A program made the position numbers and the translations under genes. 64,000 nt of DNA from Spirogloea muscicola. Its lineage: Eukaryota > Streptophyta > Zygnematophyceae > Spirogloeales > Spirogloeaceae. The stretch covers positions 755,634 through 819,633 of the forward strand of contig WELB01000003.1 in assembly GCA_009602725.1 (NCBI GenBank). The letters are read 5' to 3'. The stretch's first letter is position 1; each line of letters starts with the position of its first letter. A model generated the notes under the pieces. That model saw nothing but the letters and a program-made list of their open reading frames with translations, had not been told where the DNA came from and ran no database searches. Below, in pieces: positions 1-64,000 of this stretch.

Positions 1-720
1 TTGCCTTGCTGCGTGCTGTTCGCTGTGCGTATTGTGTGGACTCTCGTCGTTCTTTCGTGGGCTGGCCCTCCGCCCCTTTCGTTGCAAGAGAACTTTTGTA
101 CTTTCCCTCCTCGAGCTCCTTCACTTTCACAGCCACTTATGATTGCGCAGCCATTGCGTCGTGGCCACTTACACAGCCATTGCCCCCTTTTGAGATAGCT
201 TCTATTCACCGCCCCCTTTGAGATGTCCATTCTTTTCGGGCTGGCTTTGCCAGCCCCTCTTCTCTGTGGGCGAGCACTTTCGTTCTTTGAGATAGCTGCA
301 CTCCTTTTGGGCTGGCAATGGCTGTGTAAGTGGCTGGTGACAATGGGTGCGCAATTATGAACGGCTGTGAAAGTGAAGGAGCTCGAGGAGGGAAAGTACA
401 AAAGTTCTCTTGCAACGAAAGAAAGGGGTGGAGAGCTGCTAAAGGCCAGCCCGCGAAAGAACGACGAGAGTCCACAAGAAACGTACAGCCCCTACCTTCT
501 ATGGGAGAGCACTTTCCCCTTCGGAGGAGCTCCGTCTTTCCCTCCTCGAGGTGACGAAAAGAGAAGAAACAGCTCCCTTACAATAAGGCAATGGTTGTGA
601 GAGGCCAGCCCAAGAGAAAGAGAGAAGGCGCGGCCCGCATGACATGAAAGGTAGATAGAAAAAGAGACAGGAGAAGAAGAAGCGGCTCTTCCCCAGCGGA
701 CAATGGCTTTGGTGGGCCAA
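1..720. mobile_element. cluster of retroelement 3' tails (type I)
   Basis: No gene is visible. The stretch is a patchwork of type I tail fragments in both orientations. A perfect hairpin GGGCTGGC-TTT-GCCAGCCC lies at 238-257 on the plus strand and a reversed copy of the tail at about 560-620. The same blocks recur at 33.5, 35.0, 42.0 and 63.7 kb beside retroelement C-termini, so these are read as 5'-truncated insertions. Confidence 0.6.
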
Positions 721-1239
721 GCCCCAGAGGTGCCCAAAGGTGCTCCAAGTGCCCGAAAGCGCAAAGCACACAGCTATGCAAGTGGCTACCAGGGAGTGAC
801 CACTTATAGCAACACTAGGGAACGCCTGCTCGATAAGCCCTGGTCAACAGCCGCAAGTGGGTATGACTGGCAGCCTCGAGACACGATTGGACATTGTTAG
901 ACGATAAGGAGAGTCAGAGCTTTGCGAGGGGCACTGGCCATAGGTGGCCAGCACCAGAAAGACGGCAATAGCCACAGTAGAAGATGGAGCTCCTCCACTG
1001 GGGGCGAGCCTTGTGAATGAGGAATAGGGCACCCAAGCCTACACCCTCTGACCCGCACTGCTTGTGACATAGGAAAGTGACGCAGCACGGCCCCAACGAT
1101 TGAGCGTGAGGGGCCGGCATGCCAGCAGAGTGACCTTTCACATAGGGACTTCACATCACACTGCACACGGACTCTCATGACTAATATATGGAATCGTAAG
1201 AATTGATATGAAAAATCTGTCAATGGCATCAAATCAAGC
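721..1239. other. intergenic / 3' flank of the CHD gene
   Basis: This is the 3' flank of the minus-strand remodeler gene that ends at 1240. Open frames here have no recognisable domain and probably belong to the 3' UTR. Confidence 0.5.
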
Positions 1240-14155
<12,916 letters not shown>

Positions 14156-14396
14156 GTCGCCGTATTTGTACGAGCTTCTGTGCCTGTCGTGCAGCTGTGC
14201 CGCTCGATGGCCAGACCTAGCAGCGCAAGAGGGTAGGTAGCACTAGCCAGCGCCAGCAGCACCATGCGTGAGCTCGCGCTCGGATATCCGATCGACTCGG
14301 TGGCAAGGCGGTCGGCCAGCCGGTGCCAATTGAGCGGCGCAGCGGCCCTCCTCCCGGACCCTGCGAGGGGAGCCTGACGGAGCCGCGCGGCAGGCG
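14156..14396. promoter_or_regulatory. short divergent promoter region
   Basis: Only 241 bp separate the proposed remodeler ATG (14155, minus) from the proposed ATG of the CRAL-TRIO-like gene (14397, plus). The region is GC-rich. A shared bidirectional promoter is inferred from spacing alone; no TATA box stands out. Confidence 0.4.
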
Positions 14397-14692
14397 ATGG
14401 ATGGCGAGCTGCGGTGGCGGCCGGCCCCACGGCGAGGCGCCGGCAGCACGGCGGCGGCGGCGGCGGTGGCGACGGCAGTGACGGCGCGGCAGAAGGGACT
14501 TTGGACCACAAACCTTGAAAGCTTGACCCAAAGCTTGACCCCAAACCTATATCCTTTTGTGGTCGCAGGATCAAGTCCAGCGGGCAGCCGGCGAGGACTT
14601 TGGCGATTTGGACGACCTCGAGATCCTGCAGACGCAGGGCCGCGACCGCCACGGCCGCCGCATTCTCCGCGTCGTTGGTCGCCAACTGCTGA
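14397..14692 (+). CDS. partial CRAL-TRIO-like protein, 5' exons only
   Basis: Two proposed exons: ATG 14397 to about 14465 (donor gtggcg) and 14569-14692 (acceptor gtcgcag, donor gtgagc). The second encodes an acidic stretch followed by LEILQTQGRDRHGRRILRVV and then GRQLL. This resembles the opening of the divergent CRAL-TRIO domain in GDAP2-like and plant macro-domain/SEC14-like proteins (small acidic region, then G-x-D-x-x-G-R and a hydrophobic strand). Nothing more of the gene is seen before the gap at 14901, so it is truncated in the assembly or in the genome. The first exon is GC-rich and low-complexity, so the start is uncertain. Confidence 0.4.
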
Positions 14693-14900
14693 GTGAGCAA
14701 TCGACGTCACGACCGCCGCTACCGGCGTCAGGCCAGACTCCTCCAAATCAGTTCTATATATTACTAGGCATTTGTCATGTTGACTGGGGTTTAACTATTC
14801 GCTTTGCAATTGTAAGCTTCTGGGATTTTCTTTCTGGAGAGACAATTCGGATGTAATCGATGTATGAAGCCAGCTTTGTTTCTGTCACTAGCCTAAGCAA

Positions 14901-14901
14901 N
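14901..14901. other. single-N gap between the CRAL-TRIO fragment and the TON1/FOP gene
   Basis: One N at an abrupt change from AT-rich intron-like DNA to very GC-rich DNA. It separates two unrelated partial gene contexts and is read as a gap of unknown size. Confidence 0.7.
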
Positions 14902-14967
14902 CAGCGGCGCCCGGACCGGCGCGATCGGCGGCTGGCGCGGGCCCCGGCGCCGGGCCGATCCGCCGGC

Positions 14968-17037
14968 ATGCTGGGCGTGGAGATGGCGGACGGCGGCGCG
15001 GCAGCCTCCGCGGCCTCCGCGGCGCCCGCCACCGACCAGCTGCAGGCCCTGGTGAGCCTCTGTGCCGGCGCCGCCTGCAGGCGCTCAGTCTTTCTCTCCC
15101 ATCGATGTGTGGACTGGTAGTCGAGCGGTCCTCACGTCATCGTGTTTGTTCGGCATTCTAATTGCTATTATAGTTGAGGTGAAGGCTGTGAGAAGCTGAC
15201 AAGGCAGCGAGCCATGCCGTCGCTTGAGTTACTGGCGAGTTGCTGTCCACATCACTGCAATCAGCCCGGCAAGGCCAATTGTCGTCTTGTTTATTGCAGA
15301 AGTCGCCACCGTCTTACTGCTGTGCTTTCACACAGCTCTTGGTTGTGTGTCTTACTGTCGTGATTTGTCTGCCGTGTCTTAGGCGGACCTCCATATGAGC
15401 ATGTTCGGAGGCACCGAGGATTCGCTTGAGTCTGCTGATGACCTCAGCACCAGCTCCTCCTTAGACGCCAGCTCTCAGCACAGGAGGCTCGCTCACAGCA
15501 CAGCCGCAGGTCAGAGACGCGCCGGTCTTGTGCTGGATGTTGCTGAATATACTTGATCCACTACAAAGTGGAGAGAAGAGTTAGCACATGGTGCTGCTCC
15601 GGTTCTCGCAGACTACATTTCATGGATTCAGCACCTCTTCAGATGCAGTGCTCGCTCCTGAGGTGATTTGTACTGAGACGTTACTACTATCGGAGATATG
15701 GCTCATGCCTCGATCCTTGAGACGGCCTGCAGGCAAGCTGGTCAGGGAGCTGGTGGCAGAGTACTTGGACTGGGCGGAGTTGGACAGGACTCTGAACATC
15801 TACCTTCCAGAGTCCTACGCTGTAAGTCCTTCTTAGGATGCTCATCTGTGGCCCTAAGTTGCCAGACAGTAGTCTTGAACCCGCGTCAGGAGTCCTAGAG
15901 TATGTCCAGCTTTTTGCTCGCTGTGCAAAAATCTGTATTACTACGTCAGGGACCAATGCCTGTCTCATCATCAAGAGTCTAAGAAGGATACTGGAAGCTT
16001 ACCAATTGGCCAACTTACAAGGCTGTGAGCACTTTTTACGATTGAAAGTTTTCAAGTGATTCAGAGCGATAGTTGTGAAAATGATTGCAGATATTGATTC
16101 TAATATGCTTGTGATATCTCTTAGCACGTCCTTTTCTGTGCAGCCCGCGGACCGATTACAGCGCTCAGAGATGGCACAGTCCTTAAGTTTGGACCTGAGC
16201 CACGAGAGAAAGTCAGCCACTCAGAAGCCATTGCTGTATGGGCTTATTGAGCACTTCATGGATGAGAAGGTTGACTTCTGTCTTTCATGCGTCCTCTTTT
16301 CATAGCATCAGACCACCACAGCAATGTCCTTGAGAACAGCATGTTGTTGCTTGCTCTGTCATATGCTTACCTTTGAATATACACTTCTTTTTCTCGTCTT
16401 CAAGAGCATTAACACCTAAAAGTCCATCATCCTTACACTTTTTCTGATAAGGATCTTTACTTGTAAGTGCAGGCCCTGCCAGCAGAGTTGGTGGCCTATA
16501 AATCTGATGATTTTAGGCTCCTCAAGTCAAAAACAGTAAGGCAGAGAGCTGGTCTTGCCTCCCTGTTTAAGATCAAGCAATTCTGCTGGGCTTTGTCTAG
16601 GATGCTTGCTTCTGCTACTGCTGTCCTGTCTACCAATGATCTTTACCAACGGTCTTTGATTGTGTTTAGGCACTCCCTTGGCAGATTCTTCGCATTGTCT
16701 GTGTGCAGACTTGTCTAAGTGATTTGATATTTGGCAGGTGCCTAGAACTGCTGTGCAAGCAGCCATTGATGCAGCACGGGATGCAGCAGAAGAAGAGCAC
16801 CTGTCGCAGCACTCAAGGTCGGCGCCCAGTCAGCCCCAACTGCCCATCACGCCAGAACAACTTGCGGAGCTGGCGTTGCCTGATGCTCCACTCCCACCTC
16901 CGATCAAGATCAAGCCAAAGCCTTCCCCCCACCCCTCCCCTCCCTCCTCCCCACCTCCCTCGCCAAAGAGAAAGGCCGCTGTTGAAGAGGCCCTTCTGTC
17001 CAAGGTTGCTTCGTCCCTTCCAAAGTCTGCCCATTGA
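14968..17037 (+). CDS. TON1/FOP-like LisH-family protein
   Basis: Six exons in phase give 262 residues: 14968-15051, 15383-15509, 15733-15821, 16144-16269, 16473-16535, 16738-17037. The core GKLVRELVAEYLDWAELDRT continues with LNIYLPES and matches the LisH segment shared by plant TONNEAU1, FOP and FOR20. The next exon (DRLQRSEMAQSLSLDL, then PLLYGLIEHF) fits the region after it in TON1/FOP. Family members act at centrosomes/basal bodies or in cortical microtubule arrays, and dimerise through LisH. The C-terminus is Pro/Lys-rich and disordered. The usual N-terminal helix (G-x-L-x-x-I-R-A-x-L-R-A) is not recognisable: only a short acidic/Ser linker precedes LisH. Total length is near that of TON1 (about 260). 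An upstream exon could lie in the gap at 14901. Confidence 0.72.
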
Positions 17038-17816
17038 GTAGCCCCTTTGCATGGGGGTAGATTTGCGGAGCTTGAAGAAACTTAAGTAAACAGGTATATT
17101 TGTCTGTATGTTGTCCATTGTCCATTTTCATTGGCACAAGCGAACAGATACAATGAGCGCCCTGCTTTGCTTTGAGATTGCAAAGTTTGATCAGAATCTA
17201 GTCAATGGTCCATCTGTGATTTGTAGTACGGTGTCAAGATGGCTGTACCAATTATTCATGATCAGTACACACTCTATTCCATGGCATCGGGGCTGGCGGC
17301 AAGAGCCTTCGATCATTGAAATCTGCTCTAAGAAGTCTGTATCTCCTCCATGCACAAATCTAAGCAGTTGGCATTACTGAGTGGCACTCAGTCTCAGCAG
17401 CTAGGATGCCAAGCCTGGTGAATTTTAGATCCACCAGCGTTTGAAATGGTGGCGAGAGCCCTGGTAGCACAAGCCAAGCTTCCATGCACAGCCTTCTCTG
17501 TGCCCAACCATGCAACTTTCTGCGAGTACAGGCTATCACTGCAAGCTGATGCGAGTGCTGTTTTGGCGTATACAAAAATGATGCAGTGGCATTCTTGCAA
17601 GCGAATGAAACGTGGAGCTCGTGCGTGCTACACATACGGAGTCCCAATAACCTTCCATTAGTGACCTGTACAAGTGAGCTGTTGAGCTAAGAGCTGTGTT
17701 GTGCAGTGCACGACATCCTGGAAAATAAGTAGCACAATAATTCATATTATGAAGGTGTTGACGCGCGCGCCTCCCAAGCTTAGCGAAGGAGTGTTGCGAC
17801 TCCACCCTTGCTCTGG
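17038..17816. other. convergent intergenic region
   Basis: This holds the 3' ends of the plus-strand TON1/FOP-like gene and the minus-strand carrier gene. Open frames on both strands lack domains. No repeat was noticed. Confidence 0.6.
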
Positions 17817-19657
17817 TCATTGCATCTTGAGCAGATTGTTGGCCCTCGTCCTCAGCAGAGATTCCCGCAGCCTCCACATTGCTAGCGCAGTTGCCTGCAA
17901 TGGCAGCCGCATGCAGGGTGCCGGTGAGCCCCAGCTGCTAGCTCCACGAAGATATAAATCAGGTAATTTCTGAGATCATTGCTCCAACAAGACACTACAT
18001 CTCACTTGGAATCCATCTTGTACCAACCCTTTCCTTAAATCGGAGGGCATAAGCAATGTTCAGTAGGCAAAGGACGTAGTGAATAACTGACAGGTGTGCA
18101 AGAGCTTACAGCTGTGACCTTCTCCTTGATCATGAGCATTAGCGCAGCGCTGAGAACTGTCTTGAGGATCTGGGCTTGTAAGCCCTTGTAGAAGCCCGAG
18201 ATGCCCTCGCGCTGCCAGATGATCTGCAACGCCTGGATCATGGTCGCTGGCGGGCCCACACGCAGCTCCCCGTTGGCGCGCCGCAGCTTCTCCTCTGACG
18301 TCGACTCCCGCTGCATCAGGACCTTGCACCTGGACGGGTGACAATGGGGCCCGCATCAGAGCCGGGGGTCTGCAAGCACTGTGGTTGGAGCACTGCAAGA
18401 TTTGCATCTCCTTTGGTATGCTCGCACTTGCTTGTCATGACTACCTGATTGCTGGGTAGGTGATGATGGTGGCCACCGTCTTAGACAGGGCGCCAAGAAC
18501 AAAGGCGCTGAAGGCAGTGAGAAGGATGGGCTGTGAGAGGAGTGCCGCAGACGGGCCGTCGACGAGCATTGCAGCCCTCGCCTCACGCCGCAACCCCACG
18601 CGCCTCAGTATCCGGTTCTTGAGCTGCTCGAAGACGGTGTACTGCACGTGACAGACGTGGCCGCGGCAAGCATCAAACTTAGCAGAATGATAGTGGTATT
18701 TACCGTGTAGAGCGACAAAGTGTAAGCGCTACCTTTATAGAGCTCCTCAAGATAGAGCAGCAAGAGCCTCAAAAGCTGGCTCGTGAGCTAAGGGTTTGGG
18801 CTTGAGTCTGGCAGCCCGTAACGTGCCTGGATGGCAGGATTGCAGCACAGGAAGAGGGAGGCACCGAGGCCATCATAGGCCTGCCGCAGGCTCCGCTCCT
18901 TGACCGTGGTCAGCAGGCCCTGGGCTTGCCCAGGCTCGCTCGTCTGCATCCGTGCCGACGCGGTGTCCAGCGGCTGGGCCAAGGCCGCCGAGGAAACGGC
19001 AGCGCAGCCGACAGAGACAGGCTAGCATCAGTCCAGGCGGCCGTAGCACACTGAGACTACGGAAGAAGAGCCTGGCACAGCCGCATTGGCGTCTGAAGCA
19101 GCAGGAGCAAGTCTCTGCCGCCGCACCTGCGTGGCGATGGTGGTGCAGCAGCCGGCGGCGGCGGCCACCAGCAGATTGGCACCGGTGCCCATGGAGAGGC
19201 GGCCGGAGCGCAGGAGGTACTGGCGGCGGATGAAAGAGTAGGCGTAGAAGTAGACGAAGCCCGCGGCGACGGCCTGCGCGTTCTTGGTCTCCAGGCCCTG
19301 GTACAGCGACGACAGCCGCCCCGCCGCCACCGCCTCGCGCAGCACGTCCAGCATCGACCTGCCGACGGCCGCTCCTCGGGCGCTCAGAGCGGCGACATCG
19401 CCACAGCGCGAGTCGCAGCCGCGACATGGGCTGCCGCAGGCGCCGCCGCCAAGGCCAAAGGGGCGGCGCCGTCACAGCCCAATGTGGCGGCAAAGCGGGC
19501 TACGGCGGCAAAGGCACCTGTATCTGCGAGCGGCGCCGTGCTGGGCCTCGGCCTGGAACTTGGTCTTGCAGGTGTCCAGCGGGTAGAGCAGCGTGGTGGA
19601 GAGCAGGCTGCCCGCCGCGCCGGCGGTCGCCTCCGTCAGCGCCTCGAACTCCGCCAT
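17817..19657 (-). CDS. peroxisomal adenine nucleotide carrier (PNC1/2-like)
   Basis: Mitochondrial-carrier-family protein of 337 residues, predicted to exchange ATP for AMP/ADP across the peroxisomal membrane. Exons: 19657-19518, 19358-19127, 18973-18827, 18641-18445, 18329-18110, 17894-17817, all in phase. The three carrier repeats show PLDTCKTKF (about residue 25), [13 protein letters not shown] (about 125) and TYPAIRCKVLMQ (about 237). The stretches [24 protein letters not shown] and [20 protein letters not shown] match plant PNC proteins closely. Intron 3 has a GC-AG donor (CAG|gcacgt). The last exon is the least certain, but it gives the usual hydrophobic then basic tail. The start codon sits next to GCC repeats and a gap, so a slightly longer N-terminus cannot be excluded. 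Confidence 0.93.
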
Positions 19658-19703
19658 CGCCGCGGCCTCGGCGGCGGCTGCGGCGGTGGCGGCGGCGGCG
19701 GCG

Positions 19704-19704
19704 N
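19704..19704. other. single-N gap upstream of the PNC start
   Basis: One N inside a GGC/GCC trinucleotide run 47 bp upstream of the carrier ATG; probably a sequencing dropout in a GC repeat. Confidence 0.7.
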
Positions 19705-20159
19705 GGCGGCGGCGGCGGCGGCGGCGGGTCTCGCGGCGCAATTCACGGCGGGAGTCGCGGCGGCAGTCCCGGGGAGAAGGAGAAGGAGAAGGATTGGAAG
19801 GGGGGCCGCGGCGGCGCCGCCAGGTGCCCGCCCTAGCTGACTGGAACTTAGCGGCTGGGCCTCCTGCCGCCGGGGACATTGGCTTCGCGACGTTCGGGGA
19901 AAGGCTGCCGCGTCGCTGACTCGTCGTGGCCCCAACGGTGGCGGTTGAGGGTGCTAACGAGAAGGTGGACGTAAGTTGCCGAGGACCTGGCGCCCGCCGC
20001 CCCCCGCTCCCTCGGAGGCCCAAACTCCGGAAGCGGATAGCCACGCCCCGAGAGGGCGGGAGGTGGCATGCGCCACGTGGCGGGCGCACGTTGCTTCACT
20101 TAGAGGTTAATTTTATGTACTTTCACACGTTGCAGGCCCAGTTCTTATCTCCCACACGA

Positions 20160-20255
20160 ATTACGTCTAACCCTAAACCCTTAAAACCTAAACCCTAAAC
20201 CCCTGAAACCTAAACCCCAAACCCTCAAACCCTAAACCCTACCCTTAACTCTAGG
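20160..20255 (+). repeat. interstitial telomere-like array, CCCTAAA strand
   Basis: Degenerate tandem CCCTAAA/ACCCTAAACC/CCCTCAAA units. TTTAGGG is the plant and green-algal telomere repeat. The C-rich strand is on the plus strand, as at the left end of a linear chromosome. Confidence 0.9.
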
Positions 20256-20383
20256 GATGTCCCCCTCACCGTTCCCATTGTGCTCTAAGCTGACATTGGC
20301 AATGCCGAGATTGTGTCTGTCACTGGTGCTTTCATCTCGTCTTCCTTCCCTGTCCACCATTTTTTGCACTAGTTGTTGCCTGA

Positions 20384-20440
20384 ACAATGTATTGGCTTGA
20401 ATTGGCCACCCTTTTCAGTTCATGCGCACCGCGCAACTTC
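20384..20440 (+). mobile_element. type III retroelement tail
   Basis: Carries an ATTGGCC...TTCAGTTCATGCGCACC block also found at 25.3, 33.0 (reverse), 42.2, 42.5, 45.8 and 51.7 kb (reverse). At 33.0 and 51.7 kb it follows retroelement C-termini of subfamily B. Confidence 0.6.
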
Positions 20441-22314
20441 CCTCTCGTCTGTCGACCAGTTGAGCTTGATTTACAGCTGCCACAGCTGCGCTTAGATGCG
20501 CTGTCCCAGTGAGGGACGCTTTTCCAGAGGAGGGGATAAGAAGTGACGGCGCAAAGCCAGCACGGTATGATAATTTGGATGAGGTCTAAGAAAAAGCCCG
20601 AACATGCAAGCACAGACCACTCAGCCAAGCAAGTGGCTATGGAAAACAAGCTAGCAAGAGGAAGTTGCTCTATGTAGTCATAAGAAGGTGCCTACTGCAG
20701 ATGGGGGGCAGAGGGCGACAAAGTTGGAGTGCGATCGCCCCCCATGAAGGCTCTTACTGTGGGTCAAGGGTGGCCAGACTGGAAAGGATGTACAACACAC
20801 AGTGTGATGCATACTTGAGTTGATCGTTGAAGAAACACATGTCCGCTGAACCTGTGTGGGCATTCTAGAGGAACAGAAGTTCTTCTCAAGAGCCATTGCC
20901 TGCTGTTAGACGGACCAGGGACTGAACACCCGTGTTGAGCCTAAGGTCTTGGCTAGAGTAGGCGCACCAGCCGTGTTAGAGCGAGCGGCTCCAGCGACGA
21001 GCAGACATGATAGCCCCTTGCAACGTGCAAGACACGGCCCGACAAATGAGAAATACATTTCGCCACAATGCTAGACCTGCCTACTGCAGAGGTGCTAGCT
21101 CCTCAGTTGAGATACTGTGGGGCAGAGGAGCCAGGGTCTGCAGTAAAAGACTTGACTTGGTGTCTCCGAGCGATCATTGTCACCACTGCCCTGCAAGCAA
21201 GAGCGTCTCGTTTGTACTCGAAAGTGCTGAGCCCTTCTTTCTTTACAGCACAGGCTGCTCTCTACTTCCATCTCAACACAACGGCGGTGTCACGGCCAAC
21301 CACCCCCTGAGCTCCTGCCTGAAATTTGCCTGTAAATTCACACCCGCTGCTGATAAGCCTTACACACTCACCATTGACATGGACTGCACATCCAGCAGCT
21401 CAAACCAATTTGATTCGGCAGCTGTGGGTTTGGAGGGCCAAAGTACACTGGTGGATTTTGAAGTCACCAGCTCTTGGCAGCCTCAAGCGAGCTGAATGTG
21501 TTTTCTTTGCAGCGCCATGTGTTATCGTTGCAGCGCCATGTGATTGTACACAGTATAGTCAACCTAAAGCAGCATTCCCAACTGCCCCAGTTCCACATCA
21601 CCTCTTTCTCTGAAATCAGCGATACCAAGTACAATCTACTGTTTCCCTGAAGCCATATAACATGCACTGCCTCCCCCCACCAAGCCGCCCTTCACGAGCG
21701 ACCCCTAACTCAACCCCTCCCCCCTCCCAAAAAATTGATCGGGACACGAGAGGGTCTTTACGCAAGAGGGGCTGTGCATACCCTTGCACACATTGCACAT
21801 ACATCAGAGTAGCTCTAGCCTGCTGGAAAGCCTTGCAATCACAACCGGGACTTCTGGTCGGTTGCCTGGGCGGGACATTCATCTATCTGTAAGCTGCTGG
21901 AGAGCTGCATCACACTGAGCAACAAAATTCATGCGTCTGGAAAAGCAATACAGTCGGTGAGCATAAGCTGCTGAAAACAGTGTCAGTGAGGTGATGGTGC
22001 AGCCAATGTGCTCAATGGTCCTCAGTGAACAATAGTGGAAAGAGAATACTAAGTCGATCCCCATGTCCATATGCAAGCATTCCAGCTCTTCATCATCACT
22101 TCAGCCCCACGCCCGACCTTGCAGCCTGTGTAGCCATCCGCACCAGGGCCACCTAGCAAATAGGCCGCGGCGCAAAGTCCTTGTTGTATCTGGCCCTCCT
22201 AAGATCCCTCAAGAACCTGCCCTGAGGTTGCTAAGACCACCGTGACCTAGCTTGGCCCGTGCGTACACGAACAGTCTACCTGCTTGCGCCTCTCTAGCTG
22301 CATTCGCCTGCCAT
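20441..22314. other. intergenic region, no recognised gene
   Basis: An open frame at 21007-21495 (+, 162 residues, ATG start) is Ser-rich without a known motif, and its codon use is less GC-biased than nearby genes. It is not called as a gene. Nothing else stands out. Confidence 0.5.
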
Positions 22315-24721
22315 TTAGAAGGGCGTGCGAACCCCACCTATGGTCTTGATGCTGGCAATAGCCGCAAGGTTCTGAGACGCTGTTGTGCTTGGGAGGATGG
22401 TGAAGTCATAAGCACGCACAAGTGCCTGCCCAGTCGGCGAGTTGATGTAGCGGCTGTACGATTTGAGGAGACCACCATTGCGACCCTTGGGGCCAACCTT
22501 GGTGGCGTCCTGCAAGGAAGGAGATCAAGGAGTTAAGATGAATAATAACAACCGTTGAGGCAATCGGCCGAGCCCATTTCCAATTTTCACACGGGTTGCA
22601 CAACACCAGGCACAAGCAGTTGCACGGACCCCCTTGACGAAGTAGTAAACGAAGGAAGTGATGGGGAAGGTCTGCGCGCCGGGCTTGTTCAGGAGCGTAA
22701 TGCCAGCCCAGGATGTAGTGGCAGAGGGCAAGGGGCGTGGAACAGACGCGTACAAGTCAGCCTGGCCAGCTTTGATGTAATTGCCTGCACAGCAGATTGA
22801 ATGGGCGCAGCTTATCTACGAGATCAAGAAGTATGGCAGCTCATCCTTACATCTACCTGCCAGTGAAGAGGTGGGGCTGGGCTGCCACGCTGCAAACTAC
22901 TGCCAACAGTTGCACATACCTGCAGCATTCAGGAGGGCAGCCTCCAAGAACTTGCCGGCAGCACCAACGCCAGTGCCAATGTAGGCAATGCCATAGGGGG
23001 TGGCCTTGAGTGCAGTGACCATGCCACCAGAGCCATTGGCAGACTTGAAGCTGGCCGGCCACGTGATGGTGTTGCCGGCCGCAAGCTTCCAGTTGGTGGA
23101 AGCAATCTGCCAACATATTTGCAGAGCGCAGCGGCGCCATTGACAGCAACAAAGCATTGTAGCGTTCAGAAGGAAGGACAGTGACAGGAATCTGAATGCT
23201 GCAGCAACAAATAACAGGCACGTAGGAGGACAGTGACAGGAATCTGAATGCTGCAGTAACAAATAACAGGCACGTAGGAGGGACCCCACGTCAACATGTC
23301 AGCAAAAGCAGACCTCCCCCCACCTCACCTGGAGCCAACCAGTGAAGAGACTGGTTGTGCCTGACGAATCAATGCGGTGGATGGGCTTGATAGCCGCACC
23401 CTTGGGAACGACAAGCTTCGGGTTGAGCCCCTTGATAGCAGCGTTGTCCCAGGTTGTGATGGTACCCTGCATGTTTGAAGTAACATGAACCAGTACCAGT
23501 AAGCATGATTGAAACAACATGAAGCAATACCAGTAAACAAAGCGTATTGCAGCAGACATCAGCTTCTGAAGCAGCCACTGTCACCGGAAAACACTGCAGT
23601 CGTGCAAGCTGGCAGCCCCAGCAGTGGCAGCAACATAAAGTGCAGTTGTCCAGGAGGCTGGGGCTGGCTTGTCAGATACCTGGAAGATGCTGGCGAGTAC
23701 AGTGGGCGAAAGCTGAATGGCAGTGGCGCCAGGAATGTTGACAAAGACGGAGATGGTCTCGAGGACGAAGGGCAGCGTATACTTGACAGCGCCCTTCAGT
23801 GCCACCTCCTCAGTGGCCGCAAAGGGCACGTCAGAGAACGCGTAGTCAGCGGCACCGGAGATAAGGCTTTGACGCCCCGCGCCTGCAGCCATCGGGGGCC
23901 AACAGTCAGGCCTGTCGGTTGGCTGCAACCAGCTGGTGAAGCTTGAGTGCATGCATGCACAGAGTGACTGCCTGCAAAGCTGGTTGTTTGTATACAACGG
24001 TTGTTGACCAACATTGACGACGATAGCACATGGCCATTGAAGAGCTGTGGCGCACCAGAGCCGAGGGCAGCATAGTTGATGGACACGCTGTACTTCTTGT
24101 TGAGAGTAGGAAGAACGCCAGCTTGGAAGGCCTGCACGGTCGTGGCGCCGGAACCATAGATCTGCCCCGACAAGAAACGAGAAACCAGCCCTTACCACGA
24201 GCACGGCTGCTAGCCGTGGGAGCAGACGTGGTGTCCGGAGGGACATGATGGAGGTCCGGTGGCAGCGCCGCGAGGGTCAGAGGCTCACGAAGAGGGTCGG
24301 GGCCACTTTGTGCTTCCCCACGCCGGGCGGGTGCATGCCCTTGGCATCGACGCTGGCCACCTGTTGCACACCCACCACAGCAAACGAGCTCAGGTCGCAA
24401 GAAACCAAAGCGCAACTCGAACGAAGCCGACATGCGTTATGCGCAGAGCTGGTTCTGGCCATGTCGCTCGTGCTGCTCCTTGCAGTCAGGGGACTGACAA
24501 GCTCAATGCCATGGACGGCACAGCCGTCCCGAGTCTATGTGACCATTTTCGAGTCAGTGGGCACCGCCCAGAAGGCAGAGCGTGCAAGTCGGCCCTCCGC
24601 AGTCCGACCAAGCCGCAGCAGGCAGCAGCTTGGGCAGCATCAGGCTTGTCGCGTGACGGGGGCGGACACTTGCCAGGGCCAGGAAGACGGCGACGGCGGC
24701 GGCGACGGCGGCGGTCTTCAT
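22315..24721 (-). CDS. secreted PstS-like phosphate-binding protein
   Basis: Eight exons in phase give 367 residues: 24721-24674, 24360-24289, 24161-24056, 23882-23680, 23466-23329, 23106-22920, 22784-22630, 22509-22315. Residues 1-16 ([16 protein letters not shown]) form a signal peptide core. The mature part has the PstS fold signatures: [15 protein letters not shown] (about 41), [20 protein letters not shown] (about 70; ligand loop and SDVPF), [19 protein letters not shown] at the domain hinge (about 133-151), [14 protein letters not shown] (about 175; phosphate loop) and a C-terminal GQALV region. Bacterial PstS delivers phosphate to the PstCAB ABC transporter. No transporter gene is nearby, so extracellular phosphate capture is inferred. 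Several introns show nuclear residence. Intron 1 uses a GC-AG donor (CTG|gcaagt). A perfect hairpin lies about 50 bp upstream of the ATG. Confidence 0.86.
23176..23279. repeat. 52-bp direct duplication in a PstS intron
   Basis: Two nearly identical 52-bp copies starting at 23176 and 23228 (GGACAGTGACAGGAATCTGA...), within the intron between the exons at 23466-23329 and 23106-22920. Imperfect shorter repeats follow in the next intron (about 23480-23545). Confidence 0.9.
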
Positions 24722-24769
24722 GGCGGCGAGCTGGTCCGGACCTCGAGAAGGGAGGAGGCAGGCTGGGAG

Positions 24770-24806
24770 CTGGAAAGGAGGCACAATGTGGGTGCCTCCT
24801 TTCCAG
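24770..24806. promoter_or_regulatory. 15-bp perfect inverted repeat in the PstS 5' region
   Basis: CTGGAAAGGAGGCAC, 7-nt loop, then GTGCCTCCTTTCCAG. It lies 49 bp upstream of the PstS-like ATG. GGTCCGGACC at 24732-24741 and GGTCTGGACC at 24811-24820 sit on either side. It could be a 5' UTR hairpin or a dimeric binding site; function is unknown. Confidence 0.6.
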
Positions 24807-24850
24807 AAGTGGTCTGGACCCAAGATCGAGCTGCAGGGGGAGGGGGGGGA

Positions 24851-24851
24851 N
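24851..24851. other. single-N gap upstream of the PstS-like gene
   Basis: One N in a poly-purine GGGGGA run 130 bp upstream of the PstS-like ATG. GC-rich DNA without a recognised gene follows to about 25230. Confidence 0.7.
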
Positions 24852-25312
24852 GGAGGGAGGGGCTAGGGGGGAGTGGCAGCTCCCTGTACGTGGGAACGGG
24901 GGCTTGCCCCGGCGGCGGCAGCCGCGAGCGCGGATTGGCGGGCAGGGAATCTCCTGCCGGCCGGGGATGAGCATCTGGCGCTGCCCGGCCCCCGAAAGAT
25001 TCCCAATTCCCGCGGACCGCGGTGTAAGGAGGGGGGAGGGTTGTGGGCTGCCCCCTTGTCGCGTCCGGCAAGGTGCGGGCTACAACACCCTGGCCGTCAG
25101 CCCACGGCGGCGCACCTCGCCCCGTTCCGCACGTTGTCCTTCCCTCCCCTCCTCGTCCATTCCTCACGTAAAAGTTTACATCTCTGAGCTTTCTAAAATC
25201 TTCCCCCAGCCATCGCCTCAACTGTAGAAGTTGTTGGTTATATTTTTGCGGTTACTTTTCACAGCCCACGCCCACCTTTGGAATGATTGTTCTTTTGGCC
25301 TGGAACAGTAGT

Positions 25313-25370
25313 TGGCTAAATTGGCCCACCCTTTCAGTTCATGCGCACCGAGCGCGCCTTCCCCCCTTTT
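25313..25370 (+). mobile_element. type III retroelement tail
   Basis: The ATTGGCC...TTTCAGTTCATGCGCACC block again, without an attached ORF on this strand. Confidence 0.6.
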
Positions 25371-25494
25371 CTTAAGAGCAGAGTGCAAGGACTCTAGAAA
25401 GAAGCAGCTCTCCTCAAATAAGGCGATGGCTGTGAGAATTGAACCCTTCCAAGGGGGCATTGTTTTTGTTCCCAGGAAAAATTTGTGTATTTGA

Positions 25495-26440
25495 AACAAA
25501 CGAAGGCCAAATGGCCAAGTACAAAGGCAAGCACATCTTAAGACCTACATAACCTACAGTAGATTGACCCGCTCAGAAACCACGGGTCAAAACATAAAGG
25601 TCGCTAACCGATGCCTGGATACTAGATGGCAGATACGAAGCCCTTCTGCTACCAACTAGAGCTCGCCCAGCTTTCTGGTGCAAAGCATTAGCCTGAGCAC
25701 GCTGCAAACAGGCCGAAACACGTCGTCGCAACAACGACAGATAAGCAGCTGGCAAGCCCATCTCAGCCGGGAACACATCTGCATGTCGTGTGTAGCCTAG
25801 AATGGCTATGTTTTGAAGGAGAGTAAGGAAACGAGGACCTAAGCAGCCAAAGATGTCGATTGCTGCTGGCAAGAGCTGATCACATCGGGGATAATCGGAG
25901 TAGTGATGCAACTTTCTTTGTTCAGCACTGCCCACTGCGTGGCCAGCGATGTGTGTCGATGCTGGACCTTTATAGGCCTCCGTAACCACAATATCGACCA
26001 AAGCCCTTGGTCCTCCACCAGGTTGCACGCCCACAATGTCAAGTGTGCGGCGATGATGACGTCCCTGGGCATCCGTGGTGATAGGCATGATGTTGTTCAC
26101 TTCCACGACCGCACGGTACCCGGCGTCGCGCATCAAAGCCGCCAGAGCATCACGGAGGACGTTGTGGATGCCCAACACTTCTGGTCCAGTGGGGCATCGC
26201 AGCATGTGAGTGGCGAGCTCAGCACTCTCTGCGCGGAAGCTGCACTCACACTGGCGCACCCCAATCAGGCAGTTAGGTGGGAGGCCGAGGACGAGTTGAA
26301 GCGACGTCCGAAAGGCCTCGGAGCTGATGCTGAAGGTGCTGGCCACGGCGTGTGAGGTGATCCAGTCTGTGGCTCGAGGTGTGGCGAGGGAAGTAAGTCT
26401 TGCCGGGCTCCTTGGATTGTTGTGAATCTCTGGCAGCCTC
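25495..26440 (-). mobile_element. RLE retroelement subfamily A, 5'-truncated copy with type II tail
   Basis: The open frame 26440-25573 encodes the C-terminal module of the element. A CCHC-like knuckle (VRQCECSF...THMLRCP) is followed by a restriction-like endonuclease core with HRRTLDIVGVQPGGGPRALV and DIVVT, the spacing expected for a PD-(D/E)xK fold. A helical region and the terminal SDLYVLTRGF-stop come next. The 3' tail (25572-25495) carries CTTGGCCATTTGGCC. No RT domain remains. This is the longest uninterrupted RLE module in the window and shows what the broken copies encoded. Confidence 0.82.
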
Positions 26441-26519
26441 CGCAAGCTTCTGCGGCGCTCATCTTCCACTGCCGTAACCAGTCTGAATTGTGCCCCTCTA
26501 TCCGAAGCTTGGGCATGGG

Positions 26520-26860
26520 GGCGAGGGCTGCTGTGAGAAGTGGCTCTCCCAATGGGGGCAAGGGCTGTGAAAAGCCAGCCCGAAAAGAATTGACAAAGTG
26601 AGAGACCAGCCCAAAGAAGTGCGGCCGGTTCTTAAGCACTGGTAGTCCTACTCCAGTCCTTTTGCAATGAATGCAGGCAAAGAATGTATTGATTCTTGCT
26701 TCAAGACCGCTGGCGAGTACGGGTGCTTGTGTACATAGCTGTGACTTTCACTTTCACTTTCAGTAGCGACTAAGAGTGATTGGCGTAGACAAGAAGAAGA
26801 AGTGGCCCTCTCAATGGGGGCAAGAGGGCTGTGAAAAGCCAGCCCGAAAAATTTGACAAA
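26520..26860 (-). mobile_element. two type I tails
   Basis: Reverse-oriented hairpins of the form GGGCTGTGAAAAGCCAGCCC at 26562-26581 and 26826-26845, each preceded by the TCTCCCAATGGGGGCA block. No ORF is attached. Confidence 0.65.
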
Positions 26861-28146
26861 GATTGTGGCCAAATGACGGGTGACACAAGAGCCGCAGAGC
26901 TTACAGATCGCTGTTGCGCTTCGTTCTTAGCTTTGCAGGAGGTACCATGCATCTCCATCAAGGAACATTAAGGTAAACATTTATGTAGTAAAGAGTTGCC
27001 TCATCTCCTCGGGGAGTATTACTTAGTCGAATGTGAAGAAGATGACGATGGGGCACTTTACTCGAAAATTTATTTTGCTTGCCCGAGCTCGTGCGGGCCA
27101 AATACAGCGTCTGGGCGCCGCCGCCAGGCCCACGCTGGGAGGCATCGGCAGAGCCACGCGCTCCCGAAGGTCACGTTGAACTCGTCGGGGAGAGGCGGTG
27201 GCCCGACGGTCACATCGGCGCCTCGGATCCCGCCCGACAATGCCGCTGACGCGGGCCGGGCCCCCGGTCGCCGTTGACCGGGCGGGAAGGAGCACGAGCA
27301 CCCGCCGCCGGCGGGCCCCCCCCGACGCCCGTTGTCGGGCGGAGGAGGTCGATCACGAGGCGAGCTTCGTCGGATTCCGGACGACTACCACGTCAGCTGC
27401 CCGCCGCGCTGGCGTCACGCGGCGAGCCCGGTCTCCCCGCCGCCTTCGTTGGCGCGCCAGCCGCTTCTCGGCGGCCTCCGGCACTTGCGAGGAATGTCGG
27501 AGCATCTGCGGCGGCGGCGCCAGTTGGCCGGCCGACGGCTCTGCTCCGGGGCACACCCGCTGCCAGCCACCAGCCTCAGCAGCGGCAAAGGAGCAAATGA
27601 TCTGAATAGAGAGAAGGCGCTCTAGTTCTGTTGAGTAAGCGGTGGCCAAACTTCAAGCCAATACATTATTCAGAAGATTAAGTGGTGGGGCTAGGCGAGA
27701 TAAGCGTGTTGCGTAACGAGTATGATGTTCAGCAGCAGGTATAGACGAGCTCTTCTCAGAGGGAAGGCCCCTCCGGACCCTGTCCTTTCTCATTGGGAAT
27801 GGCCTCTCGTAGCTATCGCCTGCACTTGGAAATGCTTCCCTCTTCATTCTGTTTTGTAGGGGGCGATCACACATTTGGAGCCATTTCTCCCCTCTCCGCT
27901 TCCTACCGTTGGGCGCCAGCGCCCGCCGGTCGCGCCGCCGCCGTCGCTTCTGCCCCCGACCGTTGTGGCGCCCGGCGAAGGCGACGGCGGCGGCCCCAGT
28001 CCCCCTAGCCGCCCCCGCCACCGCTCCCTCCTCTTCCCCCCGGGCGCCTTGCCGGCTGCCGAGCTTCCCCAGTCACCCTCGCTCGTGCTGTCCGTTCGGC
28101 CACCCCGCTCTTGGCGGCCCCGGCACTGCCGGCCCTCCCTCGCACC
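26861..28146. other. GC-rich region without recognised gene
   Basis: Very GC-rich from 27080 to 27590 and again from 27890. Frames are Arg/Pro/Ala-rich on both strands with no domain or clear splice structure. Promoter or 5' exon material of an unknown gene is possible. Confidence 0.35.
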
Positions 28147-28719
28147 CCCGCCACCCTCCTGCCACAGCTGCTGCCTCCCACTCCTCCAGCAGCCCCAGAA
28201 GCGGACGCAGGACAGGTCGACAAGGCCTCCATCTGCATTTCTGGCCATCCTTCCCACCCCCGCCATCCCTCCTGCCACTGCTGCTGTTCTACTCCTCTAG
28301 CAGCTCCTGAAACGGACGCAGGCCAGGCCGACAAGGCCCTCATTGACACTTCCGGGCCTCCTCCTCCCCACTGCGATTTCTCCTGCTACTGCAGCTGCTC
28401 CACTCCTCCTCTAGCAGCTCCATCAGGACAGGTTGACAAGGCCCCAATGTGCACTGCCGGCCCTCTTTCCCCCCCCCCCTTCATTCGTCCTGCCACTGCT
28501 GCTGCCTCACTCCTCTAGCAGCCGGCCCTCCTTTCCCCCCCCCGCCATCGCTCCTCCTGCCACTGCTGCCAGGCCAGGTCGACAAGGCCCTCATCGGCAC
28601 TTCCGGCCATCCTTCCCCTCCCTGCCATCCCTCCTGCTACTACTGCTACCCAACTCCTCCTCTAGCAGCTCCAGCAGGACCGGTTGACAAGGCCCCAATC
28701 GGCACTTCCGGCCCTCTTT

Positions 28720-28720
28720 N
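28720..28720. other. single-N gap inside the minisatellite
   Basis: One N at the exact join between a minisatellite unit and a retroelement C-terminus. Array copy number here is unreliable. Confidence 0.7.
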
Positions 28721-28734
28721 CATCGCCGGGCTCG

Positions 28735-28840
28735 TCGCGCCCTTGCAGCAGCCTCTGGTTTGCGCAGCGGGGTTGCTCTTCCTCCCCTCAGCTCATCTGA
28801 CTTCCTACTGCTGACACGGGGGTATTGAGGGCGCCCTTTC
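28735..28840 (+). mobile_element. retroelement subfamily E, C-terminal fragment
   Basis: Reads RRALAAASGLRSGVALPP, then LSSSDFLLLTRGY-stop (28826-28828), then the first bases of its tail before minisatellite sequence resumes. A near-identical protein end lies at 41345-41450 on the minus strand. Confidence 0.75.
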
Positions 28841-29099
28841 CCTCCCCCCCCCGCCATCCCTCCTCCTGCTACTGCTGCCAGGCCAGGTCGTCAAGGCCAT
28901 CATCGGCACTTTCGGCCCTCCTTCCCCCCCACTGCCATCCCTCCTGCTACTGCTGCTGCCCCACTCCTCTAGCAGCTCCAGCAGGACAGGTTGACAAGGC
29001 CGCAGTTGGCACGTCCGGCCCTCTTTCGCCCCCCCCTCCATTCCTCCTGCCACTGCTGTTGCCCCACTCCTCTAGCAGCTCCAGAAGCTGCTAGATGCT

Positions 29100-29460
29100 G
29101 GCTGCTACGTCGTGAGATGTGCTTGCCTTTGTACTTGGCCATATTGGCCTTCGATTGTTTCAAATACACGACAATTTTTCATCACAGCCAACGTGCTCTA
29201 CTGCGCTTCAGCATCTCTTCCAAAGTAGAATGGACTGTGTGTTGAGTGATGAAGGGCCTGCGTGGCCAAGTACTAAGGCAAGCACGAAGGGCCGAGGGCC
29301 AAAGAAAGCCAGCCCGCAAAAGTGTTAACAAGGTCTGAAGGGGCTGGAAAGCGCGAGGCCAGCCCAATCGAAGAAGTACCTCTTCCAATGGGGGCGAGGG
29401 CTGTGAAAAGCCAGGCCGAAAGGCCTTGACAAGGTCCGAAGGGGCCGAAAAGCGCTGAAC
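29100..29460. mobile_element. orphan type II and type I tails
   Basis: Type II motif (TGTGCTTGCCTTTGTACTTG...GGCC) at 29116-29172 on the plus strand and again reversed at 29265-29290. Degenerate type I hairpins in reverse orientation lie at about 29310 and 29400. No protein remnants were seen. Confidence 0.6.
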
Positions 29461-31300
29461 GACTTAATTAAGCAAGTACCATGTAGGATAATCATTCAGT
29501 AACCTCTGCTTAGCAGCCGCAAGTCAGAAAAAACTATCCGTTGGAAACCATTCCATTTGACTGAAGCCAGAGGCTGAAGCTAGAGCACACCCAGCACGCA
29601 GGTCCAAGGCGTTCGCCATGGACTGCTGAAGGAATATGGACAGGCGCAGGATACAAAAGCCAGCCGAGAGAAGAATGCACAAGGCCCACTAGAAATGCTG
29701 GACTACATGGTCCAAGGGCAGCGGGCGGCGGACGCAGCAGACTGTGGTCAGCAAATCTTGTAATGGTCGATGATGATATATAATGGGAACCGTGCGGGTT
29801 GTTGCTTCCTTCGGGTGCCCTGTCTCGCCCTGGACCTCTTGCACGTTACAGAACATGTACCCGGGCTCTCTTGAACGTCGATGAGGCTGGTTGTCTACAG
29901 CCCTGCACCTTGGCTACTCAGGCGGTCCATCACGTCATCCAATCTCCATTGCCTTGGGAAGTGGTTCCTTTCTCCTTGCCCAAAGTAGAGCGGGTAACAG
30001 ACACTGCCAAGTTTGGTAATAAGTAGAAGGAAACCGGGCGGATGTTACCCTGTCCCGCCCTAGACCTATTGTGCATCTATTTGCGCAATACAGTATGTAG
30101 CACTCACAGCTCAAGCCCGGCATCGCTGTCGAGTATTTGTGCTTGTTTGAAAGATGACGAGAACGGAGACGCGGAATTGCCTTCCCCTTCTGGCTCTGGA
30201 AGAGCTTCTTTCCTGGTGATTTCGATCTGCACTTGCTGACTTGAGCGCCCACTTGCAAGAGACACAGAGAGAGGGTTTATCTTCTAATATTCTATTCAGG
30301 ATTTTCATCAAAGGCATCTCATTGAGATTGACCTGGATGCACGAAAAGCTAAGAAATGTATTTCATCTTTCATAGTTGTGCTCTGCTGGACGTAGCAGCC
30401 GACTCTCAATGCTACGGGAAGACCATCTTGCAATAGAGAGACATCAATGCCGGTCAACGAGGCCGTCGAATGCAAGCTCAAATGGCTCTCCTTCCTGAGG
30501 TAAAGCCAAGACGAGCGGAGACATAGAAAGTTCGTTGCATAGCCTCAAATACTACGTGGCCATCAGATTTTACTCTTACTACGTGTGGCATACAATTGTA
30601 GGGTGCATCTTTAAAGTGAGCGTCGAAAGACAGTGCCACATTCAGGCATGCATTGCAGGACGACATCTGCAACTTTGCAAACCGCAACCAAAAAGTCTCT
30701 TATTTGCGGAACAGACCTGCAACTTCAAAATAAAAACGACGGCATATGCCGTGGCACACGCCACTTGCTTACTACTTCACTCCGGGAATCTCTTTGCGTC
30801 AATGCCAACCTCAACCAAGTCAGCAAGGTATTGCCTATTTCACATATTTGAATGATTTGGCGTAAAATTGATTGTCACGGACCAACTGCAGCATTCAGCA
30901 CGAGCACTGCGGTCACTAAGACTGGAAGATATCTTTTGAATACACCAAGTACAAGGTTGATTAAGGTGGAAGCAAATGTCGTCATACGGAAAGCCCAACC
31001 TTTGCAGGTGCATATGGTGAAGCGACAATGAGCACATTCAACTGAAATTGCTCAGGTGGTGTACGAGTAACCGAAATTGGCATATGACCAAAGTGACACG
31101 ATGGCCTTTCACAGCCGTAGCCCCCTTCTTGAGAAAGCTTACAAAATCGAAGGCAGGCTTTCCACAGCCTCACTCCCTTTGGAGCTTTCATTTGCAAATT
31201 TGAAAAAGCTGCTTCCTCTCTTATTTCCTCCCAAGGAAAGGAAGAATAGGAAAACAGAAAGAAGCAGCTCTTGAAATGTGGCGGGCTGGAAGTCGTTGAA
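29461..31300. other. unassigned region, comparatively AT-rich
   Basis: About 1.8 kb with no ORF showing a domain, codon bias or credible splice structure. It may be decayed mobile DNA. Confidence 0.4.
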
Positions 31301-31306
31301 CGAGCT

Positions 31307-31490
31307 TAGTTGGTGGCAGAAGGGCTTCGTGTCTGCCATCTAGTATTCAGGCATCGATTAGCGACCTCTATGTTTTGACCCGTGGTTGCTGAGCGGGTCA
31401 ATCTGCTGTAGGTTATGTATGTCTGTAGATGTGCTTGGCTTTTTACTTGGCCATTTGGCCTTCGTTCGTTTCAGATACACGACTTTTCTT
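31307..31490 (+). mobile_element. retroelement subfamily A 3' end
   Basis: Reads SIQASISDLYVLTRGC-stop at 31341-31389, followed by a type II tail with CTTGGCCATTTGGCC at about 31447. Severely 5'-truncated. Confidence 0.75.
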
Positions 31491-31554
31491 CCAATGTAAG
31501 GTAGTAGCTGTGAAAGAGAATAGCGCTTCCAGGCTGACAGCAGTGGCAGAAAGG

Positions 31555-31670
31555 CCAGCCCAAAAAGATTAGTCAAGGTCCAAAGCTCTTCCAATATACA
31601 GGGAAGGGGCTGTAGATTAGTGGGCTCTCCCAATTGGGGCAAGGGCTGTGAACAGCCAGCCCAAAAAACA
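31555..31670 (-). mobile_element. type I tails
   Basis: Reverse-oriented hairpin GGGCTGTGAACAGCCAGCCC at 31643-31662 and a degenerate one near 31560. Confidence 0.6.
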
Positions 31671-31794
31671 CGAGGAAGAGGAAGTTGTTCCAATTCAGCT
31701 CCTCCACGACGTCATGCATGGCATCCTCGTGGAGGCAGGCTTCTTCGGTGGCTGAAGAGAACTTGGTATTGCTCCGACAGAAGGAAAATGGTGT

Positions 31795-32500
31795 GTATAA
31801 TGAGAGATGGAGGGCCTGTGTGGCCAAGTACAAAGGCAAGCACATAGACAAATGTGCATCACCTGCTGCTAAGCTGACCCGCTCAGTAACCACGAGTCAG
31901 CACATAGAGGTCGCTAAGTGATGCCCGAATACCGGACAGCAGTCGACAAACTCTTGTGCTACCAGCTGAGGCTCGACGAGCTTTCTGATGCAACGCATGA
32001 GCTTGTGCTCGCTGCAGACAAGCTGACACTCGACGTCGCAAGAATGACAAGTAGGCTGCCGGCATGCCCATCTGAGCTGGAAGCATATCCTCACGTCGAG
32101 CATATCCCAGACTTGCAATAGTAGGGTATGGAAGCGAGGACCCATACAGCCGAAAGTGTCAATCGCGGCTGGTAGGAGGTGTCACTGCGGGGGTAGTCAG
32201 AGTAGTGTAGGAGCTTTCTCTGCTCTGCACCTCCCACTGCGTGGCCAGCAATGTGAGTTGATGCGGAACGCTTGTACGCCTCCGTCACAACCACGTCCAC
32301 CAAGGCTCGTGGGCCTCCGCCAGGTTGTACACCCACAATGTCCAGGGTGCGACGGTGATGGCGTCCCTGAGCATCCGTGGTGATGGGCATTATATTGCTC
32401 ACTTCCACAATGGCGCGGTAGCCGGCGTCGCGCATGAGGTCCGCCAGGGCGTCCCATAGGAGATTGTGAACGCCCACCAACAAAAGGGTGAAGGTCTCCA
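31795..32500 (-). mobile_element. retroelement subfamily A copy with broken RLE module
   Basis: The RLE core (GRHHRRTLDIVGVQPGGGPR, ALVDVVVTEAYK) and the end SDLYVLTRGY-stop are both present, but a frameshift near 32140 separates them. The type II tail occupies 31882-31795. It closely resembles the 25.5 kb copy. Confidence 0.78.
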
Positions 32501-32533
32501 CGCCAGGCGGGTCTAGACCTCCTGGCCACTCCA

Positions 32534-33000
32534 TTGGCTGACGGACCGCGCCTCATCCTGGATGTGGTGACAACCGACTCCTTCGACCGTGCCCACTCCA
32601 CGCCCTCTGCCTTCAAGGCTGGGCATGCGGTGGCCTGCGCCGCCCGAGCCAGGGAATTGAAGTATGCAGACCATCCGTGGGAGGACGCCTTCTTCCCGCT
32701 CGCCATGGACGGGCGTTTGGCGCTCGGTGGCTCGAGCTTCTTCACCAGCTCTCACGCAGCGCTGTATCCCGCCGATACCACCGGGAGCAGGCGGATGTCA
32801 ATGCAGCAGGCTCTCTCGCGCAGGTGTATTGCATGCGCCAGTCTCGCTGCAGAGCTTAATGGCACGCGTGCTGCATCTGCGTGCCGGTTGCGCATTGACT
32901 GCAGCCTCTGGCCCTGGCGAAAGGACCTGCTATTTCTTTATTTGGAGACTAGTTTCTCCGACCTGCGGCTGCTCAACAGAAAGAAGGCGCGCGGTGCGCA
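32534..33000 (+). mobile_element. retroelement fragment (RLE module of another subfamily)
   Basis: Plus-strand frame with ADGPRLILDVVTTDSFDRAH, FKAGHAVACAARARELKYAD and a NAAGSLAQVYCMRQS-like segment, all paralleling the C-terminal module of the 36.6 kb element. It abuts the minus-strand A copy, so one inserted into or next to the other. Confidence 0.65.
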
Positions 33001-33273
33001 TGAAAATGAAAGGGAGGCCAATTCTAGCCTTACGAATGTCCTGTTAACTGGGTAATGAGCTGGCTAAGGGGGACACTAATACCTCCGAGTGAGCACATGC
33101 ATATCTGACATGCTATACTGAGGCGCCAAACCACCACCACGGAAGCCATTAGCCTGGGCTAATGCACGACCAGCACGCTGGTGTATCGCGAGTGCCTGGG
33201 AGCGCTGTAGACTCAATGATAGCCGCATTCTATAGCATGCAACGATGGCTTGCGGGACGCTAGAATGCCCCAA
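32990..33273 (-). mobile_element. retroelement subfamily B 3' end with type III tail
   Basis: Minus-strand frame ends AGRALAQANGFRGGGLAPQY, SMSDMHVLTRRY-stop (stop at 33076). The tail below it holds the ATTGGCCTCCC...ATGCGCACC block (33035-32990). Confidence 0.72.
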
Positions 33274-33479
33274 CAGGGGGTTACTGAGTGGTTAGTAGCT
33301 ACTTGATCCCCTGTGTGCTTCAGCGCTTTCCTGGCCCCTTCAAACAGGCAAGCTAACTCGTCCAGGTACTTAAACTCACTTGTCATGAGGAAGAGGTGGG
33401 GTTCACCCTTTTGCCCTAGGCCTGCAGTCCTTCCAACCCTGAAAGAAACTAGCAGCAAGTCAGCAATTAGGTGATAGTT

Positions 33480-33625
33480 ACTTGGTTTCTACATTAGGTG
33501 GATTGCCTTCAGTCCTTGAACGTTCCTTTGGGCCGGCCTCTCACAGCCATTGCCCTACATTGTAGGAGCTGTTTCGTTATATTGCTTGCCTTCGTACTTG
33601 CCACTCAGGCCCTCCATCACTCAAT
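33480..33625 (+). mobile_element. orphan type I and type II tails
   Basis: GGGCCGGCCTCTCACAGCC at about 33531-33550, followed by AGGAGCTGTTTC as in other type I tails. A degenerate type II motif follows at 33580-33620. Confidence 0.5.
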
Positions 33626-33814
33626 ACACGCTCCACACTCTTTCACCTAGTAGGTCGCCACGAGTCACTCATCTGCGCGCTACCGTGGAAAGGCAACGTG
33701 CTGCGTCAACAACGTAGAACCATCGTTGCCTTCCCTCCTACCATTTTCCTCCCTATTACTGCTCGATGACTCGATTGGAAGAGCCAGGCAGATGGAAGTA
33801 TCCTACATTTGTGT

Positions 33815-33956
33815 TCAGCTCTTGAGTTGGTGGCAGAAGGGCTTGGCATCTGGTATCCAGGCATCGATAGGCGACCTTTATGTGTTGACCCGTGCTTATT
33901 GAGCAAGATACTGCATGATACTAAACGCTCACTGAGAGCCAGGAGGCTCTCAGTGA
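33815..33956 (+). mobile_element. retroelement subfamily A end followed by a 12-bp hairpin
   Basis: Reads GIQASIGDLYVLTRAY-stop (stop near 33901). A perfect hairpin TCACTGAGAGCC-AGGA-GGCTCTCAGTGA lies at 33929-33956. The usual type II tail is absent. Confidence 0.6.
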
Positions 33957-34275
33957 CCTCGTCAGTAATAGGAGGTCGTAAAATGGAGCCGTCGTTTGCC
34001 AGCAGATCAGGAAGATCAAGAAAACCCTCAACCCTGAAGCCTGAAGCCTGAAGCCTGAACCCCGACTCCTGCGAGGTCAGTTCAGCCCCGTGCTAGCGTC
34101 GGAGAGCCTGTTACGAGCTGAAAGGTGCGGCTGGCGGCGGCCGTGCTGCGTCGTGGCCAGCATGCTGCCGGGGCCGGCGAGGACGGAGCGGCGGTGCTCG
34201 CTGTGCAGCCAGCCTGTGGCGCTGGGCGTGCCTTCCTCAGCTGCAGGCCCACCATAGTCCTGCCAGGGCTTGCAG

Positions 34276-34771
34276 CAGCAGCTGCAGAAGCTGAGGGGGG
34301 ACGCGGCCATGGCGAGCCCCTTCTCGGGCTTCAGCTTCGGGACCGGCGGCACGGCGCCCGCCGGGGGCTCGGCGTCGGCGCCGGCGCCGGCGTTCAGCTT
34401 TGGCATGGCGGCCGCCGCGCCGGCGTTTGGCGGCACCGCCTCCGCCGTATCGCCATTCGGGGCTCCGGCCGCGCCTGCCTTTGGAGGCGGCGGCGCCGCG
34501 AGCGCGCCCACGTCTGGCTTTGGCGCTGCCTTCTCGTCGCCAGCACCCGCCTTCGCCTTCGGCTCTGCCGCCGCAAGCGGCAGCAGCAGCCCCTTCGGCA
34601 GCTCCACTCCTGCGGCGCCATCCTCCATCTTTGGCAGCGCTGCCGCCGGCGCTTCACCGGGACCCACATTCGGCGCCGCCGCGCCAGCGGCGGCGGCGGC
34701 GGCGTCGCCATTTGGGGCGCCGTCAGCGTCGTTGTTCGGCGGCTCAGCGCCGACGGCCTTTGGGGCAGCCG
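34276..34771 (+). CDS. FG-repeat nucleoporin fragment
   Basis: An exon starting at a tgcag acceptor (34276; first ATG 34309) encodes about 165 residues of Ala/Ser/Pro-rich sequence with about 13 FG motifs (FSFG, SPFG, AFGG, SIFG, LFGG). This is typical of nucleoporins such as Nup54, Nup58/62 or Nup98, whose FG regions form the pore permeability barrier. A short QQLQKLRG segment precedes the repeats. The frame runs into the N at 34772, after which type I retroelement tail sequence starts, so the structural C-terminal domain is missing. Codon use is strongly GC-biased. Family member not assignable; a low-complexity non-Nup protein is less likely. Confidence 0.5.
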
Positions 34772-34772
34772 N
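34772..34772. other. single-N gap ending the FG-nucleoporin exon
   Basis: One N. Coding sequence lies on the left; a type I tail (hairpin 34818-34837) lies on the right. Confidence 0.7.
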
Positions 34773-34799
34773 CCCCTCCATCATTTGGCCCCTTCGAAC

Positions 34800-35040
34800 C
34801 TTTGTCAATTGATTTTTGGGCTGGCTTTTCGCAGCCCTTGCCCCATTTGGGAGTGCCACTTCTCTCTACACAGACCTGATGTTGCTCACTCGGGGGTACT
34901 GACTTCCCTCTGCATGGCCTGTGTTTTGCAGTGTTTTTGTAGTGTAGTCCTCTTTCCGGCTCCTCTTTCTTCTGCTTTGGACATTGTCCATTCTTTTTTG
35001 GGCTGGCTTTGCCAGCCCCTCTTCTCTATGGGCGCGCACT
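34800..35040 (+). mobile_element. type I tail, then subfamily D 3' end
   Basis: A tail with a hairpin at 34818-34837 is followed by an extremely short C-terminus (TDLMLLTRGY-stop, stop about 34899). Its tail matches the long element at 36.5 kb, including the perfect hairpin at 35000-35018. Confidence 0.75.
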
Positions 35041-35310
35041 TCCCTCTTCTCTAGGGGCGAGCACTTCTTTTGCTGTGCTCTCGCTGCGGCCTCCGGCTTT
35101 CGTCAGGGGGATAGTTTACCGGCAGCTAGTCTGTCGGATGTGAGGCTCCTCACTCGTAACTACTAAGTGGTCCATCCTCCCCCGTTCTGCCATAGCCTCT
35201 TCAGGCCCCGCAGTCGCTGCTTAGCTCGTAGTTTGGCCCCTTCGAACCTTGTCAATTCTTTTCGGGCTGGCTTCTCACAGCCCTTGCCCCCATTGGGAGA
35301 GCCACTTCTC
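35041..35310 (+). mobile_element. retroelement subfamily C 3' end
   Basis: Reads ALAAASGFRQGDSLPAASLS, DVRLLTRNY-stop (35163-35165). The tail GTGGTCCATCCTCCCCC... follows, with hairpin GGGCTGGCTTCTCACAGCCC at 35263-35282. The same end occurs at 36.2-36.4, 41.7-42.0 (reverse) and 42.9-43.1 kb. Confidence 0.8.
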
Positions 35311-35552
35311 TCTTTTGCTGGGGGTGGTCCCGCCAGCTTTATCGCAACTCTAGTATTCCGAGTTGTCTTGCCAAGTGGTGACGGCTCCTGAACACCTGTG
35401 ATTGGCCAGTCAAAAATGGCCTCTGCCGCCCCGGTGGCGGTGGCGGGCCGCCTCCGCCACCGGTTCCAAGGAAAATCCCGTTTCCGGTTTCCGCTTTCCA
35501 CCAGTCAATTTGGAAGCGCTGTTCTCTTTTCCGAAGTAGTAAGCCCTCTGTA

Positions 35553-35610
35553 GATGTGCTTGCCTTTGTACTTGACCATTTGGCCATCGTTCGTCTCAAA
35601 TACACGTACT
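35553..35610 (+). mobile_element. orphan type II tail
   Basis: TGTGCTTGCCTTTGTACTTG followed by ACCATTTGGCC and TCGTCTCAAATACACG. No ORF is attached. Confidence 0.6.
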
Positions 35611-35776
35611 ATTCCATCCCGCCTCCCGCAGTTGGCGGGCCAGTAAAGAGAAAAAAGCCAGTCCGCTTTTGCACACGCTTTTGCCTGAACATTGTACTAG
35701 CTCACATTGGCCTCCTGTCAGTCCTTGCAGTGGGAGGTGCCGGGCTTTAATTGAAGGGCTCGCCCATTGATTATAG

Positions 35777-36375
35777 GGGCTGGAAAAAGCCAGCCCAAGA
35801 AAGAATGAACAAAGGACGAGAAGGGGCCAGGGGAAGTACGAAGAACATCAAGCACAAAATAAGAAACGAAGCAGCTACGAAGCACTCAGTAACCCCTGCT
35901 AAACACTGGCTCGACATGTTGGCCAGGCTTGCACGGCGCGCTTGTGTCCCGCAGGCGCGGTGAGCTGGCTGACTTCAACGCCGCTGGCTCGTGGGCTCAG
36001 GTTTATCGTATGCGCTTGTCCGTCTCCCTCCAGCAGTCCATGGCCCACGCCTTGCATCTGTGTGCTGGCCGTGCTCTCGCTGCTACTCAGATTTGCATCT
36101 ACTGACGAGAGGTTACTGAGAGTTCGCTTACTGCTGTCTCAGTCCTTAGCACTCCGACTCCTTCAGACCTTGTCCATTCTTTTGGGCTGGCCTCTCCCAG
36201 CTACCAGTTAATGTGGCCGCGCTTGCTCTCTCGCTGCGGCCTCCGGCTTTTGTCAGGGGGATAGTTTTCCGGCAGCTAGTCTGTCGGATGTGAGGCTCCT
36301 TACTCGTAACTACTGAGTGGTCCATCCTCCCCCGTTCTGCCATAGCCTCTTCAGGCCCCGCAGTCGCTGCTGCTC
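35777..36375 (+). mobile_element. retroelement subfamily G end, then subfamily C end
   Basis: A reversed type I hairpin (35777-35796) is followed on the plus strand by FNAAGSWAQVYRMRLSVSLQ and AGRALAATQ, then SDLHLLTRGY-stop (about 36119), with hairpin at 36184-36202. A subfamily C C-terminus (DVRLLTRNY-stop near 36321) and the start of its tail follow. Confidence 0.72.
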
Positions 36376-36610
36376 AACGAAGTACGCGCCCATAGAGAAG
36401 AGGGGTGCTAAACAGCCTCAGGTCAAAGAGACTGGGTTCCTGTAAGCGGGTCCCCTGGCCAGTGCCAGAAGAAGTGCGCGCCCATAGGGAAGAGGGGCTG
36501 GCAAAGCCAGCCCAAAAAAGAATGGACAATGTCCAACGCCAAAGAAAGAGGAGCCGGAAAAAGGACTACACTACAAAACACTGCAGAACACAGAGACGAT
36601 GCAGGGAAGG

Positions 36611-37495
36611 TCAGTACCCACGAGTGAGCAACATCAGGTCTGAGTAGCTCGCTGCAGGGAAAGAGGCACTCCGCCGAAACCCAGAGGCGGCGGCCATAGC
36701 ACGGCCTGCTCGCGTGTGGACGGCGTGGGCAAGGGAGCGTTGAAGTGATATGGCCATGCGCATGCGGAAGACTTGTGCGAGCGAACCGGCGGCGTTGAAG
36801 CCGGGCGTCGCCCCTGGCAGACCTGGCCGCCGGCCAATGGCCTGGCGGGCAAGCCGCTGAAGGAGATCCAGCCAGCGGCTGCCGAAAGCCCCGTGTACAT
36901 CCATCGCCAGGGCCGCGAATTCATCCCCACCGGGTGATCAGCATATTTTCGCTCCTTGCCCCGGGCCGCCTGGCCGACCGCGTGCCCTGCAAACGACGCC
37001 GATCTGGTGGGATCGGCGGAGTCGATGCAGTCAGTTGTCACGACATCAGCGATGATGCGGGGACCGCCGCCGGGCGGGATGGCGACCAGGTCGGCACGTC
37101 GTGTACGGGGCTGGCCGTCCGCGCCCAGCTGGATGGGCATTATGGAGGAATTCTCCACCGCGACCTTAAAGCCAGCCTCCGAAAGCACCCCCTGCATACC
37201 ATCTCCCAGGAGGTCGTGGGAAGCGGTCCGCTCGCCCCCGTGTGCGCAACGGAGCATACGGGCGGCCAGCTCCGCAGGATCAACGCGACGGGCACCGCAC
37301 TCGCATTAAGTGACGCCCGAGGCAGGGAGGGAGGAGGCCCAAGAGCCGGTGGACCGCCGTCCTGAAGTCCTCGTCGGGCATAGTGAGCGCAGCGTGGAGT
37401 GGGAGCACTGATAGCCACGCCGCCGCCCCAGGGGAGGAGGCTGAGAGCAGCCGTGCGCGCCCTCGAAGGTCAGCCGGAGGGAGAAGCTCCACCAC
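36611..37495 (-). pseudogene. frameshifted knuckle and RLE domain of the subfamily D element
   Basis: Three successive frames are needed. 37495-37280 has DEDFRTAVHRLLGLLPPC and the Cys-x-Cys part (RVRCPSR). 37257 downward has MLRCAHGG, RTRRADLVAIPPGGGPRI and IADVVTTD, the endonuclease core. From 36904 the frame is FGSRWLDLLQRL...AGRAMAAASGFRRSASFPAA, SYSDLMLLTRGY-stop. The breaks make this copy non-autonomous. Confidence 0.8.
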
Positions 37496-39483
37496 CTGGT
37501 CGGAGGCCGCTTTTCAACCAGCGCCGAGAAGCGTGCCTGGGCACGCTGGTCAGGGGTGTGGGCGAGGTGGATGAAAGGAACGACCTGCTCCGAGATGTGG
37601 GGGTGGACCGCCAGGAGCCCGTCGTGGGCAAAGCGGAGGGCAACCTGAAAAGGCCGCTGACCGATCTCCACCTCAGCTGCCGCCCGCTCCAGGGCGCGCT
37701 GGCCGTGGAGGAGGAACCTCTGGCACATGGGGGCTGCCACCTGAGCCCAGCTACCCATGTAGGCCGCCTCGCAGGCGCGGGCAACTGAGCGGCATCCCAA
37801 GCCGCCACGACTGGTCGGCAGGCTAGCCTGCAGCAGCGCAGCTGGTGAGGTGAGGAACGCAGGGTGCTGCACGAGGGTGGCCGCGGACGCCAGGATGCCG
37901 GAGTCAAAGGCCGCATACGCTGCCTTCACCGCCGACGAGGGGGGGATGGTGCGGGCCAGATAGTGTGGCCGCTGCGCAATGCACCGTGTCAGCATCGCAG
38001 TCGCCAGCTGCATGTCCTGCAGCGTGTGAAGACGGTCCGCTGGCCGGAGGTGTTCCTGCAGCCGCGCCTGCAGCTGCTCCATCACGAAGGCAGGTGCGCC
38101 TAGGGGGACGCCGAGCAGGGTGAGGCCCCCGGCTGGTGTCTGGCAACCCTCGGGCAGGCGCAGGTGGGCTGGCAGGCCCTGAGGGGACCAGGCGTTACAT
38201 TTGTCCGCCCGACTGTCCGGGCCGATCGCGTTCAGCTGCACTTGAAGGGTGTCAAAGGCAGCTGCGACATCCTCTGGCTTCCCCACCAGCGTGGTGTCAT
38301 CAGCGTATGTCGGCACGAGGACGCCGGGGTGAACCGCGACCGTTGCCTGGAGCGCACGGTGATGTGCCAGCGCATAGTAGAACCCCGCCAGTGGATCCCC
38401 TTGTGGCGCGCCCCTGGTGGAGTGGAGGGTCTCCAACGCATCACCCCCCGCCCGCCACTGCAGCTCGCATGGCTGACCGTACCCCAGCCTGAAGAAGGGT
38501 AGAAGGCTGGGAAAGGCCTCTCTCAGCTCCTCCGCGATGACACCACGATCAACGCTGTTGAAGGCGTTGCGGACATCGACTGCCATGGCCACCCATCCGG
38601 GATGCAGGTCCAGGGCGGCCCATACGCCGTGCACGACCGTCTCACCGCCGCTCCGCAGCCCGGCACCAAACTGTTGGGGCGCCAGGTGTGCCTGGGCCTG
38701 CCCTGGGTGCTGTTGCCAAAGCGCGCGCCCCACCAGGCGGTAGAGCACCTCACCGATGGCGATGGGCCTGACCCCCCCACCAGCCTTGCTGAGCGCCAGC
38801 AGTGTACTGGTGTACAGGACGCCGCGATCGCTGGCCGGGACCCAATGGCGAGCGAGGAGCTGGCACACCTGGTGGAGCGCCTGGAAGTAGGCCGGGTCGC
38901 CCTCCAGGAAGATCTCCCGGAGATGCTCGGTGAGCATGTGGGAAGGACCTCCCCGCGGCCGTGCAACGGCTGCTCTGCAGGGCCCTCCGCAAGGCGTCGG
39001 CTTCGAGGACCACCTCCTCCGGCGGTGCGAAGGTGGCCAGCCACGGGGGCAGGGGGTGGGAGCCGCAGGGTGCAGGGACTCCAGGGCCGCCCTTGTGGCA
39101 GTATTGGTGGGCGCCAGCACCGCGTCGTCCAGGGCCTGGACCGCCCTTGACAACTCGCCCGCGTGACCGAAACACAGAGCCCGGCGAACATTGGCGGCCC
39201 TGTCTGGTGCGGCCCGCGCATCACCTCGGTTCGCCGCCGAGGCCGCCACCGCTGCGTCATGGCGTGCGAGAAGCTCCTCCCAATGGCCGCTCTCAAACAA
39301 TCGGACGCGCTCCAGAAGGGGCTGCTGGTCCTGCCAGCGGCCGTCGTGGGGGGCACGGCCGAGCAGTAGCCTGGGGAAGAAGAGAAACTGCTTCCAAGCC
39401 GCCTCGTCCCGGTGGTCCCTGGCAATCCGCTGCATCGCCGGGCGGAGCGCGCGGCGAATGTGCGGGTGCACCCCGCGGGGCAC
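37306..39483 (-). CDS. reverse transcriptase ORF of the subfamily D element
   Basis: 725 residues from the first possible start; the frame stays open upstream to about 39870 and includes a second finger, CQHCQTTFTTQSGRANHERA. RT motifs in order: GVRPIAIGEVLYRLVGRAL, motif A VDVRNAFNSVDR, motif B GAPQGDPLAGFYYAL, motif C TYADDTTLVG with the catalytic YADD, then LLGVPLG. The catalytic Asp residues are intact. A C-terminal thumb-like region follows until the frame breaks near 37.4 kb, before the endonuclease. Target-primed reverse transcription is the expected mechanism for the family. Confidence 0.88.
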   Translation of the reverse strand: MPRGVHPHIRRALRPAMQRIARDHRDEAAWKQFLFFPRLLLGRAPHDGRWQDQQPLLERVRLFESGHWEELLARHDAAVAASAANRGDARAAPDRAANVRRALCFGHAGELSRAVQALDDAVLAPTNTATRAALESLHPAAPTPCPRGWPPSHRRRRWSSKPTPCGGPCRAAVARPRGGPSHMLTEHLREIFLEGDPAYFQALHQVCQLLARHWVPASDRGVLYTSTLLALSKAGGGVRPIAIGEVLYRLVGRALWQQHPGQAQAHLAPQQFGAGLRSGGETVVHGVWAALDLHPGWVAMAVDVRNAFNSVDRGVIAEELREAFPSLLPFFRLGYGQPCELQWRAGGDALETLHSTRGAPQGDPLAGFYYALAHHRALQATVAVHPGVLVPTYADDTTLVGKPEDVAAAFDTLQVQLNAIGPDSRADKCNAWSPQGLPAHLRLPEGCQTPAGGLTLLGVPLGAPAFVMEQLQARLQEHLRPADRLHTLQDMQLATAMLTRCIAQRPHYLARTIPPSSAVKAAYAAFDSGILASAATLVQHPAFLTSPAALLQASLPTSRGGLGCRSVARACEAAYMGSWAQVAAPMCQRFLLHGQRALERAAAEVEIGQRPFQVALRFAHDGLLAVHPHISEQVVPFIHLAHTPDQRAQARFSALVEKRPPTRWWSFSLRLTFEGAHGCSQPPPLGRRRGYQCSHSTLRSLCPTRTSGRRSTGSWASSLPASGVT

Positions 39484-39860
39484 ATGGCGGAGGAGCGGGA
39501 GGGCCGCCTGGCGGTGGATGGCAGCGAGGTCGAGGCCGGCCAGCCACTGCCGGTGTTGAGGCGTGGGAGGGGTTGGCGCGGAGCGGACAGGCCTGCCTGG
39601 TCTGCCCCGGCGGCCTCCCGCAGCCGCTACGCTCCGCGCCTGTGCCGCACGGTTGTTGTTGAGCGCGCAGGCGCGCTCGTGGTTGGCCCGACCTGACTGC
39701 GTGGTGAAGGTCGTCTGGCAGTGCTGGCACAGCAGGGGGTCGGGCGAGCGAGGTGGGGGCGAGGGCGGTGGAGCTGGTGCGCACGGTGGAGGCGGAGGCG
39801 GCGGTGGCGAGGGCCGGCGAGGGCCGGCATCGAGGGCGGCAACGGCGGGGGGCAGGGCGG

Positions 39861-40930
39861 CTAGAGAGGCGGGATGGTGGGTGGCTGGGAAGGCAGAAGC
39901 GCAGACCGGGGAAGCGGCGGCGAGGTCGAGGCAGGTGGCTGGCTCAGCGGAGGTGGACGCTGGGGTGGCGGTGGTGGCGACGGCGGCGACGGTGGTGACG
40001 GCAGCAGATGCGGCAGCGACGGCGGTGGGGACGGCGGCCCTGCTGCCACGGGAGGTGCACTCACGGGGATATCAGGGGCAGCATCACGCCCAGGGGACAA
40101 GGCACCCTGCGGAGAGACTGGGTTAACCTCGGGGGGCCCTTCACATCTCGAAAGCTGAGTCGATAAAGCAGGTGCCCGTTGCTTCTCACGGGCGGGAGGC
40201 GATACATGCTCCTCCATGGTCTGCTCCTGAGGTGAGGCTGCCAGGACCGTGGCGATGGGGCCGCAAGCCGCGACGGCCGCATCGGCTGGCTGGCACGGCG
40301 AAGGTGGACTCTGTGGCGGCGGTGGCGGTGACGGCGGCGGCGGAGATGGCGGCGGAGGCGGCGGCGACGGCGGTGGCGGCGGCGACGACGGTGGTGACGG
40401 CGGCCCTGGGGCGGGAGGCGAGATATGCTCCTCCGGGATGTGTTCCTGAAGTGCGGCTGCCAAGACAGTGGCGTTGGGGGTGCAGGCTGCGGCGGCCGCG
40501 TCGGGCGTCGAGCCAGCGGGGCTGGGATACCCCTTGCAGTGTTTCCGGTGCGAGGAAACACCGCTGGGAGTAGCAAAATCCCGCGGACAAGTGGGCACGG
40601 CACGCGCGGGGATGCCACAGGAGGGGAGGACGGCAGCGGGAGAGATGGGGGGGGCGCAGGTGGGGGCGATGGTGCGGGGAGGGGGAAAGGCGGAGGGGGC
40701 GGCGGCGGAGGTGGCGTGGTGGCGGCATGGAAAGCGGAGAAGGCGAGGAACCGCTGCGCCCAAGCGAACTTGGCCGGGGGAAGTTCGGGGCTCCGGCTCC
40801 GAAGGCGGCGCCGAGAACGCGCGGGTGGGGCGACGGCAGGCGGCGCGGCAGCGGCGGGAGTGACGGTGGCCACGGGAGCCGGCGCGGGGGCTGAGTAGGG
40901 AGGGGGCTTGCACGCCGCCGCGGACCCCAT
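39861..40930 (-). pseudogene. retroelement N-terminal region with a C2H2-like finger
   Basis: Translation from ATG 40930 is Pro-rich, then the reading frame shifts near 40.63 kb into the frame containing TCPRDFATPSGVSSHRKHC, a C2H2-like finger, and stops at 39861. A second frame change is needed to join the RT frame. Long CCG/CCA runs make indels likely, biological or technical. Confidence 0.6.
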
Positions 40931-40969
40931 GGCGGGCGCCGCCGGCGAAGGCGCCGGCGGCGGCCCGGG

Positions 40970-41050
40970 GTGTAAAGCGGCTGCTGATATTAAAAGAGCG
41001 GCTGTGAAAGCCAGCCAGATGCATACAGGTGTTCATGACGGAGCCAAAAG
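40970..41050 (-). mobile_element. subfamily E tail immediately upstream of the D element
   Basis: GGCTCCGTCATGAACACCTG...GGCTGGCTTTCACAGCC...AGCAGCCGC, almost identical to the tail at 41265-41330. It lies directly against the head of the D element, in the same orientation. Confidence 0.75.
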
Positions 41051-41261
41051 GTGTAGGAGGGGTGAGGCCACTCGGACCCGGGCGGCGTCAGAGTGCCGGT
41101 TGAAAGCAAGCGCGGCCAGACTCACTGGTTGCTGGGAGAGGCCTGCCCAAAAGAATGGACAAGGACAAGTCGGTTACAATCAGCAGACGTGATGGGCCAA
41201 CGCTTAGGGCGCGGGCCCAAGCCCACTCCCCCCCCATGCGGCCCGCCCCCTAGCTCAAGCG

Positions 41262-41560
41262 GCTGCTGATATTAAAAGAGCGGCTGTGAAAGCCAGCCAG
41301 ATGCATACAGGTGTTCATGACGGAGCCACAGGCTAGACAGCCAGGGCGCTCTTAGTAACCCCGTGTCAGCAGTAGGAAGTCAGATGAGCTGAGGGGAGGA
41401 AGAGCAACCCCGCTGCGCAAGCCAGAGGCTGCTGCAAGGGCACGACCCTAGGATGAAAGAGAGAGCGCGCCCATAGGATGAAAGGGCTCGCCCATTGTAA
41501 TAGGAAGGGCTCGCCCATTAAGGATAGGGGCATGAAAAGCCAGCCCAAAAGAGGAAGAAG
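41262..41560 (-). mobile_element. retroelement subfamily E 3' end
   Basis: Minus-strand RALAAASGLRSGVALPPLSS, SDFLLLTRGY-stop (stop about 41356), then a short spacer and the GGCTCCGTCATGAACACCTG tail to 41262. Degenerate type I tail sequence (about 41520-41560) lies upstream of it. Confidence 0.75.
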
Positions 41561-41734
41561 GAACAAAGTACGAGAAGGGGGCCAGGGAAGCGCTAAGGAA
41601 AACAAGCACAACAAGAAACAAAGCAGCTACGAAATACTCAGTACCCCCTGCTAAGCAGCCTCCGGTCAGAGAAGCTAGGCTCCTGGAAGTTGGTCCCCTG
41701 GCTAGAGCTAGAGACAGCTGCTGAAAGAAACAAG

Positions 41735-42045
41735 AAGAAGTGGCTCTCCCAATGGGGGCAAGGGCTGTGAGAAGCCAGCCCGAAAAGAATTGACAAGGTT
41801 CGAAGGGGCCAAACTACGAGCTAAGCAGCGACTGCGGGGCCTGAAGAGGCTATAGCAGAACGGGGGAGGATGGACCACTTAGTAGTTACGAGTGAGGAGC
41901 CTCACATCCGACAGACTAGCTGCCGGTAAACTATCCCCCTGACGAAAGCCGGAGGCCGCAGCGAGAGCACGGCCAGCACGCAAAGAAACAGCTCTAATTA
42001 ATGTCGGGCAATGGCTGTGCGAGGCCAGCCCACAAAGATTCAGCG
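41735..42045 (-). mobile_element. retroelement subfamily C 3' end, reverse copy
   Basis: RALAAASGFRQGDSLPAASL, SDVRLLTRNY-stop (stop 41879-41881), then the tail with its hairpin at 41762-41781. It is joined at its truncated 5' side to another type I tail near 42000-42045. Confidence 0.78.
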
Positions 42046-42129
42046 GACTCCTTGGATTCCAGGAGCGCGACACGCTCGGCGGAGGAGGCGGGCTACGCCG
42101 TCCGCCAAGCGGCCGCCGCAAAGGAGCGC

Positions 42130-42745
42130 AAGTACTCAGATTACCTCTGCTTGAATTGTGTATTGGCTTGAATTGGCCTCCCTTTTCATTTCATGCGCCC
42201 CGCGCGCCTTTCCCGATCACCCGGTAGGCGACGAGTTTATATTACTCGCCGTCGACGTACACGGCGCCATTTGGCGCCAAATGGCTGGACCTCCTTCACC
42301 ACCTTGCACGGCGAGCAGCGGCCCGCCGCGATGGGCAGCAGGGCGAGCAGCCTGGCTTCCATGTCGCCGGGTCCCTCGCCCAAGTTTACCGGATGCGCCT
42401 GGCCTCTCTTTGCAGCGGTCCCTAGCTTTTGCTAGGGTTGCTAGGATAGCCAGCTCATTACCCAGTTAACAATTCATTTGTAAGGCTTGAATTGGCCTCC
42501 CTTTCAATTTCATGCGCACCGCGCGCCTTCTCTCTTGCGGTCCACTTGCGCGCAGGCCGCGCTCTGGCGGCGGCCTCCGGCTTCCGTCAGGGCGACGTCT
42601 TTCCGCCTGCAAGCTACTCAGATTTGCATCTACTGACGAGAGGTTACTAAGAGTTCGCTTACTGCTGTCTCAGTCCTTAGCACTCCGACTCCTTCAGACC
42701 TTGCCCATCCTTTTGGGCTGGCCTCTCCCAGCCACCAGTCAATCT
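42130..42745 (+). mobile_element. truncated retroelement copies with type III and type I tails
   Basis: A type III block at 42170-42220 precedes a fragment with DHPVGDEF and VDVHGAIW-like segments (to about 42440). A second type III tail lies at 42440-42535. A subfamily G end follows (ALAAASGFRQGDVFPPASY, SDLHLLTRGY-stop near 42650) with its hairpin at 42715-42733. Confidence 0.7.
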
Positions 42746-42859
42746 GGCCGCGCTTGATTCAGGGTTGCGGGCTTAGGGGTCAAATTTCAGGGCTGAGGTT
42801 TGAAAGGGCCGGAAGGCGCCAAAAGCACAAAGCTACTCTCCATGACTTCTGCGGGTGGG

Positions 42860-43080
42860 CGTTTTACAGGGGGATAGTTTTCCGGCAGCTAGGCTGTCGG
42901 ATGTGAGGCTCCTCACTCGTAACTACTGAGTGGTCCATCCTCCCCCTTTCTGCCATGGCCTCTTCAGGCCCCACAGTCGCTGCTTAGCTCGTAGTTTGGC
43001 CCCTTCGAACCTTGTCAATTCTTTTTCGGGCTGGCTTCTCACAGCCCTTGCCCCCATTGGGAGAGCCACTTCTTCTTTAC
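42860..43080 (+). mobile_element. retroelement subfamily C 3' end
   Basis: SDVRLLTRNY-stop (about 42926), then the tail with GGGCTGGCTTCTCACAGCCC at 43028-43047. Almost no coding sequence remains. Confidence 0.78.
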
Positions 43081-43085
43081 AACCT

Positions 43086-43371
43086 CTAGTCAGCAAGTGC
43101 AGACCAGACGAGAATATCTAGAGTACGGAAAAGCGTGCGCTGTCGGAACCTGGAGGCAGCAGCCAAGGCGCGGCCTGCCCGCAAGTGGACGGCAAATGCC
43201 AAGGACCGCTCGCAGGGAGATGGCATTCTGTACACTTGAGCAAGAGACCCGACGACATTGAAGCCGGGCTGCTCGCTCTGCTGCCCTTGGCGGCGGGACA
43301 CAGCACGCCGCGCAAGCCGCTGGATCAGGTCGAGCCAGCGAATCCGACCGCCCCGTGGACGTCAAAAGCAA
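43086..43371 (-). mobile_element. retroelement C-terminal fragment
   Basis: Minus-strand FNVVGSLAQVYRM... and HLRAGRALAAASRFRQ, paralleling the region just before the C-terminal signature; the signature itself is degraded. Confidence 0.65.
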
Positions 43372-43749
43372 GTGTGACCATTTTCGTTGCCAGCGGGGTG
43401 GTCTGCGTACTTCCTCCCCTTGGCGCCTGCCGCTTGGCGGACTGCATAGCCTGCCTCCTTCGCTGGTTGTTGGGAGCTCCTAGAGTCAAAGCAGAGGGTG
43501 GTGACAACGTCTGCAATGATTCGGGGGGCGCCGCCCAGCGCGCTGTGCGACTAACCGGCGCGACGCGCGTGGAAACTGCCATCCGCCCCAGCTTCCAGGG
43601 GCACTGCCTCCAGGAAGACAGTCTTTGCACTGCGATGGCACTTTGGGTGGCGCTCCGGCTCTCCAGATCAGTCTGGCAGGTCTGTATGCGCGCTCACTCG
43701 TGGGGACTTGAGTCCCCCTTTCTAAGTTGTCATCCAAGTGACTTCTTAC

Positions 43750-44545
43750 AGCCCTCGCCCCTTGGAGCTATGCAGGCGCCAAGGAGCGGATATGCAAACC
43801 ATCCCGCTGGCAACAAGTTTGTCGCGCTTGCAGTCGACGTCCACTGGCCATGGGGCTTGCTGGCTGAACCTCTCCAGCAGCTTGCGTGCCGTGCTGTGAC
43901 TGGCCGCCAAGGGAAGTGGAGCGAGCAGCCCGGCTTCACTGCCGTCGGATCACTCGCTCGGGTGTACAGGAAGAGCCTTGTCATCTCCCTGCAGCATTCC
44001 TGGCTTGTGCCTTGCACTTGCGAGCGCGCCGCACCTTGGCTCCTGCTCCGGGGTCTGCCAGTGGGAGTGTGGCTTTTGTGCAGAGGTTGGTGGGCTCGCT
44101 ACACACATGCTGCGATGCCCCACTGGACCGGAAGTGGTGGGCCATCACAACCTCCTCTGCAATGCTCTACGGGCTTGATGCATGGCGCAGGTTACCGTGC
44201 GGTCGTGGAAGTGTACAACATCATGCCCATCACCGCGGGTGCCCAAGGACCTCATCGCCGCACCCCAGACATTGTGGGCGTGCAACCTGGCGAAGGACCA
44301 CGGGCCTTGGTCGATGTCGTCAGTATGGAGGCATGCAAAGGTCCAGCATCAATGGCCACGAAGTGGGCAGTGCAGAACAAAAGAAGCTGCAGCACTACAT
44401 CGACTACCCCCACTGCAATCAGCTCCTGCCAGCTGCAGTCGAAATATTTGGCTGTATAGGTCCTCGATTCCACACCCTCCTTGAGACAATTGCCAACCTA
44501 GGCTATCCACAACGCGCAGATGTGCTTCTGACCGAGATGGTTTGA
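43750..44545 (+). mobile_element. degenerate subfamily A-like RLE module
   Basis: Several frames are needed. A VDVHWPWG and LAQ-like region comes first, then a CCHC knuckle (VCQWECGFCAEVGGLATHML, RCPTGPEVV), then the endonuclease core (RRTPDIVGVQPGEGPRALVD). It ends before the C-terminal signature. The order of parts suggests two fragments joined. Confidence 0.65.
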
Positions 44546-45439
44546 CAGCTGCATATCTGTCGTTCTTGCTCTGTTATGCGTCGGCGTATTTGCAGCAGCC
44601 GTAAAAGGCGACAGGGTATATTCTTATCATTTTTAACAGAGTCAGTCAATGCTTAATCGGTGAGCATGCAGCGGCGTGGGCGTACAGGGGCTCCGCGAAT
44701 GTCATGACAGCATACATGCAGGCGCCACGGCACGTGCTTTTGCGCAAGGGAGGGACAGGCGGCAGCGTATGTGCAGACCGGCACGCAGCCCTTCCAGACG
44801 GCCTGGTCCGTCGCTCGGCCCTCAACGGGCTGCTGGCACGCCACCCGGACTTGGCGAAGCGAGCTGTTGTAAGAAGTCTATGTGACTCTTGCTAGCTCGT
44901 ATGATCTAGGTTCTAAAACTGTGTGTGGAGCCGTGCGGTACCACCTCCCTGCGCGCATTATAAGGCCCACACAGAGTGAAGTGTCGTCGGGGTACTGCGG
45001 GGCTCAGGGTTTATCCCTGAGCTAGGGAGTCCGGTGGTCTCAGCGGTTGGTGGATCGATTGGATCTCCACCGTTGGGTTGGCGCCGACCCGTGAGATCCA
45101 GGCTGGCAGCGCTAGGGCGAGCCGCCGGGTTCAGGGTTTGAGGGGCTGGAGGGGCTTGCTCCCTTGCACTCACTAGGGCGTACGCCACCGATCCCCGCCG
45201 GCCCAGCAGAGCGCACTGCAAGCGCGGCAGCACGGGGGTCGCGTAGTGAGTGCCAGCAGCAGCCACAGCGGCAGCAGCGGCAGCGGCAGCGGCGGCAGCA
45301 GCTTCACACGGGAGCTTCTGCAAATCCCCGCAAGGCGTGACAGTGGCGGCTGCAGCTTGCAGCAATTCCCTGTGCGCTTCGTCTTCAAACACCAGCACAG
45401 ATGGCAGATCTCAAATCTGTACACGAGGGTCCCCTTCGG
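44546..45439. other. unassigned region with an alanine-codon repeat
   Basis: A GCA/GCG run at 45250-45302 is the only notable structure. Short frames on both strands (for example 44704-44895) have no recognisable domain. Confidence 0.4.
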
Positions 45440-45800
45440 GCAGTCGTCCCCTTTCGTCGCAGTCAGGCGGCAGCCTGAGGCACACTATCATACTGCAGGC
45501 ATCAGTTGCATGTTACAGAATGCGGCTCTCGCTAACTTTGCAGCGCTCACTCGCTCTGGCTTCTTATCAGTTAGGCGCGCTGTAAATTTGGCTGCCAGCT
45601 TCCGTGGCGGCGCTCCATGATTAAGAGCTTGTCGAAAATGCATGTGCTCACCCGTGGGAAGTACCGTCACACTGTTACCTTAGCCACCTTAGCATAGGGC
45701 TTCGCTTTATGTAGCCCCATTTTTGCACAATTGTTAGCCCGAACAATGTATCCATTGGATTGGCCTCCACATGCGCACCGCACGCCTTCTCTCTTTGGGC
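45440..45800 (+). mobile_element. degenerate subfamily B-like end and type III tail
   Basis: VACYRMRLSLTLQRSLALAS, ASFRGGAP and, after a frameshift, SKMHVLTRG parallel subfamily B. A type III block follows at about 45755-45800. Confidence 0.55.
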
Positions 45801-45954
45801 CCCTCGCGCACGCCGCCGACGGAAGCGCGTGCTCAGACCCGCCACATGGTGGAGGTGGACCCTAAAACCTGAACATTAATTCCTAACCGCTCGCCAGCCT
45901 CCTCCGCGAGACCGACCGGCGTTGCCGTGCCGGCGTCCTCCTGAGAAGCGGCGG

Positions 45955-46680
45955 AATGGTCGATGGCACTCCTTTCGACGCTGCATTGCAATTGACGGAC
46001 GAGGCCTTCCGGACAGCCGTCCCTCGCCTCTCCGGCCTGCCCCCGCCTGTGTCATTGCCGCGGCGCAGTGCGAGTGGGGAGAGCAGAGGACAGACTCGGC
46101 AGACCTGGCGCCGCGCATACCGCACTGTGCGCTTGAGGGGGGACTGGCGCAGCACGCAACCCTCAGGGATGCACGTATACTGGATCTGGCAATAGGCAGG
46201 TTACCAGGTCGCTCTGGAGAACACGTCTACAATGCCAACTCGATCCAGGGCGACAGGATCGTACACCAGGCACGATGACTTGACTGCAGTCACGCCTGGT
46301 GGTTGTCCAAGCACCACACCAAATCTGGACGCCCTCGCTGCAGTAATCCAATTACCATCAGCATGAAGGTGGGGTGCGCGGCAGCCAATGCGGCTTCGGA
46401 ATTCTGCGTACGTCGAGCATCCAGTAGGGATACGTCTGTCCCAAAGGCAGTTGATATCCAGAGGAATCCCAACAACAGCAAGGAGAGCAGGCCTATTACA
46501 AGGCCGAAGCTTGGCCCTTGTGTACTGCATGCGCATGTATGTCTCGCTTGCGTAATACCTGGCTTTGCCTTGCATGGGTGCGGGCCATGCCCTAGCTGCT
46601 GCCTCAGGCAATCGGGAGGGCAAGTCATTTTCGAGGGTCACTGTTCCGACATATGGCTGTTGACTAGGAAAAATTGAGCA
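45955..46680 (+). mobile_element. degenerate retroelement copy
   Basis: Contains LTDEAFRTAVPRLSGLPPP as in the D element, then YVEHPVG, SLALVYCMRMYVSLA, GHALAAASGNREGKSF and, after frameshifts, DIWLLTRKN-stop (stop about 46677). Many breaks. Confidence 0.55.
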
Positions 46681-47480
46681 GCCTTTCGTACTGGTCGCTC
46701 ATGTACTACTACTTGTTCTGTCTTTCCGGCGCCTTTAACCCTGTCTACTCCTCATTAAGTGAACCTTTTACAGGCATCTTTCTGGAAGAGCTTCTTGTTC
46801 TCCTTTTTTTTTTGGGCACCTATGGCTGAGGGGCCTCTGCTATATCTGGAGGACTCCGCCACTGTGGACATTGTTGTGTGCGGCATGCCTCTTGCTCGCA
46901 GACGTGGTTGCGACCGTACTGGACGCATCCCACTTCTGCGAGGTACCTACTCGCCATACTGCATCACCCCATATGAGTGCTGGCGTGGGCTTGTATGATA
47001 CATCGTAACACATCACACATATGTACAAATATATATCATAAAGATGTAGTACTTATGATAGTTTGAAATGTCAGTAGTGCCGCAGCAGACGGCTGATGCT
47101 GTCAGGTGCAAGCTAAGGGAAGGGAAGGCCGTGACTCGCTAGTGGAATTTGTGTCGCTATTGTAAAGTTGAGCAGAAAGGTAAGTTTACAATTTGTTGAT
47201 ATGGACTTGGAAACGAGAGAGAAGAGTGACAGTCGCTGTTGGCAAGCTTTGAACAGATGACTCCTAGAAAGATGTAAGACAAGGTCTCAATAATATAAAA
47301 GCTGGAAGCAATTTAGTCTGTGCTGTGTGTTTACACATACACATGCAGGTGGAGGTCCGCGCTACCCCAACCTTGGATCAATCAGTCCTACATCCTTCAA
47401 CACCCTACCCCACACAGCTTGTACCATGAACTCCATGAATCCTAAACCTTTACCAGACCCAAGCATCAGGGGGTTAGTGC
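46681..47480. other. AT-rich intergenic region
   Basis: No gene seen. A single CCTAAACC telomere-like motif occurs at about 47437-47444, near the left edge of the bacterial-like segment. Confidence 0.5.
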
Positions 47481-47488
47481 TGAAGAGC

Positions 47489-47828
47489 CGAAGTGCCGAA
47501 GTGCCGAAGCCGAAGTGCTTGCCGATGAGGGCTACCCCGTCGCCACAGCGCGCCACGGGCGCAAGGCGCTGACCTTGCTTTAGGCAGGGAGGCGGCCTTG
47601 TGTCATCCTCCTCGACTTGATGATGCCCGTCATGGACGGCTGGCAACTTCTTGAGGCCATCCAACAAGACGCCGAGCTGGCGGCCATTCCAGTGGTGGTC
47701 GTGTATGCCTCACGCGACAACGGACAGCCTGTCGGGCCGTTCGTTGCTTGTGCAAACCCATCAACTTAAATCTTCTCCTGGCGGAGGTGGGGGTTCACTG
47801 CTGCCACGCAGTGGCAGATCCACCGTAA
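47489..47828 (+). pseudogene. bacterial response-regulator receiver domain, decayed
   Basis: Reads EVLADEGYPVATARHGRKAL, TLL, an in-frame TAG, then RRPCVILLDLMMPVMDGWQL and AAIPVVVV. DLMMPVMDG contains the phospho-acceptor Asp of a REC domain. After one frameshift the end is CKPINLNLLLAEVG with the conserved Lys-Pro, stop about 47826. The N-terminal acidic pair is missing, so the fragment is 5'-truncated. Its 3' end overlaps the convergent kinase. No introns. It is of bacterial type, not plant. Confidence 0.82.
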
Positions 47829-49306
47829 ATAACGAGCCTTTGCCAGGCCAGCTCTGCACCGAAACCCGGCCATCGAGCGCCTCGACAATTTGTCGTGTAA
47901 TCCATAAACCCAGCCCTAAACCGCCATACTGGCGCTCCGAGACGGCGCGCTCAAAACGTTCGAAAACACGCGCTTGATTTTCCTCCGATATGCCAATGCC
48001 ACGATCTTGTACATTGAGCCGGGCAATACCCTTGCCTAAATCTTGCACGTGGAGTTCAATAGGCTGACCACTGCCATGTTGTACCGCATTGGTCATCAAG
48101 TTGGTGACAACCTGATCTAAGCGCAGACGGTCCCAAAAGCCACAGTCGCCGGCAGGCGCCTGCACATGTAGTTCTGAACCCACCCGAGCAGCCTCGTCAT
48201 GCAGCCGGTCGACGGCTTCTTGGGCGACTTGGGTGAGATCTACCTCCTCAGCTTCAAACTCCAAACGTCCAGCGGTAATCCGCGACACATCGAGAAGGTT
48301 ATCAATAAGCCGGATAAGTCGCATGACCTGCGTTTTAGCACGCGCAATTTTAGTAATAACCCAATTGCTTAAAGCTTTCGCAGGCTGGCGTTCGTGTGCT
48401 CGCAGAACGCTTTGGATCTGCAGGTGAAGTGCCGTAACAGGAGCTTTCAGCTCATGCAAGGCAAGCGACAGAAATTCGTCGCGGACCCGCACAGCTTGCT
48501 GTAACTTGAACTACGCTTGTTCCACCTGACACAGAGCATAAACTTGTTCGCTAATACATGTTTGCCATCCTCGCATTTGACCGGCGCGCTGTAATGGTCG
48601 AACACACGCCCGTCTTTGAGCTTCACCTGCTCGCGGCTTTCCTCGTGCGGATGGCGGTAAAGACATTCCACGCGGGCTAAAAACTCCTCCGGATCGACAA
48701 TTTGATCATTGACAGCACACAGCAGCTTGTCGTCTGAGCGCTCCGCCACCAACGCTGCCGGTAAATGTCAGTGCTCCACAAGACGTGAATTACACAGAAG
48801 AACCTTGCCTTCGTTTGGAAATACGAGAATTCCGTCTACGGACGCCTCTGTTTGCAAATCCAGCAGACTTTTCTGAAAGCGCAAGATTTCTTCCAAGGTC
48901 TTACGCTTGGTGATATCATGGAATGCAAGCACGCCGTCCACGGGCCGTCCCTCCCCCGCAATTGGTGCTACGCTGCATGACGCCCCAAACAACGATGCAT
49001 CGCTGCGCTTACAGCTACATTAATAATTGCACGTGACGCGGCCGCCGTCTAGAACGCTGAACACCTGACAGAGACTGATTTCATGCGCAGCATGATTGCA
49101 ATGCATGACCTCGTGCAGGCCACATCCGAGCAGCTGAGCTTCTCCAAACCGCAGCATTTCCGTGGAGGCCGGGTTCGCAAATGTTATACGCCCGTCACGG
49201 TTGAACGCCAAAACGCCCTCCGCCAGGCTGCTGGTAACACCAGAAGAAAACTCCAGTTCCTCGCTCAATAGGCTCTCAGCACGCTTGGACTGCGCATATA
49301 AAAGGG
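47761..49306 (-). pseudogene. bacterial PAS-PAS-HisKA-HATPase sensor kinase, decayed
   Basis: Minus-strand reading: a PAS domain (SLAEGVLAFNRDGRITFANP), an in-frame stop near 49020, a PAC-like part (VDGVLAFHDITKRKTLEE), a second PAS (EASVDGILVFPNEGKVLLCN), a TGA replacing Trp at about 48766, and the segment ADPEEF/VKLKDGRVFDHYSAPV-like. A frameshift near 48545 and a TAG near 48513 follow. The kinase core is intact from 48492: H-box SLALHELKAPV, N-box NLMTNAVQHG, G1 DRGIGIS, G2 GLGLGL, ending near LFTVDLPL. Such kinases sense signals and phosphorylate receivers in bacteria. The upstream (N-terminal) end stops exactly where telomere-like repeats start. No introns. Confidence 0.9.
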
Positions 49307-49310
49307 CGTG

Positions 49311-49400
49311 GTTTAGGATTTAGGGTTTAGGGTTAGGGTTTAGGGTTGAGGGTTGAGGGTTCGGGGTTCGGGGTTCGGGGTTCGGGGTTCGGGGTTCGGA
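49311..49400 (+). repeat. telomere-like array, TTTAGGG strand, ending at a gap
   Basis: TTTAGGG/TTAGGG units degrade into GGTTGAGG and then six GGTTCGGG-type units, ending at the N at 49401. The G-rich strand on plus is the orientation of a right chromosome end. Confidence 0.92.
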
Positions 49401-49401
49401 N
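49401..49401. other. single-N gap after the telomere-like array
   Basis: One N immediately to the right of the array; a contig end joined here is plausible. Confidence 0.7.
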
Positions 49402-50884
49402 GCGTGCAGGTGTTTCCAGAAGGACATGCAAAGTAGCGCTAGGAGGAGTGGAGTGGCACGTCGACGGCACAAAGCGAGGCTCCTCTTCACTCCAGCTTGC
49501 CGTCACTCAATCTTGTACGTGCCATCTAGCTGCAAAAGTGCGTCACTCAGAAGAAGCCGAGTTGGCTCATATGTCTCAGTGCATCAAGGGCTGACATGTC
49601 AGTGATGCGTCCTGACGCATCATGTCGCATCAAGATCGAGGTGGTCCAGCATAGTTCGAGTGCACACTTTGACGCTGGCTATCGCACTTTCACTACTTGG
49701 TGCAGGTGAGGAGCATTTTTCAGGACCATTTGTGGACCAGGGGACTATATGTCTTCATTGTGCTCCCATCTTACATGGTTCATTCATACATTCATTATTT
49801 CATTCATACAATCATTCATCCATTCATTCAGTCATCTTCTTCGTTCAATCATTCATCTATTCATTCAGTCATTCAACCATTTATCCATCCAATCGTTCAT
49901 AATCAGCATCATCACCAATACAGCAATATCATGACTACGACGGCAGTCCTCAAGACAGCACCATCGCTATCACCGACACCATTATGTCTTTCTGTGTCTC
50001 AAAGCTTATTCCTGGTATACAGTCCTTATTTACATTCGCTCAACAGTGGCTGAAGTGTCGACGATCACAATCATCATAAGGTATGCATCTTCCACTTTGT
50101 GTCCATACATGTGCTGTTGCAGATGTGCGTGCTGATGGTGCTTGCTCGTACTTCTGATATCTAACGACTTCAGTCGGAAAAGCAATTTGGGAAGCTTCCA
50201 TTTAGAAGCCGTCATTCATGTGCACACAAGGCATGGCGATGTAAGTGCACATCAGGTGGATGCACTTTCGCTTGTCACAATGAAGCTGTTGACATAGTAA
50301 TGCCTCAACCCCTGTCCATGTGGATAAGCTCATTGTTCTTTGTGAAATGGTTACCTTGTCAAACATTGTCTGCTCAATTACTGCCCTAGTCAATGACAGA
50401 GGTGGCGAGTAACCTGAATGTCTAGATTGTTTGTGGCAAGTTAATGAGGAATTTTAAAGACCGAGACACTGTCGCATAGTCACATTTGATGTGTCTTGGA
50501 TTGTCATCATGTCTGCATCTGCATGCACTCTGCTTGTGCCTCGCAAGGAGCAAATATCAGGAATATATCCGGCTAGTAAGTGGAGGCAGGTCAGAGTCTG
50601 TCTTGCTGAACAGAGGGTTCAGAGGTTCATGCATTGGCATGTCTTGTTGTCACGGAGCGACTGAGTGAGAGAGCAAGTCGCAATGCGCAGACCTTGCCCC
50701 ACCGAGTCGTGCTGGTGTAGAGAAAGTTTCGCTGTGCCTCCCGGTCCAAGGCTGCACCACTGACTGTGCAGATGCAGTCGTTTAGGTGTGCCCTCCCCAC
50801 AATGTCTGCTGAGTGTCCTGAGAGATGGGAACTCCGCTGCATAATGTCTATTTGTCATCTGCGGCAGTCTCGTGCATAGCGGTT
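49402..50884. other. unassigned region with a CATT-type simple repeat
   Basis: Imperfect CATT/TCAT repeats at about 49775-49895. Otherwise nothing recognised. Confidence 0.5.
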
Positions 50885-51640
50885 GAGGCGCCTTTCGGCT
50901 CTTGGGACCTTGTCCATTCTTTTTGGGCTGGCCTTTCCCAGCTTTGGCTTTCGCCAGGAGGATTTGCTCTCCGGTAGCTAGTCTTTCGGATCTGCGGCTC
51001 CTCGCTCGTGGGAATTGAGTGGTTCATCCTCCCCGCTCTTAGATAGCGCTTCTGACCCCTTCGAACCTTGTCATCTTTTTTCGGGCTGGCTTTTCCGCTG
51101 GCCATGCTGCGGCGAACACCGCTTGCTGCAAGGCGGCAAAACATGCAGACCACCCGGCTGAGGACGGGTTTGTACCCGTGGCCTTGGATGTGCTCGGGGC
51201 TCTCGAGTCCCAATGGCTCGACCTGCTGGCCAGGCTTGCCCGGCGCGCTGTGTCCCGCAGGCGAGGTGAGCAGGCTGACTTCAATGCCGCTGGCTCGTTG
51301 GCCCAGGTCTACTGCATGCGCCTGTCCATCTCCCTTCAGCCGTCCATGGCCCACGCCTTGCACCTGCTTGCTGGCCGTGCTCTCGCTGTAGCCTCTGGCT
51401 TTCGTGAGGGGGATTGTTTTGCGGCAGCTAGTCTGTCGGAACTGACAGATCCTTACTCTTAGTTACTGAGTGGTTCATCCTACCCCAGTTGTTGCGATAG
51501 CACTTCTGGCCCCTTCATGGTTTTGGCCCCTCCGAACCTCGTCCATAATTTTCGGGCTGGCTTCTCACAGCCCTTGCGCCCACTTACCCCAGTTCTGAGA
51601 AAGCGCTTTCAGCCCCTGCGTACTTTGGCCCCTTCGAAGC
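50885..51640 (+). mobile_element. retroelement 3' ends, type I
   Basis: A type I tail near 50925 precedes a C-terminus, SLSDLRLLARGN-stop (about 51020). A longer fragment follows at 51085-51460 (KHADHPAEDGFVPVALDVLG, FNAAGSLAQVYCMRLSISLQ, GRALAVASGFREGDCFAAAS, LSEL) with a damaged last signature. Its tail has a hairpin at 51554-51573. Confidence 0.75.
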
Positions 51641-51960
51641 TTGTCAATGAGAGACGGCGCACGGTGCGCATGACATTGAAAGGGAGGCCTAGCCTTACAA
51701 GTGTCCTGTTACGTGGTAGTGAGCTAGCTAAGGGGGACACTCAATATCCCCGAGTGAGCACATGCATATCTGATAAGCTAAGCTGAGGAGCCAAACCACC
51801 ACCACGGAAGCCATTAGCCTGGGCTAATGCACGCCTAGCACGCTGGTAAATCACGCTGTCAATTGTCTTCGGGCTGGCTTATCGTTGGCGGAAGCACAGG
51901 CTAGGCCAGACAGGGCAGAAAAGTATGGAATCTTTTCTGGGCTGGCTTTGCTTGCCCCTC
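51641..51960. mobile_element. subfamily B 3' end (reverse) and orphan type I tails
   Basis: Minus-strand RRALAQANGFRGGGLAPQ, SLSDMHVLTRG-stop (51850-51750) with a type III tail down to 51641. Type I tail pieces follow on plus at 51870 and 51940. Confidence 0.7.
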
Positions 51961-52567
51961 TTTTCTGCGGGGTAGGGCTGCCGCCACTGTGGCGGTCGGC
52001 TGACTGGCGCTCGGCTCCCCGCGCGGCCCCCGTTGAACTGCGCCCCAGGAGACCCGCCGTGTCCGTTTGAAGAAGGGACGCCGTCTGGGAGAGCCACTTC
52101 CCGACACAGCTGTTTCCACCTCCAGACTTGAGCGACGGGAGGCGCCGGAGGCGCCAAGTTCAAAGACGGCGAGCAGGGGCAGTGGCATCGGGGAAGCAGA
52201 GGGCAGAGACCGGCTTCGCGCACTCTTCTCGAAGGCCCGCCCCTCCATCGCCGCCGCCGCGCCGCCGCCGCCGCCGCCGGAGGCCTTGGAGGCCCTCACC
52301 TGCCGTCGGAGGCCTTTACGCGCCTCGCCGGTTTGGCCGCCGGGGCGGGCGTGCCAGCGAGCCTCCAGGCGGCGTTGGAGGGGCTGCAGGCGGCAGCAGC
52401 CGGCGAGAGTGCGGCGAGAGAGGCGCAGGCGCGGGCCGCCATTGCCGCTGGCTGTGGCGCTCCCCGCGCGCCACGAGGAAGGCCTCTGGCGCTGCTCGTA
52501 GCGCAGCGCCTTCAGAGGAGGCGCGAGCAGGGCGTGGCGCTGGGGCGGCACTGCAGGCGCCGCCGCC

Positions 52568-54222
52568 ATGGCGAAGAAGAGGGCCGGCAGCGGCGCAGCC
52601 CGCGGCGGCGGCGGCAGCCGCCGGCCGCTGACCTCGTTCAAGCTCAAAGGCACGACGAAGGACGTCAGAGGTGAGCTCCTGGCGACGCCATGGCGCAGCA
52701 CCGTTGCTTCTCTGCCGCTCACGGAGCGCGATTCCCCATGGCCGCCACAACAACGGTGTCCTCGCTTCTGGCAGTGGGGAGCTGCGTGCTGATGCGGCCG
52801 CCGGATAAGGGCCTGCTGCCGTACGTCGCCAAGGTGGACGCCATCGAGCAGGACGAGCGGAAGAACGTGGCCGTCTCGGTGCGGTGGTACTACCGGCCCG
52901 AGGAGTCGGCGGGCGGCCGCCGCCAGTTCCACGGCGCGCAGGAGCTGTTCCTCAGCGACCACCACGACGTGTGCACCGGCGACTCCATCGAGTCCCTCTG
53001 CACCGTGCACACGTTCCGCAACTACACCAAGCTCAAGTCCGTCGACCGCACCGACTTCTTCTGCCGCTTCGAGTACAAGGCTTCCTCGGGGACCTTCTCC
53101 CCAAACCGCGTGGCAGTGTAAGCTGACTCTCCAGGCCGGTCCGATTGGTGCCTGTCATGCTGTTGCTGCTGATGACATGTATATACTCTTCATCTAGACA
53201 TGAATTTGTACTGACGATATGATAAACCTCTGGCCGATCTTGAAGCAGCTGAGTAGAGTAGGCCCTTGAGCTGTCGCAGACTGTGGAGTCTGTACATGTA
53301 CTCGTCCCTCCAGAGCATTGGCCACAGTTGCCACGCTTAGGGATGCATCTGAGCTCGCACAGTGGCCAGGCTGCTGCTGTTCCTTGTGTCATCGTATAAG
53401 GCGTGCTTGCAGCAACTCCGTGATAGAACTATCACTGAGGCAGCAGCATTCCGGCGGCGTGGTGGCGTGTGCAGGTACTGCCTTTGCGAGATGCCATACA
53501 ACCCGGACGACCTGATGATGCAGTGTGAAAATTGCAAAGACTGGTGAGCGCCATTGCCCGGCCTCAGAGCTCGGCAGTCCCTTGTACTAGAACAGATTGC
53601 GCACCAGCCATCCTGTGCCTATAAGGAAGGCCTTGGAGCGAGGGCTGGCTTGAGCATCCCGTGTGTTTCGGTTGACTATAGCACAGTTGTGCACATGTTC
53701 CAGGCAATGTTTAGCTTAATGAATGGCTTGCTCAGCTTCGCTAGATTTGGACATTGCTGATCCGGAAATACTTCGAGCAACCTCAAAAGCCATGAATTGA
53801 GAGTTGATGTCTACCTTCATGCATTATTCAGGTTCCACCCCCAGTGCTTGGAGATCACTGCCCAGGAGGCGAAGAAGCTCAAACTATATATCTGCCCCGA
53901 GTGCACCGAGAAGGGTACCAGGTCCATAGCAGTGGGCAACGGCACGCAGAACCACACTCCTAAGGACGAATCCTCCGAGCTCACCAGCCTGACCAAGGTG
54001 CCGATTGGTGCTGGATGCAAACAGTGTGGTGCCTGCCATGCCTTTTTATGCTCTTGGATGGTCATAGGGGCACTGTACTTTGGTCTGTGAGTTGCTCCTT
54101 GGTTGTCGTACTTTAGATTAATTGGTCGTAGTAGTCCAGCTTGTTGCTCTATCTTGATGTTTGGTGCCTCGGTGCTTATCCTGCAGCCGGAGCCTGCAGA
54201 GGCGAAGAAACGGAAGAGGTAG
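52568..54222 (+). CDS. EBS/SHL-like BAH-PHD histone reader, copy A
   Basis: Five exons in phase give 238 residues (Arabidopsis EBS is about 234): 52568-52670, 52775-53117, 53475-53543, 53832-53997, 54187-54222. The start MAKKR and [14 protein letters not shown] match the family's N-terminus. The BAH domain (about 35-148) has [33 protein letters not shown] and [20 protein letters not shown]. The PHD finger (about 150-200) has [20 protein letters not shown], then KDWFHPQC and YICPECTE; its Cys4-His-Cys3 ligands are complete. The last exon encodes [11 protein letters not shown], a nuclear-localisation-like end. In plants the BAH reads H3K27me3 and the PHD reads H3K4me2/3, linked to floral repression. 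In an alga the role is inferred as chromatin-state reading only. A related gene follows in tandem. Confidence 0.94.
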
Positions 54223-55335
54223 CCTCGGAGGCCTGGCATGAAGATGCCTGCTTCTTACTTGCTCGCAGGGCTGGCAAGTTCGCTCGCCTGAGGTTTCATC
54301 GTGCCGCTTCTGGAGCGACTTGCCAGCCCTGCCTGCGGCGTGGCATGCTGGTCAGAGGCCCTTGCTGGCTGGCAATAGGGCCCCCCAACGAGACAGCTGC
54401 AGCCTGCTGCCTTCCTCCCAGTGTTGTACATTATTCATCTTGTGACTTGAGCTCAGTATGGGCGTGGCCCTAGGACGAATTTAGCGCCCCTCCTGGCGCT
54501 TTGGCCGAGCATGGCATGTGTTGTCTTGTGACTCGTGACGTCTAGAAGAAAAGACCAGCTTGAGGTCTAGCCAATGCTGGAGCCTCCCCCATGCTTGCTC
54601 TCTAATTCTTTGCAACCTCAGTGCGTTGTCCAACTGACAAGCATATGTCACGCTCAACTTCCCTGCGCGGCTCCGTTCTTCAGGCGCCTCTGCTGCCGGT
54701 CTTAGCCAATTGGTAGTGACAGCCCCGAGGTCGATGTGGTGGCCTCTGGCTCTCCACGAATTCGGACTGTCACAAGTTGAGTGGTCACTCGCCAGCAATG
54801 TGGAGACTAAACTCTCCCAAGTCGTCAGTCGTCCTCTTGCTGGCTGACAGCGAAGTCAGCACATGCACTTTGTGATACGCTGCAGCCTTGCACTCAGGCA
54901 AAACATTTGTCGACTGACGACTTACAGTACCCTTAACGGGAAGCTGGAGGTGTGTAGGTGGCCACTGTTGTCGCGCGCATGGCCCCCTAAGGGCGGTGCG
55001 TGCTATTCGGCAAGAGCGTGAACCCTAAAACTTAGCAGCAATGAGCGTGCCGTGATCGACTCACGGTCTTCAGCAGATGCGCCACTGCGCAAGCTCATCG
55101 CCGGTAGTTGTCATAGTTCAGCTCGAAGCCGAAGTCCGACTGACAGTCACGGATGCACTCCGATCCATCTCACACATACTGCACTCTTAGTCGCTTGCCT
55201 GTGATCAGATCTACTGGCAAGTTTCATTCTAGCGTGGTTGTTGCAGGTGGTTATCTTCAGCTCCTGTCGTTCAACAAACGCGGTGCCTTTTGCCATACTC
55301 AGAAAGGCATGCTGAGAGATGGTGACTGATACTGT
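54223..55335. other. intergenic region between the tandem EBS-like genes, with a long hairpin
   Basis: A 20-bp inverted repeat with one bulged T occurs just after copy A. Arm 1 is 54265-54285 (GCAGGGCTGGCAAGT...), arm 2 is 54313-54332 (GAGCGACTTGCCAGCCCTGC), with a 27-nt loop. No other gene is recognised. Confidence 0.6.
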
Positions 55336-55462
55336 CAGTATTGGGGTTACACGGGGAACTAAGGGCGCCCTGTCTGCCTAGCTTGTGGCTCCGCTAACAT
55401 ACTTATGAACGCCCTCTGCATGCACCTGGCTGGCCTTTACAGCCGCTCTTTCGATATCAGCA
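55336..55462 (+). mobile_element. retroelement subfamily E tail upstream of copy B
   Basis: ACACGGGGAACTAAGGGCGC, a spacer and GGCTCCG...CTGCATGCACCTGGCTGG...TACAGCCGC...AGCAGCCGC match the E tails at 41.0 and 41.3 kb, including the last residues of the C-terminus and its stop codon. Confidence 0.8.
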
Positions 55463-55690
55463 GCCGCATTTATCCAGTTTTAGTACTAATTGGCCGCACC
55501 TTCATGCATGCAGAGCCCAGCAGCCCATCTCCTGGGCCAGCGCCCGCGCGGCGCGCCGCTCCCGGCGGCGCCGGCGGCGGCGGCCGAAAAACCGCCGCCG
55601 CCGCCTCCGCCGCCGTTGCCGCCGCCTTCTCGGCGGGGCGTTCGCCGGCGGCTCGCCGGAGCTCAGGGGGATTGGCGGCGTCTTGCGCAG

Positions 55691-57143
55691 CCGGCGACTC
55701 GGTGCTGCTGCGGCCCGACAAGAAGGGCGCGCTGTCCTACGTCGCCCAGGTGGAGCGCATCGAGGGCCCGCCGGGCGACGGCGGCGGCGGCGGCGTCGGC
55801 GGCGGCGTGCGCCTCTACTGCCGGTGGTACTACCGCCCCGAGGAGGCGCAGTGCGGCCGCCGCTCCTTCCACGGCGCCAAGGAGCTCTTCCTCAGCGACC
55901 ACTTTGACCGCGCGCACCCGGGTAAGGCTGCCGAGACCAGATCTGCAGGACAGCTGTTTGAACCTAGAGGAAGATACTGGACACCAATTGCACTTCTTAG
56001 CTTATTGACTGTTGTGATCCTGAAGTCCTGAACCTAAGGTCCGACGAGCACCTAGCGCCGCAGCAGCTGGCCCTTGGAGCCGCGACCGTTGAGCCACCTC
56101 GAACCCTGAATCTCAAAAAGGAATTGGGTTGTACCAATTGGCGTCTAAATCAAAACCCACAGTCACACAGATCCGCAAGCCTTTGGAATTTCCAGCATTG
56201 GCTACGCAGGGCGTTGCAGCTTGCAGCAGGCATGGACAGAAGGAAGAGACATCCAGCGCTACCCGTTAGCTGCAGCTGCCGGACACTTGCTACAGATGTA
56301 CTCTCATATCTGCTGGATACTACAATTAAGGCGGCAAATCGTCTGCTACATGCACTTGCACAGATGCGGTGGAGAGCACATGCAATGTGCACTCGTTTGC
56401 CGACTATGTGCGGCTGGAGGCTGTGAAGCCTGAGGACTTCTACTGCCGGCTTGAGTACCGGGCCCAGACAGGCGCCTTTGTCCCGGATCGCATCCCTATG
56501 TGAGCTCCGGCGACCTGCCGCATTAGGACTCTTGCCCCTTCTCTACCTGGCACATTGATTGGGATCACACACTTACTTTAGCGAAGGCCACAGTGTTGAT
56601 AAGCTGCAGACATAAGAGAATTAGATGCAACATTATGCACAGATATGAAAACCTGTGTGCACCTCTCCAGTCTCAGGTCCTGTGCTTTGTGGTGCAGCTT
56701 CTGCAAGTGTGCGATGCCATACAATCCAGACGATGCCATGTACCATTGCAGCGTCTGCAAGGAATGGTATGAGCTGCTTTGCACCAGGACTACAGTAGAG
56801 GTTGCCTTGTTGGCACTAGAGCTATTTCTTTTGCGTGCAAGTCATGCTGCCACGTCAAGCCATTGCAACTACCAGAATAGGGCTCACACTGAGGTTGGTC
56901 TCGCACACTGCTAGATGGGCTGCTGAAGGAGGTGGCGAAGAATTGTCAGCTACATTAGCTGCTCGTGCTTCTGTCCGCAGGTACCATCCCCGGTGCTTGC
57001 AGCTCAAGAAGGACATTGAGGCCGACGATGCTGTGCCCTTTGTGTGCCCTGACTGCCAGCGACTGACCTCGATGGCGGCTGCAGCCCCTCTAGATTCAAG
57101 TCCGGAGAGCAAAGCTCTTGATGCAAGTACAAAAAGCCCATGA
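55691..57143 (+). CDS. EBS/SHL-like BAH-PHD histone reader, copy B
   Basis: Exons with certain homology: 55691-55921, 56364-56499, 56698-56766, 56981-57143, in phase, 199 residues. The BAH has [72 protein letters not shown]. The PHD has [28 protein letters not shown] and FVCPDCQ. Intron positions equal those of copy A, so this is a tandem duplicate, strongly diverged. A Gly-rich insert (about 55785-55806) lies inside the BAH. A family-like first exon was not found. Translation could instead run from ATG 55405, which lies in a retroelement tail; that frame is open and would give 294 residues with a Pro/Ala-rich leader. There is no basic C-terminal tail as in copy A. Confidence 0.87.
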
Positions 57144-58298
57144 CTAATTGCCCTATTTGGGCAGGTCATGAATTTATCTAGATGTTTGACTCAGGCAAGT
57201 ATGCAGAAGTGGATACTATCCCTGCCTTCTCTACTAAACTGAGAAGAACGAGGTGGAACTAATTGTCGAGCAGCAGTGACCTTGACCAGCACTCTCAGCA
57301 GGTGGACGATGCCTTTCTTATAGTTGCATGACCCATCATGCAGCAGTTGCACCTGACAACGTCCTCAGTCCTTGGGTAGGGTGTGTCAGTGATGCAAGAC
57401 TGTTGTTCATCCATTCAGTGGACACAGTTATCCGAAGGTCTTTGTAATACATAGACACAGACCTTGCCTTCCCTATCCTGGCGGGGACTAGCTCTGTTGA
57501 TGTGGGCCTATAGAAAGTGCTATAGTGCCGCACACACAGTGGGATTGACTGCCTGCTTATAAATTACAATATTATTCCAGCTGAAGCGTCGCATGAGGAA
57601 ATGGTGCTATGAGGGAATGCGCAGAGCAGGCAGCGTGTTACAGAGCAGGTACTTGACGCTACGCATCAACTGCAACAGATCGAGAATCTGTTGACATTAT
57701 CACACCTGGAAAGAACCTGCAGGGCACTGCAGACATAATTGGACACGCGGAAGGTGTTCAAGTCAGGGAGCTAGAGCACTTCATCGACCAATTAGTGATG
57801 GTAATCTACTGCACCCTCATCTGGTGCTTCGCTGAGAGCGACTGTGCTACTCTTTCACATCGTTAGAATCCGCAATATCCTAAAACCCCTCCACTTTCTC
57901 GGCGGCCTTGCCTTTATTGGTGGAATGGAAGACTGAGCCGAGTCTGGGCTTGTTGCTTCAGTTGCTTCCTCTCCACAGAGGGCGCAGCAGAGGCACTTTC
58001 ATAGCCATGAGCGATGAGCGATGAGCGATGAGCACGCCATTGCGGAGGCAGAGTGGGCACACACGCAGCTTATCACAGGCAGCAACTCAATAGAGCCCAC
58101 CAATCACGTCAACTGACGAGCTGATGGCCCAAGCTTCCATAGAAGCACAGCGCCTTGGCCTCGTCGGAGTGCCATGGAAGCTGCGGAACGCGTGTCGGAC
58201 AGGGGGCAGCCTCTTGGGCAGAGGCAGCCATGACCAATCTGCGACGACCTCGGCGGCCGCAGAAGCGGCAGCATGAAGACGGGACCTCTTCCCGAGCG
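57144..58298. other. intergenic region
   Basis: No gene recognised. A small GAGCGAT direct repeat lies at 58005-58035. Confidence 0.5.
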
Positions 58299-58311
58299 TC
58301 ACTTGCTGGAG

Positions 58312-58347
<36 letters not shown>

Positions 58348-58590
58348 TCCTTGGGGTGCTTGGAGCTGTAGTGGTCGACCAGCTGGTCGTGGTTCGCCAG
58401 GAGCGACTGCACGCCGCCGACGACGGCGACGGCGACGATGGCGGCGGCGACGACGGCGCGCGAGGGCGGCGGCGTGAGAAGGCGGCACGCCGTGACGGCG
58501 GACCATGGACATGACCGCCATGCGGCAGCCAGCAGCTGCCGGCGGCAGAGACGGCGGCCGCTGCCCGCAACGGCCAGCTTGGGAATGGCC
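58299..58590 (-). CDS. small single-pass membrane protein, terminal exon (unknown)
   Basis: The minus-strand frame, stop at 58299, has almost only G or C in third codon positions. It encodes RAVVAAAIVAVAVVGGVQSL (one membrane segment), ANHDQLVDHYSSKHPKE, a poly-Pro run and SSK-stop. No in-frame ATG is seen downstream of about 58590, so a 5' exon is probably missing from this call. It would be divergent from the ISD11-like gene. Family not recognised; the codon bias is the main support. Confidence 0.42.
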
Positions 58591-58623
58591 AAGAGATGGC
58601 CATGAAAGCAGCGCCAGCCGGCT

Positions 58624-58660
<37 letters not shown>

Positions 58661-58818
58661 CGGTCTAGGTAGAAAAGGGCGCCGGGGCTGGTCGGGAAGG
58701 CCGCGCGCACTGAGTCATAAAGCCCCCTAGGCTCGCCATTCGCCGCCGGGCCGCCGAGCTGGCAGCAGCCGCCCCGCCGCGCGCTCTGGCGACGGTGGCG
58801 GCGGCGGCGCGGCCCGCT

Positions 58819-59000
58819 ATGTCGGGGGTGCCGGCGCGGGGCGAGGTGCTGGCGCTCTACCGGCGCTTCCTGAGGGCGGCGCGGCGCTTCCCGCAGTACA
58901 ACGTGCGCGAGTACGTGCGGCGGCGCGCAGGCGAGGGCTTCCGGGAGCGCGCGGGCGACGGCCCCCCCGCCGCGGCCGCCGCCTTCGCCGCCGCCCGGCG
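58819..59000 (+). CDS. ISD11/LYRM4-like protein, truncated at a gap
   Basis: MSGVPARGEVLALYRRFLRA, ARRFPQYNVREYVRRRAGEG, FRE: an LYR motif (LALYRRFLRAARRF) followed by YNVREYVRRR, the pattern of ISD11. ISD11 stabilises the cysteine desulfurase Nfs1 in the mitochondrial iron-sulfur assembly complex with acyl carrier protein. About 61 residues are present before the N at 59001; ISD11 proteins are usually 80-100, so the C-terminal helix is missing. Directly after the gap the next gene starts, so the rest must be in the gap or has been lost. Confidence 0.82.
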
Positions 59001-59001
59001 N
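59001..59001. other. single-N gap between ISD11-like and SKIP31-like genes
   Basis: One N flanked by GC-rich coding sequence of two different genes. The gap must be longer than one base if both genes are intact. Confidence 0.75.
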
Positions 59002-59005
59002 GCGC

Positions 59006-62000
59006 ATGGCGGCCGCCCCGGCGGCCGCCGAGGACGGCCGGCTGGCGGAGATGCTGGAGGCCGGCCTTCTGCGAGAGGCGGAGGACGAGGACGCCGGCGG
59101 CGCCGGCAGGGAACCCATGGACGTCGAGCCGCCGCGCAGCAGCAGCGCGGCCACTGCCGCGAGGAAGGTCAGCTCCGCCTCAGCTGCGCCATGCCGCCAT
59201 GCCCGTCGTAGCTTCGCCGCCTTCCTCTTCGGAACGGGCTGACGTACATCCATTGCCATGGCCAACGCGCTCTCTGTCTCGTGCTTGCCGTCGCACTTGG
59301 CCACTCTGGCCTTCCATAGCTCCAATATGCGCGAGCTCTCTGTCTGCACCGCAAGCGGCGAGCCGAGGCCAACACAAGTCAGGGTCTTAGCGTTGACGTG
59401 AATCATCCGGCGATGGCAGAGGAAGCGTGCCGAAGCCGGCGTGGTGGGCTACGGCGTGGAGGCCCTCGTGCGCAGCCTGCGTGCGCGGAGGGGCCTCTCC
59501 AACGACGCGGCCGGCGAGGCGTCGGAGCTGCCGCTGCCGCTGCTCACCAGCGACACGTGGGGCCGCCTGCCGCCCGAGCTGTTCCCGCACATCCTCAAGT
59601 ACCTCTCACCGGAGGTGATCATCTCTATGTGACAGCCTGCCGACTTTCTCAATTATGCCTCGTCAAGCTCTTGTGGAGGAGGTTTCTCTACGTGATACAC
59701 ATATGGCTTTGTGGCTGGGCTTTCAACAATTTATATATCTTAATGTGGTGAAGCCACTAAGGAGAGTATAGTCAATGCAGTTAAGAACCGTATACACCCT
59801 CCTGAAGATAGGTAGACCCTGCTTGAGGGATTAATGCGGGCGTACTTATTCATCGAGACATTGTCACCTCCGTCTCTGCCTCTGTCACTAAGCGGAATGA
59901 ATAGCTCAGCTGATCGCGATGAAGTGCTGTCCTCACCACTACATGAGCTTCCTGTCGCAGGACCTCGCCAGCTGTGCAGCAGTCTGCCATGCTTTGCGCG
60001 TGGCAAGCTCCGACAACAGTCTGTGGCGCCGGGGGTAGGTCAATGTCATAGTCATGCTGGAGCATGATAATATTATAATCCTTGCCGTCCTACAACACAG
60101 ATTACACTGCAACTTGAATCGGGCTCTCTGGAATTCCGCTTCTGTCTGTACAGCTACTGCTTGAGATGGGGGCCTCCTGCTGGCGACCGTAAAGGACGGT
60201 TGCGCATGATGAACTGGAAGCAGCTGTATTATGAGGTGCCTGCTCCTACACAGAAACTAATCAGTAATGTCTCCTGTCAGATTGTGCAAGCAAGTTCATC
60301 ATGTTCTTGGAGTGTGGTATTGGATGAGAGCATAATTGCATGAGGGTGTCCAGTATTCCTTTGATACACAGATGGTGCAGATAAGCAGGTCCAGTGGCCT
60401 GTGGCTTGTGACATTTGTGGTCCTTACACACCTTGCTTTGAGTATTGACAGTCACGGGCCTTGTCTACTGCAGAGAGATCGAGTGGACATGAATGAATTT
60501 GTGCGCGATGCGCCACTAGAATTCCACAGCTACTATGTACAAATTCAAGCTGCAAAACGAAGCATCGCTCCCTTACACCAGCAGGTCTGACAGCATCCTC
60601 AAAGCAAGGGCTGCAATGTTATTTTCACACTTGGTGTGTCTGAGAGGAACCTGATGCCTCTTAACGAGGCTGCATTGGTGCCTGCCTTCCTTATGGCAGT
60701 ATCAGTAATGATATGGCAGTATTAGTAATGATGTAATTGGACGCCTTTGTGACATGCTCTTGTTGTGATGTAATGCATTTCAATCAGTGATAACAGAGAG
60801 ACAGGGACACTGTGAGCTTGCTCTTTGCCTACAGTCCTTTGGTGTGCAGACCATATTACATCTCTGTTCTTCTCATCTGCTTGCAGGTACATGATGACCT
60901 TGTAGTCGTGGAATCTGCAGTTGCAAAGCAGATATCTGAATGGCGACGTACATCACATCTTGAACAACTGGATGCTAGTAGTCACTCCTGCAATGGTCGT
61001 TTGTGCACCTACCATCAGATTGGAGATGTCTTTCTGTGTGAAGTGACTGGGCAGGCTCACGGTAAGCTTCAAAATAGCTTTTCCAATTGCTTAAGACTTG
61101 GCGAGTGTGCACCATATGTCTGGTTGCGGGTTTAGGTTTCAGGGTTCAGGGTTTAGGGGCGAAGATAATGAAGGTGCATAAGACTTATGGGCAATCTAGT
61201 ACTGCTGCAGCATTAGTAGCAAGCACACAAGTCGGTGATAGAAGCAGATGTCCATACCGTGGTCATGGCATGACAGGCATCCTAGAGAAAAGTGCGAGTC
61301 ATGCTCCAGGCAGAAGGACCCCTTTGTAGCGGCTGGAAGGGAGCAGATCGCTTTCACGTGACTGACAAATGGATTCTGACTTTGCCAACAGTCTGCGACG
61401 ATACTTGTCGGGAAATAGTTTTGGACCCAGACAATGAGCTACTCGTCTGCGCTGTGTCTGGCCGGTGTTTTGACCGATGGATAACACCGCAGGAAGAGAT
61501 TGACGAAGGACCGGTCAGTCCTTACCTTACCGTGTCACTACTACTTTAGTCCAGCGGTAATGTTGCTCGCATGTTGCATCATCTTGCACGCTGCAAGCTG
61601 ATGGTACTGTGTCCTGCATCATGAGCTTTTAGTTGTCAAGAGGCCGAGGTTGTGGTCAGCTCTGAGAGGGCCCTGTTGCCCAGCCTGCGGCTCCGCATAA
61701 TGTGGCTTGATATCAAGTTCACTTTGTATGCACTTGGCTGGAACTTGGCTGGCTTTCACAGGCGCCCCTTGATCAGCCACCGCATTGAATATTTGTGCAG
61801 GACCGAAGGCAAGCAGAAGTAGCAGGTGCACCAGAAGAAATGGAGCCTTTTCTAGGCACAGCACGCCTTGGTATGAGCACAAAGCCTTGCTCAGCATTGC
61901 CATTCTCGTAGACAGGTGCTGTTTAGTAGCTCCATTCCTCCACAGCTTGAGCCATAAATGTGTGCTCTCAGTATAAGCCATGTCAACCAAGTGTGTCCTT

Positions 62001-62165
62001 TGTTGCATCTATTCGCATGCACTATCTTTTTTGGATTACATGCACCACACATATTGATGTCTCAATCTTGTCTATTTTGCAGCTCGAGCATACTGTTTGG
62101 GGTACAATTGTAGGGATGATGAAGAGCTAGATGCTGCTCTCAGGTGCTGCCCTTACATGATTTGA
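59006..62165 (+). CDS. SKIP31-like F-box protein
   Basis: Nine exons in phase give 357 residues: 59006-59167, 59420-59614, 59961-60034, 60154-60235, 60474-60584, 60887-61061, 61392-61513, 61801-61870, 62083-62165. The acidic N-terminus is followed by an F-box (about 100-143: WGRLPPELFPHILKYLSPE, DLASCAAVCHALRVASSDNS, LWRR). The distinctive SKIP31 segments follow: EFHSYYVQIQAAKRSIAPL, CTYHQIGDVFLCEVTGQAH, VCDDTCREIVLDPDNELLVC, SGRCFD and ARAYCLGYNCRDDEELDAAL. The Cys/His-rich middle may bind metal. F-box proteins connect substrates to SCF ubiquitin ligases through SKP1; the substrate of SKIP31 in algae is not known to me. The last exon reads to the stop without a further intron. Two retroelement tails lie in its introns. 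Confidence 0.93.
59268..59320 (+). mobile_element. type II-like tail in SKIP31 intron 1
   Basis: CGTGCTTGCCGTCGCACTTGGCC...CTGGCCTTCC resembles the type II motif; degenerate. Confidence 0.45.
61128..61160 (+). repeat. short telomere-like stretch in SKIP31 intron 6
   Basis: A few degenerate TTTAGGG/TTCAGGG units. Confidence 0.6.
61640..61790 (+). mobile_element. retroelement subfamily E tail in SKIP31 intron 7
   Basis: Spacer, GCGGCTCCG..., TGTATGCACTTGGCTGG, GGCTGGCTTTCACAGGCGCC and ATCAGCCACCGC match the E tail, ending about 10 nt before the acceptor of exon 8 at 61801. It is plus-oriented, as is the gene. Confidence 0.7.
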
Positions 62166-63540
62166 ACTTTGACGTATTGCAACACTGATAAGTGGTGTAG
62201 CATGAACAAGGTGCATCCAGACTGTTATGAGGACATCTCTTAACACATGTTTGGGTGAAGTAATCACGGGACTTGTTTTGTCTGCAGAAGCCTGTACTAG
62301 TACTTTGATCGCATAGCCCAATTGTTGGCATACTACACTCTGAAGACCACGATACGAGAACAAACTGCCTAATGGTAAAAGAGCTTGCTGCAATTGCACG
62401 ACCTCTTCAAAGAGTGTGTCATATTCAGTACACACTCTATCCATGCAGATGAACTCTTGAAGCATGATGGATAGAAGCTGATTTATGGTGGCTGTTGGCT
62501 GCATGGACCTGCTCAGACTGGCATTACTCAATCAGGAGTTCTGTTGCCAGACGTGCCAGTCCCTTTGAGGAGCCTTTCTGCAGAACCTGTTTGCAACCGA
62601 GATGCTCTGTTGCGTAAGGCTGAGGAGGACTGGCCGCCATGCACAGCAGCCATTCCTTTGAGGCCCAAATACTGAGCCTGCGGCTTGATGGTGGCCACAA
62701 CTGCTGGCACCATGTCACTGCATGACGCCAAGCGCAACTTAGGACCTCGGGAAAGCCTGTCAATTGCTTCTTAGGACATCATCACATGTCTCTGTTGTTA
62801 GTTATCTCCATTGATGCTATCGGTTTTTATATGTAAGCGGTCGCTGAGCACACTCGTCAACCCCAATGAGTAATATACGCAGATGGATTGGCTGGCACAT
62901 TGGAAATCTGATTGCTCATTCCATGTAGGGCATTGACAAGCTTCTCAATGGGAACATCTCAGGTCTAAGGTTTAGGATAGGGCTGGTTTGAACACTCTTC
63001 AAAATTATTCTGGTTTGCATCCTCTGCTTTTTTCCATGCAAGGGGCTACTGAGCAGCTGCAAGTCTTCTGGCCTTATGTCTATCTCGGATCACGTAGGTA
63101 AAGATCTGGCTGGGTATGTCGTCAATCAGGCAGTTACGTCCCTCCGCTTTGCCACTTCATTGTATTCACTAGGCTGGCACCAAACTGCCGCACTGTTACA
63201 TCAGCAGGCGCCTATCTTCCACTCTCCCAGGCCTCTCAGGTCAGCGATATAATCAGAGCAGCAATTGCTGAGAGGGCCAAAACGGCCTACTGAAATAAAA
63301 GCAAGCAATTACACTAAGTGTGGACCCTAAGTCGAGAAGGACTGACTAGGACTGACTTGGGGGTACTAAGCAGGCCTGCTTCTGTGGTCTTTACGCTACG
63401 TGAATCTTTGTTATGTTGTGGGGCTGGCGATCCAGAGGGGCGAGAGAGGCTCGCCCCTCGGAGAAGCTGCGTGTTGAAGGAAGACTGGAAGAGTCTTTCT
63501 TCTCTCAGCTCTATGTGACAGTGTGTGGGCGAAGTCTTTT
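62166..63540. other. intergenic region
   Basis: No gene recognised. A minus-strand frame at 62127-62531 lacks an ATG start and any domain. Confidence 0.5.
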
Positions 63541-64000
63541 CGCCCTCTAGGTATTCGGACTTGCACTTACTGATTAGAGGTTACTGAAAGCCTACTTGCT
63601 GACGACTTAGAGATTGGTATCTTGCTCTTGGCGCCACTCGGCCCTTGCAGACCTTGTCCATTCCTTTGGGCTGGCCTCTCACAGCCACTGCTGTCAATTG
63701 GAAGCGCTGTTTCAGATCTGTGTGTGTGAGGTCGGAAACTGTGAGAGGTCCATGGCCCGTGCGCTGCACCTTCGTGCCGGGAGAGCCCTCGCTGCTGCCT
63801 CTGGCTCTGTCCAGGGGACCCACTTCCAGGACCCTAGCCTCTCTGATATGCGGCTGCTTAGCAGGGGTTACTGAGTAATTTGTAGCTGCTTTCTTTCTTT
63901 GTGTGCTTTGGTTTCTTAGCGCTTCCTCTGGCTTCCTCTGGCCCCCTTATCGTTCTTTGTTCATTCTTTTTTGGGCTGGCTTGTCCAGCCCCTATCCTCA
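63541..64000 (+). mobile_element. retroelement subfamily G end, then subfamily F end
   Basis: YSDLHLLIRGY-stop (63549-63584) with a type I hairpin starting at 63668. A second C-terminus follows (ARALHLRAGRALAAASGSVQ, SLSDMRLLSRGY-stop at 63872) with the perfect hairpin GGGCTGG-CTTGT-CCAGCCC at 63973-63991. Confidence 0.82.

Follow-up and report, generated by a model that had tools for sequence, protein, structure and literature searches.

Introduction

The stringent-type LINEs ZfL2-1, ZfL2-2, and UnaL2 are APE elements without an RLE, and stringent recognition of a 3' tail makes retrotransposition dependent on the cognate stem-loop; RandI carries both an APE and an RLE. Individual LINEs of the stringent type recognize their own stem-loop (excerpts of PMC4176376). 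In R2Bm, the RNA of the 3' UTR is bound by NTE-1, which lies ahead of the reverse transcriptase (RT), as described in the excerpts of PMC10499050. The tails of the Chlamydomonas LINEs RandI/Dualen are shared with SINEX, and short-repeat ends occur there, (ATT)n and, in SINEX-2_CR, (CTTT)n (PMC3747384, in excerpt).

Retroelements in the window

The window (the whole 64,000-nucleotide stretch of Spirogloea muscicola DNA analyzed here) contains diverged families of RLE-type non-LTR elements (A, A2, B, C, and D) that end, here and genome-wide, in the C-terminus SDLxLLxRGY* or close variants of it. These elements are of a known kind, RLE non-LTR retrotransposons with an unusual zinc-knuckle spacing, and the group is large and partly young. 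No relatives were found in the phages, viral_contigs, or genome_contigs collections, and the titles and abstract openings of the open-licence papers listed held no description of the tail or the peptide.

A family A element lies on the reverse strand. Its 921-aa open frame (37309..40071) codes for an N-terminal zinc-finger-like CX2CX12HX3C, recognized by eye in the translation, and for the reverse transcriptase domain expected of an RLE LINE (Pfam RVT_1, 6.1e-11), with YADD present in the translation. The zinc knuckle and RLE (36904..37305) follow in the RT frame after one stop, and a frameshift then leads into the C-terminal lobe (36614..36904), which ends in SYSDLMLLTRGY, the DLMLLTRGY variant, with its stop at 36611-36613. 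The hairpin GGGCTGGC-TTT-GCCAGCCC is located at 36495..36513 with the block TTGGACATTGTCCATTCTTTTTT immediately 5' of it, and the 3' end of the element is near 36471. The assignment to RLE retroelements made in the initial annotation is borne out by the RT match and, behind the RT, by KX2KY and two acidic residues (D208, D223, K253-X2-K256-Y257; G at 223 in 1 of 11 rows), the motif reading KX2KH in a family B row and KX2HY in family E. The Cys and His residues of the knuckle are present, spaced CX1CX11-12HX3C in the families aligned and not CX2-3CX7-8HX4C as given in the excerpts of PMC5678591. In one copy (L099), the E between two knuckle Cys is absent and both Cys are kept. Pfam did not recognize the RLE part and found no APE in the frames 39861-41036(-) (391 aa) and 37309-40071(-) (921 aa), the window copy having broken frames; PDB sequence searches returned no match for the RT or the RLE part. 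The order of elements in the RLE part was seen in a fold model (pLDDT blocks of 51-79 there), for which a structural search of PDB gave no match with E <= 0.001 (best 0.46). This model is poor (mean pLDDT 50.9), and with values of about 29-43 across the final 65 residues it is uninformative on the peptide.

All five C-terminal variants listed in the initial annotation are present in the window; DVRLLTRNY, DLMLLTRGY, and DLHLLTRGY fall inside the range it gave (34800-43080), and DMRLLSRGY (63854) and DLRLLARGN (50998) outside it. A motif search found 20 matches, some of them not clean copies, versus 1.37 expected. On the forward strand, a family B-type tail hairpin of 6 bp with an 8-nt loop (34818..34837) has no coding end of its own, and a 5'-truncated A-type copy carries DLMLLTRGY and its stop at 34882..34902 and a family A hairpin at 35000..35018 (8 bp, 3-nt loop). 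A family B copy (about 35071-35309), with the repeat TCTTTTGCTG on both flanks, carries DVRLLTRNY and its stop at 35146..35166 and the hairpin GGGCTG-GCTTCTCA-CAGCCC at 35264..35283 (6 bp, 8-nt loop); a further DVRLLTRNY at 36296 (+) is on a fragment without a tail of its own. DLHLLTRGY of family C ends at a stop in 36099..36119 (+), its hairpin (36184..36203, +) having lost the outermost pair, and again in 42630..42650 (+), with the hairpin at 42715-42734. Two more family B ends were found, one on the reverse strand (DVRLLTRNY at 41879-41899, hairpin at 41762..41781) and one on the forward strand (DVRLLTRNY and stop at 42909..42929, hairpin at 43028-43047). Family D is represented by the hairpin GGGCTGG-CTTTTT-CCAGCCC at 35777..35796 (-) and by DMRLLSRGY with its stop at 63854..63874 (+), followed by a hairpin at 63973-63991. 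Behind the DLRLLARGN C-terminus at 50998 the hairpin is broken (GGGCTGG..GCTGGCC near 51082). The two stem forms previously described were thus recovered, 8 bp with 3 nt (35000, 36495) and 6 bp with 8 nt (35264, 43028).

The T1 tail and the element end

The hairpin that had been singled out as the 3' feature is present, but it belongs to a longer conserved tail (T1, about 75 nt), made of a CCTTGTCCATTCTTTT-like block, the GGGCTGG..CAGCCC hairpin, about 30 nt, and a ..CTTCTTC end. The block's TTGT and the arms of the stem rank among its least substituted columns. The tail lies downstream of the stop as annotated, over a range wider than the 65-115 nt given (35-148 nt from the motif to the start of the hairpin pattern, mostly 59-131). 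A strict pattern (the hairpin with an 8-nt prefix) has 9,546 copies in 153 Mb and none in the reversed control. The block alone was found at 27 places in the window, where, reading the listing by eye, an exact GGGCTGG follows directly in 19, one with a mismatch in 3, and none in 5. Over 322,573 bases there were 300 block matches versus 13 with reversed patterns, and 208 of the 296 with enough downstream sequence (70%) are followed by a stem of at least six uninterrupted pairs, versus about 28% after shuffling. In every T1 family, elements with long open frames (9 of the 17 retrieved) continue from the RT by way of the knuckle, the RLE, and the C-terminus to the tail. A SINE or free repeat was looked for among 319 tails, and none was found.

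In family D, copies at 10 of 15 places diverge right after ..CTTTCTTC or ..CCTTC, and in family A those at 4 of 5 do so; since this point is common to them, the 3' end of both families is placed about 30 nt past the hairpin. Members of the R2 clade insert into 28S rRNA genes; here, the flanks downstream of the copies with the common end (10 in D, 4 in A) differ by eye, which speaks against a single insertion target. Repeats of at least 8 nt flank 33 of 207 copies versus 4.85 expected, as short target duplications. Among 86 loci, the C-terminal lobe was found in 60, the RLE in 23, and the RT in 4, as 5' truncation predicts, in loci of only 3 kb each and with length also favoring the 3' part. 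Most T1 copies consist of pieces of the 3' part, and short target duplications often flank them; 5' truncation, a defined 3' end, and target duplications, the marks of target-primed insertion, are thus all found. The common end points and the target duplications show that the T1 tail is the true end of the element, and its likeliest role would therefore be recognition in target-primed reverse transcription.

The C-terminal peptide and other tails

Conservation of the C-terminal peptide is at the protein level (pS 0.72, pN 0.24). Across diverged copies (20 of 20), mean identity is 0.78 in the last ten residues and 0.37 in the body; this comparison kept only alignments reaching residue 97 and so favors a conserved end. 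Within T1, the last ten residues of family B are less conserved (60%) than the body (68-70%).

The same peptide closes more distant families with other tails: E with T2 (2,275 exact copies), F with T3 (1,314), and G with T4 (832). It precedes T2 by 47-52 nt in 23 of 43 T2 tails, T3 by 49-50 nt in 5 of 14, and T4 by 91 nt in 2 of 6. In the window, a family E zinc knuckle, RLE, and C-terminal lobe (25576..26469, -) end in SDLYVLTRGF, followed by T2 (25505-25525) and not by the GGGCTGG hairpin, and a second family E lobe (31886..32119, -) ends in SDLYVLTRGY, with T2 at 31813-31834. A T3 hairpin (GGCTGGC..CAGCC) lies at 40999..41022 (-), just upstream of the family A element, with a second copy at 41281-41304. 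The core of the T3 hairpin (GGCTGG..CAGCC) is common with T1; peptide and hairpin therefore co-occur beyond the T1 clade. Short inverted repeats are also found in other tail types (GGCCA..TGGCC, GAATTG..CAATTC).

Stem pairing and alternative readings

Covariation in the stem, proposed earlier as a check of the hairpin, did not exceed chance by tree-based permutation, RNAalifold, or pair counts. In the permutation, the best pair had an E of 0.36 and the eight stem pairs had E of 687-1,780. No double change was counted in 42 tails, and a single pair-keeping one across 180 tails and six pairs. RNAalifold returned no structure with 120 and 180 rows, and with 20 and 60 rows the stem and a weak second stem (CCC..GGG) that by eye is not common to all families; RIBOSUM scoring of 100 rows produced another structure of larger size, which was not relied on. 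At gathering scores, Rfam matched nothing in the window. The stem is nearly invariant, which leaves these covariation tests with little power, and the predicted pairing rests on the complementarity of its arms.

The lack of covariation beyond chance is what one would see if the stem letters acted as a linear sequence, such as a signal for protein binding or processing, with the hairpin unformed or irrelevant. The substitutions in pairs 2-6 point the same way, with 23 single changes keeping and 56 breaking the pair in an alignment with many decayed copies (23 and 17 for transitions alone) and one double change of each kind, and so does the proportion of paired cells, 89.2% versus 89.6% in shuffles. 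However, the two arms stay conserved and match each other across 5-6 bp although the loop varies in length, the stem extends inward by family (to 8 bp in A, to 7 bp in D), and the other tail types have short inverted repeats too. Sliding the partner by 1-3 columns lowers the paired cells to 24.6-63.1%, as expected for a structure derived from the consensus. We thus regard the linear reading as unlikely. Far less probable is a tail that is an independent repeat or SINE, traveling alone and found beside RLE genes by chance. The upstream sequence of 176 of 319 tails is unmatched to seven element 3' regions, as such a repeat would have it, but the largest shared-upstream cluster among these 176 has at most four members, the clusters shown are by eye either nested copies or additional 3' parts of LINEs, the very short copies are consistent with 5' truncation, and the tail terminates both long-frame and young copies. 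The bare hairpin, likewise, is mostly not a repeat of its own, a block or tail-HMM match being found at 65 of 86 such places and neither at 21.

The initial annotation had taken hairpin and peptide for a conserved recognition pair, in which the peptide itself would recognize the GGGCTGG hairpin. Both are conserved across families A-D, and family F keeps the peptide with the hairpin core of T3. Against this, families E and G keep the peptide with two other tails (T2 and T4), so "one hairpin, one peptide" is unsupported. In addition, the R2Bm 3' UTR is bound by NTE-1 (PMC10499050, in excerpt), and two zebrafish LINEs bind their stem-loop through the region between EN and RT (PMC4176376, in excerpt). 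We therefore find such a pair improbable.

Proposed role and comparison with known systems

We consider it probable that the tails of the T1 families are 3' ends of RLE elements, that the element protein reads the tail, and that the peptide serves the RLE part and not the tail. The protein would bind the RNA of the T1 tail with its hairpin, and target-primed reverse transcription would start at the CTTCTTC end, where annealing to pyrimidine-rich targets perhaps helps priming. The last ten residues (SDLxLLTRGY) would belong to the RLE part and have a job common to all families; since this peptide is also present in families E, G, and F, whose tails are different, these residues are not expected to read T1. 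Most likely, the tails are exchangeable recognition codes read elsewhere than by the peptide, and by analogy with R2 their specificity more likely lies before or inside the RT. More tentatively, several RNA-tail codes (T1/T3, T2, and T4) could exist side by side in one genome, exchanged in evolution on related RLE proteins around a fixed peptide that is tail-independent and essential to the RLE machinery, in a lineage distinguished by a zinc-knuckle spacing of its own. If so, related RLE proteins with different tails are a natural set for mapping residues to RNA tails, which is relevant to tools for gene insertion based on R2. A peptide and a hairpin that are conserved side by side are not necessarily partners.

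The short 3' stem-loop tail is like those of the stringent-type LINEs (zebrafish ZfL2-1 and ZfL2-2, and UnaL2), although there the tail binds between the endonuclease and RT domains (PMC4176376, in excerpt). Tails common to other elements and short-repeat ends are also features of RandI/Dualen and SINEX of Chlamydomonas (excerpts of PMC3747384); unlike in RandI, the frames tested here had no APE match, and unlike in RandI/SINEX, no SINE was found in the sample. Copies differ from R2 in being dispersed and nested in the loci examined, the conserved tail is far shorter than the 248-nt 3' UTR of R2Bm (about 40 nt of which are resolved on the protein as a core), and the knuckle, CX1CX11-12HX3C, departs from the CX2-3CX7-8HX4C described for R2/RLE LINEs. 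In the order zinc finger, RT, linker, CCHC-type knuckle, and RLE, in KX2KY, and in insertion from the 3' end, the elements are like R2 and the RLE LINEs as these are described in the excerpts of PMC10499050 and PMC5678591.

Family A element and its surroundings

Non-LTR retroelement fragments are numerous in the window (64 kb of contig C3, 755634-819633, from a 153-Mb host genome of 471 contigs), and the sole long element considered here belongs to family A. On the minus strand, its RT frame (37309-40071), which matches Pfam RVT_1, is followed by an RLE frame (36904-37305) and a C-terminal frame ending in SYSDLMLLTRGY and a stop (36614-36904); then come a conserved block and, 3' of it, a hairpin (36495-36513), with the element 3' end near 36471. 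A CHD-like gene, with chromodomain and SNF2 helicase matches in open frames, lies amid the repeats at 8270-10127 (-).

Peptide, block, and hairpin at element 3' ends

All five C-terminal variants named in the initial annotation are present, three of them where it had placed them and two outside that range. To avoid circularity, we keyed the search on the upstream block and not on the hairpin. The block matched 300 times in 322,573 bases (reversed patterns, 13), in a sample enriched for the tail because its 86 loci were picked by the hairpin pattern, although a single place in each did the picking. A peptide motif with a stop lay within 400 nt upstream of 121 of these 300 matches (reverse complement, 23; shuffled, 6). 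When the 27 block matches of the window were read by eye, an exact GGGCTGG followed directly in 19, one with a single mismatch in 3, and none in 5. Genome-wide, ATTCTTTT-N0-2-GGGCTGG-N3-9-CAGCC matched 4,729 + 4,817 times (control, 0) and the bare GGGCTGG-N8-CAGCCC 141 + 110 times (control, 0 + 3), the latter counts tallying self-complementary places once per strand, i.e., twice. That the hairpin is mostly an independent repeat is contradicted by the 65 of 86 bare-hairpin places that have the block (57), a tail-HMM match (59), or both, the background of the block test alone being 7.8%. Among the 21 places with neither match, coding sequence was recognized by eye at four loci (L002, L053, L063, and L058), and others are perhaps decayed tails.

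The 3' parts of 17 elements were located by RT search, and frames were read in these parts. Nine (loci L087-L090, L093, L094, L096, L098, and L099) have an unbroken frame that reaches the C-terminus, with the tail behind it, and each has a stop-free RT match; in the remaining eight, the frame is interrupted or shifted, or the stretch has no block match (L091, L100). We also compared 20 short 3' stretches, in which 10 of 15 family D copies stay alike as far as ..GAGCACTTTCTTC, give or take a few bases, and diverge beyond (the exceptions include L104, L111, and L112, which contain other copies or families, and L114, which has no tail there), and four of five family A copies terminate at ..GAGCCTTC(TTC). 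These common end points place the hairpin ~30 nt inside the terminus. Two copies otherwise like young ones, L117 (D) and L120 (A), stop short inside the post-hairpin stretch. This stretch (~22-25 nt, ATGGGCGAGC..CTTC) is tandemly repeated behind some tails (window 41460-41530, minus strand, and 35019-35070, plus strand), which could reflect template slippage or nested tail ends.

Matches per 86 loci fall from the C-terminal lobe (60) to RLE (23) and RT (4), as predicted for 5' truncation, a gradient also favoured by the choice of tail-centred 3-kb loci. Upstream of 176 of 319 tails, the sequence has no match to seven element 3' regions, and many copies seem cut down to 45-120 nt, short for LINE insertions. 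Flank-to-flank repeats of at least 8 nt occur in 33 of the 207 copies with both flanks (shuffled pairs, 4.85), and of at least 7 nt in 56 (shuffled pairs, 12.35). CTT or TCT falls within the first 6 nt of 25 of the 33 repeats against a background of 0.11 per random 6-mer, a comparison biased because four element-end letters sat inside the compared window; it is present in 11 of the 15 repeats whose 5' copy is entirely flank. These sequences are suggestive of a possible preference for pyrimidine tracts as targets.

Constraint on hairpin and peptide

Covariation in the hairpin did not emerge beyond chance. In 180 tails (77 columns, from 215 spanning tails minus near-duplicates), a G-test with a tree-based permutation null of 150 null alignments gave a lowest pair E of 0.36, and E of 687 to 1,780 for the eight stem pairs. 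Substitutions number 4-21 per stem column (4-13 in the five core pairs). In pairs 2-6, 23 single changes keep pairing and 56 break it (23 and 17 for transitions alone), and there is one pair-keeping (L040) and one pair-breaking double change. A set of 42 tails held no double changes, its covariation term was 0, and 89.2% of its cells were paired, with 89.6% in shuffles and 24.6-63.1% when the partner was slid. Covariation gives no backing for the putative pairing, which is supported by two complementary conserved arms and by a stem that families A and D lengthen inward.

Eleven aligned C-terminal regions are 60-91% identical to the first sequence. Mean identity is 0.37 for the body and 0.78 for the last ten residues in the 20 of 58 copies whose body identity is below 50%; the end is the higher in 20/20, with a bias from retaining only end-reaching alignments. 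Within the T1 families (those with the hairpin tail of family A), the excess of peptide over body conservation is small, and in family B the last ten residues reach 60% against 68-70% for the body. Over the final ten codons of ten representatives, one of which contains an internal stop, pS is 0.72 and pN 0.24, and peptide serines are encoded by TCN as well as AGC; therefore, constraint acts on the protein rather than on the RNA. From its position and spread, and not from structure, we infer that the peptide works for the RLE part.

Different tails behind one peptide

Peptide and hairpin had been proposed to form a recognition pair, a reading that is not supported, since distant copies show other tails past the stop. 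With the peptide sought within 180 nt over 354,822 bases, it accompanies 94 of 334 T1 tails (reverse complement, 6). It is also found, as SDLYVLTRGY-type ends 47-52 nt off, at 23 of 43 tails of type T2 (TTTGTACTTGGCCA..GGCC; reverse complement, 0). For T3 (GCATCTGGCTGGC..CAGCCG), 6 of 14 tails have a match, five at 49-50 nt (reverse complement, 2), although at least 2 of the 14 resemble chance matches; for T4 (GAATTGGCCTCCCTTTCAATTCATGCG), 3 of 6 do, two being SDLFVLTRGY at 91 nt (reverse complement, 0). Exact genome-wide copies number 1,127 + 1,148 = 2,275 for T2, 624 + 690 = 1,314 for T3, and 402 + 430 = 832 for T4, with 0 in each control.

T2 stands on family E in the window (25505-26469 and 31813-32119, minus strand), with a hairpin GGCCA..TGGCC and the end AATACACG. 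T3, on family F (SDFLLLTRGY; window 40999-41022 and 41281-41304, minus strand; locus L003 at 637 and L058 at 436), shares the hairpin core GGCTGGC..CAGCC with T1 but has different flanks, with ATATCAGCAGCCGCTTT next. T4, on family G (SDLFVLTRGY; locus L030, 2158-2560), has an inverted repeat GAATTG..CAATTC and then ATGCGCCCCGCGCGCC. The T1 core is absent from T2 and T4; its presence in T3 means that the hairpin also extends past the T1 clade. A tree of the 97-aa lobe only, in which F and G are single copies, parallels tail type, separating the T1 families from F (T3), G (T4), and E (T2) with a split support of 1.000. Body identity is 59-81% among the T1 families and 25-36% between family E and all others. 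Family E looks partly young, and identical scores are frequent in two groups among its 132 scored matches.

Element class

Pfam did not recognize the RLE part, and PDB sequence searches recognized neither it nor the RT. Behind the RT lie two acidic residues and KX2KY, RLE marks according to PMC5678591. A low-confidence predicted model (mean pLDDT 50.9; 51-79 in the core blocks, <50 for residues 304-365) places helices and strands in the expected RLE order. The zinc knuckle, read from aligned families (loci L087-L102 and window 25576-26469), is CX1CX11-12HX3C, in contrast to the CX2-3CX7-8HX4C of RLE LINEs described in PMC5678591. In R2Bm, according to PMC10499050, NTE-1 binds the 3' UTR, of which a core of ~40 nt is resolved.
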